Below, in pieces: positions 1 to 64,000 of a DNA stretch of 64,000 nt. The stretch comes from Nocardioides marmoribigeumensis (lineage in GTDB: Bacteria > Actinomycetota > Actinomycetes > Propionibacteriales > Nocardioidaceae): assembly GCF_031458325.1 (NCBI RefSeq), contig NZ_JAVDYG010000001.1, positions 806,001-870,000 on the forward strand, read 5' to 3'. Position 1 is the first letter of the stretch. Each line of letters begins with the position of its first letter. The notes under the pieces were generated by a model, which saw only the letters and a list, made by a program, of their open reading frames with translations, was not told where the DNA came from and searched no databases. Position numbers and translations under genes: made by a program.

Positions 1-947
1 TCGTAGGACTGGGTGGTGTAGAGGCCCGCGTCGTTGCCGGTGACCTTCTTGACCTTGGCGCCGAAGTCCGCCGGAGCGGGACCGGCCGGAGCCGACAGGA
101 GCGCACCCTCGGCGGCCTGGCCGGCCACCTTCACGAAGGACGGGTCCTCCGCGCCGTCACCCGACATGAATGCGCCCTTGAAGCCACCCTGGCGCAGCTG
201 CTTGGCGAGCAGGCCGGCCTCGGTGTAGTAGCCGCCGTAGAAGATCGCGTCGGCGCCGGAGGAGGTCACCTTCTGGACGACCGCCGACATGTCGGTCTGG
301 CCGACCTGGATCTGGTCGGAGCCGACCATCGCCGAGCCGAGGCCGGTCTTGACCACACCGGCCAGGCCCTTGCTGTAGTCCTGCGCGTCGTCGACGACGT
401 AGACCTTCTTGGCGCCCACGGTCTCGGTGAGGTACTTCGCGTCGGCCTCGCCCTGCGCCTGGTCGTTGCCGATGACGCGGTGCCAGGTGGTCCAGCCCTG
501 CTGGGTGATGGTCACGTTGGTGGCCGAGGGGGAGATCGACGGGAGACCGGCCTCGAAGAACGTCTTGCCGGTGGCCAGCGACTCACCGGAGAAGCCGGGG
601 CCGATCAGACCGATGATGGTCTTGTCGTTGACGATCTGGGTCGCCAGCGCCGGGGCCTTCTCGGGGTTGCCCTGGGAGTCGAACTGCTTGAGCTTGACCT
701 CGCAGTCGGCGCTCTTGTTGTACTCGTCGAGCGCGGTCTGGATGCCGTAGACCATGTTGAGGCCGAGGGCGCCCGCGTCACCGGTCGTCGCGCCGAGGAA
801 GGCGAGGTTCTGCTCGGTGCAGTCCTTGCCGCCGCCTCCGCCGCCTCCGGCGTTGCTGTCGCCGTTGTCGCTGCCGCAAGCGGCCAGCGAGAACGCGGCC
901 GCGGTCGCCGCAGCGGCGATGCGCCAGGAGCGGTTCATGCGAATCAT
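1..947 (-). CDS. Branched-chain amino-acid type ABC transporter substrate-binding lipoprotein (3' end cut by window)
   Basis: This is probably the extracellular ligand-binding lipoprotein of a LivK-like ABC importer. The first 315 residues are in the window; the C-terminus lies beyond base 1. A short basic N-terminus and hydrophobic stretch end in the lipobox SLAAC (Cys24), followed by a glycine-rich linker. The periplasmic-binding fold type I then begins, with a phrase typical of the family (IGLIGPGFSGES) near residue 95. A GGAGG ribosome site lies just before the ATG at 947. A second ATG three codons later is possible. The rest of the transporter would be downstream, outside the window. The ligand cannot be read from the sequence. 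Family assignment is good; substrate is inference. Confidence 0.85.
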   Translation of the reverse strand, partial: MIRMNRSWRIAAAATAAAFSLAACGSDNGDSNAGGGGGGGKDCTEQNLAFLGATTGDAGALGLNMVYGIQTALDEYNKSADCEVKLKQFDSQGNPEKAPALATQIVNDKTIIGLIGPGFSGESLATGKTFFEAGLPSISPSATNVTITQQGWTTWHRVIGNDQAQGEADAKYLTETVGAKKVYVVDDAQDYSKGLAGVVKTGLGSAMVGSDQIQVGQTDMSAVVQKVTSSGADAIFYGGYYTEAGLLAKQLRQGGFKGAFMSGDGAEDPSFVKVAGQAAEGALLSAPAGPAPADFGAKVKKVTGNDAGLYTTQSY

Positions 948-1095
948 GGGTCCTCCGTCGGGAGTCGTCAGGCGGCCCTCGCCCCGAGGTGAGGACCAGT
1001 GGTTGGCCGGAACCTAGCACCGCGCAGGCGCGATCCCGGGGTCCCAGGACCGTGTCGAACGGCCTGTCGTTAGGAACTTGTGACCTGGGGCGCGG

Positions 1096-1725
1096 TCACT
1101 CGTCGCCGGGCTGGACGCTCCGCGCCGCGACCTCGGGACCGTGACGGACCACGCCCTCGGCCACCTGCCGCATCGAGAGGCGCAGGTCCATCGCCGTCTT
1201 CTGGATCCAGCGGAAGGCCTCGGGCTCGGTCAGGTCGAGCTGCTGCTGCAGCACGCCCTTGGCCCGGTCGACGGCCTTGCGGGTCTCGAGCCGCTCGTGG
1301 AGCTCGGCCACCTCGGCCTCGAGCGTGCTGATCTCGGCGTAGCGGCTGACCGCCATCTCGATGGCGGGCACGAGGTCGTTCTTGGTGAACGGCTTGACCA
1401 CGTAGGCCATCGCTCCCGCGTCCCGCGCCCTCTCCACCAGCTCGCGCTGGCCGAAGGCGGTCAGGATGACGACCGGGGCGATGCGCTGCTCGGCGATGCG
1501 CTGCGCGGCCGAGATCCCGTCGAGCCTCGGCATCTTGACGTCGAGGACGACCAGGTCGGGACGCTCCTGCTCGGCCAGCCGGATGGCCTCCTCGCCGTCC
1601 GAGGCCTGGCCCACCACGTCGTACCCCTCCTCGCCGAGCATCTCGGCCAGGTCCATGCGGATGAGCGCCTGGTCCTCGGCGATCACCACCCGCAGGCGCG
1701 GCGCGGCACGGTCGGTGGTCGTCAC
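1096..1725 (-). CDS. pdtaR: ANTAR-domain response regulator (PdtaR-like)
   Basis: This is a two-component response regulator whose output is RNA binding, acting in transcription antitermination. The receiver domain covers about residues 10-125, with acidic residues near 17-18, phospho-acceptor Asp62 (in VVLDVKMP), Thr89 and Lys111. A short coiled coil follows, then a C-terminal ANTAR domain at about 145-200. The length (209 aa) and sequence fit the actinobacterial PdtaR family (Rv1626 in M. tuberculosis), whose partner is the PdtaS kinase. No kinase is in this window. The GTG start has no good ribosome site. Instead a TACCCT box sits 7 nt upstream, which suggests a leaderless mRNA. Confidence 0.92.
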   Translation of the reverse strand: MTTTDRAAPRLRVVIAEDQALIRMDLAEMLGEEGYDVVGQASDGEEAIRLAEQERPDLVVLDVKMPRLDGISAAQRIAEQRIAPVVILTAFGQRELVERARDAGAMAYVVKPFTKNDLVPAIEMAVSRYAEISTLEAEVAELHERLETRKAVDRAKGVLQQQLDLTEPEAFRWIQKTAMDLRLSMRQVAEGVVRHGPEVAARSVQPGDE

Positions 1726-1732
1726 GGCACCC

Positions 1733-1738
1733 AGGGTA
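1733..1738 (-). promoter_or_regulatory. Putative -10 box of pdtaR (leaderless start)
   Basis: TACCCT on the minus strand is followed by exactly 7 nt and the GTG start at 1725. The transcript would therefore begin at or next to the start codon. No convincing -35 was seen. The call rests on the same arrangement recurring at several other genes here. Confidence 0.45.
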
Positions 1739-1768
1739 GTCAGCGCGGAGGACGGCCGCCGCGCGGCG

Positions 1769-2029
1769 TCAGGCGCCCGAGGAGGGATGACGCTGCTGGG
1801 CCACCAGCGGGACGTCGAGGTCGAGGTCCCGCTCGAGCTCGAGGGCGGCCTGGCGCTCCTCCTCGTGGTCGGCGAGGAACAGCTCGACGGCGTCCCGCTC
1901 GACCCGCGCGCGGGAGAGCTCGGTGGTCGCGCCGCGGGCGTTGCGCACGGCTCGCTCCTGGCTGCTCAGGCGGACCGCGAGGTCCCTCCCGACCTGGACC
2001 AGCTGGTCCCACAGCGTGCTGCTCGCCAC
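1769..2029 (-). CDS. Small charged hypothetical protein (86 aa)
   Basis: This is an unrecognised small soluble protein. From the GTG at 2029 it reads as a highly charged, probably helical chain rich in Glu, Arg and Leu, with no membrane segment or cysteine motif. The frame stays open further upstream, but that extension runs into the tRNA gene and has non-protein-like composition. A GAGGAG ribosome site about 11 nt before the GTG favours the short form; an ATG at 2110 is an alternative. It lies between pdtaR and the tRNA. No function is proposed. Confidence 0.5.
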   Translation of the reverse strand: MASSTLWDQLVQVGRDLAVRLSSQERAVRNARGATTELSRARVERDAVELFLADHEEERQAALELERDLDLDVPLVAQQRHPSSGA

Positions 2030-2207
2030 GTGCTCGCTCTCTCCTCGGCGTCGGTCGTCGCGGCCCACCCTGCCACCCACGTCCGCCGCTTTCAACGATG
2101 GTGGTCGCATCACCGGTCCCCTCACTGCCTGCGAGGGTCCCGGCCTCGCCGAGCAGGTCGTCCCGAGCCGGACACCGCCGCCGGGTCGGATAACGTGACC
2201 CGCGCAA

Positions 2208-2281
2208 GCCCCGGTAGCCCAATCGGCAGAGGCAGTGGTCTCAAACACCATCCAGTGTGGGTTCGAGTCCCACCCGGGGCA
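2208..2281 (+). tRNA. tRNA-Leu (anticodon CAA)
   Basis: A full cloverleaf can be drawn. The acceptor stem is GCCCCGG with CCGGGGC, 7 of 7 paired, with discriminator A2281. The D arm has a 3-bp stem. The anticodon stem GTGGT/ACCAT carries the loop CTCAAAC, giving anticodon CAA at 2242-2244. The T arm is GTGGG-TTCGAGT-CCCAC. CCA is not encoded. The variable loop is only 5 nt (CCAGT), so this has a class I shape although leucine tRNAs normally carry a long variable arm. The anticodon reads the UUG codon. It is on the strand opposite its neighbours. Confidence 0.93.
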
Positions 2282-2289
2282 CTCCTCGG

Positions 2290-3747
2290 TCAGGAGCGCG
2301 TGCGGCGGTAGGCCGGCGCGACCTCGTTGATCGCGTCACCCATGCGGTGGATCCGCAGCGCGTTGGTCGACCCGGGGATGCCGGGCGGGCTGCCGGCGAT
2401 GATCACCACCAGGTCGCCCTCCTTGACCCGGCCGATGCGCAGCAGCGACTCGTCGACCTGGCGCACCATCTCGTCGGTGTGGTCGACGGACTCGCCGATG
2501 AAGGTCTCGATCCCCCACGAGAGCGACAGCTGGGACCGCACCACCGGCACCGGGGTGAAGGCGAGGATCGGGATCGCGCTGCGCAGCCGCGACAGCCGGC
2601 GCGCGGAGTCACCGCTCTGGGTGAACGCGACGAGGTACTTCGCGCCGACGCGCTCGGCGACCTCGACCGCGGCCTTGGCGATGACGCCCCCACGGGTGCG
2701 GGGCTGCCAGTCGATGGCGGCCATGTGCTCGAGCTCGTGGTCCTCGGTGGACTCCACGATGCGGGCCATGGTCCGCACCGTCTCGATGGGGTACTCCCCC
2801 ACGCTCGTCTCGCCGGAGAGCATCACCGCGTCGGCGCCGTCGAGCACCGCGTTGGCGACGTCGGAGGCCTCCGCGCGGGTCGGGCGCGGCGCGGTGATCA
2901 TCGACTCCAGCATCTGGGTGGCGACGATGACCGGCTTGGCGTTGCGGCGAGCGGCCTCGATCACGCGCTTCTGGAGGAACGGCACGTCCTCGAGGGGGCA
3001 CTCCACACCGAGGTCGCCGCGGGCGACCATGAAGGCGTCGAAGGCCTTGATGATCTCGGTGAGGTTGTCGATCGCCTGCGGCTTCTCGATCTTGGCCACG
3101 ACGGGGAGCCAGACGCCCTCCTCGTCCATGATCGCGCGCACCTCGGCGGCGTCCTCGGCGTTGCGGACGAACGAGAGCGCGATCAGGTCGACGGTCTGGC
3201 GCAGCGCCCAGCGCAGGTCGGCCCGGTCCTTGTCGGTCATCGCCGGCACGGAGACCGGGACGCCGGGCAGGTTGATCCCCTTGTGGTTGCTGATGCGGCC
3301 GGCGACCAGGACACGGGTGAGCACGTCGGTGTCGTTCTTCTCGAGCACCTCGAGGTGCACACGGCCGTCGTCGATGAGCACCTGGTCGCCGGGGTTCACG
3401 TCACCGGGCAGGCCCTGGTAGGTCGTCGGCACCAGCAACCGGTCGTGGGTGTCGGCGACGTCCCGCGTGGTGATGGTCAGGCGGTCGTCGGCACCGAGGT
3501 CGACCGGTCCGTGGGGCAGCTTGCCCAGCCGGATCTTGGGGCCCTGGAGGTCGACGAGCACGCCGACGCTCTTGCCCACCTTGTCCGAGGCCTGGCGCAC
3601 CATCGCGTAGACCTTCTCGTGGTCCTCGTAGGCGCCGTGGCTGAGGTTGAGCCGCGCGACGTCCATCCCGGCCTCGACGAGCTCGAGGATGCGCTCGGGG
3701 GTGGAGGTCGCCGGACCCAGGGTGCACACGATCTTGGCTCTCCGCAC
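2290..3747 (-). CDS. pyk: Pyruvate kinase
   Basis: Pyruvate kinase converts phosphoenolpyruvate and ADP to pyruvate and ATP, the last step of glycolysis, in the cytosol. The protein opens with the family start RRAKIVCTLGPAT. It carries the nucleotide and metal motif MVARGDLGVE and the signature VATQMLESMI followed by TRAEASDVANAVLDG. The C-terminal allosteric domain is complete at 485 aa, the usual length. The GTG start has no spaced ribosome site, but TAGGGT lies 6 nt upstream. The gene stands alone, about 70 bp from gltD. Its closeness to pdtaR and lgt follows the order seen in mycobacteria. Confidence 0.97.
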   Translation of the reverse strand: MRRAKIVCTLGPATSTPERILELVEAGMDVARLNLSHGAYEDHEKVYAMVRQASDKVGKSVGVLVDLQGPKIRLGKLPHGPVDLGADDRLTITTRDVADTHDRLLVPTTYQGLPGDVNPGDQVLIDDGRVHLEVLEKNDTDVLTRVLVAGRISNHKGINLPGVPVSVPAMTDKDRADLRWALRQTVDLIALSFVRNAEDAAEVRAIMDEEGVWLPVVAKIEKPQAIDNLTEIIKAFDAFMVARGDLGVECPLEDVPFLQKRVIEAARRNAKPVIVATQMLESMITAPRPTRAEASDVANAVLDGADAVMLSGETSVGEYPIETVRTMARIVESTEDHELEHMAAIDWQPRTRGGVIAKAAVEVAERVGAKYLVAFTQSGDSARRLSRLRSAIPILAFTPVPVVRSQLSLSWGIETFIGESVDHTDEMVRQVDESLLRIGRVKEGDLVVIIAGSPPGIPGSTNALRIHRMGDAINEVAPAYRRTRS

Positions 3748-3753
3748 CCCTCG

Positions 3754-3759
3754 ACCCTA
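3754..3759 (-). promoter_or_regulatory. Putative -10 box of pyk (leaderless start)
   Basis: TAGGGT on the minus strand lies 6 nt before the GTG start of pyruvate kinase. This fits a leaderless transcript. A purine-rich GAGGG touches the start codon directly, too close to serve as a normal ribosome site. Confidence 0.4.
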
Positions 3760-3815
3760 CGGCACGCGACGTGAGGATTGGAACGATCACAGCACCCGGG
3801 GCGGGCGGACCCGGG

Positions 3816-5273
3816 TCAGACGACGAGGGGGCGCTCCGTGGGCGGGATGGGGGCGGGGAGCGTCGTGCTGCCGGTGAGGTAGGTGTCGACCGCGGCGGCG
3901 GCCGCACGGCCCTCGGCGATCGCCCACACGATGAGGGACTGGCCGCGACCGGCGTCACCGGCGACGAAGACACCGGGGACGGTGGTCTTGTAGTCCTTGT
4001 CCCGCTTGACGTTGCCGCGCTCGTCCAGCTCGACGCCGAGCTGCTCGACGAGACCCGGACGCTCGGGGCCGGTGAAGCCCATCGCGAAGAGCACCAGCTG
4101 GGCCGGGATCTCGCGCTCGGTGCCCTCGACCGGCTGGAACTTCGCGTCCACCTCGCAGATCCGCAGCGCGCGCACCTGGCCGTCGTCGTCGCCGAGGAAC
4201 TCGGTCGTCGACGCGGCGTACAGGCGCTCGCCGCCCTCCTCGTGGGCGGAGGAGACGCGGAACGTCATCGGGTAGGTCGGCCACGGCTGGTGGGGCGCGC
4301 GGTCCGTGCCCGGCTGCGGCATGATCTCCAGCTGCGTGATGGAGCGGGCCTCCTGGCGGATGGCCGTGCCGAGGCAGTCGGCACCGGTGTCGCCACCACC
4401 GATGATGACGACGTCCTTGCCGGTGGCCAGGACCTGGTCCTCGACCTCCTCGCCGCGGGCGACGCGGTTGGCCTGGGGCAGGTAGTGCATCGCCTGGTGG
4501 ATCCCGCCGAGCTCGCGGCCGGGGACGTCGAGGTCGCGGGCCACGGTCGACCCCGTGGCCAGGACGACGGCGTCGAAGCGCTCGAGCAGCTGCTGCCCGC
4601 CGACCTTGTCGCCGACGGCGACGTTGTTGCGGAAGATCGTGCCCTCGCGCTCCATCTGGCGGAGGCGACGGTCGAGGACACGCTTCTCCATCTTGAACTC
4701 GGGGATGCCGTAGCGCAGCAGACCGCCGGGACGGTCGGCCCGCTCGTATACCGCGACGGTGTGGCCCGCCCGGGTGAGCTGCTGGGCGACGGCGAGACCG
4801 GCCGGGCCCGAGCCGACGACGGCGACGGTCTTGCCGGTCAGCCACTCCGGGGGCTGAGGCCGGACCATGCCGGACTCCCAGGCCTTGTCGGCGATGGCGA
4901 CCTCGACGTTCTTGATCGTCACCGGGTCCTGGTTGATGCCCAGCACGCAGGCGGTCTCGCACGGAGCAGGACAGAGCCGACCGGTGAACTCCGGGAAGTT
5001 GTTGGTCGCGTGGAGGCGTTCGACGGCGTCCTCCCAGTCCTCGCGCCAGACCAGGTCGTTCCACTCGGGGATCAGGTTGCCCAGCGGGCAGCCCTGGTGG
5101 CAGAACGGGATGCCGCAGTCCATGCAGCGACCCGCCTGGGTCTTGATGATCGGCAGCAGCGCACGACCCGGGGACTCCGGGTATACCTCGTGCCAGTCGT
5201 GCACCCGCTCCTCGACGGGACGACGGTCGGCGACCTCGCGACCGTTCTTGAGGAAACCGCGTGGGTCAGCCAT
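3816..5273 (-). CDS. gltD: Glutamate synthase (NADPH) small subunit
   Basis: This is the beta subunit of glutamate synthase. It oxidises NADPH and passes electrons through FAD and iron-sulfur clusters to the large subunit. Two N-terminal cysteine clusters are visible ([13 protein letters not shown] and [10 protein letters not shown], residues about 50-105). They are followed by the FAD-binding [13 protein letters not shown] and the NADPH-binding GGGDTGADC. The FAD-closing motif [13 protein letters not shown] is near the C-terminus. The length of 485 aa is normal. The frame remains open upstream through part of gltB in another frame; the ATG at 5273, followed by ADPRGFL, is the family start. 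It lies 32 bp after gltB and is surely co-transcribed. Confidence 0.97.
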
Positions 5274-5305
5274 TCTGTGCCCTCTCTTCCGTGTGCTCGC
5301 TGCGC

Positions 5306-9847
<4,542 letters not shown>

Positions 9848-10105
9848 GGCACGCCCTTTCCGTCGTCGTGGTCCGCGCGCCCTCGACCGGACGGGCGCTG
9901 CGGGTGGGAGGACGCCTCAGCCGTGCCCCGGTCTGCGGAGCCGTGCTGGGCGGCGTTCACGGCCTGGGACCGTCGGGCGGTCCGTCCGTGTGGTGTCCGT
10001 GTGGTTCGGTGCGGGACGACATTGGCCCGGGCGACCCGATCCTAAGGCATCGTACGGCGGCAGCGACCGCCGTTCTCAGCCCTGGAGCACCGCGGGCGGG
10101 GCCGG

Positions 10106-10849
10106 TCAGGCCCCGGTGGTGCCGACCAGGGAGCCCACGACGTAGGTGATCCCGGCGGCCGCGGCACCCAGGGACATCTGGCGGGCCCCGCCGAACCACC
10201 AGGCCCGGCTGGTCATCTGGGTGACCACCGCGCCGCACGCGAACAGGGCCGCCATGGTGACCAGCACGGCCGGCCACACCGAGGAGACGCCGAAGAAGTA
10301 GGGCGCGAGGGGCACCAGGGCCCCGATCGTGAAGGCGATGAACGACGACACCGCGGCCAGCATCGGGGAGGTGAGGTCGTCGGGGTCGATCCCGAACTCC
10401 TCCCGGGCGTGCACCGCGACCGCCTGCTCGGGGTCCTCGTGGATCTGCTCGGCCACCTGGGCGGCGAGCTCGGGGGTGAGCCCCTTGGCGACGTACATCG
10501 CCGCGAGCTCGGCCTGCTCGCCGGCGGAGTTGCGCTGGATCTCGCGCCGCTCCTTGTGGATCTCGTGCTGGGCGGCCTCGGCCTGGCTGGCGACCGAGGT
10601 GTACTCCCCCACCGCCATCGAGAAGGCGCCCGCCGAGAGGCCGGCGAGACCCGCGAGGATGACCGGCTTGGTCCCGGCCGAGGCGGCCGTGCCGCCCGCG
10701 ACACCCGCGATGAGCGCGACGTTGGACACCAGGCCGTCCATGGCACCGAAGACGGCCGGGCGGAGCCAGCCGCCGGTGACGTCGGCGTGCTCGTGACCGA
10801 TCTCTCCGTCGGAGTCGTGGGGGACGCCGGGTGCCAGCTCGTCGCTCAT
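10106..10849 (-). CDS. VIT1/CCC1 family membrane transporter (iron/manganese)
   Basis: This integral membrane protein of the VIT1/CCC1 family exports or sequesters ferrous iron or manganese; the exact metal is unknown. Residues about 28-85 form two transmembrane helices with the family phrase FGAMDGLVSN and the acidic segment AVGEYTSVASQ. A central cytosolic acidic/helical domain follows (QAEAAQHEIHKERREI to about 150), then three more hydrophobic helices. The length of 247 aa fits. Its ATG overlaps the lgt stop in an ATGA, making it the last gene of the trpC-to-VIT operon. Being downstream of a SCO-type copper protein and Lgt hints at metal or envelope maintenance, but that is inference. Confidence 0.88.
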   Translation of the reverse strand: MSDELAPGVPHDSDGEIGHEHADVTGGWLRPAVFGAMDGLVSNVALIAGVAGGTAASAGTKPVILAGLAGLSAGAFSMAVGEYTSVASQAEAAQHEIHKERREIQRNSAGEQAELAAMYVAKGLTPELAAQVAEQIHEDPEQAVAVHAREEFGIDPDDLTSPMLAAVSSFIAFTIGALVPLAPYFFGVSSVWPAVLVTMAALFACGAVVTQMTSRAWWFGGARQMSLGAAAAGITYVVGSLVGTTGA

Positions 10850-11739
10850 GAGGGAAGGCTAGCCGCGTCGCCGGACCCGTCGGCGGAGGCGTCGTCGCCT
10901 CCGGGTCCGGGCTCGACCAGCGCGGACTCCTCGCGGCCGGGGCGGCGTCGTCCCTGGACGACGAAGTAGGCCATCGACAGGACGAACAGCACGATCGAGG
11001 TCCACACGTTGAGCCGCAGGCCCAGGACGTCGTTGGCCTGGACCGGGTCGATGCGGAGCATCTCGATCCAGCCCCGCCCGACGCAGTAGGCCGCGACGTA
11101 GAGCGCGAACGCGCGCCCGTGGCCCAGCTTGAAGCGCCGGTCGGCCCAGATCACCAGGGCAGCGACCCCGATGTTCCAGACGAACTCGTAGAGGAACGCC
11201 GGGTGGAAGGTCGGGCTGTCCTCGTAGCCGGGGGGCCGGTGCGCGGGGTCGATCTCGAGGGCCCACGGGAGGTCGGACGGCTTGCCGAACAGCTCCTGGT
11301 TGAACCAGTTGCCCCAGCGCCCGATCGCCTGCGCCAAGACGATGCCGGGGGCCAGCGAGTCGGCCAGCGGCGCGAAGCGTACGCCGGCGCGCCGGGCCCC
11401 GATCCAGGCGCCGAGGGCGCCCAGCGCGATCGCCCCCCAGATGCCGAGGCCGCCGTGCCAGATCTTGAGGGCGTCGACGGGGTGCTTGCCCTCCCCGAAG
11501 TACTTCTCCCAGTCGGTGGCCACGTGGTAGAGCCGCCCGCCCACGATGCCGAACGGCACCGCGAAGAGCGCGATGTCCTGCACCTGGCCGGGCCGGCCGC
11601 CGCGGGCCTGCAGACGACGCTCCCCCAGCCACACCGCGACGACGATGCCGAGGATGATGCACAGCGCGTAGCCGCGGACCGGGAAGGGGCCGAGGTGCCA
11701 CACACCCTGGCCGGGGCTGGGGATGGAGAGAGGGATCAC
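10846..11739 (-). CDS. lgt: Prolipoprotein diacylglyceryl transferase
   Basis: Lgt attaches diacylglycerol to the lipobox cysteine of prelipoproteins in the cell membrane. The signature GRWGNWFNQELFG is intact, and seven hydrophobic segments are visible. The C-terminus has a low-complexity acidic tail, common in actinobacteria, giving 297 aa. The GTG start at 11739 forms a GTGA overlap with the upstream SCO gene; the longer open frame merely runs through that gene. Position after trpA is conserved in actinobacteria. The SCO protein just upstream and the binding protein at the window start both have lipoboxes and would be substrates. Confidence 0.97.
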   Translation of the reverse strand: MIPLSIPSPGQGVWHLGPFPVRGYALCIILGIVVAVWLGERRLQARGGRPGQVQDIALFAVPFGIVGGRLYHVATDWEKYFGEGKHPVDALKIWHGGLGIWGAIALGALGAWIGARRAGVRFAPLADSLAPGIVLAQAIGRWGNWFNQELFGKPSDLPWALEIDPAHRPPGYEDSPTFHPAFLYEFVWNIGVAALVIWADRRFKLGHGRAFALYVAAYCVGRGWIEMLRIDPVQANDVLGLRLNVWTSIVLFVLSMAYFVVQGRRRPGREESALVEPGPGGDDASADGSGDAASLPS

Positions 11740-12404
11740 GCGGGCTCCAGCAGGTCGGGGTCGGCGAGGGCGTCCTGGACGTCGGCGGCCAGCTTGGCGG
11801 CCGAGGTGCCCTCGGTCCAGACGACGCGGACCGAGGCCCGGTCGCCCGAGGACCCGGGGACGACGCCCAGCACCGGGGTGCTGTGGGTCACCTCGTAGCC
11901 GCCGGTCGGCAGCCGCTTGCCCGTCTCGATGGCGACGTGGAACGCGTCGCCGGCCCGGACCAGGTCGGGCAGCGGGCCGGTGAGGCCCTCGAAGGAGGGG
12001 TCGAAGCGGTCGAGGTAGGCGCGCAGCGTCGCGGTGTCGTCGCGGGCGGGGTCGGTGGTGACGAACAGCACGCGGACCTGCTGCGCCTGCTTCTCGCTGA
12101 GCCGCGCCATCGTGCTGGCCAGGTCGGACATGACCGCGATGCAGATGTCGGGGCAGTGCGTGTAGCCGAAGAAGACCAGCGTCAGCGGCTTGTCGAAGCG
12201 CGCGCTCAGCGGCTCGGTGCGGCCCGCGGTGTCCTCCAGCGGGATCGAGGGGACCGTGTAGGGCTGGTCGAGCACGGCACCGTAGAGCCCGTCGTCGGCG
12301 CGGGCCGGGTCGTCCGCCGCGCCCGAGGACCCGCCGCACGCCGCCAGGGGCAGCACGAGGGCCAGGACGGCTGCCCCGGCCGCCCGTCGGAGACGCTCAG
12401 GCAC
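11736..12404 (-). CDS. SCO1/SenC family copper-chaperone lipoprotein
   Basis: This is a thioredoxin-fold protein that delivers copper to the CuA site of cytochrome oxidase, or acts as a thiol-disulfide reductase outside the cell. A signal peptide ends in the lipobox LAAC at about residue 23. The copper motif CPDIC is present in FFGYTHCPDIC, and the conserved distal histidine is in GGYEVTHSTPV. The length of 222 aa is normal. It overlaps trpA by 8 bp upstream and lgt by 4 bp downstream, so it is translated within the trp operon. Family is certain; the physiological partner is inferred. Confidence 0.93.
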   Translation of the reverse strand: MPERLRRAAGAAVLALVLPLAACGGSSGAADDPARADDGLYGAVLDQPYTVPSIPLEDTAGRTEPLSARFDKPLTLVFFGYTHCPDICIAVMSDLASTMARLSEKQAQQVRVLFVTTDPARDDTATLRAYLDRFDPSFEGLTGPLPDLVRAGDAFHVAIETGKRLPTGGYEVTHSTPVLGVVPGSSGDRASVRVVWTEGTSAAKLAADVQDALADPDLLEPA

Positions 12405-13227
12405 CGGTGCGCTCCCGCCCCCCGAGGGGAGCCCGGCGTACGCCGCCGGCGAGGTCCTCGGTCAGCGCGCGCAGGTCGGCCAGTCCCCGCTGCTCGTCGC
12501 CCTCGGCGTCGAGCAGGCGGCGCACGAAGGCCGAGCCGACGATCACCCCGTCGGCGTAGGCCGCGACCTCGGCGGCCTGGTCACCGTCGGAGACCCCGAG
12601 CCCGACCCCGATGGGCAGGTCGGTGACGGCGCGGGTGCGCGCGACCAGCGGGCCGGCCAGGTCGCTGGTCGAGGTGCGGGCGCCCGTGACGCCCATGACC
12701 GCGGTGGCGTAGACGAAGCCCGAGCAGTGCTCGGTGGTGAAACGCAGCCGCTCCTCGGTCGAGGACGGGGCCACCAGGAAGACGCGGTCGAGCCCGTGGG
12801 CCGCCGACGCCTCGAGCCACGGCCCGGCCTCCTCGGGGGTGATGTCGGGGGTGATCAGGCCTGACCCGCCGGCACTGGCGAGGTCGGCGGCGAAGCGCTC
12901 GACGCCGTAGCGCTCGACGGGGTTCCAGTAGGTCATCACCAGCGTCGCCACGCCGGTGGCCGCGACCCCCTCGACGACCCGCAGGACGTCGGCGGTGCGG
13001 GTGCCGGCCTCCAGCGCGTGCTGGGCGGCGGCCTGGATGGTGGGGCCGTCCATCACCGGGTCGGAGTAGGGCAGCCCGATCTCGATCACGTCGCAGCCCG
13101 CGTCGACCATCGTCTCCAGCGCGCGCACCGACCCCTCGACGGAGGGGTAGCCGGCGGGGAGGTAGCCGACCAGCGCGGCCCGGTCCTCGGCCCGCGCCCG
13201 GGCGAAGGCGTCGTCGACCCGGCTCAC
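12397..13227 (-). CDS. trpA: Tryptophan synthase alpha chain
   Basis: TrpA cleaves indole-3-glycerol phosphate to indole and glyceraldehyde 3-phosphate and channels indole to TrpB. The catalytic Glu lies in [12 protein letters not shown] and the catalytic Asp region in DGPTIQ. The phosphate-binding loops GVTGART and [10 protein letters not shown] are present. The GTG at 13227 overlaps the trpB stop as GTGA, which decides the start over the longer open frame. That gives 276 aa, the usual length. Confidence 0.97.
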
Positions 13228-14453
13228 GCGCGACCCTCCTCGGCGTCGGAGTCGCCCAGGCCGAACCACGTCATCGCGGTGCCCATGTCCTTGTCGCCGC
13301 GGCCGGAGAGGTTGACCAGGATCATCGACCCGGGCATCTCCTGGGCCAGCCGCATGGTGCCGGCGATCGCGTGCGCCGACTCGATGGCGGGGATGATGCC
13401 CTCGGTGCGGGCGAGCAGGCGGAAGGCCTCCATCGCCTCGGCGTCGGTCACCGGGAGGTAGGTGGCCCGCCCGGTCTGCGCGAGGTGGGCGTGCTCCGGC
13501 CCGACGCCGGGGTAGTCGAGGCCCGCCGAGATCGAGTGTGACTCGGCGGTCTGGCCGTCCTCGTCCTGGAGGACGTAGGTGCGGGCGCCGTGCAGGACGC
13601 CGACGTCGCCGGCATGGATGGTGGCCGCGTGCCGCTTGGTGTCGACGCCGTCACCGGCCGCCTCGAACCCGACGATGCGCACCGAGGGGTCGTCGACGAA
13701 GCCGGCGAAGAGCCCGATCGCGTTGGAGCCGCCACCCACGCACGCGGTCACCGCGTCGGGGAGGGCGCCGGTCCGCGCCAGGCACTGGGCCCGGGCCTCG
13801 TCGCCGATGCCCCGGACGAACGAGCGGACCAGGCTCGGGAAGGGGTGCGGACCGGCGGCCGTGCCGAAGAGGTAGGCCGTGTGGTCCACCGAGGCGACCC
13901 AGTCGCGCAGCGCCTCGTTGATCGCGTCCTTGAGGGTGCGCGACCCGCTCTTGACCGAGACCACCTCGGCGCCGAGCAGCTGCATGCGGGCGACGTTGAG
14001 CGCCTGGCGCTCGGTGTCGACCTCGCCCATGTAGACCACGCAGTCGAGGCCGAGGTAGGCCGCCGCGGTGGCGCTGGCCACGCCGTGCTGGCCGGCCCCG
14101 GTCTCGGCGATCACCCGCGTCTTGCCCATGCGCTTGGTGAGCAGGGCCTGGCCGAGCACGTTGCGGATCTTGTGGGCGCCCGTGTGGTTGAGGTCCTCGC
14201 GCTTGAGCAGGATGCGGGCGCCCGCGACCTCGCTGAGCCGCGTGGCGTCGTACAGCATCGACGGCGTGCCGGCGTAGTCACGGAGCAGCCGCTCGAACTC
14301 ACCGGTGAACTCGGGGTCGGCCATCGCGGCCTGCCAGGCGACGGTCAGCTCGTCGAGGGCGGCCATCAGTGCCTCGGGCATGAAGCGGCCGCCGAAGTCA
14401 CCGAAGTGGCCCTGCTCGTCGGGCACGGCGTCGGGTGCGTGGGTCACGGACAT
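13224..14453 (-). CDS. trpB: Tryptophan synthase beta chain
   Basis: TrpB is the PLP enzyme that joins indole to serine to give tryptophan. The PLP lysine sits in [10 protein letters not shown] at about residue 95, and the phosphate-binding loop is GGGSNAIG. The alpha-beta tunnel region and the C-terminal serine motif (NLSGRGDKD) are intact. The length is 409 aa. A strong AGGAGG ribosome site precedes the ATG at 14453. It follows trpC by 17 bp and overlaps trpA by 4 bp. Confidence 0.98.
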
Positions 14454-14470
14454 GGGTCCTCCTGCGCGGG

Positions 14471-15298
14471 TCAGAGGGGCGGCCGCGCAGGGGCCCCTGC
14501 CCCGGCGGCCAGGAAGTCACGGACGGCCACGGCGGGGTCGCCGGTGCGGACGAGCGCCTCGCCGACGAGCACGACGTCGGCGCCCTGGTCGGCGAGGTCG
14601 GCGACGTCGGCGGCGTCGCGCACGCCCGACTCGGCGACGCGGACGACGCCGTCGGGGATGCGGGGCGCGACCCGGGCGAAGGCGTCGCGGTGGACCTCGA
14701 GGGTGCGCAGGTCGCGGGCGTTGACGCCGACCAGGCGGGCGCCGGCGTCGAGCGCGACGCCGACCTCGTCCTCGTCGTGCACCTCGACCAGGGGGGTCAG
14801 GCCCAGGCTGACCGCCTCGGCGTGGAGCTCGGCCAGCTCGTGGGGGTCGAGACCGGCCACGATGAGCAGCACCAGGTCGGCGCCGGCGGCGCGGGCCTCC
14901 CAGAGCTGGTAGGAGGTGACCAGGAAGTCCTTGCGCAGCAGCGGCGTCGGGACCGCGGCACGGACGGCCCGCAGGTCCTCGAGGCTGCCCTTGAAGCGTC
15001 GCTGCTCGGTCAGCACGCTGATCGCGGCCGCGCCGCCCTCGGCGTAGCGCGCCGCCAGCACGGTGGGGTCGGGGATGTCGGCCAGGTGCCCCTTGCTGGG
15101 GCTGGCCCGCTTGACCTCGGCGATGACCTGCACGCCGGGTCCTCGCAGCACCGGCATCGGGTCGAGGGCGGGCGCGGTGTCGGCGACCAGGTCGCGCAGC
15201 GCGTCGAGCGGCAGCGCCTGCTCGCGGGCGGCGAGGTCCTCCCGCACTCCGGCGATGATCTCGTCGAGGACCGATGCGGCGCGCGGCGTGGCCGGCAT
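14471..15298 (-). CDS. trpC: Indole-3-glycerol phosphate synthase
   Basis: TrpC closes the indole ring from carboxyphenylaminodeoxyribulose phosphate. The catalytic lysine motif [13 protein letters not shown] and the second lysine in LLRKDFLV are present, as are [12 protein letters not shown] and VAESGV of the phosphate site. The ATG at 15298, with GGAGG 6 nt before it, gives 275 aa. The longer open frame adds a non-homologous leader. It is the first gene of the trpC-trpB-trpA-SCO-lgt-VIT unit. The 235 bp upstream show only a weak CCCC-GTGA-GGGG hairpin and no Trp-rich leader peptide that I could find. Confidence 0.97.
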
Positions 15299-15533
15299 GG
15301 GCTTCCTCCGGACGTGCGAGGCACGTGACGACGTCTGACAGGGACGACCCCGTGAGGGGCCGGCCGGCGGCGTGCGCACGGCCAGGACCAGCGTCTCACG
15401 CGGGGCCAACGTCGGCGTAGCCGGACCGGCAGGCGGAGAGCCCCGCCGCCCACGGCCCCGAGGTGGTGACCGGTGTCGGATAGCGTCGGCGGGACCCGCA
15501 CGCCCGCCGCGTCACCGCCGCCAGGAGGTCCCG

Positions 15534-16064
15534 ATGACCCAGCCGCCCGACGAGCAGCCCCAGGGCGATCCCTCCGGCCAGGCCGGCCCCTACGGCCCAC
15601 CGCCCACCGCGCCCAGCCCGCCCCCGCCGCCGCCGCCCCCGCCGCCGGCCGTGGCCCCGGGCTGGGGGCAGCCGCCGCCCCCACAGCCGTACGCCGGGGG
15701 CTACCCGCCCGCGGGGCAGCACGGCCAGGCGGGCCATGCGGGCTATGCGGGCTATGCGGGCTATGCGGGCTACCCCGCACCCACCACGAGCCCCAAGGCC
15801 ACCTGGGCGCTGGTCACCGGGATCATCGCGGTCGTCCTGGGGTGCTGCGGCGTGCTCGGTCTCCTGGGCATCGCCGGCGTCGTGCTCGGCGTGCAGGCCC
15901 GACGCGAGATCGCGCAGAGCCAGGGGACGCTGACCGGCGACGGGGCCGCGCTGGCCGGGATCATCCTCGGCGGGATCGGCGCGGCGAGCGGGCTGGTGCT
16001 CGGGCTGGTCGGGTTCGCGATGGTCAGCAGCGGCGACGGCTCGTTCACCTTCGGCAGCGGCTGA
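15534..16064 (+). CDS. DUF4190 proline-rich membrane protein
   Basis: This small protein has a proline/glycine-rich cytoplasmic N-terminus, a GYA repeat block and a C-terminal DUF4190 domain with two hydrophobic helices (about residues 87-115 and 135-165). The family is common in actinobacteria and has no defined function. AGGAGG lies just before the ATG at 15534. It runs opposite to the trp genes and converges with the DUF2752 gene, leaving only about 20 bp. The repeat block comes from four exact 9-bp units, noted separately. Confidence 0.85.
   Translation: MTQPPDEQPQGDPSGQAGPYGPPPTAPSPPPPPPPPPPAVAPGWGQPPPPQPYAGGYPPAGQHGQAGHAGYAGYAGYAGYPAPTTSPKATWALVTGIIAVVLGCCGVLGLLGIAGVVLGVQARREIAQSQGTLTGDGAALAGIILGGIGAASGLVLGLVGFAMVSSGDGSFTFGSG
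15736..15771 (+). repeat. Four tandem 9-bp repeats inside the DUF4190 gene
   Basis: The unit ATGCGGGCT occurs four times in a row with no mismatch and encodes the GYA repeats. The unit length is a multiple of three, so changes in copy number would alter protein length without a frameshift. Confidence 0.9.
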
Positions 16065-16085
16065 GGGGGCGGCTCAGGATGCGTC

Positions 16086-16559
16086 TCAGGGCGTGAGCCA
16101 GCCGGCGAACGGCAGGTTGCGCACCACCCAGAACGCGACCACGAGGACCCCCGCGACCACGCTCAGCGCGTGCAGCCGCGCGGGCGGCCAGGGACGGAGC
16201 GCGCCGCGCCAGCGCTGGTGCAGCGAGCGCAGCCAGGCCGCCGCGAGGAGCGGGACGGCGGAGACGAACAGCAGGTTGCTGGAGGCGGCGTCGGCCACGC
16301 GCAGGTGGGTCAGGTCGTTGACCGCACGCAGGCCGCCGCAGCCCGGGCAGTAGGTGCCGGTCAGGGCCAGCCAGGGGCAGAAGCCGTAGGAGCCCTGCTG
16401 GTGAGGGTCGCGCAGGTGGAGCACGACGCTGGCCCCGAGGAGCAGCGCCGCCAGGGCGAGGGGCGGGCCCAGCCGGACCAGCCGCGGTCCCGTGAGGGGG
16501 ACCGGGGCTGAGGGCGTGGACACGAACGCCGGTGCGGACCCGTCAGCGGGTCTCGGCAC
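16086..16559 (-). CDS. DUF2752 membrane protein
   Basis: This short integral membrane protein carries the DUF2752 hallmark CPGCGGLRA (about residue 72), preceded by an FCPWLALTGTYC segment. Three hydrophobic helices surround it. The cysteine-rich motif suggests a metal or thiol role, but no function is established. It overlaps the HGxxPAAW gene by 17 bp and belongs to the Trp-locus set of small membrane proteins in actinobacteria. Here it precedes trpC on the same strand, but the oppositely oriented DUF4190 gene lies between them. Confidence 0.88.
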   Translation of the reverse strand: MPRPADGSAPAFVSTPSAPVPLTGPRLVRLGPPLALAALLLGASVVLHLRDPHQQGSYGFCPWLALTGTYCPGCGGLRAVNDLTHLRVADAASSNLLFVSAVPLLAAAWLRSLHQRWRGALRPWPPARLHALSVVAGVLVVAFWVVRNLPFAGWLTP

Positions 16560-16737
16560 CCATCCCCATCCGCGACATCACGCCGCCGACCACGGCGCTG
16601 AGGAGCACGAGCACGCAGCCGACGTAGAAGATCGGCATCACGTCGACCACGAGGCCGACGCCGCCGACGAGGAAGCCGACGAGGGCGATGATCACGCCGG
16701 TCCAGGCGGCGGGGGTCTGGCCGTGGTGCGCGCTCAT
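16543..16737 (-). CDS. HGxxPAAW family small membrane protein
   Basis: This 64-aa protein has the eponymous motif HGQTPAAW at residues 5-12, followed by two closely spaced transmembrane helices. Such proteins are typically encoded between trpE/TIGR02234 and trpC in actinobacteria; their role is unknown. An AGGGAG ribosome site lies before the ATG. The gene overlaps DUF2752. Confidence 0.88.
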   Translation of the reverse strand: MSAHHGQTPAAWTGVIIALVGFLVGGVGLVVDVMPIFYVGCVLVLLSAVVGGVMSRMGMGAETR

Positions 16738-16794
16738 GAAGGCTCCCTGTTGGTGACGGCGGTCGGGGGTCGTGCGGGGCTCATCCTAGTGCGG

Positions 16795-17604
16795 TCAGCC
16801 GAGCACGCGGTCCAGGGGCAGGGCCGGCGCCCACAGGAACCCCTGCCCGTAGTCGGCGCCCAGCTCGACGGCTCGGGCGGCCTGGTCCTCGGTCTCCACG
16901 CCCTCGACGGTCACGCTCATGCCGAGCGAGGCGGCCGTGCTGGTGACGGCGGCGACGACGGTCGCTCCGGGACGGGAGTCGATCGCCTCGACGAACGCCG
17001 AGTCGAGCTTGACCCCGTCGACCTTGAAGGCGATCAGGTGGTGCAGGCCGGACCAGCCGGAACCGAAGTCGTCGAGCCAGACCTCGAAGCCCGCCTCGCG
17101 GAGCCGGGAGATGTTGCGGGCGCACACCTGGAGGTCGGTGGGCGGACGGTGCTCGGTGAACTCCAGGGTCACGCGGAGGGGGTCGGCGCCGGTCTCGACG
17201 ACCAGCCCGTGCATCCGCTCGAAGCAGTCCTCCTCGTCGAGGTTGCGCCCCGAGAGGTTGAGGTTGAGGCGCAGGTCGGGCCGCTCCCCCGCCCATCCCG
17301 CGAGGTCGGTCAACCCGAGCCGGGCCATGTGCCGGTCGAGCTCGATGACGAGGTGGCTCTCCTCCGCCGTGGCGATGAAGTCGGCCGGGTAGACCATGCC
17401 GCGGTGGGGCGAGTCCCAGCGGGCGAGCGCCTCCAGCGCGGCGACCTCCCCGTCGGAGAAGCGGACCAGGGGTTGGTACCACGGCAGGATCTCGCCCACC
17501 CCGACCGCCCGGGCGACCTCCCGGGAGTTGGGCACCGGCGCGGGCCGGTTGCCGCCCAGCTCCGAGCCCGGGTCGAACCTGCGTGTCATCGCTGTCTCCT
17601 GCAT
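16795..17604 (-). CDS. EAL-domain cyclic-di-GMP phosphodiesterase
   Basis: This stand-alone EAL domain would hydrolyse c-di-GMP to pGpG. The key positions look intact: EALARW, NLNLSGR (Asn), TLEFTEH (Glu), DDFGSGW (two Asp), KVDGVKLD (Lys), EGVETEDQ (Glu) and YGQGFLWAP (Gln). No transmembrane or sensor domain is seen; about 35 residues precede the EAL fold. Two ATGs are possible (17604 with GGAGG, 17589 with AGGAGA); the first is used. It is divergent from the diguanylate cyclase gene, with about 167 bp between the starts. The pair presumably tunes one local c-di-GMP signal. Confidence 0.9.
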   Translation of the reverse strand: MQETAMTRRFDPGSELGGNRPAPVPNSREVARAVGVGEILPWYQPLVRFSDGEVAALEALARWDSPHRGMVYPADFIATAEESHLVIELDRHMARLGLTDLAGWAGERPDLRLNLNLSGRNLDEEDCFERMHGLVVETGADPLRVTLEFTEHRPPTDLQVCARNISRLREAGFEVWLDDFGSGWSGLHHLIAFKVDGVKLDSAFVEAIDSRPGATVVAAVTSTAASLGMSVTVEGVETEDQAARAVELGADYGQGFLWAPALPLDRVLG

Positions 17605-17667
17605 GGTGCCTCCCGAGCGCCCGGAGGCGTTCCCGGCCGCCGTGACCTGGCGGTCAGTCCACCACAC

Positions 17668-17693
17668 ACCGGCACGTCGCACCGGCACGTCGC
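17668..17693. repeat. 13-bp direct repeat between the divergent c-di-GMP genes
   Basis: ACCGGCACGTCGC occurs twice with no gap, in the 167-bp region between the EAL and GGDEF genes. Its placement is that of a shared operator. No regulator is identified. Confidence 0.4.
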
Positions 17694-17758
17694 CGCGGAT
17701 ACGGCGGAGCGGTCGAGGGATCGCCGTGGATTCTCCGGAGAACGGCCCCGTTGCTCCC

Positions 17759-17764
17759 TACAAT
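17759..17764 (+). promoter_or_regulatory. Putative -10 box of the MASE1-GGDEF gene
   Basis: TACAAT, a near-perfect -10 hexamer, is followed by 7 nt and the ATG at 17772. No ribosome site lies before that ATG, which supports a leaderless transcript. No clear -35 was seen. Confidence 0.5.
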
Positions 17765-17771
17765 CCCCGGC

Positions 17772-19166
17772 ATGGGTGGGATGGGGAGGGGACTGCGCGG
17801 CTTCGTCGTGATCGCGCTGGCCTACGGCCTGGTGTCGTACGTCGTGGTGAAGTTCGCCGGGTTCGACGACAGCCCCGGCAACGTCTTCTGGCCCGCGGCC
17901 GGCATCACCCTCGGCATGCTGGTCGTCCGGCCGCGCCGGGAGTGGCCCTGGCTGCTGGCCGGGGTGCTCACGGCCGAGACGATCGTGGACTGGACGCTCT
18001 ACCAGTCCCCCACGGTGATCGCCATCTGGGGAGCGGCCAACGTCGTCGAGCCCCTCGTCGGGGCGCTCCTGCTGACCCGCGGCGGACGACAACCCCAGCT
18101 GGACAACGCCCTCTCGGTGCTGCGCTTCCTCGCCTTCGGCGTGGTCGCCGGACCGGTCGTCGGCACGTCGATCGGCGCGGTCGGCACGATGATCGCCTAC
18201 GACTCCGCGTTCTGGCCGACCTGGCCGCGCTGGTGGGTCGGCGACGCCATCGGCGTGCTGGTCATCGCCCCCGCGCTCTTCACACCGCGCCGCGCCGACC
18301 TGGTCCAGGCCCGCCTGGGTGAGCGGATCGGGCTCCTGGCCGGGCTCGCCACGGTGACGTTCGTGGCCGTGTTCCCCTGGCAGAAGGCGTCCTGGGAGCA
18401 GGGGCTGCCCTACCTCCTCGCCCCGGCCCTGGTCCTCGTGGCGATCCGGCTCGGCCCCTTCGTGTCGGCCGTCGCCCTCGCCCTGGCGGCCGCGGTGGTC
18501 AACGTCGTGACCGCGATCGGGTCGGGCCCGTTCACCGTGACCGGGCTGGGCAGCGGGCTGGTCATCGCCCAGGTCTGCCTCGCAGGCGCCGCGGTCGCGA
18601 TGCTCACGGTCTCCGCCCTGACCCACGACCTGATGTCCGTGCAGCGGGTCGAGGAGCTGATGCGCGACCAGGCCCTGCACGACGGGCTCACCGGCGTGGG
18701 CAACCGCCGCCTGCTGCACGAGCGTCTCTCGATCGCGATCTCGTCCCTCGGGAACCCGGGTGGCCCCGAGGGGTCGGTCGCCGTGCTGATGCTGGACCTC
18801 GACGACTTCAAGTCGATCAACGACGCCCACGGCCACCTCGCCGGGGACGCGGCGCTGGTGGAGACCGCCAGCCGCATCACCGGCCGGCTGCGGCCCGAGG
18901 ACCTGGTGGTCCGCCTGGGCGGTGACGAGTTCCTCGTGATGCTGGAGGGCGTCGCCAACCGGGAGGAGGCCCTCCTGGTGCGCCAGCGGCTGCTGGCCGC
19001 CATCGAGGAGCCCATGGTCTGGAACGACCGGCTGGTCCCGCTGTCGGCCACCGCGGGCATGGCGCTGACCGACGACCCCGATGCCACCATCGACAGGCTG
19101 CTGGCCGAGGCCGACCGCGACATGTACGCCGCCAAGGTCTCGCGCACGCCCGTCGTCGATCACTGA
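17772..19166 (+). CDS. MASE1-GGDEF diguanylate cyclase, membrane-bound
   Basis: This protein makes c-di-GMP from two GTP at the membrane. Residues 1 to about 290 contain eight or so hydrophobic helices resembling a MASE1 sensor domain (FWPAAGITLGM and WWVGDAIGVLVIAP are typical phrases). The GGDEF domain occupies about 310-464 with the active site RLGGDEF. An RxxD inhibitory site (RPED) lies five residues before GGDEF, so product inhibition is expected. The ATG at 17772 is chosen over an upstream TTG because the TACAAT box fits it. The ligand sensed is unknown. It ends convergently with the TIGR02234 gene. Confidence 0.9.
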   Translation: MGGMGRGLRGFVVIALAYGLVSYVVVKFAGFDDSPGNVFWPAAGITLGMLVVRPRREWPWLLAGVLTAETIVDWTLYQSPTVIAIWGAANVVEPLVGALLLTRGGRQPQLDNALSVLRFLAFGVVAGPVVGTSIGAVGTMIAYDSAFWPTWPRWWVGDAIGVLVIAPALFTPRRADLVQARLGERIGLLAGLATVTFVAVFPWQKASWEQGLPYLLAPALVLVAIRLGPFVSAVALALAAAVVNVVTAIGSGPFTVTGLGSGLVIAQVCLAGAAVAMLTVSALTHDLMSVQRVEELMRDQALHDGLTGVGNRRLLHERLSIAISSLGNPGGPEGSVAVLMLDLDDFKSINDAHGHLAGDAALVETASRITGRLRPEDLVVRLGGDEFLVMLEGVANREEALLVRQRLLAAIEEPMVWNDRLVPLSATAGMALTDDPDATIDRLLAEADRDMYAAKVSRTPVVDH

Positions 19167-19180
19167 CCCGGGGCGGGGCC

Positions 19181-19756
19181 TCACTCGGTCGGGTCGCGTC
19201 CCTCGTCCATCGCCTTCCACAGGTCGGCGCTGGTCGCCTCCTCGGGGGCCGGTGGCGAGGTGGTCGCCGCCTCACCCGCGGGCGCGTCGTACCGGCTGCT
19301 CATCTCGGGCCACCGTCCGGCCTGCCGCAGCGTGACCACCGACACCGCGGCACTGACCAGCGCACCGGCCACCGCCAGCCACGGCCACGCGGTCTCCTTG
19401 CTGGACACGCTGTCGGCGCCGCCGCGCACCAGGGACGCGGCGACGTCGGGTGCCTCGTGGGCCCGGAGCACGACCGCCAGCGCGACCCCCAGGGCGGCGA
19501 GCAGCCCGATCGTGGCCACCACGCGACGACCGCGCCGACGGAGCACGAGCACCGCGCCCCAGGAGGCCAGCGCGACCAGGGCCAGGGGCAGGGCGACCGG
19601 GGCGACCTCGGAGCCACGGGCCTCGACGGAACGCAGCGCCGGCTCGGTGGCGCGCGCGGTCGCCCACACCTGGGCGGAGGAGACCGTGGCCAGGCCGGCC
19701 CCGGCCAGGCCGAGGACGACGGTGGGGCCGAGCCGGGGACCCGTGGGCGTGGTCAC
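19181..19756 (-). CDS. Trp biosynthesis-associated membrane protein (TIGR02234)
   Basis: This four-helix membrane protein has the family phrases SSAQVWATA near residue 26 and [13 protein letters not shown] near 122, and an acidic C-terminal tail. In actinobacteria it usually sits between trpE and trpC; the molecular role is not known. Here it overlaps the end of hisI by 4 bp, so the usual trpE is not between them. The length of 191 aa is normal. Confidence 0.87.
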
Positions 19757-20121
19757 TGCTCGAGGAGGAGGTCGCGGTCGAAACAGGTGCGGGCGCCGGT
19801 GTGGCAGGCCGGGCCCTCCTGGTCGACGGCGACGAGGAGGGTGTCACCGTCGCAGTCGAGCCGCACCGAGCGGACGTGCTGGCGGTGGCCGGAGGTCTCG
19901 CCCTTGACCCAGTACTCCCCTCGCGACCGGCTCCAGAAGGTGCCGCGTCCCGTGGTCAGCGTGCGGTGCAGCGCCTCGTCGTCCATCCAGCCGAGCATGA
20001 GGACCTCGCCGGTGTCGTGCTGCTGCACCACCGCGGGCACGAGGCCGGCCGGGTCGCGCTTGAGCCTGGCGGCGACGGCGGGGTCGAGGTCGGTCGAGCC
20101 GGGTGCGGCGGGGGACGACAT
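19753..20121 (-). CDS. hisI: Phosphoribosyl-AMP cyclohydrolase
   Basis: HisI hydrolyses phosphoribosyl-AMP in the third step of histidine synthesis. The zinc and active-site motifs are present ([36 protein letters not shown]). The protein is 122 aa from the ATG at 20121; an ATG nine bases upstream lacks ribosome-site spacing, while GAGAGG is well placed for the one chosen. It is cut off from the main his cluster by an ABC exporter pair and a TIGR03085 gene, and is followed by the Trp-associated membrane protein with a 4-bp overlap. Confidence 0.96.
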
Positions 20122-20144
20122 GGCGCCCATCCTCTCAGGCCGGC

Positions 20145-21968
20145 TCAGGCCGGCTGTCCGTGCTGGGCCACCCAGGAGGCGTGCAGCCGGCCGTAGACAC
20201 CGCCCTCGGCGACCAGCCCGGCGTGCCGACCCTGCTGGACGACCCGGCCCTGGTCGACGACCACGACGAGGTCGGCCCGCTCGGCGGTGCTCATCCGGTG
20301 GGCGATGGTGATCGAGGTGCGTCCGCGGGTCAGCCGGTCCAGCGCGGCGGAGATGCGCATCTCCAGCGCCGGGTCGACCGCACTGGTGGCCTCGTCGAGG
20401 ACCAGCACCTCGGGGTCGGCGAGCTGCGCGCGCACGAGGGCGACCAGCTGGCGCTCGCCCGCCGAGAGCGACTCGCCGCGCTGGCCCACCCGGGTGTCGA
20501 GCCCGTCGGGCAGGGTCGCCAGCCAGTCGGAGAGGTCGAGCTCGGCGACGGCGCGCAGCATCTGCTCGTCGTCGGCGTCGACGCGGCCGTAGCGCAGGTT
20601 GTCGCGCAGCGTCGCGTCGAACAGGAACCCCTCCTGGGGCACCAGCAGCACGTGGCGGCGCAGGTCCTCGAACGGCACGTCGCGCAGGTCGACGCCGCCG
20701 AGGAGCACGGCGCCGGAGACGGGGTCCATCAGCCGCGTGAGCAGCTTGGCGATCGTGGTCTTGCCCGACCCGGTCTCGCCGACGACCGCGACCCGGGTGG
20801 TCGGGGCGATCTCGAGGTCGACCTCGTGCAGGACGGTCGGCCCGTTGGGGTAGGCGTAGGTGACGCCGCGGAACACCACCGGCAGGTGACCCTCGGGCAG
20901 CGGCGTGCCCTGCTCCCCCGGGTCGGCCACGTCGGCCGGGGTGTCGAGGATGCCGATCACGCGCCGCCAGCCGGAGAAGGCGTTCTGGGCGTCGGTGAGC
21001 ACCTGGGTGCCCATCTGGATCGGACCGACGAACAGCGTGACGAGGAAGGCGAAGGCCAGGATCGTGCCACTGGTCAGCTGCCCGTCGACGCCGAGCAGGA
21101 CGCCCACCGCGATCACGCCGGCGTTGGCGAACCCGGCCGAGACACCCCCGAGGGAGAACGAGAACGCGGTCAGGCCCTGGGCCCGGGTGCTCGCCTCGAG
21201 GTGGACGGCCACCGCCTCGTCGATGCGCTCCTGCGTGCGCGCCTCGACGGCGTACGCCCGGACGACGCTGGCGCCGACGACCGGCTCGGAGATCGCCGAG
21301 AGCAGCACCCCGACCTGGCGGCGGACGGTCGCGTAGGCCGCGGACAGCCGCCGCTGGAAGTAGCGCAGGCTCAGGAACAGCGGCAGGAAGCAGACCCAGA
21401 CGACGGTGGCCAGCTGCCAGCTGTAGACGTACATGACGACCGTCGCCACCGCGACCTGCCCGACGCTGACCACCGCGATGAGGCCACCGAAGATCAGGAA
21501 CTGGGAGACCTGGTCGACGTCGTTGGTGACGCGCGAGACCAGCGCTCCGCGGCGCTCGGTGTTCTGCGTGAGCACGGGCAGGTCGTGCACGTGGCGGAAC
21601 GCCTTGGTGCGCAGGGTGGCCAGGCCCGACTCCGCGGAGCGGAAGAGCCGCGCGGTCATCAGGGTCGAGCAGAGGCCGGTGACGAGCAGGGCGACCGCGG
21701 TGGCGGCGACCGCCCGGGCGACGAAGCCGCCGTCGGGCCCGCCGTCGGCGGTGATGCCGTTGTCGACGATCTGCTGCACGGCGATCGGGACGGCCACGCG
21801 GCCGACCGTGGCGCCGAGGGCGAGCGCCAGGGTGACCCAGATCCCGCGGGTCAGCTCGGGCGACAGCTCCGCGCCCCGGCGCAGCACGTGCCAGGCCGAG
21901 GCGACGTCGCCGCTGCGCAGCACACCGTCGCGGTCGACGGCCTCGGGGGGCGCGTTGCGCATGCTCAT
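20145..21968 (-). CDS. ABC exporter half-transporter, catalytic-type subunit
   Basis: This is a fused transmembrane (six helices, about residues 40-330) and ATPase half-transporter. Walker A is GETGSGKTT, Walker B is [11 protein letters not shown] with the catalytic Glu, and the switch His is in IAHRMST. The signature is the variant LSAGERQ rather than LSGGQ. Its ATG overlaps the stop of the next half-transporter as ATGA, and the two proteins complement each other's altered motifs. They probably form one heterodimeric exporter; the substrate is unknown. It lies 23 bp before hisI. Confidence 0.92.
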
Positions 21969-23824
21969 CGGACGGCTCCTGCCGGCTCGTCGGCGAGGTC
22001 GGCCGCGCCGCCCTCGTCCTCGACCGCGTGCTGGTCGGTCTCGTAGGCGTTGACCAGGTCGGCGTACGCCGGGTTGCGGCGCAGCAGGTCGGCGTGGGTG
22101 CCGTGGTCGGCGACGACCCCGTCGCGCAGGAAGACGACCTCGTCGGCCAGGCCGATCGTGGCCTTGCGGTAGGCGACGACCACCACGGTGGCGCCGCCGG
22201 CACTCTCCCTCAGCGCCGTCAGGATGCGGGCCTCGACCTCGGGGTCGACCGCCGAGGTCGCGTCGTCCATGACGAGCAGTCGCGGTTGCCGCACGAGCGC
22301 CCGTGCCAGCGACAGTCGCTGGCGCTGGCCTCCGGACAGGGTCGTGCCGCGCTCCCCGAGGCGGGCGTCGAGGCCGCCTGGCAGGGCACGGACGAACTCG
22401 TGGGCCTGGGCCACGCGCAGCGCGGCCCACACCTCCTCGTCGCTCCACGGACCGCCGAGCGTGACGTTGTCGCGCACGGTGTCGTCGAAGAGGAACGCGG
22501 TCTGCGGGACGAGCGCGGCGACCTCCGCGAGGGCCCCGGGAGCGAGGTCACGCAGGTCGACCCCGTCGACCCGGATCGCCCCGTCGTCGGGGTCGACGAG
22601 CCGGAACAGCAACGTGGCCAGCGTGCTCTTGCCCGAGGCGGTCGCACCGACGACGGCGAGCGTGCGGCCCGGGGCCACGGTGAAGGTGATGTCGCGCAGC
22701 ACGTCGGTGCCCGGCACGTGCGCGTAGCGGACGCGGTCGACCTCGAGGGTCGCCCCCGCCGACCCCGTCACGTGCCCGCGCAGCCGCGCCTCGCCGTACG
22801 ACGTGCCGACGGCCTCGGCGAGCACCGCACGCACGCGGTCGAACCCGACCACGCTGCGCGGGAACTCACCGAGCAGCCAGCCGAAGGACCGGATCGGGAA
22901 CGCCACGACCGTGAGGAGGTAGGCGATGTTGACCACGTCGCCGGGAGGGGTGGCGCCGGCGGCGACGCGGTGCACGCCGACGAGCAGCACGGCGAGGACC
23001 CCGAGGTTGGGCAGGGTCTCCAGCAGCGGGTCGAAGACGGCGCGGATCTGCCCGGCCCGCACCGAGGTGTCGCGCAGCTGGCCGGCCTTGGCGCCGAAGC
23101 GGTCGGTCTCCTCGCCCTCGCGACCGAGCGACTTGACCACGAGCGCGCCGTCGAACGACTCGTGCGCGATCTCGCTGAGCTCGGCGCGCAGCGCCTGGGC
23201 GCGGGTCATCAGCGGCGACTGGTAGTGCTGGAAGACCAGGTTGCTGAGCACCACCAGCGGGAACACCGAGAGCCCCACGACCGCCAGGACCAGGTCGGTG
23301 GCGAGCATCTGCGCGACGGCGATGACGATCATCGCGACGGTGCCCACGGCCATGGGCAGCGGGGCAATCGGGGCCCAGGCCGCCTCGACGTCCGAGGCGG
23401 CGTTGGACAGCAGCTCGCCGGTCGGGTGCTTCTGGTGCCAGCGCAGCGGGAGGGCGAGATACTGCCGGGTGACCGCGCGGCGGTCGCTGGCCTGCATGCG
23501 GTACTGCATGACGCCGGCGCCCCACCGCCGCGCCACGATGCTGACCCCGCGCACCACCGCGACGGCCACGAACAGGGCGACGCTCGTGATCAACGCGCCG
23601 GTGGGGGACACGCCCTTCTCGAACGCCGGCAGCACGACGTGGTCGGTGGACCAGCCGAGCACCCAGGCGTCGGCGACGGTGAGGCCGCCGAACAGCATCG
23701 CGCCCAGCGTGGAGACCGCGAACATCGCCTTCTCCTGGCGGATCGCCACCCCGAGGACGCCGAAGCCTCGACGGAGGGTGCCCCGGGGACGGCGGCGCTG
23801 GGTCGCTCGCTGGACGTCGGGCAC
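21965..23824 (-). CDS. ABC exporter half-transporter, degenerate-site subunit
   Basis: This is the partner half-transporter of 619 aa. Six transmembrane helices are followed by an ATPase domain with Walker [10 protein letters not shown] and a canonical LSGGQRQR. In Walker B ([11 protein letters not shown]) Asp replaces the catalytic Glu, and the switch region VAYRKAT has Tyr in place of His. One ATP site of the heterodimer should therefore be slow or inactive. GTG at 23824 with AGAGGAG upstream is the start; the longer open frame runs through the divergent gene. It begins 81 bp from the TIGR03085 gene on the other strand. Confidence 0.9.
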
Positions 23825-23892
23825 AGCTCTCCTCTGGGACGGTCCGGGTGGTCGTGGGACCAACCGTGTCGGGGGGCGGAATGTTCCCTTCC

Positions 23893-23898
23893 TACACT
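23893..23898 (+). promoter_or_regulatory. Putative -10 box of the TIGR03085 gene
   Basis: TACACT is followed by 7 nt and the GTG start at 23906. No ribosome site is present, so a leaderless transcript is likely. Confidence 0.45.
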
Positions 23899-23905
23899 CG
23901 GGCCC

Positions 23906-24550
23906 GTGACCTCCCTGGCAACGGCCGAACGCAACCGCCTGTGCGACCTCGCCCTCGTCGCCGGCCCCGACGCCCCCACGCTGTGCGGCGACTGGACGGT
24001 GCGCGACCTGCTCGCGCACCTCGTCGTGCGTGAGAGCCACCCGGCCTCGGTCGGCATCCTGGTCAAGCCGGCCGAGCGGCTGCTCGAGTCCGCGCAGGCC
24101 CGGGTCGCGCGCGAGGACTTCCGGTCGCTCGTCGAGCGGGTGCGCTCCGGGCCACCCGTGTGGTCGCCGTTCGCCGTGCCGGTCCTCGGCGGTCTGGCCA
24201 ACATCGCGGAGTACACCGTCCACCACGAGGACGTCCGCCGCGCGCAGGACTCCTGGGTGCCGCGCCACCTGTCGCAGGGCGAGCAGGACGTGCTCTGGCG
24301 CCTCGTGCGGACGGTCGGTCGCGGGCTCGGCGCCCGGTCGCCGGTGGGCGTCGTCGCGGAGCGCGCGGACGTCGCCGGTGCGCGCACCCGAGTACGCCGG
24401 AGGCCCGGCTCGGCCGGGGACGTGGTGGTCCGCGGGACCCCGCTGGAGGTGCTGCTCGTGCTCTACGGCCGCCAGGACCACAGCGTCGCTGCGTACGACG
24501 GCGACCCGGCCGACGTGGCTCGCCTGACCGGGGCGGACCTCGGGATCTGA
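23906..24550 (+). CDS. TIGR03085 family metal-binding protein (DinB/mycothiol-dependent fold)
   Basis: This 214-aa protein belongs to the DinB-like four-helix superfamily related to mycothiol-dependent maleylpyruvate isomerase. Candidate metal ligands are the His in DLLAHLVVRESHP (about residues 38-46) and the pair in EYTVHHEDVRRAQ (about 105-112). Relatives are common near hisF/hisI in actinobacteria. The reaction is unknown. It lies on the plus strand between two minus-strand units. Family call is moderately firm, function open. Confidence 0.82.
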   Translation: MTSLATAERNRLCDLALVAGPDAPTLCGDWTVRDLLAHLVVRESHPASVGILVKPAERLLESAQARVAREDFRSLVERVRSGPPVWSPFAVPVLGGLANIAEYTVHHEDVRRAQDSWVPRHLSQGEQDVLWRLVRTVGRGLGARSPVGVVAERADVAGARTRVRRRPGSAGDVVVRGTPLEVLLVLYGRQDHSVAAYDGDPADVARLTGADLGI

Positions 24551-24579
24551 GCCGGCCCCCGCGCACCCCCGCGCTGTCA

Positions 24580-24792
24580 ATCGGAGTGACGGTCGCTCAT
24601 CTGGCGTCGTGCCACGTGCCACGCGACCACAACCCCGCACAAGTGAGCCCAGGTCGGGCCCGTGCGGCCCGTGCGGCCCGTGCGGCCCGGGACGAGCAGG
24701 CCCGGGCCGCACGGCGCGGCCCGGCGTACTTCTGCGGGTCTGTCGACAGATCGATCGCGGTGTGCCACCAGATGAGCGACCGTCACTCCGAT
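24580..24792. repeat. 213-bp element with perfect 25-bp terminal inverted repeats
   Basis: The 25 bases at 24580-24604 are the exact reverse complement of 24768-24792. Inside, CCGTGCGGCCCGGG at 24678-24691 and its exact complement at 24701-24714 form a second hairpin with a 9-nt loop, preceded by three tandem 9-bp units containing GTGCGGCCC. No protein of convincing composition fits inside and no target-site duplication is obvious. It could be a MITE-like insertion or a structured RNA; it is too large for a simple terminator. It fills most of the space between the TIGR03085 and hisF stop codons. Confidence 0.8.
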
Positions 24793-24833
24793 GTGCACGC
24801 GGGACGGCGGCGCGTCACCGGCGGGTCAGGGGG

Positions 24834-25607
24834 TCAGCGGACCGGCATCCCCGCGGCGGCGAGGGACTCCTTCACCTCGGCGATGCGCAGGGTGCCGAAG
24901 TGGAACACCGACGCCGCGAGGACCGCGTCGGCCCCCGCCTCGACGGCCGGCGGGAAGTGCTCGGCGGCCCCCGCTCCCCCGCTGGCGATGACGGGGATGC
25001 CCACCGCCGCGCGGACCAGGCGGATCAGCTCCAGGTCGAAGCCGTCCTGGGTGCCGTCGGCGTCCATCGCGTTGAGCAGGATCTCCCCCGCCCCCAGCGC
25101 GGCCGCCTCACGCGCCCAGGCGACCGCGTCGATCCCGGCGCTGCGGCGGCCGCCGTGGGTGGTCACCTCGAAGCCCGACTCGGTGGGCGCGGCGCCCTCG
25201 GGCACGCGCCGGGCGTCGACGGACAGCACGAGCACCTGGTTGCCGAACCGGTTGGCGATCTCGGCGACCATGCCCGGGCGCCGGATCGCCGCGGTGTTGA
25301 CCGCGACCTTGTCCGCGCCGGCCCGCAGCAGCGTGTCGACGTCCTCCACCGAGGACACGCCGCCCCCGACGGTCAGCGGGATGAACACCTGCTCGGCGGT
25401 CCGCGACACGATCTCGAGCGTCGTGGCCCGGCCCTCGTGGCTGGCCGAGATGTCGAGGAAGGTCAGCTCGTCGGCGCCCTCGGCGTCGTACGCCCTCGCG
25501 CGCTCGACCGGGTCGCCGGCGTCGCGCAGGCCCTGGAAGTTGACCCCCTTGACCACCCGCCCGCCGTCGACGTCGAGGCAGGGGATGACCCGGACCGCGA
25601 GGCTCAC
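24834..25607 (-). CDS. hisF: Imidazole glycerol phosphate synthase, cyclase subunit
   Basis: HisF uses ammonia from HisH to form imidazole glycerol phosphate and AICAR. The barrel starts with [17 protein letters not shown], containing the catalytic Asp. The second catalytic Asp region is [13 protein letters not shown], and the phosphate loops are VGGGVSS and ASGGAGA. It has 257 aa. The GTG at 25607 overlaps the hisA stop as GTGA. It ends the his operon. Confidence 0.97.
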
Positions 25608-26338
25608 GATCCGGGGAGGGTCAGGGCGAGGGCGTCGGCGAGGGTGAACCGGCCCTCGTAGAGCGCGGTGCCGATGATCGCCCCCTCCACGCCGACGTCG
25701 AGGAGGGTCTGGAGCGCGCGGAGGTCGTCGAGCTCGGTGATGCCGCCGGAGGCCACGACCGGCTTGTCGGTGGAGGCGCAGACGTCGCGCAGCAGGTCGA
25801 GGTTGGGGCCCTGGAGCATGCCGTCCTTGTTGACGTCGGTGACGACGTAGCGGGCGCAGCCCTCGGCGTCGAGCCGCTCGAGCACGTCGTAGAGGTCTCC
25901 GCCGTCGCGCGTCCACCCGCGGGCGGCGAGGGTGCGGCCCCGGACGTCGAGACCCACCGCCACCCGGTCGCCGTGGTCGGCGATCGCGCGGGCGCACCAC
26001 TCCGGCTGCTCGAGGGCCGCGGTGCCGATGTTGACCCGGCGGCAGCCCGTGGCCATCGCGGCCGCCAGCGACTCGTCGTCGCGGATGCCGCCGCTCATCT
26101 CGACCTGGACGTCGACGCGGCCGACGATCTCGGCGAGGAGCTCACGGTTGTGCCCGCGACCGAACGCCGCGTCGAGGTCGACCAGGTGGATCCACTCGGC
26201 GCCCGCCTCCTGCCAGCGCAGCGCCGCCTCGACCGGGTCACCGAAGGTCTTCTCCGACCCGGCCACGCCCTGCACCAGCTGGACGGCACGACCGCCCTGG
26301 ACGTCGACAGCAGGCAGCAGCTCGAGGTAGGCGGACAT
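25604..26338 (-). CDS. priA: PriA-type bifunctional isomerase (HisA/TrpF)
   Basis: This enzyme isomerises ProFAR for histidine and probably phosphoribosylanthranilate for tryptophan. The barrel carries [12 protein letters not shown] with the first catalytic Asp, the Arg-Trp pair in [10 protein letters not shown], and the second Asp in VVTDVNKDG. These resemble M. tuberculosis PriA rather than a single-function HisA. No trpF is in the window. It has 244 aa, begins 9 bp after the MFS gene and overlaps hisF. Bifunctionality is inferred from sequence likeness. Confidence 0.93.
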
Positions 26339-26347
26339 GCCCGCAGA

Positions 26348-27580
26348 CTATCGAGCCGGCGCCACCGCCCCCGACACGTCTCGCAGGCCCGGGACGGCGA
26401 CGGCGGGCTCGCCGCGCCCGATCGCGACGACCGCCTGCAGGGCCACGCACGCGACGGCCAGGACCCCCATCGCCAGCCCGGGACCGAGCAGCCCCGCGAC
26501 CGGTGCGGCGACGGCGGACCCCACCGCGATCGCGCCCACGTTGAGCTGGTCGTAGACGCCGAACAGGCGGGCGAGGACGTCGTCCTCCACCGACCGCTGG
26601 AGCAGCGTCACGGCGGCCACCTCGGCCACGAGCGTGGTCGCTCCGCACGCCAGGAGCAGCACCAGCGCGACCGGCCCGGGGCCCACGGCCCCCACCAGGA
26701 GGACGCACCCCGCGAATCCCGCGAGCGAGACGTGCAGCGTGCGCCGCACCCGGTCCCCGCCCGCCAGCCGGCCGACGACGACCATCGCCGCCACGGCCCC
26801 CAGCGTCAGGGCGGCGTTGAGCCGGCCGAGCCAGCGAGCGGGGTCCGGTGCGTCCTGCACCAGCAGGACGACCGCGACGACGAGGTAGCCGTAGAGCAGG
26901 TTGTCCACGACCGCGAGCGTCATGGGTCGGCGCACGCCGGGCACGCGGGCGACGAGGCGCACCCCGAGCAGCGCCTCGTCCCACCCGCGTCCCGCCCCGA
27001 CGGCGGGTCCCGGGGTCCGGGCCCCGGCCGCCACCACGGCGGCACTGGCCAGCAGCGCCGACGCGACCAGGGTCTGGGTGGTGGCGTCGAGACCGAGCAG
27101 GACCAGGACGCCGTAGACCCCCGGCCCGGCGATCCAGGTGACGTTCTCCACGCACGTGACCAGGGCGTTGGCCGCCGGCAGCTCCTCGTCGGTGACGCAC
27201 TGCGGGGTGGCGGCGGCGAGAGCGGGGTACGCCGGCGTCGCGGCCACCGCGACCAGCGCACTGAAGGCGACCAGCAGCCACACCGGCGCGCCGGCGACCA
27301 GCCCGACCGCCACCCCCGCGACGAGCACCGCCCGGGCCGCGGCGGAGACCGCGAGCACCCGGCCGCGCGGGAAGCGGTCCGCGACGACGCCCGCGAGACC
27401 CGACAGCGCGGCGTACGGCGCGAAGCCGAGCGCGACCGTCACCGAGACCCACGCCGCCGACCCGGTGCGGTGGAGCACCTCGACGCCGAGGCCCAGCGTG
27501 ACCATGAGCTGGGCGACCGTCGCGAGGCCGTGGGAGGCGGCCAGGCGCGCGAAGTCGGGCCGGCGCAGCGCAGCCCTCAC
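26348..27580 (-). CDS. MFS exporter
   Basis: This major facilitator protein has about 12 helices in 410 aa. It resembles the MFS_3-type drug/enterobactin exporters, with VADRFPRGRVL as the conserved loop after helix 2. The GTG at 27580 overlaps the stop of the upstream PLP decarboxylase gene by 4 bp, so the two are co-translated. It may export the amine that enzyme makes, but that is inference. It sits between hisH and hisA and presumably shares their transcript. Confidence 0.87.
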   Translation of the reverse strand: MRAALRRPDFARLAASHGLATVAQLMVTLGLGVEVLHRTGSAAWVSVTVALGFAPYAALSGLAGVVADRFPRGRVLAVSAAARAVLVAGVAVGLVAGAPVWLLVAFSALVAVAATPAYPALAAATPQCVTDEELPAANALVTCVENVTWIAGPGVYGVLVLLGLDATTQTLVASALLASAAVVAAGARTPGPAVGAGRGWDEALLGVRLVARVPGVRRPMTLAVVDNLLYGYLVVAVVLLVQDAPDPARWLGRLNAALTLGAVAAMVVVGRLAGGDRVRRTLHVSLAGFAGCVLLVGAVGPGPVALVLLLACGATTLVAEVAAVTLLQRSVEDDVLARLFGVYDQLNVGAIAVGSAVAAPVAGLLGPGLAMGVLAVACVALQAVVAIGRGEPAVAVPGLRDVSGAVAPAR

Positions 27581-28749
27581 CTGTCGACCTCGCGCAGGGG
27601 CGCGAAGCCGTTGAAGCCGACCGAGGAGTACGCCGTGGTGTAGGCGCCCGTGGCGTGCAGGATGACGCGGTCGCCGTCGCGCAGGTCGAGCGGGAGCAGC
27701 GGACGGTGCTTGATGTAGAGCAGGTCCGCGGAGTCGCAGGTCGGGCCGGCGAGCACCACACCCCCGACCGGGCCCTCGATCGGCGCCCCGTCGCGGTAGG
27801 CGGTCATGCGGTAGCGCAACGCCTCCTCCAGCGTCTCGGCCAGGCCGCCGAAGAGACCGATGTCGAGGTAGACCCATCGCGTGCCGCCGCGCTCGGTGAC
27901 CAGCACGACCTCGGCCTCGAGCTCGCCGGCGTCGGCGACCAGGAAGCGGCCGGGCTCGGCGATGATCCGCGGCAGGTCCGGGCCGAGGTGGGTCGCGATC
28001 GCGTCGACGATCGTGAGGCCGTACGCCGCGATCGGCGGTGTCGGGACCTGCGTGTGGGCCGGGAACCCGCCGCCGAGGTCGACGGTGGAGAGGTCGGACC
28101 CTTGGCGCCGCACGGCCGCACGGAGTCGCGCGGTCGTGGCCAGCGGCTCGTCCCAGGCGTGCACGTCGCGCTGCTGGCTGCCCACGTGGAAGCACACCCC
28201 CACCCGGTGGCCCCGACGCACCGCCTCCAGCAGGAGCTCCCTGGCCTCGGCCTCGCCGCAGCCGAACTTCGTGCCCAGCGCCCAGTCCGCGCCGCGGCCG
28301 CTGGTCGTGATCCGGACCAGCACCTCCGACCCGGGCGCGTGCTCGGTGAGCTTGTCCAGCTCCCGCGCGCAGTCGAGGACGAAGGTGCGCACGCCTCGCG
28401 CGAAGGCGTAGGCGATGTCGGCCGACTTCTTGATCGTGTTGCCGTAGGACAGGTGGCTCGGGTCCGGGTCGACCCCGAGCACCAGGTCGATCTCGCCGGG
28501 GCTCGCCACGTCCCAGCGGGCACCGGCCCGGGCCAGGGTGCGCAGCACCATCAGGGACGGGTTGGCCTTCACGGCGTAGTGCAGCTGCACGCCGGGCAGC
28601 ACGGCCCGCAGCGCGCCGTACGACGAGGTGACGGTCGCGAGGTCCACGGTCAGCAGCGGCGTCGTGCTCGCCGGCACCCGTGCCGGCGCGGCCGTCGTAC
28701 GAGGGGCAGGGAGGCGGTGCGCGATGAGGGTCACGCCGGGGAGGAGCAC
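27577..28749 (-). CDS. Ornithine/diamino-acid decarboxylase-like PLP enzyme (fold type III)
   Basis: This is an alanine-racemase-fold PLP decarboxylase of 390 aa. The PLP lysine is in LHYAVKANP (about residue 61). The barrel motif CFHVGSQQ, the phosphate loop GGGFPAH, EPGRFLVADAG and the active-site cysteine motif GPTCDSAD are in order. The Cys motif and FHVGS phrase are closer to ornithine decarboxylase than to diaminopimelate decarboxylase. The substrate could be ornithine, lysine or another basic amino acid. It lies 31 bp after a small membrane protein and overlaps the MFS exporter gene, inside the histidine cluster. Confidence 0.85.
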   Translation of the reverse strand: MLLPGVTLIAHRLPAPRTTAAPARVPASTTPLLTVDLATVTSSYGALRAVLPGVQLHYAVKANPSLMVLRTLARAGARWDVASPGEIDLVLGVDPDPSHLSYGNTIKKSADIAYAFARGVRTFVLDCARELDKLTEHAPGSEVLVRITTSGRGADWALGTKFGCGEAEARELLLEAVRRGHRVGVCFHVGSQQRDVHAWDEPLATTARLRAAVRRQGSDLSTVDLGGGFPAHTQVPTPPIAAYGLTIVDAIATHLGPDLPRIIAEPGRFLVADAGELEAEVVLVTERGGTRWVYLDIGLFGGLAETLEEALRYRMTAYRDGAPIEGPVGGVVLAGPTCDSADLLYIKHRPLLPLDLRDGDRVILHATGAYTTAYSSVGFNGFAPLREVDR

Positions 28750-28780
28750 GCCCCGAGCGTGGTGATACGTGCTCGGGGGG

Positions 28781-29125
28781 TCACACCCGCTTGAACAGCA
28801 GCACCCGCAGCACGGGGTAGGCCAGCACGGCGATCACCACGAACGCCAGGCGGGCCGGCCAGTCGGGGCGGACGACGAAGCCGACGACGAGCAGCACGAG
28901 CAGGAGGCCGACGACGACCGCGTGCTGCCGCTGCCGCTTGCGGGCCAGCGAGCCGGTGGGCCGGCCCGTCGTACGCCCGAGGCCGAGCCGGCGACCGGCG
29001 TCGCGCACGCGCTTGGCCCGGGCAGCCCGGCGCTCCGCGTGCTCCTGGGAGGCGCTGCGCGCGGCCTGCTTGATCGCGGCCTCGCGCTCGCGCTCCGCGC
29101 GGCGGCGGGCGCGCTCCTTGCTCAC
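28781..29125 (-). CDS. Small basic membrane protein of unknown function
   Basis: This is a 114-aa protein: a strongly basic, Arg/Ala-rich helical N-terminal half (residues 1-65), then two hydrophobic helices. The start GTG at 29125 overlaps the hisH stop as GTGA. Such small proteins after hisH are seen in related actinobacteria, but I know of no assigned role. The charged helix could bind nucleic acid or membrane phosphates; this is speculation. Confidence 0.72.
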
Positions 29126-29754
29126 AGGCTGTCCACCCAGTTGCGCAGGAGCGCGGCCCCGGCGTCGCCCGACTTCTCGGGGTGGAACTGCGTGGCGCAC
29201 AACGGGCCGTTCTCGACCGCGGCGACGAAGCGGTCGCCGCCGTACTCCGCCCACGTGACCAGTGGCGGCGTGGTGCGGCCGTTGGTGACCAGCTCCCAGC
29301 GGCGCACGCCGTAGGAGTGCACGAAGTAGAACCGCTCCCCCGCGACGCCGCTGAACAGGCGGGAGCCCTCGGGGACCTCGACGGTGTTCCAGCCCATGTG
29401 GGGCACGACCGGGGCCTGCAGCCGCTCGACGGTGCCGGGCCACTCGTCGAGGCCCTCGGTGTCCACGCCGTGCTCGACCCCGTGGGCGAACATCACCTGC
29501 AGGCCCACGCAGATGCCGAGCACGGGACGGCCGCCGGCGAGCCGACGTCCGATCACCTCGTGGCCCTTGACCGCGCGGATGCCCTCGACGCACGCCGCGA
29601 ACGCACCGACACCGGGGACGACGAGCCCGTCGCACTCCTGGGCACGTGCCCGGTCGGCGGTCAGCTCGACCCGGGCACCGGCGCGCTCGAGCGCGCGCAC
29701 GGCGGAGCGGACGTTGCCGAACCCGTAGTCGAGGACGACGACGTCAGGGGTCAC
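29122..29754 (-). CDS. hisH: Imidazole glycerol phosphate synthase, glutaminase subunit
   Basis: HisH supplies ammonia to HisF from glutamine. The class I amidotransferase triad is visible: Cys in [11 protein letters not shown] (about residue 83), and His and Glu in FHPEKSG near the C-terminus. The protein starts [13 protein letters not shown] and has 210 aa. It overlaps hisB by 4 bp upstream and the small membrane protein by 4 bp downstream. Confidence 0.97.
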
Positions 29755-30362
29755 AGAGTGCCCTTCGTCGAGGGCACACCCTGCTCACGCGGGTCGACGG
29801 CGATCGCGTCGCGCAGGGCGCGGGCGACGGCCTTGTACTGCGCCTCGACGACGTGGTGCGGGTCGCGACCGCCCATCACCCGCACGTGCAGGGCGATCTG
29901 GGCGTGGAAGGCGAGGGTCTCGAAGACGTGGCGGGTCAGCGAGCCGAGGTAGCCGACCCCGGAGCCGCCGATCGTGACGAACTCCTGGCCGGCCGGCTCA
30001 CCGGAGTGCACGCAGTAGGGGCGGCCGGAGACGTCGACGACGGCCTGCACCAGCGCCTCGTCGAGGGGGACCATCGCGTCGCCGAAGCGGCGGATGCCCC
30101 GCTTGTCGCCGAGCGCTTCGCGCAGCGCGTCGCCGAGCACGATCGCGGTGTCCTCGACGGTGTGGTGGGCGTCGATGTGGACGTCGCCGTCGGTCTGCAC
30201 GACCAGGTCCACCAGGGAGTGGCGGGAGAAGCTGGAGAGCATGTGGTCGTAGAACCCGACGCCCGTGCTCACCTCGTGGCGGCCGGTGCCGTCGAGGTCG
30301 ACCTCGACGAGGACCTTGGACTCCTTGGTCGCACGCTCGATGCGGGCGGTGCGATCAGTCAT
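29751..30362 (-). CDS. hisB: Imidazoleglycerol-phosphate dehydratase
   Basis: HisB dehydrates imidazole glycerol phosphate to imidazole acetol phosphate. The two metal-binding repeats are present (GVGFYDHML with DAHHTVED, and [11 protein letters not shown] with [12 protein letters not shown]). The ATG at 30362 overlaps the hisC stop as ATGA; 203 aa is standard for the single-domain enzyme without a phosphatase part. Confidence 0.97.
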
Positions 30363-31444
30363 GGCAGAACCTCCAGCAGGGCGGCTCGGAACGCCGCCAT
30401 CTCGTCGGGGGTGCCGATGGACACGCGCAGCCACCCCTCGGGCCCAGTCTCCCGGATCAGCACGCCGCGTGCGACGAGACCGTCCCAGATCGCGCGACGG
30501 TCGGCGAACGTGCCGAACAGCGCGAAGTTGGCGTCGCTGTCGGCCACGGTCAGTCCCTGCTCGCGGAGCCAGTCGACGGTGCGGTCGCGCTCGTGACGGA
30601 GCGTGTCCACGTTGCCGAGCAGCTCGTCGGTGTGGCGCAGCGCCGCCAGCGCCACCGCCTGGGTGACCGCGGACAGGTGGTAGGGCAGGCGTACGACGCG
30701 CAGCGCGTCGCAGACCTCGGTGCTCGCCGCGAGGTAGCCGAGCCGTGCACCGGCCAGCGCGAACGCCTTGCTCATCGTGCGGGTGACCACGAGGTTGGGG
30801 TTGTCCGGCAGCTGCTCCAGCGCGCTCGGCGTGCCCGCACGGCGGAACTCGGCGTAGGCCTCGTCGACCACGAGCACTCCCCCGGCCTCGGCGGTCGCCG
30901 CGCAGAGCGCCGCGACGTGCTCGGGGGGCAGGGCGGTGCCGGTCGGGTTGTTGGGGCTCGGGAGCAGGACGACGCTGGGGCGTTCCTGCGCGATGAGGGC
31001 CCGCGCCTGGTCGACGTCGATCGCGAAGTCCTCGGCGCGGTGGCCGACGACCCAGCGGGTGTTGGTGTCGCGGGCGTACTCGGGATACATCGAGTACGTC
31101 GGCGCGAACGACAGCGCCGTGCGACCCGGACCGCCGAAGGCCTGCAGCAGGTGGAGCATCACCTCGTTGGAGCCGTTGGCGGCCCACACCTGCTCGGGCG
31201 CGACGCCCCCGCCGACGTCCCGGCCGAGGTAGGCCGCGAGGCCCGCGCGGAGCTCGACGAACTCCCGGTCGGGGTAGCGGTTGAGCCGCCTGGTGGCCTC
31301 CGCGACCGCCTGCGCCACGTCGGCGACGACGGCCTCGGACGGGGCGTAGGGGTTCTCGTTGACGTTGAGCTGGACGGGCAGGTCCAGCTGAGGAGCGCCG
31401 TAGGGCTCGATGCCCCGGAGCTCCTCGCGGAGGGGCAGACCCAT
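30359..31444 (-). CDS. hisC: Histidinol-phosphate aminotransferase
   Basis: HisC is the PLP aminotransferase giving histidinol phosphate. Family phrases include [26 protein letters not shown] and the PLP lysine in [18 protein letters not shown]. The ATG at 31444 overlaps the hisD stop by one base (TGATG), fixing the start and giving 361 aa. Confidence 0.97.
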
Positions 31445-32757
31445 CAGCTGTCCCCGACGCGCACACGGACGGCCGCGCCGTGGCCGGGCAGGTCCTCGGC
31501 GTCGGCCAGCACCATCACGTGGTGGGCGACGTCGCGCAGCGCCTGCTCGTCGTACTCGATGACGTGCACGGCCTTGAGGAACGACCGCACGCTCAGGCCC
31601 GAGGAGTGGCAGGCGCAGCCGCCGGTGGGCAGCACGTGGTTGGAGCCCGCGGCGTAGTCGCCGAGCGAGACCGGCGCGAACGGGCCGACGAAGATCGCGC
31701 CGCCGTTGCGCACCCGGCGAGCCCAGGTCGCGGCGTCGGCGCACTGGATCGACAGGTGCTCGGCGGCGTAGGCGTCGACGACGGCGAGCCCCTGCTCGAG
31801 GTCGTCGACCAGGATGATCGCGCTCTGCTCCCCGCCGAGGGCGGTGCGGATGCGCTCGACGTGCTTGGTGGCGCTGACCTGCTTGTCCAGCTCGGCCTCG
31901 ACGTCGGCGGCCAGCGACTCGCTCGGCGTGACCAGGACCGAGGCGGCCATCGGGTCGTGCTCGGCCTGGCTGACCAGGTCGGCGGCGACGAAGGCCGGGT
32001 CGGCCGCTGCATCGGCCAGCACCGCGATCTCGGTCGGGCCGGCCTCGCTGTCGATGCCGACCAGGCCCTTGACCAGCCGCTTGGCGGTGACGGTGTAGAT
32101 GTTGCCGGGCCCGGTGACCAGGTCGACCGGGCGGCACGGCCCCGCCCCGTGGGCGAACATCGCGACCGCCTGGGCGCCGCCGACGGCGTACACCTCCTCG
32201 ACGCCGAGCAGCGCGCACGCGGCGAGGATCGTGGGGTGCGGCAGGCCGCCGAACTCCTTCTGGGGGCTGCTCGTGAGCGCGATCGACTCCACGCCGGCGA
32301 CCTGGGCGGGCACGACGTTCATCACGACGCTGCTGACCAGCGGGGCGACGCCGCCGGGGACGTAGAGCCCCACGCGCTGCACGGGCACCAGCCGCTGCGT
32401 GACCCGGCCGCCGGGAGCCACCTCGACGGTGACGTCCTGCTCGAGCTCGGCCTCGCAGGTCGCCCGCAGCCGACGTACGGACTCCTCGAGCGCCGCGCGG
32501 ACCGCCGGGTCGAGGTCGGCCAGCGCCTGCTGCAGCGCCTCGGCCGGGACCGTGATGTCGGTCTGCTCCACGCCGTCGAACCGGGCGGTGTACTCCGCGA
32601 TCGCCTCGACCCCCCGGTGACGCACCGCCTCGACGATCGGACGGACCACCTCGATGGTGCCGTCCACGTCGGCGGCGCCGCGCGGCACCACCCGGCGGTA
32701 GTCGGTCGGGGCGCTCCCCGGCACAGCGGCGCCCCGGAGGTCGATGCGGCGGATCAT
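31444..32757 (-). CDS. hisD: Histidinol dehydrogenase
   Basis: HisD oxidises histidinol to histidine with two NAD. The zinc and active-site stretches are intact ([38 protein letters not shown]). It has 437 aa. It is the first gene of hisD-C-B-H. Its ATG has no ribosome site, but a TAAACT box lies 6 nt upstream, so the operon mRNA is probably leaderless. A palindromic repeat element lies about 35 bp upstream, between hisD and the divergent Lon-domain gene. Confidence 0.97.
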
Positions 32758-32763
32758 GCCCCC

Positions 32764-32769
32764 AGTTTA
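32764..32769 (-). promoter_or_regulatory. Putative -10 box of the hisD operon
   Basis: TAAACT on the minus strand is followed by 6 nt and the hisD ATG at 32757. Any -35 would fall near the left arm of the palindromic element at 32791, so the element could influence this promoter. Confidence 0.45.
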
Positions 32770-32790
32770 GGGGCGGTCGCGCGGGGTCCA

Positions 32791-32876
32791 GTTTCACTAG
32801 GTACCTAGTGACACCGACACTCCCCGAGCGAAGTTTCGCTCGGGAGGTGACAAAGTCACTAGGTACCTAGTGAAAC
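32791..32876. repeat. Palindromic repeat element, copy A (compact two-ended form)
   Basis: Two copies of the 18-bp palindrome TCACTAGGTACCTAGTGA (32794-32811 and 32856-32873) lie as outer arms, with GTTTCAC at the left edge and GTGAAAC at the right. Between them is a hairpin with a 10-bp stem at 32823-32844 (CCGAGCGAA, loop GT, TTCGCTCGG core). The whole element is an inverted repeat of about 86 bp. Related copies are at 46982 and 58926. It lies between the divergent hisD and Lon-domain genes. The right arm contains a GTG in frame with the Lon-domain gene, which is not its start. Confidence 0.9.
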
Positions 32877-32889
32877 CGTCCCCCCGGGC

Positions 32890-32895
32890 TACGGT
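32890..32895 (+). promoter_or_regulatory. Putative -10 box of the Lon-domain gene
   Basis: TACGGT is followed by 7 nt and the ATG at 32903, 14 bp from the edge of the palindromic element. No ribosome site is present, so a leaderless start is likely. Confidence 0.4.
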
Positions 32896-32902
32896 GAGCG
32901 GC

Positions 32903-33577
32903 ATGGAGCGGTTGCTGCCGATCTTCCCGCTGGGCCTGGTGGCCTTCCCCGGGATGACGCTGCCGCTGCACGTGTTCGAGGAGCGCTACCGCACGCTGGT
33001 GCGGGACCTGCTGGCGGTCGAGGACCCCGAGGAGCGGGTGTTCGGGGTGGTCGCGATCCGCGAGGGCTACGAGGTGGGCAGCTTCGAGGCCCGGTCGATG
33101 TACCGCACCGGCTGCCTGATGCACCTGCGCGTGGCCGAGGCCTACCCCGACGGCCGCTACGACATCTCGTGCGTGGGCCGCGGGCGGGTGCGGGTCCTCG
33201 AGACCGACTCCGACCGGCCCTACCTGCGCGCCCACGTGGCGCTGCTGACCACCCCGGAGGAGACCGAGGAGTCGCTGCACGCCGAGACGCAGGCGACGCT
33301 GGCGGTCTTCACGGAGTACCGCGCCGCCGTGAGCGAGCTGCGCGGGGACGAGGTGATGAACGGCTCGCTCCCCGCCGACCCCGAGCTGATGTCCTACGCC
33401 CTCGCCGCCACGTGCTCGCTGCCCCTGGTGGACCGCCAGCACCTCCTGGAGGCGACGGGTACGTCGGACCGGCTCGGCCTGCTGCGCCGGCAGCTGCGCG
33501 GCGAGCTGCGCGCGATGCGGGCACTGCCGTCCCTGCCGGCGACCGAGGTGGCCCGCTCGGGCTGGAGCCCGAACTGA
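32903..33577 (+). CDS. Lon N-terminal (LON substrate-binding) domain protein
   Basis: This 224-aa protein consists of the PUA-like Lon N-domain followed by a helical part, with no ATPase or protease domain. It starts LLPIFPLGLVAFPGM and contains LHVFEERYR, both typical. Such stand-alone proteins may bind peptides or act as adaptors; the function is not settled. The ATG at 32903 is chosen because the upstream GTG lies inside the repeat element. It converges with the DUF3352 gene, leaving 22 bp. Confidence 0.9.
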   Translation: MERLLPIFPLGLVAFPGMTLPLHVFEERYRTLVRDLLAVEDPEERVFGVVAIREGYEVGSFEARSMYRTGCLMHLRVAEAYPDGRYDISCVGRGRVRVLETDSDRPYLRAHVALLTTPEETEESLHAETQATLAVFTEYRAAVSELRGDEVMNGSLPADPELMSYALAATCSLPLVDRQHLLEATGTSDRLGLLRRQLRGELRAMRALPSLPATEVARSGWSPN

Positions 33578-33599
33578 CGGTGCGACCCGCTCCCGGGAC

Positions 33600-35498
33600 T
33601 CAGTCGGTGCTCAGGCGCAGCGTGGCGTGGAGGACGTCGCCGTCGCGGGTGGAGGTCACCCCGAGGCCGGACAGCGGCGCGAGGTTGGCCGTCTCCTCCT
33701 CGCTGCCGCCGATCGCCCGGACCAGCCAGTCGTGGGCGTCGAAGTCGGCGAAGACCGCCCCCACCGCGTCACCGTCGTCGGGCAGCGCCCGCTGGTAGGC
33801 GGCGCTGCTGCCGAGGTCGCCGTCCTCCGCCAGCCGGGCGACGTAGTCCTTGTCGAAGCCGATCGCGACGGCGTGCTCGCCACGAGCGACGGTCACCGCG
33901 GGACCGTCCTCACGGGTCGCGAAGGCGGCGAGCTCGTCGGCGACGGGCCCGATCTCGTCGGGGTCGCCCGCGATCCGCACGCCGGCCTTGATGCTCTCCA
34001 CCGGCCCGGCGAAGAACGACTCGGCCAGCCGCGACAGGTCGACGGTAGAGTCGACCGCCAGCGTCAGGGAGTCCCCGGCGAGGGTGGTCAGGTCGTCGGG
34101 CAGGCTCAGGCCGCTCTCGCGGGAGGCCTTGGCCATCTCGCGGTCGAAGCCCTGGGGGTCGGCGGAGCGCAGCCGGTCGCGGGTCGCCTCGGCCCACTTC
34201 TCACCGGTCGCCAGGCCGAGGGCCAGGCCGGTGCCGCTCGGGAGGTCGGACAGGTCGACCGCCTCGGTGTCGGCGACGTCGCCGCCGAGCCCGTGGGAGG
34301 CGATCTCGACCTCGAGCGACTCGTCGGCGAACCGTGCCTGCATCGCCGCCCCCTCGAAGTCGGCGAGCTTGTCGCCGAGCTGGTCGAACCCGCCGAACCC
34401 GCTGAGCCCCCCGAGCAGCAGCGCCGGCCCGCCGAGCATGAACGGGCTCATCGGCATCTCGTAGCCGCCGCCGAGGTCGTCCTCGCCCCGCCGCAGGTCG
34501 CTCGGGAAGTCCGAGGGCATCGTGGTCGGGAAGTCCGAGGGGAAGTCGCTGGGCAGCTCGGTCGGGAGGTCCGACGGCATCGTGCCCGGCTCGGCCTGCT
34601 GGGACTGCTGGTTCTGCGGGGCCGGGGTGGGCTCGTCGGCGCCCGGTTCGGCGGTGTCCTCGGTCAGCGCGCCCGCCCGGCCCGCCATCGTGCTGCTGCC
34701 GCCACTGTCGTCGACCGCCCGACCGAGCATGCCGCCACCCAGGTTGCCGAGCTGGTCGGCCAGGTAGTCGCCCAGCGCGGGGGCGGCGTAGGCGGTCACC
34801 ACGCCGTCGTCGCCGGCCTCGCCGGTGCGCGCGGCGTACGTCGGGTCGTCGGCCAGGGCGGACGACCCGGCCGCGTCCGCGACCGCCTGCGCCGTGGCGT
34901 CGGTCTCGGCGACGACCATGAAGTCGCCGGTGAAGGCGGTGCCGACCTGGTCCTCCCCCAGGCAGCGGGCCAGGTCGTCGGCCCCGGCGACGGCCTTGTC
35001 GTGGTCGGTCACCTCGAGGGCGAGGAAGACGGTGGGCTCGGCGTCGCCGCGACCCGGGCGCACCCCGGCCCCCAGCGCGCTGCCCAGCCACGGCTCGACC
35101 TCGGCGAAGTCGACCGTGTCGCAGTCGGTGCCGGAGGTCAGCCCCTCGAACACCCAGCGGCGCAGGTCGTCCTGCGAGGTCAGGCCGAGGTGCTTCTCCA
35201 GCGCGGGGAACTTCTTCAAGGTGCGGTAGGCCGCGAGCTTCTGGCCGCCGGCGGGGTCGAGATCGACCTGCAACCACGCCATGGTGTCGGCCGGGGCTGC
35301 GCTCGCGGCCTGGGGCCCGCTGTCCAGGAACTGGGCGACGGCGAGAGCGCCCGCGGCACCGGCGACCACCAGCGCGCCAGCGGTGAGACCGACCAGCGCG
35401 CGCCGGCGCCGGGGAGTACGACGGGCCGACGCCTCACGCGGTCCGGGCCGCTCGCCGAGGTACTCGAACCCCGGCTCGGCGGGTCCTTGCTCCGTCAT
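33600..35498 (-). CDS. DUF3352 membrane-anchored extracellular protein
   Basis: A 632-aa protein has a short basic cytoplasmic N-terminus, one transmembrane helix (about residues 35-58) and a large extracellular DUF3352 region. Two domain halves are separated by a low-complexity linker rich in Pro, Gln, Ser and Asp with repeated PSDFPSD/PTTMPSD units (about 300-335). It is acidic and has few cysteines. The function of the family is unknown. The ATG at 35498, with GGAGAGGGG upstream, is preferred over an earlier one. It is downstream of a small membrane protein and dnaE. Confidence 0.82.
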   Translation of the reverse strand: MTEQGPAEPGFEYLGERPGPREASARRTPRRRRALVGLTAGALVVAGAAGALAVAQFLDSGPQAASAAPADTMAWLQVDLDPAGGQKLAAYRTLKKFPALEKHLGLTSQDDLRRWVFEGLTSGTDCDTVDFAEVEPWLGSALGAGVRPGRGDAEPTVFLALEVTDHDKAVAGADDLARCLGEDQVGTAFTGDFMVVAETDATAQAVADAAGSSALADDPTYAARTGEAGDDGVVTAYAAPALGDYLADQLGNLGGGMLGRAVDDSGGSSTMAGRAGALTEDTAEPGADEPTPAPQNQQSQQAEPGTMPSDLPTELPSDFPSDFPTTMPSDFPSDLRRGEDDLGGGYEMPMSPFMLGGPALLLGGLSGFGGFDQLGDKLADFEGAAMQARFADESLEVEIASHGLGGDVADTEAVDLSDLPSGTGLALGLATGEKWAEATRDRLRSADPQGFDREMAKASRESGLSLPDDLTTLAGDSLTLAVDSTVDLSRLAESFFAGPVESIKAGVRIAGDPDEIGPVADELAAFATREDGPAVTVARGEHAVAIGFDKDYVARLAEDGDLGSSAAYQRALPDDGDAVGAVFADFDAHDWLVRAIGGSEEETANLAPLSGLGVTSTRDGDVLHATLRLSTD

Positions 35499-35547
35499 GC
35501 CCGTCCCCTCTCCCCTGGCCGGCACGGATCGCGCCGGGACGTGCAGC

Positions 35548-36155
35548 CTAGTCCGCTGGGGCCACCGCCGCGTCGCTCCGCGTGGCCGGGACGGCCTCGT
35601 CGGGACCGTGCTCGCGGGACTCCAGGCGGGTCGCGCCGAGGAGCACGACCAGCGCGCCGATCGCCGCGCCGAGCGGCCAGCTGAGCGGGTCGGCGGCGGA
35701 GCTCAGCTCGCAGGGCCGGCCGGGAGCCGAGTCGTCGACCGTGCACAGCCGGACCGGGGCCGTGGTGCCCACCTCGGCGTCACGGAGGACCGAGACCGGG
35801 TCGGGCGGGCCGAGGGAGATGCCGAGCGGCGCGGCGATGCGGGTCGCCGAGAGGTAGGTGCCCAGGAGCAGGAGCAGCAGGACCACGACCTCGTGACCGC
35901 GCCGCAGCATGAGCAGGCCGCCGAGCAGCACCGAGCCGACGAACCCGAGCACCACGAACCACCCGTCGGCGGCGAAGACGCGGGCGAGCTGGACCTCGGA
36001 GGTGCTGATCCCCTCGGCGGTCCGTTCGGACAGGGCGGGATCGACCAGCTGGGGCCAGAGCAGCCCGACCGCCAGCCCGAGCCCCGCGACGAGGACGGCG
36101 ACCAGGGCCAGGTCGACCAGGAACCCCCGGGCGAGGGTCCGCCCGCCTGCGAGGT

Positions 36156-36159
<4 letters not shown>
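35548..36159 (-). CDS. Membrane protein of unknown function (203 aa)
   Basis: This protein has four hydrophobic helices (about residues 13-33, 62-80, 85-105 and 163-180). The outside loop between the last two has two cysteines (RLCTVDD, RPCELSS) that could form a disulfide. The GTG at 36159 overlaps the dnaE stop by 4 bp, so it is translated after dnaE. I do not recognise the family. Confidence 0.75.
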
Positions 36160-39752
<3,593 letters not shown>

Positions 39753-39875
39753 CTCCTCTCCCTCGCAACGAGGACAGCACGCAACGACCAGGCCGAGTGG
39801 GCTCGCCTGAGGACGTCTTGGGGAAGAGCGCTCAGCCTACGCGACGAAGGCTGCCCGACGGCACCGACACTTCCG

Positions 39876-41330
39876 TCAGGACGACCACCGCGGGTCGGTC
39901 CCGCGGGCCGGCCGCATGAGGCGGTCGAGGAAGGCCACGAGCACCGCCTCCCGCAGCCGCGGAGGGGCGGCGTCGAGCAGGGCGTTGACCTCGGCCATCC
40001 GCTCCGGGAGCGCGAGGTCGCCTCCCCCGCCGGCGAGGCCGGCGGCCGCCAGGAGCCCGTCGAAGTCCTCCTCGGAGAGGGTGGCGGGCTCGAGGGCCGC
40101 GACGAACGCCGCCACCTCGGGGTCGACCGCGACCGGTCCCGCCTCCCGCGCCCGGCGTACGGCGGCCGCGAGCGCCGCGAGCAGGTCCGGGACCCCCGGC
40201 GCGGTCGCCGCGCACAGGGTGAGGTGCAGGGTCGGCGGGCGCCCGGCGAAGCCCATCTGGGGCTGGACGTACCACCCGTGGCCGGCGAGCTCGTCGGCCA
40301 GTGTGAACACGTCGCACGACCCGTCGGTCTCCAGCGCCACCAGGGTCGAGTCGGGGGCCGCCACGACCCGCAGCCCGTCGATCCCCCCGACCCCGGCCAC
40401 GAGCGCGTCGACGCCCTCGAGCGTTTGCCGCACCAGGTCGTCGTACCCCTGCGGCCCGATGGCGCGCACGACGGTCCAGGCCGCGGCGAGCGGGCCTCCG
40501 GAGCGCGTGGACTGCATCGTGGAGTTGAGCATGGTGTAGCCGGGCCAGTCGGCGGAGGCGAAGTACTGCGGGCGCCGCAGCGCCGGCGTGCGGTGCAGGA
40601 GCAGCGAGGCGCCCTTGGGCGTGTAGGCGTACTTGTGCAGGTCGACCGAGATGCTCGTGACCCCGTCGACGGCGAAGGTCCAGGGGGCGACCGGTCGCCC
40701 GAGCCGCGCGGCGAACGGCAGCACCCAGCCCCCGATGCAGGCGTCGACGTGGCAGCGGATCCCGCGCGCGGCGGCGAGCGCGGCGATCTCGGTGACCGGG
40801 TCCACCACCCCGTGGGCGTACGACGGTGCGGAGCAGACCACGAGGACCGTGCGGTCCGGCGCCTCGTCGACCGCGGCGGCCGTGGCGACGGGGTCGGCGC
40901 GGAAGTCCTCGCGGACCGGGGCCACGACGAGCTCGACCCCGAAGTAGTGGGCCGCCTTGCGGAACGCGGCGTGCACCGTGTCCGGGACGACGACCCGTGG
41001 GCGCTCGACGGACGGGTGGGCGTCGCGGGCGGCCTGCACCGCGAGCAGGCAGGACTCGGTCCCGCCGGAGGTGACCGTGCCCACGACCGTGGGCGGCGCG
41101 TCGAGGAGGTCCGCGGCGATGCCGACCAGGTCGTTCTCCATGCGTCTCAGGGAGGGGAAGGCGGTGGGGTCCAGGCCGTTGCTGTCGCAGTAGGCCCCGA
41201 GCGCCTGCCGGGCCAGCTCGTCGACGTCGGCGAGGCCGGAGTCGTAGACGTAGGCCAGCGTGCGGCCGCCCTTGGTCGGCACGTCGCCGGCACCCAGCTC
41301 CGCGAGCTGGGCGAGCAGGTCATCGGGCAC
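39876..41330 (-). CDS. PLP-dependent lyase/decarboxylase, sphingosine-1-phosphate-lyase-like
   Basis: This is a fold type I PLP enzyme of the group II decarboxylase superfamily, 484 aa. TSGGTESCLLA binds the PLP phosphate, HVDACIGGWVLPF carries the cofactor Asp, and the lysine is in SVDLHKYAYTPKG (about Lys233). The last two motifs resemble sphingosine-1-phosphate lyase more than glutamate or tyrosine decarboxylases. No N-terminal membrane helix is present. The GTG at 41330 lies inside the end of the MFS gene (11-bp overlap). The substrate is not known; a phospho-amino-alcohol or an amino acid is possible. Confidence 0.82.
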   Translation of the reverse strand: MPDDLLAQLAELGAGDVPTKGGRTLAYVYDSGLADVDELARQALGAYCDSNGLDPTAFPSLRRMENDLVGIAADLLDAPPTVVGTVTSGGTESCLLAVQAARDAHPSVERPRVVVPDTVHAAFRKAAHYFGVELVVAPVREDFRADPVATAAAVDEAPDRTVLVVCSAPSYAHGVVDPVTEIAALAAARGIRCHVDACIGGWVLPFAARLGRPVAPWTFAVDGVTSISVDLHKYAYTPKGASLLLHRTPALRRPQYFASADWPGYTMLNSTMQSTRSGGPLAAAWTVVRAIGPQGYDDLVRQTLEGVDALVAGVGGIDGLRVVAAPDSTLVALETDGSCDVFTLADELAGHGWYVQPQMGFAGRPPTLHLTLCAATAPGVPDLLAALAAAVRRAREAGPVAVDPEVAAFVAALEPATLSEEDFDGLLAAAGLAGGGGDLALPERMAEVNALLDAAPPRLREAVLVAFLDRLMRPARGTDPRWSS

Positions 41331-42681
41331 GGGGTTCCTCCGAGGTCGCGGCGGCCACCTCGGCCGCGGTGAGGCGGTAGCCGCGCAGCCACCACAGGGA
41401 CAGCAGCACCAGCGCGGCGGGGACGAGCGAGAAACCGAGGGTGATCGCGGTGACCGCGGAGGCGGGCTGGGTGACCCCACCGCCCTCGGAGGAGACGTAG
41501 CCCCCGGCCGCGAGCACCAGCGCGAAGAGGCCGGGACCCAGGGCGAGGCCGAGGGTCTCCCCCGCGGTCCAGACCCCGGTGTAGACGCCCGCGCGGTTCT
41601 CCCCCGTGCGGTGGGCGTCCACGGCCGCGGCGTCGGGGAGCATCGCGAGCGGGAAGACCTGCGCGCCGGCGTACCCCACCCCCACGAGCGCGGTGGCGAG
41701 GTAGACCACGGCGGGAGGCACGACCTGGGCCGTCACGAGCAGCAGCGCGCCGGCGGCCAGGCACAGCGAGGCGGCGGCGTAGCCGCGGCGCTTGCCGGCC
41801 CGCTCCCCCACCCGCGCCCAGACGGGGGTCAGCAGCAGCGCAGGCCCCACGAAGCAGACGAACAGCACCGTGGAGGCGCCCGCGCTGCCCAGCACCTCAC
41901 GGGCGACGTAGTCGACCCCGGCGAGCATGGCGCCCACGGCCAGCGCCTGGACGACGAAGGTGGTGAGCAGGGCCCGGAAGTCGCGGGCGGCGGCCACCAC
42001 GCGCACCTGGTCGGCCAGCGTGCCCGCCCCCGCCTCCACCGTGCCGACCGGCGCGTGCCGCGTGCCGGCGTACGACGCGACGACGCCGACCGCGATGACC
42101 ACGGCCATGACCAGGCCCATCAGGCGGTAGCCGTCGCGCCCGCCGGCAGCGTCGCGGATCAGCGGCGCGGAGGCCCCGGTGAGCAGGATCGTCAGGGCCA
42201 GCAGGGCGACGCGCCAGGTCATCAGGCGGGTGCGCTCGTCGTAGTCGTCGGTGAGCTCGGCGGGCATCGCGACGAACGGCACCTGGAAGAAGGCGTACGC
42301 CGTCGCGCAGGCCAGGAACGCGACCAGCACCCAGGCGGTGTCGGCGGCCCGCGAGCCGAGGTCCGGCCCCGCGAAGAGGAGCGCGAAGCAGGCCGCGAGC
42401 CCCAGCCCGCCGCGCAGCAGCCACGGGCGGCGGGGGCCCCGCGGGTCGACGGTGCGGTCGGAGATGCGGCCCGCGAGCGGGTTGAGCACCACGTCCCACG
42501 CCTTGGGGAGCAGGACCACGAGACCCGCCGCCAGGGCACCGATCCCGAGGGTGTCGGTGAGGAACGGCAGGAGCATCAGGCCGGGGACCGTGCCGAAGGC
42601 GCCGGTCGCCACGGACCCGGCGCCATAACCGAGACGGACCGGTCGGGGCAGGTTCCCGACCGGTCCGTCCGCGGTGCTCAC
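41320..42681 (-). CDS. GPH-family MFS symporter (MelB-like)
   Basis: This sodium/proton-coupled symporter of the glycoside-pentoside-hexuronide group has 453 aa and about 12 helices. Typical phrases are GYGAGSVATG at the N-terminus, AWDVVLNPLAGRISDRT in loop 2-3 and RRPWLLRG next to it, followed by FVAMPAELTDDYDERTRL. The substrate is unknown. It is co-transcribed with the S1P-lyase-like gene, so it may import that enzyme's substrate. TAGATT lies 6 nt before the GTG start. Confidence 0.87.
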   Translation of the reverse strand: MSTADGPVGNLPRPVRLGYGAGSVATGAFGTVPGLMLLPFLTDTLGIGALAAGLVVLLPKAWDVVLNPLAGRISDRTVDPRGPRRPWLLRGGLGLAACFALLFAGPDLGSRAADTAWVLVAFLACATAYAFFQVPFVAMPAELTDDYDERTRLMTWRVALLALTILLTGASAPLIRDAAGGRDGYRLMGLVMAVVIAVGVVASYAGTRHAPVGTVEAGAGTLADQVRVVAAARDFRALLTTFVVQALAVGAMLAGVDYVAREVLGSAGASTVLFVCFVGPALLLTPVWARVGERAGKRRGYAAASLCLAAGALLLVTAQVVPPAVVYLATALVGVGYAGAQVFPLAMLPDAAAVDAHRTGENRAGVYTGVWTAGETLGLALGPGLFALVLAAGGYVSSEGGGVTQPASAVTAITLGFSLVPAALVLLSLWWLRGYRLTAAEVAAATSEEPRAR

Positions 42682-42687
42682 GCGGTC

Positions 42688-42693
42688 AATCTA
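42688..42693 (-). promoter_or_regulatory. Putative -10 box of the GPH symporter gene
   Basis: TAGATT on the minus strand is followed by 6 nt and the GTG at 42681. The gap to the upstream gene is only 19 bp, so the box touches that gene's stop region. Confidence 0.4.
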
Positions 42694-42700
42694 GGGGTCC

Positions 42701-43387
42701 TCAGCGGACCACGGTGCTCCGACCCAGCGACAGGCCGAGACCGACCACGAGCAGCCACAGGGGGCCGAGCAGCGCGGGCACACCCGGGACGCCCATGCCG
42801 GCCACCATGAGGGTGGTCTGCAGGACCGGCAGCACCGAGACGACCCCGATCCAGCGCGACACCGTGCGCTCGCGGAACGCCATCCACGCGACGGCACCGG
42901 CCGAGACCACGACGCCGAGCCAGCCGATGTAGGCCCCGAAGTCGTTGAGCAGGTAGTAGACGTAGAGCCCCTGGTCGTCGTACATCCCGTGCTCGGGGCC
43001 GCCAGGCATGTAGTCGCCGAGCGCGCCCTTCCAGCCGTAGCCGTAGGTCAGCCCGGCGGCCGAGGCGAGCAGGCCGAGCGGCACCAGGTGGGCGGCGGTC
43101 GAGCCGGGCACCCGGTGCTCGACGTGGCGGCGCCAGTGCGCGGCGGTCACGAGCAGCAGGACGACAGCGAGGTAGCCCACGACCATCGAGGCGCGGTAGA
43201 CCGTCGGGTCGAGGCTCTCGAAGAGCTGCGGAGCGAGCGAGACGTCGTCACCGACCGCGCTGCGGCCGTCGAGCACGAGCGTGGCAACGACGCCGCACAG
43301 GCCGGCAGCGGCGGCGGTGAGCGGCCACGCGCGACGGCCGGCCCCGGACGGCGCGTCCAGGCGGGTGGTGGTCCGGGTCTGCGTCAT
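42701..43387 (-). CDS. Membrane protein beside a two-component system (unknown)
   Basis: This 228-aa protein has about six hydrophobic helices and a central outside loop rich in Gly, Tyr and Asp. Its helix order and a few phrases resemble the other membrane protein at 46288-46968. Both have a helix ending in ATLxxDG/DP near residue 40, a YxLLxxxG segment, and a VPALLxxLW/VVPALLVLP-like end. A GAGGAG ribosome site precedes the ATG. It diverges from the sensor kinase gene with about 130 bp between. I do not recognise the family. Confidence 0.75.
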   Translation of the reverse strand: MTQTRTTTRLDAPSGAGRRAWPLTAAAAGLCGVVATLVLDGRSAVGDDVSLAPQLFESLDPTVYRASMVVGYLAVVLLLVTAAHWRRHVEHRVPGSTAAHLVPLGLLASAAGLTYGYGWKGALGDYMPGGPEHGMYDDQGLYVYYLLNDFGAYIGWLGVVVSAGAVAWMAFRERTVSRWIGVVSVLPVLQTTLMVAGMGVPGVPALLGPLWLLVVGLGLSLGRSTVVR

Positions 43388-43516
43388 GGCGGTTCTCCTC
43401 GAGGTGGGTCCCGGCGCGTCCGGGGCGGTACGCCGAGCCTCGTGCGCCCGGCGACCCGCCGACGAGGGACACCGACCCCCTCCTTCCGGGACGTCGCGTC
43501 GGGCAGAGTTCTCGCC

Positions 43517-45514
43517 ATGACCACCACGGAGGTGACGCCGCCGGACGAGATCGGGGCCCCGGCGTCGAGGTTCGCCACCTTCGCCGCCGTGGCGGCCGCG
43601 GTGTCCGTGGCGTGCTGCCTGGGCGCGTTCCCGCTCTCGGTCTACCTCGACGGCAACGACGTGGCACTGGGCTTCGCCGCCCCGGACCTCGTGCTCGGCA
43701 TGACCTGGCCGGTCGCGGGCGCGCTGATCCTGCGCGTCCAGCCGCACAACAGCGTGGGCCGGCTGATGCTCGTCACGGCCGTCATCGGGCCCTACCACGT
43801 CGCCTCGGCAGTCGCCGCCCACACCGGCGGCGAGGGCGTGGTGGGCGCTGCCTGCGCGTGGTTCGCCGTGTGGGGCTTCGCCCCGCCGTACTTCTACACC
43901 GTGCCGGTGATCCCGCACCTCTTCCCGGACGGCCGGCCGCTGGGTCGACGCTGGGGCCACCTGGTCCGGTTCCTGCTGGTCCTGGCGACCCTGGCGGTCG
44001 TCGGGCGGATGTTCGCCGACGTCCCTCCCGACCTCGCGCCGGAGGTCGCCAACCCCCTCGGCATCCCGGGCGCCGACTGGCTGCGAGGCCTCGTCGTCGC
44101 GTGCGTCATGCCGCTGTTCTTCGTCGGGATCCCGACCGGCGTCCTGGTGATCGCGCTGCGCATGCGCCGGGCGCAGGACCGGGAGCGCACGCAGCTGCTG
44201 TGGCTGCTCCTCGGCGGCCTGGTCCTGCTCGTGGGGGTGGCCGTGGGCTTCATGCCCGGTGCCGCCGGCGAATGGGCGTTCTCGGCCTCCCTGGCCGGCG
44301 TGCCCACGGCGATGGCGATCGGGATCCTGCGTCACCAGCTCTTCGACATCGAGGTGACGCTGAGCCGCACGCTCGTCCTCGCGATCATCACCGCGATGGT
44401 CGTGGGCGTCTACGTCGTCCTGGTCTACGTCGCCGACGCGGTCGCGCCCGGCTCGAGCTGGGGCGTGCTCGTCGTCGCCCTGGCGGCCCTGGCCGCGGCG
44501 GCCGCTCGCGAGCGCGTCCAGCGGGTCGTGGACCGGCGCCTGTTCGGTCACCGGCACAACGCCTACGCCGTCGTCGCCGACGTCGGCAAGCGGGTCGCCG
44601 GGGCCTCCCAGCCCGTCGACGCCCTGCAGCGGCTCGTCGACGGGCTGCGGGAGTCGCTGCGGCTGCCCTACGCGGCGTACGTCAGCGACGACCTCACGCT
44701 CACCTCCGGTACGCCGGTCCACGGCAGCCAGGTGGTCAGGGTCGAGGCGCTCGGCGACCGGGTCGGCGAGCTGCACGTCGGGCTGCGCCGGCCGCACGAG
44801 CGGTGGACCCCGCAGCAGGAGAACGCCGTGGCCGAGATCGCCTCGCGTGCCGGCACGCTGGCCTACGCCGCACGCCTGGTCGGCGACGTGGCCCTGAGCC
44901 GTGGCCGCATCGTGGCCGCTCGCGAGGAGGAGCGGCGCCGGCTGCGCAAGGACCTGCACGACGGGGTCGCACCCGCCCTGGCGGGGACCGCGCTCCAGCT
45001 GGACTCGCTGGCGCGGCGGCTGCGGTCGCTCGACGCCTCGCTCGCCGAGCGCGCCGAGGCGCTGCGCGACGGGCTGCGTGCCGGGGTGGGCGAGCTGCGC
45101 GCCGTGGTGCACGGGCTGCGGCCGCCCGTGCTCGACCAGCTCGGACTCGCCGGTGCGGTCAGGCAGCTCGTGGCCGGGCACGACCAGCCCGCGACGCAGG
45201 TGACCGTCGCGCCCTTCGACCCGCCGACCGCTGCGGTCGAGGTGGCGGCGTACGCCATCGCCTCCGAGGCGTTCACCAACGCGCTGCGCCACAGCGTGGC
45301 GAGCCGGGTCGAGGTCGGGCTCGGGCAGGATGGGCGCCGACTGGTGGTCCGGGTCAGCGACAACGGGGTGGGGATGCCCGCCCGGGTGAAGGAGGGGGTC
45401 GGGGTGCGGAGCATGCGCGAGCGCGCGGCGGAGGTCGGCGGGACGTTGCGGGTCACCAGGACGCCGGGAGGCGGCACCACGGTCCGCGCCGAGCTCCCCC
45501 TGGACCCCGCATGA
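43517..45514 (+). CDS. Membrane sensor histidine kinase (HisKA_3 type)
   Basis: This 665-aa kinase has an N-terminal region with about eight transmembrane helices (residues 20-325), a GAF-like linker (about 345-460), and the dimerisation helix EEERRRLRKDLHDG with phospho-His near residue 481. An ATPase domain follows, with the N box in ASEAFTNALRHS and DNGVGMP. It belongs to the NarL-partner class. The ATG at 43517 has no clear ribosome site; CAGAGT 7 nt upstream may be a -10. The stop overlaps the regulator's start (ATGA). The signal is unknown. Confidence 0.92.
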   Translation: MTTTEVTPPDEIGAPASRFATFAAVAAAVSVACCLGAFPLSVYLDGNDVALGFAAPDLVLGMTWPVAGALILRVQPHNSVGRLMLVTAVIGPYHVASAVAAHTGGEGVVGAACAWFAVWGFAPPYFYTVPVIPHLFPDGRPLGRRWGHLVRFLLVLATLAVVGRMFADVPPDLAPEVANPLGIPGADWLRGLVVACVMPLFFVGIPTGVLVIALRMRRAQDRERTQLLWLLLGGLVLLVGVAVGFMPGAAGEWAFSASLAGVPTAMAIGILRHQLFDIEVTLSRTLVLAIITAMVVGVYVVLVYVADAVAPGSSWGVLVVALAALAAAAARERVQRVVDRRLFGHRHNAYAVVADVGKRVAGASQPVDALQRLVDGLRESLRLPYAAYVSDDLTLTSGTPVHGSQVVRVEALGDRVGELHVGLRRPHERWTPQQENAVAEIASRAGTLAYAARLVGDVALSRGRIVAAREEERRRLRKDLHDGVAPALAGTALQLDSLARRLRSLDASLAERAEALRDGLRAGVGELRAVVHGLRPPVLDQLGLAGAVRQLVAGHDQPATQVTVAPFDPPTAAVEVAAYAIASEAFTNALRHSVASRVEVGLGQDGRRLVVRVSDNGVGMPARVKEGVGVRSMRERAAEVGGTLRVTRTPGGGTTVRAELPLDPA

Positions 45515-46161
45515 GCGTCAGCGTGCTGGTGGCCGACGACCACCCGATGTTCCGCGCCGGCATGGTGACCGTGCTGCAGGACCTCGACGACATCGAGGTG
45601 GTCGGGCAGGCCGCCAACGGCCGGGAGGCGGTCGAGCTGGTCGCGAGGATGGCCCCCGACGTGGTGCTGATGGACCTGCGCATGCCCGAGGTCGGCGGTC
45701 TCGAGGCGACCGCGCGGATCAAGGTCGAGCACCCCGACACCGCCGTGATCGTGCTGACGATGGACTCCGACGACGACTCGATCTTCGCCGCGCTGCGGGC
45801 CGGGGCCCGGGGCTACCTGCTCAAGGAGTCCGACGGTCTCGACATCGAGCGGGCGATCAACGGCGTGGCACGCGGCGAGGCGGTCTTCGGGGCCGGCATC
45901 GCCGAGCGCGTGCTCACCCTGTTCAGCCAGGGGCGCTCGTCGGCGGTCAGCCCGTTCCCCGAGCTGACCCCCCGCGAGCTGGAGATGCTCGAGCTCATCG
46001 CCGGTGGCCTCGACAACCCGACGATCGCGCGACGGCTGTTCCTCAGCGAGAAGACCGTGCGCAACCGGGTCAGCGCGATCCTCACCAAGCTGCACGCCCG
46101 CTCCCGCGCGGAGATGGTCGCCCTCGCCCGCGACGCCGGGCTCGGCGGTCCCGCGTCCTGA
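45511..46161 (+). CDS. NarL/FixJ-family response regulator
   Basis: The receiver domain has acidic residues in VADDHPMF, phospho-acceptor Asp55 (LMDLRMPEVGG) and Lys in YLLKES. A LuxR-type helix-turn-helix covers about residues 148-210 (LTPRELEMLELIAGG, EKTVRNRVSAILTKL). It has 216 aa. It is translationally coupled to the kinase and surely paired with it. Likely targets are the flanking membrane-protein genes, by position only. Confidence 0.95.
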   Translation: MSVSVLVADDHPMFRAGMVTVLQDLDDIEVVGQAANGREAVELVARMAPDVVLMDLRMPEVGGLEATARIKVEHPDTAVIVLTMDSDDDSIFAALRAGARGYLLKESDGLDIERAINGVARGEAVFGAGIAERVLTLFSQGRSSAVSPFPELTPRELEMLELIAGGLDNPTIARRLFLSEKTVRNRVSAILTKLHARSRAEMVALARDAGLGGPAS

Positions 46162-46181
46162 GGGTCCCGCCTGAAGGTCCC

Positions 46182-46198
46182 GCCCGGGGTTCCCGGGC
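46182..46198 (+). terminator. Possible hairpin after the response regulator
   Basis: GCCCGGG, a GTT loop and CCCGGGC form a 7-bp GC stem 20 bp after the stop codon. No T-run follows, so it is a weak terminator candidate. Confidence 0.3.
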
Positions 46199-46287
46199 AG
46201 TCGGGACGCCGACCCCTGCTGCCGGGGTCACCGGGCGGGCGAGAGTCAGGTCATCGGGCAACACCGCCCACTGACCAAGGAGTCGCC

Positions 46288-46968
46288 ATGACCGCCACGC
46301 TCGACACCGCCGCCGCCACCACCGCCACCACCACCACCGCGCCCGCCGCCGAGTCCGGTCCGGGGGTCCGCCGCGCCGTGCAGCTCGCCCTCCCCGCCGT
46401 CGCCGGCGTCCTCCTCGCCGCTGCCACCCTCACCGACCCGGGCGCGGCCAACGAGGGCCGCGAGATGATCAAGGTCTACGCCGCCGAGGTCGACCAGCTG
46501 CAGTGGCACGCCACGCTGCTGCACCTCGCCTACGGCGTGTGGGGCGTCGTCCCGCTCGCCCTGGTCCCCCTGGTCCGCGGTCGCGGCCGCGGCCTGATGA
46601 ACCTCGCCGCCGTGCTCGGCTTCCTGGTGATGGTGAGCATGCCGGCACTCATGATGAGCGACCTGTTCTTCGCCGCCATCACCAACGAGAGCGGGCTCGA
46701 CGCCGCGTCGAGGATCTACGACGGCATGGGTGGCGAGCAGTGGGCGGTCAAGGCCTACCTGCTGCCCGGGCTGGTCTCGATGCTCCTCGTGCTCCCGGTG
46801 ACCTTCGCCGCCCTGGCCCGCGCCCGTCGTACCCCCTGGTGGGCGGTCGTCCCGGCCCTCCTGGTGCTGCCGACCTTCGCCGTCTTCGGCGCCGCCGGCG
46901 TCGGGGTCGTGGTGCCGGCCGGGCTCCTGGCGGGCCTCTCGGTGGTCCTGGCCCGCGCCCCGCGGTGA
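46288..46968 (+). CDS. Membrane protein beside a two-component system (unknown)
   Basis: A 226-aa protein has a Thr/Ala-rich N-terminus, about five or six hydrophobic helices and an outside loop between helices 3 and 4. AGGAG lies 7 nt before the ATG. It is 126 bp downstream of the response regulator on the same strand and resembles the protein at 42701-43387 in size and topology. I do not recognise the family; a role in what the kinase senses or controls is inferred from position. Confidence 0.78.
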   Translation: MTATLDTAAATTATTTTAPAAESGPGVRRAVQLALPAVAGVLLAAATLTDPGAANEGREMIKVYAAEVDQLQWHATLLHLAYGVWGVVPLALVPLVRGRGRGLMNLAAVLGFLVMVSMPALMMSDLFFAAITNESGLDAASRIYDGMGGEQWAVKAYLLPGLVSMLLVLPVTFAALARARRTPWWAVVPALLVLPTFAVFGAAGVGVVVPAGLLAGLSVVLARAPR

Positions 46969-46981
46969 GCCGCTGGGTGCA

Positions 46982-47086
46982 GTTTCACTAGGTACCTAGT
47001 GACTTTGTCACTCCCCGAGCGAAACTTCGCTCGGGGAGTGCCAGTTTTCCCGCACCCCAGTCGTACGACGGCCAGCCGGCCCGGGC
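46982..47086. repeat. Palindromic repeat element, copy B (one-ended form)
   Basis: The 18-bp palindrome (46985-47002) is followed by a perfect 13-bp stem hairpin at 47011-47038 (loop AC). CGTACGACGG at 47062-47071 and CAGCCGGCCC come next, in the same order as in copy C. The second half is missing. It fills the gap between two convergent genes and could terminate both, but no T-run follows the hairpin. Confidence 0.88.
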
Positions 47087-47094
47087 GCGACCGC

Positions 47095-47829
47095 TCAGGC
47101 CCGGCGCTCGGCAGCGTCGAGGCTGGCCGTGATGACCGCCTCGAGGATCCGGGTCCACCCCTCGGTGCCGAGGGCCGGCGCCGTGGCCACGAGCCGCTCG
47201 ACGATCTCGGCCTCGCGCGCCGGGTCGCGGCCCTCGTGGCCGGGCACCTCCTTGTGCTCCTGGATGCGCGCGGTCAGGGCCGCCCGCCGGGCGAGCACGC
47301 GGGCCAGGTCGTCGTCGGTCTCGTCGACCTGGGTCCGGAGGTAGGCCATCGGATCGGTCCCCTCCCAGGCCATCCGGAGGTCGGGGGCGCGCTCGTCGTT
47401 GCCGGACCCGTCGGTGCGCTCCAGCTCGACCAGCCCCCAGCGGCGGTAGAACCGTCGGGCCGGCTCGTTGCTCTCGAAGACCCACAGGGCGAAGCCGCCC
47501 GGCCGCAGCGTCTTGACCAGGTCGAGCAGGTTGCTGCCGATGCCCTGCCCGGCGAAGTCGGGGAGCACGTAGAGGTGGTCCAGCCACGCCCCGTCGACGA
47601 GCGCGTAGCCCACGACCCGGCCCTCGACCTCGGCCACCCACGTCTCGCCGGCCGCCATCCGCCCGCGCAGGTAGGGCGCGGCGTCGCGGTCGGGGTGGAC
47701 CATCGGGGGCATCGCCGGGACCGCGGCCTTGCGCGAGGTCAGGTGCACCTCGACGACGGCGTCGAGGTCGTCGGGACCGGCCGGGCGCAGCAGCACCCCG
47801 GTCAGGTCGGGACCGTCAGTCGAGCCCAC
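47095..47829 (-). CDS. GNAT acetyltransferase fused to a chorismate-mutase-like domain
   Basis: This 244-aa protein has two parts. Residues about 10-150 are a GNAT acetyltransferase ([29 protein letters not shown] is the acetyl-CoA loop region; key motif GQGIGS). Residues about 160-240 look like an AroQ-type chorismate mutase helix bundle ([16 protein letters not shown], then [13 protein letters not shown]). Start GTG at 47829 overlaps the RluD-family gene end by 14 bp. Whether the mutase half is active cannot be told from sequence. It ends next to repeat copy B. Confidence 0.78.
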
Positions 47830-48742
47830 GGATCACGTCCAGGGCGTGGGCGAGGTCGTCGGGGTAGGGCGACTCGTACTCGACGTACTCTCCCGAGTCG
47901 GGGTGGTCGAAGCCGAGCCGCACGGCGTGCAGCCACTGCCGCCTCAGCCCGACCCGCTCGGCCAGGACCGGGTCGCCGCCGTAGAGCGGGTCGCCCACGC
48001 ACGGGTGGTGCAGCGCCTGCATGTGCACACGGATCTGGTGCGTGCGACCGGTCTCCAGGTGCAGCTCCAGCAGGCTGGCGAACCGGTGGGCCTCGAGCGT
48101 CTCGTAGTGGGTGACGCTGTGCCGGCCACCGGAGATCACGGCGTACTTGTGGTCGAACTTGGGGTGCCGCGCGATCGGGGCCTCGATCGTGCCGCGGAAC
48201 GGGTCGGGGTGGCCCTGCACCAGCGCGTGGTAGGTCTTGTCGACCGTGCGGTGCCGGAAGGCGTTCTTGAGGATGGAGTACGCCGACTCGGACTTGGCGA
48301 TCACCATCACCCCCGACGTGCCGACGTCGAGCCGCTGCACGATCCCCTGCCGCTCGCTCGCCCCGCTCGTGGAGATGCGGAACCCGGCTGCGGCGAGGTG
48401 GCCGACGACGGTCGGGCCCGACCAGCCCGGGCTGGGGTGCACCGCGACGCCGACCGGCTTGTCGATGACCACGAGGGCGTCGTCGTCGTGGATGATCCCG
48501 ATGCCCTCCACGATCTCGGGCTTGACCGCGACCGGTGCGAGGGCCGGGATCGTGGCCTCGAGCATCGACCCGGCGTGCACCCGCTCGGACTTGGCGACCT
48601 CCTGGCCGTCGACGTGGACGAGCCCCTGCCCCACGAGCTCGGCGGCCCGGCTGCGGGAGACGCCGAACATCCGCGCGAGGGCGGTGTCGACCCGCTCGCC
48701 CGCGAGACCCTCGGGGACCAGGACGGTGCGGTGGTCGCTCAC
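47816..48742 (-). CDS. RluA/RluD-family 23S rRNA pseudouridine synthase
   Basis: This enzyme converts uridine to pseudouridine in 23S rRNA. An N-terminal S4 domain (about residues 12-70, [20 protein letters not shown]) precedes the catalytic domain with the active Asp in [11 protein letters not shown] and the family motif [11 protein letters not shown]. It has 308 aa from the GTG at 48742, which overlaps the lspA stop (GTGA). The lspA-rluD order is conserved in bacteria. Confidence 0.94.
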
Positions 48743-49350
48743 GAGCCCGCACCCTCCCCGGTCTCCTCGGAGCCGTCGGTCTGGGGCCGTCGCCCGCGCA
48801 GCGGGACCCCGCGCCACGAGTGCCAGATGATCAGGGCCGCCGCGAGGTTGATGCAGATGTCCGCGACGTTGAACACCGGCCAGTGCGGCAGCTGGAGGAA
48901 GTCCACGACATGACCCCGCAACGGCGCGGGGTCGCGCAGCATGCGGTCGGTCAGGTTGCCCGACACCCCACCGAGCAGCAGGCCGAGCGCGACTGCCCAG
49001 CCGCGCGTGCCGACCCGGCGTGCCAGGACCAGGACGACCACCACGGCAGCGGCAGCCAGCAGGGTGAGCGCGACGGTGGACGACGTGCCGGTGCTGAACG
49101 CGGCGCCCGGGTTGCGCACCAACGTCAGCCGGAGCACGGGACCGATCAGCTCGACCGGCTCACGACCGTCCAGGTGACGCATCGCGAAGGTCTTGGTGAC
49201 GACGTCGACGGAGTACGCCGCGAGGGCCACGAGCGCGAGGAGCAGGCGCAGGCGACGGCGGGACGGGGTGGTGACGGGGACTCCAGGGTCGCGGGCCTCG
49301 GGGCCGCTGTGACCACTCGGGGTCAGCGGCGTTCCTCTCGCTGCTTGCAT
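48739..49350 (-). CDS. lspA: Lipoprotein signal peptidase II
   Basis: LspA cleaves the signal peptide of diacylglyceryl-modified prelipoproteins. Four transmembrane helices and the two catalytic Asp motifs are present ([10 protein letters not shown] and FNVADICIN). It acts after Lgt, encoded at 10.8 kb. The start is uncertain: the ATG at 49350 overlaps the DksA-like gene by 28 bp and lacks a ribosome site. A CTG further in, 7 nt after AGAGGA, is possible. The length from 49350 is 203 aa. Confidence 0.93.
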
Positions 49351-50510
49351 GTCATGCACAGTGTCGCACGGGGAAAAGCCTGCAGCCGCATCTTGCCGAT
49401 GGGCTGGCCGCACGACTCGCACACGCCGTAGGTGCCGTCGTCGATGCGTGCCATCGCCCGCTGGGTCTGCAGGAGCATCCCGCGCGCGTTGTTGGCCAGG
49501 CTCATCTCGTGGTCGCGCTCGAACGTCGCGGACCCCACGTCAGCCTGGTCGTTGCCAGCGCCGTCCCCGCCGTCGCGCATGAGCTCGTCGAGCTCGTGCT
49601 CCACGAGGTCGAGCTCGCCGCGGAGGCGGTCGACGTCGGTGGTCAGCTCGGCGCGGACCTCGTCGAGCTCGCCCTGGGTCCAGGGGTCCTCGTCGTCCTT
49701 GACCAGCAGAGCGGCGGCCGCAGCCTTCTTGGTCGGGGCCTTCGTGGCGGGCGCCTTGGTCGTCGACGTCTTCCTCGCGGTCGCCTTGGCAGGCGCCTTC
49801 GCGGTCTTCTTGGCCGCCGACCGGGTGGCCTCGGCCGAGGTCGCCTCGACGGGCGCCGTCTTCTTGGCGGGCGTCTTCTTGGCGGGCGTCTTCTTGGCGG
49901 GCGCCTTCTCGGCAGCGGCCTTCGCAGGCGCCTTCGCCGCTGGAGCCTTCGTCGCGGGGGCAGCCTTCTTCGTCGCGGCCTTGGCCGGCGCCTTCTTGGC
50001 GACCGACTTGGCCGGAGCCTTCTTCGCGGCCGACTTCGTGGCGGCGGCCTTGGCCGGCGCCTTCGTCGCGGCCGCCTTGGTGGCAGCCGCCTTCGCGGGC
50101 GCGGCCTTGGCCGGGGCCCTCTTCGCCGCCGACTTCGCCGGAGCCTTCGCCGCCGACTTCGCCGGCGCAGCATTGGCAGGCGCCTTCTTCGCAGGCGCCT
50201 TCTTCGCAGGGGCGGCCTTCGCAGGCGCCTTGGCCGCAGCCTTCGCAGGGGCCTTCGCAGGGGCCTTCGCCGGCGCCTTCGCCGCAGCCTTCGCAGGGGC
50301 CTTCGCCGGCGCCTTCGCCGCAGCCTTCGCAGGGGCCTTCGCAGGCGCCTTCTTCGCCGCCGCAGGTGCGGACGTCGACGTCGTGGCCGCGGAGGCCTTG
50401 GACTTGGTGGCGGCGCTGGACTTGCGGCCGACGCCCGTGACGCGTCGCGCGGCCGCAGCCGTCTTGGAGACGGTCTTGCTGGCCAGCTTGCCGGCGGTGG
50501 ATCGAGCCAT
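49323..50510 (-). CDS. DksA/TraR zinc-finger protein with histone-H1-like N-terminal tail
   Basis: A 395-aa protein has an unusual N-terminus: about residues 20-275 are almost only Ala, Lys, Pro and Thr in PAKA/AAKK repeats like histone H1. The C-terminal 120 residues hold a coiled coil ([16 protein letters not shown]...) and a C4 zinc finger CESCGQPIG...LCMTC. DksA-family proteins act on RNA polymerase; the basic tail should bind DNA or RNA. AGGAG precedes the ATG at 50510. The place between ileS and lspA is conserved in actinobacteria. Confidence 0.9.
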
Positions 50511-50734
50511 GCCGGGGACTCCTCGTCGTCGGGGCCGTCCGACGCCGGGGCGTTCGAACACCGAACCGAAACGCGCGCCCCTCCGGCGCGCGCGTGGCGA
50601 GGATATGCCGCCTGACCTGGCGTGACAACCAGCCACGCCCGGGCCGATCCACGCCCGGAGGGGTGTGTTCGGCACACGGGGCGAAACCTCGTGGAGCCGT
50701 TCGTGGGTGCTCTGGCAGACTTGGGGACGACCGC
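50511..50734. other. Non-coding region between dksA-like gene and ileS leader
   Basis: This divergent promoter region shows no protein-like frame. It holds a GC hairpin (CGCGCGC ... GCGCGCG near 50573-50593) and CAGACT at about 50715, a weak -10 candidate for the ileS transcript. Nothing else is evident. Confidence 0.5.
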
Positions 50735-51010
50735 GAGGCGTGGACGGGACGAGTAGCTCCGAGCACAGCCGGCAGCGACCCGGGGACGGTGAGAGCCCGG
50801 GGGTGTTGTCCGGAGCGAAGATCACCCCCGAGCCGCCGGAAGAGCGCTGGACCCGGACCGACCACTCCGGACCCAGCAGGTAGACCCGGCTGCGGCGCGC
50901 CACGAGTGGGTGCAGCCCTCAAGGGCGGCACCAAGGAGGGTGGTACCGCGGGACCCGGTGGCGGGCCTCGTCCCTTCGTCCGGACCCGGCACGGGCCCGG
51001 TCCGACGAAG
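50735..51010 (+). promoter_or_regulatory. T-box leader of ileS
   Basis: This riboswitch binds uncharged tRNA-Ile. The T-box core AGGGTGGTACCGCG is at 50937-50950. Upstream lie a Stem I with the AGTAG motif (50752-50756), a GGTGAGAGCCC segment (50788-50798) and a GAAGATCACC specifier loop whose ATC codon (50821-50823) specifies Ile. After the T-box core the sequence can form a GC-rich stem without a T-run near the GAGGAA ribosome site (51016-51021). Control of translation is therefore likelier than termination. Confidence 0.9.
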
Positions 51011-51030
51011 CGACCCGAGGAAGACCCGCG

Positions 51031-54228
<3,198 letters not shown>

Positions 54229-54232
54229 CCGC

Positions 54233-54274
54233 ACGAGACCCGCTCCCCCGGGCGACCGGAGGGGCGGGTCTCGT
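54233..54274. terminator. Bidirectional hairpin between ileS and divIVA
   Basis: ACGAGACCCGC and its exact complement GCGGGTCTCGT form an 11-bp stem; the arms extend further with imperfect pairing around the loop. It lies just after the ileS stop and 24 bp before the divIVA stop on the other strand, so it may serve both. Confidence 0.7.
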
Positions 54275-54298
54275 CGTTGCTGAGGTGGTGCCGGCGGG

Positions 54299-55051
54299 TC
54301 AGGCCTGGGCGTCGGCGCCGCTCGTGCCGCTGCTGCTCTGCAAGGACCCCGGCTCGCCGCGACCCTCGAGGGCCTCCAGCTGCTGCTCGAAGTAGCCCTT
54401 GAGCTCGGAGCGGTAGGACTGCTCGAACTCCTTGAGCCGGTTGACCTCCGCGTCGAGCTCCTCCTTCTCGCGCTCGAGGTCGCCGAACAGCTGCGTGCGG
54501 CGCTGGTCGGTCTCGCTGTCGAGCTGCTCGGCGCGGCTGCGGGCCTCGTCCTCGACCCGCTGCGCCTCGGCCTTGGCCTGGCCGACGATCTGCTCGGCCT
54601 GCTCCTCGGCCTCGGCGACCAGGGCGTCGGCGTTCTGGCCGGCGAGCTCGAGCAGACGGGTGGCGGCCTTGGAGGCCTCGGCGGTGGTGCTGACCTGGAT
54701 GGTCTCGACGACCCGCTCCTGCGGTGCCGCGGGAGCGGCGGGCTGCTCCGGCTCGGGGGCGGGCTCCGGCTCGGGCTCGGGCTCGGCCTGGGTCTCGGGC
54801 TCGGCCGGGGTCGCCTCGGGCTCGGGCTCGGGCTCCTTGGCCAGCTCGACGGGGGCCTTGCTCTCGGGCATCGGGGCGCCACTCTGGGCGGCCTCGAGCT
54901 TGGCGCGCAGCTCGTCGTTCTCGGTGACCAGGCGGGTGAGCTCGGCCTCGACCTCGTCGAGGAACTGGTCGACCTCGCCCATGTCGTAGCCCTCACGCAG
55001 GCGAACTGCGGTGAAGCGCTTGTTGCTCACGTCCTCGGGCGTCAGGGCCAT
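54299..55051 (-). CDS. divIVA: DivIVA/Wag31-like polar growth protein
   Basis: DivIVA marks curved membrane at poles and septum. The N-terminal lipid-binding domain starts MALTPEDVSNKRFTAVRLREGYD and runs into a coiled coil (about residues 25-55). A Glu/Pro-rich linker (60-115) is followed by a second long coiled coil (120-230). It has 250 aa. It is the last gene of the division cluster on this strand. Confidence 0.94.
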   Translation of the reverse strand: MALTPEDVSNKRFTAVRLREGYDMGEVDQFLDEVEAELTRLVTENDELRAKLEAAQSGAPMPESKAPVELAKEPEPEPEATPAEPETQAEPEPEPEPAPEPEQPAAPAAPQERVVETIQVSTTAEASKAATRLLELAGQNADALVAEAEEQAEQIVGQAKAEAQRVEDEARSRAEQLDSETDQRRTQLFGDLEREKEELDAEVNRLKEFEQSYRSELKGYFEQQLEALEGRGEPGSLQSSSGTSGADAQA

Positions 55052-55158
55052 GGTCCGTCCTTCAGGTCGCTGCGGAGCCGGTGTCGGTCGCGACGTGGGT
55101 CGCGGGGTTCACCGTAGCGGCTCGCGCTGCGGCACGGGCGGGGACGCTGAGACGCGGA

Positions 55159-55452
55159 TCAGCGGTAGAAGATCGCGGCGTTGAGGTCCATCAGCAGGAA
55201 GACGCTGATCAGCACGATGATGAAGGCCAGGTCGAGCTGGATCGCCCCCAGCCGCAGGGGTGGGACGTAGCGCCGGATCAGCAGGATCGGCGGGTCGGTG
55301 ATGCTGTAGACGACCTCGAGCAGCACCAGCAGCGCACCGCGAGGGTGCCAGTCGCGGGCGAAGACCTGCACCCAGTCGAAGACGAAGCGGACGAACAGCA
55401 GGATCAGGAAGAGCTGGAGGATGGTCCCGATGATCGAACCGACGACGTACAC
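55159..55452 (-). CDS. YggT family membrane protein
   Basis: This 97-aa protein has two hydrophobic helices (about residues 3-25 and 72-92) and the family segment YSITDPPILLIRR. It is often next to sepF and divIVA; a role in membrane or osmotic homeostasis is suggested, not proven. The GTG start lacks a ribosome site, and TAGGCT lies 6 nt upstream. Confidence 0.9.
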   Translation of the reverse strand: MYVVGSIIGTILQLFLILLFVRFVFDWVQVFARDWHPRGALLVLLEVVYSITDPPILLIRRYVPPLRLGAIQLDLAFIIVLISVFLLMDLNAAIFYR

Positions 55453-55458
55453 GCGCTC

Positions 55459-55464
55459 AGCCTA
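55459..55464 (-). promoter_or_regulatory. Putative -10 box of yggT
   Basis: TAGGCT on the minus strand is followed by 6 nt and the GTG at 55452, suggesting a leaderless transcript starting inside the division cluster. Confidence 0.4.
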
Positions 55465-55494
55465 GGGATCGACGCCAACCGGACCGGTCGGGGG

Positions 55495-55995
55495 TCAGCT
55501 CTGGTTGAAGAAGCCGTTCTCCACCAGGGTCGCCTTCTCCTCCATGCCCACCTCGACGTTGGGCGGGCAGAGCAGGAAGACCTTGGCCGTCACGCGGTCG
55601 ATCGAGCCGTGCACGGCGAAGATCAGGCCGGCGGCGAAGTCGACCAGACGCTTGGCGTCGGCGTCGTCCATCTCGGAGAGGTTCATGATCACCGGGACGC
55701 CCGCACGGAACGCCTCGCCCACGGCGCGGGCGTCGTTGTAGGTCGTGGGGTGCAGCGTGGTGATGCGGGCCAGCTCGGTCACCTGCGGGGTCGACACCGC
55801 GGCGACGGGCGAGGCGACCGGGCGGCGGCGGTCGGCGAGCTGGGCGACCTGGGCCTGACGGCTGCGGTCGTCGTGGTAGCCGTGCTGCGGCGGGACACCC
55901 TGGTCGGGTGCGCCGTAGTCGTAGTCGTCGTCGTAGCGCTCGGTGTCCTCGAGGAGTCCGAGGTAGACACCCATCTTGCGCATCGCGCCACCCAT
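55495..55995 (-). CDS. sepF: Cell division protein SepF
   Basis: SepF anchors FtsZ to the membrane. The N-terminal amphipathic start MGGAMRKMGVYLGL is followed by an acidic linker and the SepF core (about residues 75-160: VIMNLSEMDDADAKRLVDF, FLLCPPNVEV). It has 166 aa. GGAGG precedes the ATG at 55995; the longer open frame runs through the yggS gene. In actinobacteria SepF takes the place of FtsA, which is absent here. Confidence 0.96.
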   Translation of the reverse strand: MGGAMRKMGVYLGLLEDTERYDDDYDYGAPDQGVPPQHGYHDDRSRQAQVAQLADRRRPVASPVAAVSTPQVTELARITTLHPTTYNDARAVGEAFRAGVPVIMNLSEMDDADAKRLVDFAAGLIFAVHGSIDRVTAKVFLLCPPNVEVGMEEKATLVENGFFNQS

Positions 55996-56069
55996 GACTG
56001 ACCTCCGCTTGCCGTTCCGCTTGCCCGTTCGATGAAGCTCGCGTGACCGCCGAGGCCACGCGTTCCACG

Positions 56070-56771
56070 CTAACCGGTGGTGGGTCTGTTTCCGAGGACC
56101 GCAGAGCCGACACGCACGTGTGTCGCACCCCACCGCACGGCCTCCTCGAGGTCGCCGCTCATCCCGGCGCTCACCCAGGTCGCGGCGGGGTCGACCGACC
56201 GCACCTGGGCGGCGACCTCCGCGAGCCGCGCGAAGGCCCGCCCGGGGTCCTCGCCCCGCGGAGCGACCGCCATGACGCCGCGCAGCCGCAGGCCCTCGGC
56301 CTGCCTCACCGCCTCGACCAGGGCGGGCACGTCGCCCGGGTCGGCACCGGCACGACCGGCGGCCCCGGGCGGGTCGAGGCTGACCTGCACGCACACGTCG
56401 AGGACCCGGTCGCGCTCGTGCGCGGCCCGGCTCAGCCCCCGCAGCAGCTTGGCCCGGTCGACCGACTGGACGACGTCGGCCCAGGCCCCCACCGCGGCCG
56501 ACTTGTTGGACTGCAGGCCGCCGATGAAGTGCCAGACCAGGTCGAGGTCGGCGCACGCGGCGTGCTTGGCCTCGGCCTCCTGGTGGCGGTTCTCGCCGAC
56601 CTGACGCACCCCGAGCTCGGCCAGGGCCCGCACGTCGGACTCGGGGAAGAACTTGGTCACCACGACCAGCGTCACCTCGTCGGGGTCGCGGCCGGCCTCG
56701 TCGCAGGCGGTCGCGATGCGCCGGCGTACGACGTCCAGGCGCTCGGCCAGCTCGGCCGCGCGCGCGCTCAC
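56070..56771 (-). CDS. YggS/PLPBP family PLP-homeostasis protein
   Basis: This 233-aa PLP-binding barrel carries the lysine in LVVVTKFFPES (about residue 39), WHFIGGLQSNK and VSAGMSGDLEEAV typical of YggS. It buffers PLP and has no enzyme activity in known members. It overlaps pgeF by 4 bp and lies between ftsZ and sepF, as in many Gram-positive bacteria. Confidence 0.94.
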   Translation of the reverse strand: MSARAAELAERLDVVRRRIATACDEAGRDPDEVTLVVVTKFFPESDVRALAELGVRQVGENRHQEAEAKHAACADLDLVWHFIGGLQSNKSAAVGAWADVVQSVDRAKLLRGLSRAAHERDRVLDVCVQVSLDPPGAAGRAGADPGDVPALVEAVRQAEGLRLRGVMAVAPRGEDPGRAFARLAEVAAQVRSVDPAATWVSAGMSGDLEEAVRWGATHVRVGSAVLGNRPTTG

Positions 56772-57493
56772 GGCTGCACCCAGACCAGGCCGGCGAGACG
56801 GCCGGACAGGGCGCCGTCGCGGCGGTAGGAGTAGAGGTCGGGGTCCTCGCGCGTGCAGCGCTCGACCAGGCGCACGTCGTCGACCCCCGCCTCGGCGAGC
56901 TGGGTGCGGACACCCCGCCCGACGTCGATCGAGGGCGTGCCCCAGGTGGTGTCGGCGTACGACGACGGGACGCGCTCGGCGACCTCGTCGCGCAGCGCGG
57001 CCGGCACCTCGTAGCAGCCGCCGCAGACGTGGGGCCCGACCCAGGCGGTGAGGCGGCCGGCCCCCAGCTCGTGGAGCCGCTCGACGGCCCGCGGCACGAC
57101 CCCGAGCGCGAGGCCGTTGCGGCCGGCGTGGGCCGCGCCGACCAGCCCGGACGCGGGGTCGGCGAGGAGGACCGGCACGCAGTCGGCGACCTGGACGACC
57201 AGCACCAGCCCGCGCTCGGCGGTGACCAGCGCGTCGGCCTCGGGCGGCTCGGTCGTCGGCCCGGACACGGTGACCACCGTGTCGCCGTGCACCTGACGCA
57301 TGAGGGCGACCGGCGTCTGCGGGGAGCCGGTCAGCGCCGCGACCGCACGGCGACGGTTCTCCGCGACCGCGGCGGGGTCGTCGTCGGTGCGGACCGCGAG
57401 GTTGAGCGAGGCGAACGGCCCGGTGGAGACGCCGCCGGCCCGGTCGGTGAAGGCTGCACCGACCGGGCCGAGGACGTCGTGGAACGCGAACAC
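56768..57493 (-). CDS. pgeF: YfiH/PgeF laccase-domain protein
   Basis: A 241-aa protein of the DUF152 family (peptidoglycan editing factor / purine nucleoside phosphorylase-like). Metal ligands are seen in MRQVHGDTV, DCVPVLLADP, GAAHAGRNGL and GPHVCGGCYEV. The GTG start directly follows the ftsZ stop. It overlaps yggS by 4 bp. Substrate in this organism is not proven. Confidence 0.92.
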   Translation of the reverse strand: MFAFHDVLGPVGAAFTDRAGGVSTGPFASLNLAVRTDDDPAAVAENRRRAVAALTGSPQTPVALMRQVHGDTVVTVSGPTTEPPEADALVTAERGLVLVVQVADCVPVLLADPASGLVGAAHAGRNGLALGVVPRAVERLHELGAGRLTAWVGPHVCGGCYEVPAALRDEVAERVPSSYADTTWGTPSIDVGRGVRTQLAEAGVDDVRLVERCTREDPDLYSYRRDGALSGRLAGLVWVQP

Positions 57494-58696
57494 CTACTTG
57501 AGGAACTCCGGCACGTCGAGCTCCTCGACGCGCGGGGTGCTGCGGACGGTCGCCGGCGCCGGGGCGGCCGGCCGCGGGGTCTCCGCGGGACGGCTGCTGG
57601 GCGCGGACTGGGCCGGACGCGCCGGCGCGGGCCGGTCGAAGGTGTCCCGACGCAGCGAGGCGATCGCGGAGCGGGTGTCGGCCTGGGTCTGGGCCGGCAC
57701 CGGCTCGCGGCGCGCCGCGCTCTGGTGGACCTCGTTGCGGCGCTTGGGCATGCCGCCGTCGAACCCGGCCGCGATGACGGTCACCCGGACCTCGTCACCC
57801 AGGGCGTCGTCGATGACGGCGCCGAAGATGATGTTGGCGTCGGCGTGGGCCGCCTGGGAGACCAGGGCCGCGGCCTCGTTGATCTCGAAGAGGCCGAGGT
57901 CGGAGCCGCCCGCGATGGACAGCAGCACGCCGTGGGCGCCCTCGATGGAGGCCTCGAGGAGCGGGCTGGACACCGCGGACTCCGCAGCGGCGACCGCGCG
58001 GTCCTCGCCACGGGCCGAGCCGATGCCCATGAGCGCCGAGCCGGCGTTCTGCATCACGGACTTGACGTCGGCGAAGTCGAGGTTGATCAGGCCGGGGGTG
58101 GTGATCAGGTCGGTGATGCCCGAGACGCCCTGGAGGAGCACCTGGTCGGCCTGCTTGAACGCGTCGAGCATCGAGACGCTGCGGTCGCTGATCGACAGCA
58201 GTCGGTCGTTGGGGATCACGATGAGGGTGTCGACCTCCTCGCGCAGGGCGTTGATGCCCTCCTCCGCCTGGTTGGCGCGACGCTTGCCCTCGAAGGCGAA
58301 CGGACGGGTGACCACACCGATGGTCAGCGCGCCGAGCGAGCGCGCGATGCGCGCCACGACCGGGGCGCCGCCGGTGCCGGTGCCGCCGCCCTCGCCGGCG
58401 GTGACGAAGACCATGTCGGCCCCCTTGAGGACCTCCTCGATCTCGTCGGAGTGGTCCTCGGCGGCCTTGCCGCCCACGTCGGGGTTGGCGCCGGCGCCGA
58501 GGCCGCGGGTGAGCTCACGGCCGATGTCGAGCTTGACGTCGGCGTCGCTCATCAGGAGCGCCTGCGCGTCGGTGTTGATGGCGATGAACTCCACGCCCTT
58601 CAACCCGACCTCGATCATGCGGTTGACGGCGTTGACACCACCGCCGCCGATACCGACGACCTTGATCACGGCCAGGTAGTTCTGCGGTGCTGCCAC
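57494..58696 (-). CDS. ftsZ: Cell division protein FtsZ
   Basis: FtsZ is the tubulin-like GTPase that forms the division ring. The tubulin signature [11 protein letters not shown] is near residue 105, and [12 protein letters not shown] and the T7 loop [11 protein letters not shown] are intact. A Pro/Ala-rich linker (about 320-385) leads to the C-terminal peptide [11 protein letters not shown], which binds SepF. It has 400 aa from the GTG at 58696, with GAGAGGG upstream; the longer open frame is leader sequence. A large repeat element separates it from ftsQ. Confidence 0.98.
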
Positions 58697-58796
58697 GGCA
58701 GGGATCCCTCTCGCTTGATGTGTGCCGCCTCGGGGTGCCGGACGGCTGGTGTGGACTGTGCTGCTGTGCTCCGGGGAAGGGCTCCGGGTCTCATCC

Positions 58797-58830
58797 TTAA
58801 CCTTCAGGTAGAGGGTTAATGTTATGTCAA
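58797..58830 (-). promoter_or_regulatory. ftsZ promoter region with inverted repeat
   Basis: On the minus strand a consensus -35 TTGACA (58825-58830) precedes the inverted repeat TTAACC ... GGTTAA (58797-58819, 11-nt spacer). The exact -10 is unclear. The AT-rich patch stands out in this GC-rich sequence. It would give ftsZ its own promoter about 100-130 nt upstream of the start. Confidence 0.55.
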
Positions 58831-58925
58831 CCTGGCGCCTGCAGATGAAGGTAGGCCTTGAGGGTCGGTGCGCTGCGGCGACACGCAGGCGTGTCGACAA
58901 ATCGGCGAGGTTTTCGCGGGGTGCA

Positions 58926-59142
58926 GTTTCACTAGGTACCTAGTGACCTTGGTGCTTCCCGAGCGAAACTTCGCTCGGGAAGCGGCAGCTTTGCCGCGGC
59001 CCGGCCCGGCGTACGACGGTCAGCCGGCCCCGGCGCGCGCGTGCACCGGGCCGCGCGCGGCCGTCGTACGGCGGCAGAACTGGCACTCCCCCAGCGAAAC
59101 TTCGCTCGGGGAGCGACAACATCACTAGGTACCTAGTGAAAC
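58926..59142. repeat. Palindromic repeat element, copy C (long two-ended form)
   Basis: A 217-bp inverted structure. The left end has the 18-bp palindrome (58929-58946) and a perfect 14-bp stem hairpin (58954-58983); the right end has a 13-bp stem hairpin with one mismatch (59086-59113) and the palindrome (59122-59139). Inside, CGTACGACGG (59010-59019) pairs with CCGTCGTACG (59061-59070). The right end stops a few bases after the ftsQ stop codon. It lies between ftsQ and ftsZ on the same strand. Confidence 0.92.
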
Positions 59143-59149
59143 TGATCCC

Positions 59150-59896
59150 CTACGGCCGGATCGTCGGGCGGCCGGGGGCCGTGACGTCGTACGTCGAGCC
59201 CTTCTGCCGCAGGAGGACCGCGAGGACGCGGGCCTTGTCGCCGGACTGGTCGGCGCTGCCCCAGCTGACCCGGGCGCCGTTGCGCAGGTGGAGCACGATC
59301 GAGTCGATCGAGCGGACGTCGAGCGAGGTGGTGCGGCGCAGGATGTCGGCCGGGAGCGCGTTGACCACCGAGGCGGCCTCGGCGAGGGCGGCCGAGGAGG
59401 TGTCGGCCTGCATCTCGACGACGGGCAGGCCGGGCGGCTGGCGCCGGAAGTCCCGGAAGACCACGCCCTCGGAGTCCACGCCCTTCCAGGTGCCCTCCTT
59501 GTCGACCACGAGCACCGCGGTGCGCTCGATGACCCGGACCAGCACCTTGTCGGGCCACGAGCGGGACACGTCGGCGTCGAGGACGGGGGCGAGGTCCTCC
59601 ACGCGGGCCTCGATCGCGTCCAGGTCGACGGTGGCCAGGGGCACGCCGGTCGGCACCTTCGCGGCTGCGGCGACCTGGCGCGTGGTGAGCACCGAGACGC
59701 CGTCGACGCGGATGCCCTTGACCGCGAGCACGGAGGAGAAGAACACCAGCCAGACCAGGGCCCCGGCGGTGCCGAGGACCACCAGGGCGAGCAGCACGCG
59801 GCGCAGGGCCCGCCAGCGGCGTGCGCGGCGGATGCGGGCGAAGCGGTCCTCGGCGCGCGCCTCGGTCGGATCGTGGCGGTGGAGCAGGTCGGTCAC
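59150..59896 (-). CDS. ftsQ: Cell division protein FtsQ
   Basis: A 248-aa bitopic membrane protein: basic cytoplasmic N-terminus, one helix (about residues 33-53), a POTRA domain (SSVLAVKGIRVDG onward, about 55-125) and the FtsQ beta domain (VLVRVIERTAVLV, KGVDSEGVVF). It links FtsL/FtsB to the divisome. It lies 3 bp after murC. Confidence 0.94.
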   Translation of the reverse strand: MTDLLHRHDPTEARAEDRFARIRRARRWRALRRVLLALVVLGTAGALVWLVFFSSVLAVKGIRVDGVSVLTTRQVAAAAKVPTGVPLATVDLDAIEARVEDLAPVLDADVSRSWPDKVLVRVIERTAVLVVDKEGTWKGVDSEGVVFRDFRRQPPGLPVVEMQADTSSAALAEAASVVNALPADILRRTTSLDVRSIDSIVLHLRNGARVSWGSADQSGDKARVLAVLLRQKGSTYDVTAPGRPTIRP

Positions 59897-59899
59897 GGC

Positions 59900-61327
59900 T
59901 CAGCCCTCCTCGCCCGGGAGGGCGCTCAGCAGCCGGAGCACCTCGGGCCCCAGCTCGGTCACGTCGCCGGCCCCCAGGGTCAGCACGAGGTCCCCCGGCC
60001 GGGCGAGGGACACCAGCAGCGGCGGAACCGCGGAGCGGTCGGGGGCGACGTGGACCCGGTCGGGCGGTAGCGGCACGTGGCGCGCCACCAGCGCGCCGTC
60101 CACACCTGGCTCGGGGTCCTCGCGGGCGAGGTAGACGTCGAGCACGACCACCTCGTCGGCCGCCCCGAGCGCCTCGCCCATCTGGGCGCCGAACAGGCGG
60201 GTGCGGGAGACCAGGTGGGGCTGGTAGGCCACGACCAGGCGCCCCTCCCCCGCCAGCGCGCGCGCGGCCTGCAGGTCGCCGGCGATCTCCTTGGGGTGGT
60301 GGGCGTAGGAGTCGTAGACGCGTACGCCGGCCACCTCGCCCTTGCGCTCCATGCGTCGGCGCGTGCCGGTGTAGGACGACAGGCCGGCGGCCAGTTCGTC
60401 GAAGGCGAACCCGAGCTCGAGCCCCGCCGCCAGGGCGCACAGCGCGTCGAGCACGTAGTGGCGGCCGGGGATCTGGAGGGTCACCCGGCCCAGCGGACCG
60501 TCCGGACCCGCGACGTCGAAGGACGAGGTCGAGCCCTCGAAGACCAGCGACGAGGCGCGCAGGTCCGCCTCGGCGGACTCGCCCACGGTGAGCACGCGCA
60601 GTCCTCGCGAGCGCGCCTCGCCGGCGAGCGCGGCGGCCCCGAGGTCGTCGACGCAGGCGACCAGGAACCCGTCGGGGTCGAGGCGCGCGAGGAAGTCGCG
60701 GAACGCCTGGTGGTAGGCCTCCTCGGTGCCCCAGTTGTCGAGGTGGTCGGCCTCGACGTTGGTCACCACCGCGGCGTGGGGGGTGTAGACGAGGAAGGCG
60801 CCGTCGCTCTCGTCGGCCTCGGCGACGAAGAGGTCACCCGACCCGGCCGCGGCGTTGACGCCGGTCGCGGTGAGGTCGCCACCGATGGCGTACGACGGGT
60901 GGGCCCCGCAGGCGAGGAGCGCGACGGTCAGCAGCGAGGTCGTCGTGGTCTTGCCGTGGGTGCCGGCGACCGCGACGACGCGCCGGTCGGCCAGCACGGA
61001 CTGGAGCGCGGCCGAGCGCGGCCAGACCCGCAGCCCCCGGGCCAGCGCCTCGACGACCTCGGGGTTGTCCTCGCGGACCGCGGTGGAGACCACGACCGTG
61101 TCGGCGTCGCCCACCTGCGAGGCGGCGTGGCCGACGTGGACCCGGGCACCGAGGGCGGCGAGCGCGTCGAGCGTCGCCGAGGCCTTGCCGTCGCTGCCGC
61201 TGACGGCCACGCCGCGGCCGAGCATCACCCGCGCGATGCCGGACAGGCCCGCGCCGCCGATGCCGACGAAGTGCACCCGGCCGAGCTCCTCGGCGGGCGG
61301 GATCGACTCGGGGATCGGGACCCTCAC
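59900..61327 (-). CDS. murC: UDP-N-acetylmuramate-L-alanine ligase
   Basis: MurC adds L-alanine to UDP-MurNAc, in the cytosol. The N-terminal FVGIGGAGLSGIA, the ATP loop AGTHGKTTTTS, the EADESDGAF segment and DSYAHHPKE are in order. It has 475 aa. The GTG at 61327 overlaps the murG stop as GTGA and sets the start. Confidence 0.97.
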   Translation of the reverse strand: MRVPIPESIPPAEELGRVHFVGIGGAGLSGIARVMLGRGVAVSGSDGKASATLDALAALGARVHVGHAASQVGDADTVVVSTAVREDNPEVVEALARGLRVWPRSAALQSVLADRRVVAVAGTHGKTTTTSLLTVALLACGAHPSYAIGGDLTATGVNAAAGSGDLFVAEADESDGAFLVYTPHAAVVTNVEADHLDNWGTEEAYHQAFRDFLARLDPDGFLVACVDDLGAAALAGEARSRGLRVLTVGESAEADLRASSLVFEGSTSSFDVAGPDGPLGRVTLQIPGRHYVLDALCALAAGLELGFAFDELAAGLSSYTGTRRRMERKGEVAGVRVYDSYAHHPKEIAGDLQAARALAGEGRLVVAYQPHLVSRTRLFGAQMGEALGAADEVVVLDVYLAREDPEPGVDGALVARHVPLPPDRVHVAPDRSAVPPLLVSLARPGDLVLTLGAGDVTELGPEVLRLLSALPGEEG

Positions 61328-62403
61328 GCGGAGGCCGCCGTCCGGATCATCGCGGCCAGCCGCTCGTCGGCGTCGCGGCGGATCAGCCCGGCTGCGGCGG
61401 ACCCCATGGCGGCCAGCCGCGCGGCGTCGTGCAGCAGCCCCGGCACGGTCGCGGCGACCCACTCCGGCGTCAGCGCGGCGTCGTCGACCAGCAGGCCGCC
61501 ACCGGTCGCGACCACGCCGCGGGCGTTGAGCGCCTGCTCGCCGTTGCCGATCGGCAGCGGCACGAAGACCGCGGGCAGCCCGACGGCCGCCACCTCGGTC
61601 ACGGTGTTGGCGCCGGAGCGGCACACCACCAGGTCGGCGGCGGCGTAGGCGAGGTCCATGCGGTCGACGTAGGGCACCACGGAGTACGCCGGCCGGCCGG
61701 GCTCGGTGGAGACGGCGACCGAGCCCTGGGGCCCGGAGACGTGGAGCACCTGCACGCCGGCGTCGCCGAGGGCCCGGTGGGCCGCGGACACCGCGTCGTT
61801 GAGCCGGCGGGCGCCCTGGGAACCGCCGGTCACGAGCAGGGTCGGCAGCGCCGGGTCGAGCCCGAAGAACGCGCGGGCCTCCTCCCGCAGCGCCGCCCGG
61901 TCGAGGGTGGAGATCATCCGGCGGATCGGCAGGCCGACGTAGGTCCCGTGGCGCAGCTCGGTCTCGGGGAAGGACGTCGCCACGAAGGGGGTGAACCGGG
62001 CGCCGAGCTTGTTGGCGATGCCCGGCAGGGCGTTGCCCTCGTGGACGACCAGGGGCAGGCGGCGCTTGCGGGCGGCGAGGTAGGCCGGGACCGAGACGTA
62101 GCCGCCGAAGCCCACGACCACGTCGGGGCGGACCCGGTCGACCACCTCCAACGCGGCCTCGCGCGCCGCGCGGAGCCGGCCGGGCACGCGCAGCAGGTCG
62201 GCCGAGGGGCGGCGCGGGAGCGGGACCGGCGGGACCAGCTCGAGGGGGTAGCCGGCCTCGGGCACGACCCGCACCTCGAGCCCGCGGGGGGTGCCGAGCG
62301 CGGTCACCTCGCAGTCGGGGTCGAAGCGACGCAGCGCGTCGGCGGTGGCCAGCAGCGGCGAGGTGTGTCCCGCCGTGCCGCCCCCGGCCATGAGCACCTT
62401 CAC
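61324..62403 (-). CDS. murG: UDP-N-acetylglucosamine transferase MurG
   Basis: MurG adds GlcNAc to lipid I to make lipid II, at the inner face of the membrane. The N-terminal loop MAGGGTAGHTSP, GFGGYVSVPAY, HEGNALPG, TGGSQGARRLN and CRSGANTVTEVA are conserved. It has 359 aa from the GTG at 62403, overlapping the ftsW stop. Confidence 0.97.
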   Translation of the reverse strand: MKVLMAGGGTAGHTSPLLATADALRRFDPDCEVTALGTPRGLEVRVVPEAGYPLELVPPVPLPRRPSADLLRVPGRLRAAREAALEVVDRVRPDVVVGFGGYVSVPAYLAARKRRLPLVVHEGNALPGIANKLGARFTPFVATSFPETELRHGTYVGLPIRRMISTLDRAALREEARAFFGLDPALPTLLVTGGSQGARRLNDAVSAAHRALGDAGVQVLHVSGPQGSVAVSTEPGRPAYSVVPYVDRMDLAYAAADLVVCRSGANTVTEVAAVGLPAVFVPLPIGNGEQALNARGVVATGGGLLVDDAALTPEWVAATVPGLLHDAARLAAMGSAAAGLIRRDADERLAAMIRTAASA

Positions 62404-63725
62404 CGGCGCGCACCCCGGGGACGTGCGACCCGCGGCCGCGAGGCCTGGCGGGCGAGGCGTCCGCGGAACCCGCCGGCGACGACCGCGTCGCCGCGCCGGC
62501 GCCGGGCCAGGCGGGCCTCCTCGGCGCCGGGCTCGTGACGGGCGAACGAGACCAGCAACCCGAGCGCGACCAGCGACGGGAGGAGCGCCGAGCCGCCGTA
62601 GGAGACCAGCGGCAGGGGCAGGCCGATGACCGGCAGCAGGGCGAGCACCATGCCGATGTTGATCATCATCTGGCCGGTGATCCACACCGTGATGCCGGCG
62701 GCCATGTAGCGCGCGAACGGGTCGGCCGTGCGACGCGCGACCCGCAGGCCGGCGTAGGCCAGCGTGAGGAACAGGGCGAGGACCAGGAGGGTGCCGACGA
62801 GCCCGAGCTCCTCGCCGAGCACCGCGAAGATGAAGTCGGTGTGGGCGGCGGGCAGCGTGCCCCACTTCTGCTGGCTGGCGCCGATGCCCTTGCCGAACAG
62901 CCCGCCGGACGACAACGCGAAGATGCCGTGGGCGGCCTGCCAGCCCGAGCCGTCGAAGGACTGGAAGGGGTCGGAGAAGGTGAGCAGCCGGCTCATCCGC
63001 TCCTTGGAGGTGGCGGCCAGCGTGAGCGCCAGGACGCCGGCGACCAGCAGCGAGCCGACGAACATCTTGCCCGGGGCGCCGACCACCCACAGCAGGCCGA
63101 GCACGATCGCCATCAGCACCAGGGCGGTGCCGAGGTCGTGGCCCAGCACGACCAGCCCGACGACCAGTCCCATCACCGGCACGACCGGGACCAGCGTGTG
63201 CTTCCAGTTGTCGAGCAGGCGCTCCTTGGTGGCGAAGATGTGCGCGCACCACAGGATCGCGGCGAGCTTGGCCAGCTCGGCGGGCTGGATCTGGACCGGG
63301 CCGAGGGCCAGCCAGTTCTTGTTGCCCTGGACGGTCACGCCCATCGCGGTCTGGGTGAGGGCGAGCAGCACCAGCGAGACGGCGAGCGCCGGCCAGGCGA
63401 AGCGCCGCAGCACGCGGTGCGGGATGCGCACCGCGACGAGCACGAACGGCACCGCCAGGAAGACCCAGGTCAGCTGCTTGAGGAACACGGCGTAGCTGTT
63501 GCCGTCGAAGACCCGGTAGGACCACACGCTCGAGGAGCTGAGCACCATGATCAGGCCGATGGTGAGCAGCAGGCCGACCGAGCCCAGCAGGAGGTAGTAG
63601 GAGGTCAGCGGGCGGTCGAAGGACTCCCGCAGCGCGGCCACCCGGGCGGCGAGGACCTCACGCAGCGGCGCGGCCTCGGCGGGTCCGCGCCCTGCTCGGG
63701 GGGGTCGTTCCGCGGTGGTCGTCAC
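62400..63725 (-). CDS. ftsW: Lipid II polymerase FtsW
   Basis: FtsW is the SEDS septal peptidoglycan polymerase with ten membrane helices. The catalytic region VLGEELGLVG, LPVIGLPLPLVSYGGSA and GNKNWLALGPVQIQPAELAK are present. It has 441 aa with a basic C-terminal tail. It lies 24 bp after murD and overlaps murG by 4 bp. Confidence 0.97.
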   Translation of the reverse strand: MTTTAERPPRAGRGPAEAAPLREVLAARVAALRESFDRPLTSYYLLLGSVGLLLTIGLIMVLSSSSVWSYRVFDGNSYAVFLKQLTWVFLAVPFVLVAVRIPHRVLRRFAWPALAVSLVLLALTQTAMGVTVQGNKNWLALGPVQIQPAELAKLAAILWCAHIFATKERLLDNWKHTLVPVVPVMGLVVGLVVLGHDLGTALVLMAIVLGLLWVVGAPGKMFVGSLLVAGVLALTLAATSKERMSRLLTFSDPFQSFDGSGWQAAHGIFALSSGGLFGKGIGASQQKWGTLPAAHTDFIFAVLGEELGLVGTLLVLALFLTLAYAGLRVARRTADPFARYMAAGITVWITGQMMINIGMVLALLPVIGLPLPLVSYGGSALLPSLVALGLLVSFARHEPGAEEARLARRRRGDAVVAGGFRGRLARQASRPRVARPRGARR

Positions 63726-63749
63726 GTGGGCCTTCCCCGCCCCCGCGGG

Positions 63750-64000
63750 TCAGCCTCCGGCCAGACGGAGCACCGACTCGGCGAAGGCATCTCCGCGAGC
63801 GCCGTAGTTCGCGAACATGTCCATGGATGCGCAGCCCGGGGCGAGGAGCACGGTGTCGCCCGGTTGGGCCAGGGACGCCGCCGCCCGGACCACGAGGTCC
63901 ATCGCCCCAGTGTCCTGCGCGGGCACGTCGATCACCGGGACATCGGGGGCGTGTCGCTCGAGCGCGGCGGCGATCACCGCACGGTCGCGGCCCAGGAGCA
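63750..64000 (-). CDS. murD: UDP-N-acetylmuramoylalanine-D-glutamate ligase (C-terminal part)
   Basis: Only the last 82 codons or so of MurD are inside the window; the N-terminus lies beyond base 64000. The C-terminal domain motif [12 protein letters not shown] with NYGARGDAF is clear. Position before ftsW is the standard division-cluster order. Confidence 0.93.

Follow-up and report, generated by a model that had tools for sequence, protein, structure and literature searches.

The element between ftsQ and ftsZ

The window analyzed here is a 64-kb stretch (positions 806001-870000) of the single-contig, 4,440,796-base genome of Nocardioides marmoribigeumensis (G000). It contains two minus-strand ORFs that we take, from their translations, to be ftsZ (57494..58696, where the start at 58696 is our choice) and an ftsQ-like gene (59150..59896). 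In the gap between them, the initial annotation had described a 217-bp nested inverted repeat, and its arms, 18-mers and hairpins are all located at that place. In particular, the 80-nt arms (58918-58997 and 59071-59150) are 81% complementary, and the long element (58924..59144) consists of two inverted ends and an interior of about 100 bp without a gene. Both ends carry an outer palindrome, the exact 18-mer TCACTAGGTACCTAGTGA, at 58929..58946 on the left and, in identical form, at 59122..59139 on the right, about 10 bp from the stop codon of the ftsQ-like ORF. Inward of each palindrome lies the hairpin that had been claimed, with GCTTCCCGAGCGAA and TTCGCTCGGGAAGC forming a 14-bp stem on the left (58954..58983) and arms of the CTCCCCCAGCGAA / TTCGCTCGGGGAG type on the right (about 59086..59113). 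An inner CGTACGACGG inverted repeat (59006..59074) belongs to the interior and adjoins both ends; none of these element features is assigned a strand.

Folded as single-stranded DNA, the element has a z-score of -12.2, equaled by none of 200 shuffles, and the RNA of the other strand folds with a z-score of -13.8. A comparison of positions 58800-59250 with Rfam returned nothing near a gathering score. The annotation had also regarded ftsQ and ftsZ as a normally near-contiguous pair, which is incorrect: the gap is about 450 bp here and roughly 250-330 bp, as estimated from match coordinates, in three relatives (G096, G097 and G098). In the same three genomes the site is without the element, as the step between flanking matches is 68, 124 and 42 bp, respectively, against 255, 255 and 263 bp in the query.

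Copies in this and other genomes

Exact 18-mers occur at five positions in the window (32794, 32856, 46985, 58929 and 59122), while 100 shuffles gave 0.00 on average, so the annotation was right to name three family members, including those that it placed at 32791 and 46982. The first of these two is a short double form (32789..32878, no assigned strand) between divergent genes, in which an 18-mer, a central hairpin and a second 18-mer repeat with a 62-bp period; the other is a single end (46980..47060, strand +) between convergent genes, composed of 18-mer, hairpin and tail. The expectation that the genome would hold many copies is likewise borne out, with 62 palindromes per strand in 4.44 Mb when up to 2 mismatches are allowed, 52 of them exact. 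Grouped by their coordinates, all 62 are accounted for by 22 short doubles (18-mers 62 bp apart, separated by 44 bp with the central hairpin), 4 wider inverted-end pairs and 10 single ends. By a plain count, a region of about 1.04 Mb (genome 2449907-3487886) has none of the 62 copies, which are spread elsewhere.

Of 341 Nocardioidaceae genomes, three contain the exact 18-mer: G000, its congener G097 (16 copies, with additional, diverged copies of the ends) and G307 (28 copies), which we take to be Nocardioides speluncae YIM ART13. A scan of GTDB-type genomes, which may omit records very close to the window's genome, gave 24 stretches with the exact 18-mer, 23 from N. speluncae and one from Dysgonomonas (L136); the latter is taken as a chance occurrence, as no recognizable hairpin adjoins it. 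The exact 18-mer is absent from the viral contigs searched, and the short element has no blastn match at E <= 1e-5 in plasmid and phage collections. A more generic palindrome belonging to other lineages, TTTCACCGGNNNNCCGGTGAAA, counted alone, is present in 17 of 59 Nocardioides genomes with up to 48 copies, while its reversed control is found in none of the 59. Among the matches listed, the four bases at its center tend to be genome-specific.

Conservation of pairing

Short copies with the 62-bp spacing exist in all three genomes, and their central hairpins differ much from one genome to another. An alignment of 36 distinct short copies, selected for this spacing and for at most 3 mismatches per 18-mer (an N. 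speluncae pair spaced by 61 bp, L137, falls outside it), supports a three-hairpin structure in which 85.4% of cells pair, compared to 31.6-45.1% after shifting the partners by 1-3 columns. In the same copies, the covariation score is 0.115 versus 0.083 in shuffles, and the number of doubly changed cells is 54 versus 29.6, neither value being reached in 500 shuffles; two other counts, of pairs that show a double change (13; 170 of 500 shuffles) and of additional types of pair (31; 323 of 500), stay within the shuffled range. With two of the five measures within shuffled values and the copies preselected by 18-mer and spacing, the evidence for covariation is moderate. Thus, the earlier proposal that the arms vary under selection for their stems stands as to the pairing, which is kept rather than lost, and holds only moderately as to covariation. 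Gene conversion within palindromes could also be the source of the kept pairing.

A gene-bearing unit with the same ends

A family that is palindromic, dispersed, intergenic and arranged in paired inverted copies resembles the REP/REPIN repeats that depend on RAYT, an HUH tyrosine transposase, and a linked transposase or RAYT gene had been suggested as something to look for. The Y1_Tnp model (PF01797) has 0 matches in G000 at E <= 0.001, and the same search is positive in 5 of 14 control genomes; a RAYT-based family is thereby rejected for this genome, and we give that reading almost no credence. The gene that such ends do bracket, at another place in the genome, is AbiEi-type and nuclease-like.

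This unit (L077, 333972-335194) contains what we read as a single minus-strand gene at 334066-335040, the only homologue of its kind in G000 at E <= 1e-10, situated between two inverted copies of the window's 18-mer and hairpin. Inverted ends are therefore common to gene-bearing and gene-less copies. The left ends of the unit and of the ftsQ-ftsZ element align over 60 nt with two differences, on the right, hairpin and palindrome align as well and differ at several positions, and the inner repeat aligns in part. Given this match, the ftsQ-ftsZ copy is probably a deletion derivative: it resembles an abbreviated form, without the gene, of a mobile element that at full length has one nuclease-like gene between two palindromic ends of this kind. 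In G097, a homologue with 65% identity has this 18-mer on both sides, with a mismatch in one of the copies.

The product of the L077 gene matches AbiEi_4 (E 1.4e-9), the only Pfam family above the cut-off, and the AbiEi models of PADLOC (best E 1.7e-17); the AbiEi_4 domain is found in 25 of 28 diverse homologues. Toward the C-terminus, the residues invariant in these 28 proteins include E216, R218, P229, P231, Q234, E259, F260, D261, G262, K265, E283 and R286, and D248 is at least 90% conserved. The resulting pattern, D..ExFDGxxK..EKxRE, suggests a putative nuclease-like active site of the PD-(D/E)XK type. In its residues it resembles the DUF559 and Vsr-like nucleases; the DUF559 model is matched at only E 0.054 and in 2 of the 28 homologues. 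A profile search of the PDB gave a best E of 1.6 and nothing significant, and NCBIfam gave no match at E <= 1. No Pfam transposase family is matched by the L077 product or its 28 relatives, so that the ends enclose no recognizable DDE transposase. A scan of viral contigs for the nuclease motif pattern returned 5 stretches, none of which was a homologue at E <= 1e-3.

The AbiEi matches would suit a type IV toxin-antitoxin or phage-defence gene whose flanking repeats are incidental, and the N-terminal AbiEi-type domain is indeed what the protein shares with the AbiEi antitoxins of the AbiE system. We consider this very improbable: the protein differs from them in its invariant nuclease-like C-terminal residues and its mobile-type ends, the end structure recurs at 91 of 98 loci, as detailed below, and no second gene that could be the AbiEii toxin was seen by eye among the ORFs inside the ends of the two units read (L077 and L115).

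Linkage of the gene to its ends across Nocardioidaceae

Homologues of the gene were found in 75 of 110 Nocardioidaceae genomes (E <= 1e-25), and 98 loci were compared for inverted similarity between their two flanks, using 450 bp on each side. These comprise 91 of the 128 matches listed (the first 93 by rank, minus one at a contig start and one partial) and 7 more from the homologue search at E <= 1e-10; all were picked by the gene, and the flanks of the first 38 were viewed before the other 60 were fetched. Inverted flank similarity with a score of at least 40 is present at 91 of the 98 loci, compared to 29 of 980 mismatched flank pairs (which include related loci), 0 of 415 sliding stretches taken from the window and 0 of 98 loci when the right flank was reversed without complementing. 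The seven loci that fail are L155, whose 18-nt inverted pair lies beyond the flank tested, L157 and L161, into which a single match was split, and L158, L172, L175 and L209. Many of the ends share one architecture, an outer palindrome (often of the GGTTTCNC..GNGAAACC type) followed by an inner hairpin, while their sequences differ between lineages. A point against the proposed pairing of protein and palindrome is that N. speluncae has many exact 18-mers, yet its three homologues (E <= 1e-10) bear other or variant ends. Farther afield, few genomes have a homologue (7 of 198, G000 included, at E <= 1e-20), and 5 of 8 loci outside Nocardioidaceae, in six genomes, pass the flank test.

Further, the similarity of the ends rises with the identity of the proteins (rho 0.22 over 3815 pairs from different sites and genomes; 0 of 200 permutations), a correlation that is weak but consistent. 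A second end type, with a common CATGTAACGCG start unlike the main type, is seen at L159 (1246-1323) and L160 (1261-1335); at L159, one side has a 78-bp perfect palindrome.

Genes of other kinds are found between such ends as well. At L090 (3940-5420; genome 2091937-2093421), the family's inverted ends enclose the gene of a sigma-70-type factor (Pfam Sigma70_r4_2) followed by an ORF for what may be its anti-sigma factor, and at L114 (3000-4078, in G097) they enclose a methyltransferase gene beside an acetyl-CoA carboxylase-like gene. The G000 counterpart of the latter (L101, with the correspondence judged by eye) is a short gene-less double. The genes at L090 are possible passengers of the ends, and by extension the AbiEi/nuclease gene could itself be a passenger, with the short copies being MITEs that depend on a resident DDE transposase unrelated to it. 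That explanation appears to us distinctly unlikely, as at 91 of the 98 gene-selected loci, lineages with different ends still bracket this gene family, and as the target duplication usual for DDE elements is missing from the 22 short G000 copies compared.

Specifically, the target duplications that the annotation had suggested looking for are not found at the 22 short G000 copies: apart from one 2-base match, none of the 22 has a duplication at the junction, and when the ends were allowed to shift, 21 of 100 shuffles were as good. Nor is there extra complementarity outside the ends (4.7 of 15, compared to 5.4 in shuffles).

Differences between sites and evidence on mobility

Presence, absence and replacement at corresponding sites are observed at several places besides ftsQ-ftsZ. 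In a convergent gap between ettA-like and thiolase-like genes, G000 has a gene-less pair of about 320 bp (L104, 3020-3350), G097 has a gene-bearing unit with the same 18-mer (L115, 1780-3050), and G096 has a gene-bearing unit with different ends (L153, 1315-2581). For the L077 unit, no clean empty site was found; its position in G096, G098 and G099 (L261, L262 and L265) is taken by another gene, which is about 1.2 kb long and by eye winged-helix/YcaQ-like. Because three relatives carry a different gene there, the L077 insertion came with loss or replacement.

When 96 homologue loci were clustered by site (L157 and L161 left out), 62 of them fell into 18 shared sites and the others into 34 single sites, and for 44 of the 62 the best-matching protein comes from the same site. 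The thiolase slot is occupied in 9 loci, with one element (L199) inverted relative to the others. A search of 98 genomes for this slot led to 20 regions, chosen among the matches listed and mostly for close flanks, so that their proportions are not an estimate of occupancy: 7 are empty, 2 have solo outer palindromes, 2 have elements, 8 have other DNA and 1 has another short hairpin. The 7 empty slots have 1-44 bp between flank matches and no complete palindrome of the family's kind, and the longest (G214) has a half-palindrome-like stretch. The other DNA is mostly gene-like by eye, with matching ends in 0 of the 8 regions. The slot is thus not reserved for this element but accepts DNA of many kinds. 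The two solo outer palindromes (L280 and L281, about 30 bp) look as if an element had been lost leaving one end; such remnants could be left by recombination between an element's two ends.

The proteins found in the thiolase slot do not form one clade (p-AU 1.2e-54), and those in a second slot likewise do not (p-AU 2.5e-4). At L167 and L187, a common flank of 1209 bp has 94% identity and the proteins are 44% identical. Mapped on a protein tree of 92 loci (L155, L158, L180 and L243 also left out), the site labels require 20 changes versus a minimum of 17 for 18 sites, and 11 of the 18 shared sites are single clades, which indicates that most copies stay put for long. Overall, these comparisons suggest that the family is mobile, and the element appears to move, but slowly.

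Spread of this kind could also arise by homing, in which a site-specific endonuclease cuts empty alleles and repair copies the element in, with no action on its ends. The nuclease-like motif in a protein with no known transposase domain, the lack of target duplication and the repeated occupation of the same slots all fit such a process, which we regard as possible though on balance unlikely. Its difficulties are the 18 shared and 34 single sites among the 96 loci, together with about 36 dispersed elements in G000, which are many for simple homing, and the position of the palindromes inside the element, given that the 7 empty sites have no complete palindrome and G214 only a half-like one.

Genomic context of the copies

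Gene context was read from our own simple gene caller. In G000, 38 element groups lie between convergent (19), tandem (16) or divergent (3) genes, compared to 5 convergent, 44 tandem and 5 divergent gene pairs in the window. Counted from the distances, 34 of the 38 groups have, no more than 20 bp away, the stop codon of a gene that reads toward them, and for some of these the called ORF runs a little way into the palindrome; 10.9% of the intergenic bases in the window are equally near such a stop codon. Settling just after stop codons may reflect a choice of target or mere survival where little is harmed.

This placement, the excess near facing stop codons, the convergent half of the groups and the very stable folding are also what would be seen if the palindromes served to terminate transcription in both directions and either spread to gene ends or arose there, and the nuclease-like gene were only often flanked by them. 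We think this improbable, because the other DNA in the thiolase slot lacks matching ends, the two flanks of a homologue match far more often than mismatched pairs do, three groups are between divergent genes and three relatives have no copy at ftsQ-ftsZ. Termination may instead be a side effect that favors the survival of copies at gene-end sites.

Proposed mechanism and relation to known systems

The explanation that we favor, and consider probable, is that the repeat is REP/MITE-like and spread by its own nuclease-type protein, the palindromes being both the ends of mobile elements and their short, non-autonomous form. At full length, such an element measures about 1.2 kb and comprises an outer palindrome, an inner hairpin, a tail, one gene and the same ends inverted. 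Its protein of about 300-330 aa combines an N-terminal AbiEi-type winged-helix domain with a C-terminal PD-(D/E)XK-like nuclease motif. A dimer of this protein would bind the outer palindrome of its own lineage through the winged-helix part, the C-terminal domain would cut at the element ends, and the element would then be moved, or copied through host repair. The gene-less forms, namely the double, the single end and the long ftsQ-ftsZ form, would be mobilized in trans. The ends, the copy number, the linkage of gene to ends and the presence, absence and replacement at sites are observed; we infer the nuclease activity, the dimer binding, the recognition of the palindrome and the role of this protein as the mover.

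Insertion sequences and MITEs offer the general precedent of units of about 1.2 kb with one gene and inverted ends, accompanied by gene-less derivatives with the same ends. The Nocardioides family is alike in its size of about 1.2 kb, single gene, inverted ends and gene-less derivatives; it is unlike them in having neither a Pfam transposase nor a target duplication, and in that its ends are themselves palindromes. It fits no named family tested, in agreement with the annotation's statement that it matched no named mobile element.

In the available text of two accounts (PMC3733652, PMC8266576), bacterial palindromic repeats are tied to HUH (RAYT) transposases or have no assigned enzyme. The systems treated there (REP/REPIN with RAYT, or TnpA-REP, REPtrons and TIRtrons) resemble the present family in their short, dispersed, intergenic palindromes, often in inverted pairs. 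REPtrons and TIRtrons, moreover, have a gene flanked by its own repeats, and repeat and protein appear to co-vary (PMC3733652, PMC8266576, in the same text). In contrast to REP and RAYT, the search of G000 for an HUH/Y1 enzyme of the Nocardioides family was negative, and the family's linked protein would be AbiEi-type and PD-(D/E)XK-like; its ends are compounds of an outer palindrome and an inner hairpin, with tens of copies in G000. A REP tag of GTAG or CGTC at the foot of the palindrome is described in the available part of one account (PMC3733652). By eye, neither tag is at the foot of the outer palindrome, where the consensus is CAGTTTCACTAGG...GAAACYG; CGTC is present further inside the element (CCGTCGTACGG).

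Among the titles and abstracts listed from the open-access literature, we recognized no description of the element and no link of AbiEi/DUF559 proteins to palindromic ends; subscription papers and preprints are mostly outside this literature, and an earlier description is possible. A bolder generalization, to which we give somewhat less than even confidence, is that these elements form a new transposon superfamily in many Nocardioidaceae and some other Actinomycetota. Its sole enzyme would be a winged-helix protein with a PD-(D/E)XK-like nuclease, its lineage-specific, hairpin-forming palindromes would have coevolved with that enzyme, it would leave no target duplication, and the short palindromes would be its non-autonomous parasites.

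A repeat family is linked, at 91 of 98 loci, to a single-gene unit without a Pfam-recognized transposase, and DNA may be moving here without any familiar transposase. If the nuclease-like protein is the mover, its action would constitute a new transposition chemistry. If the proposal is true, the family would provide a natural series of matched protein and palindrome pairs for studies of DNA recognition, and would explain proteins whose sole Pfam match is an AbiEi antitoxin domain. The copies settle at gene ends, in this case between two cell-division genes.
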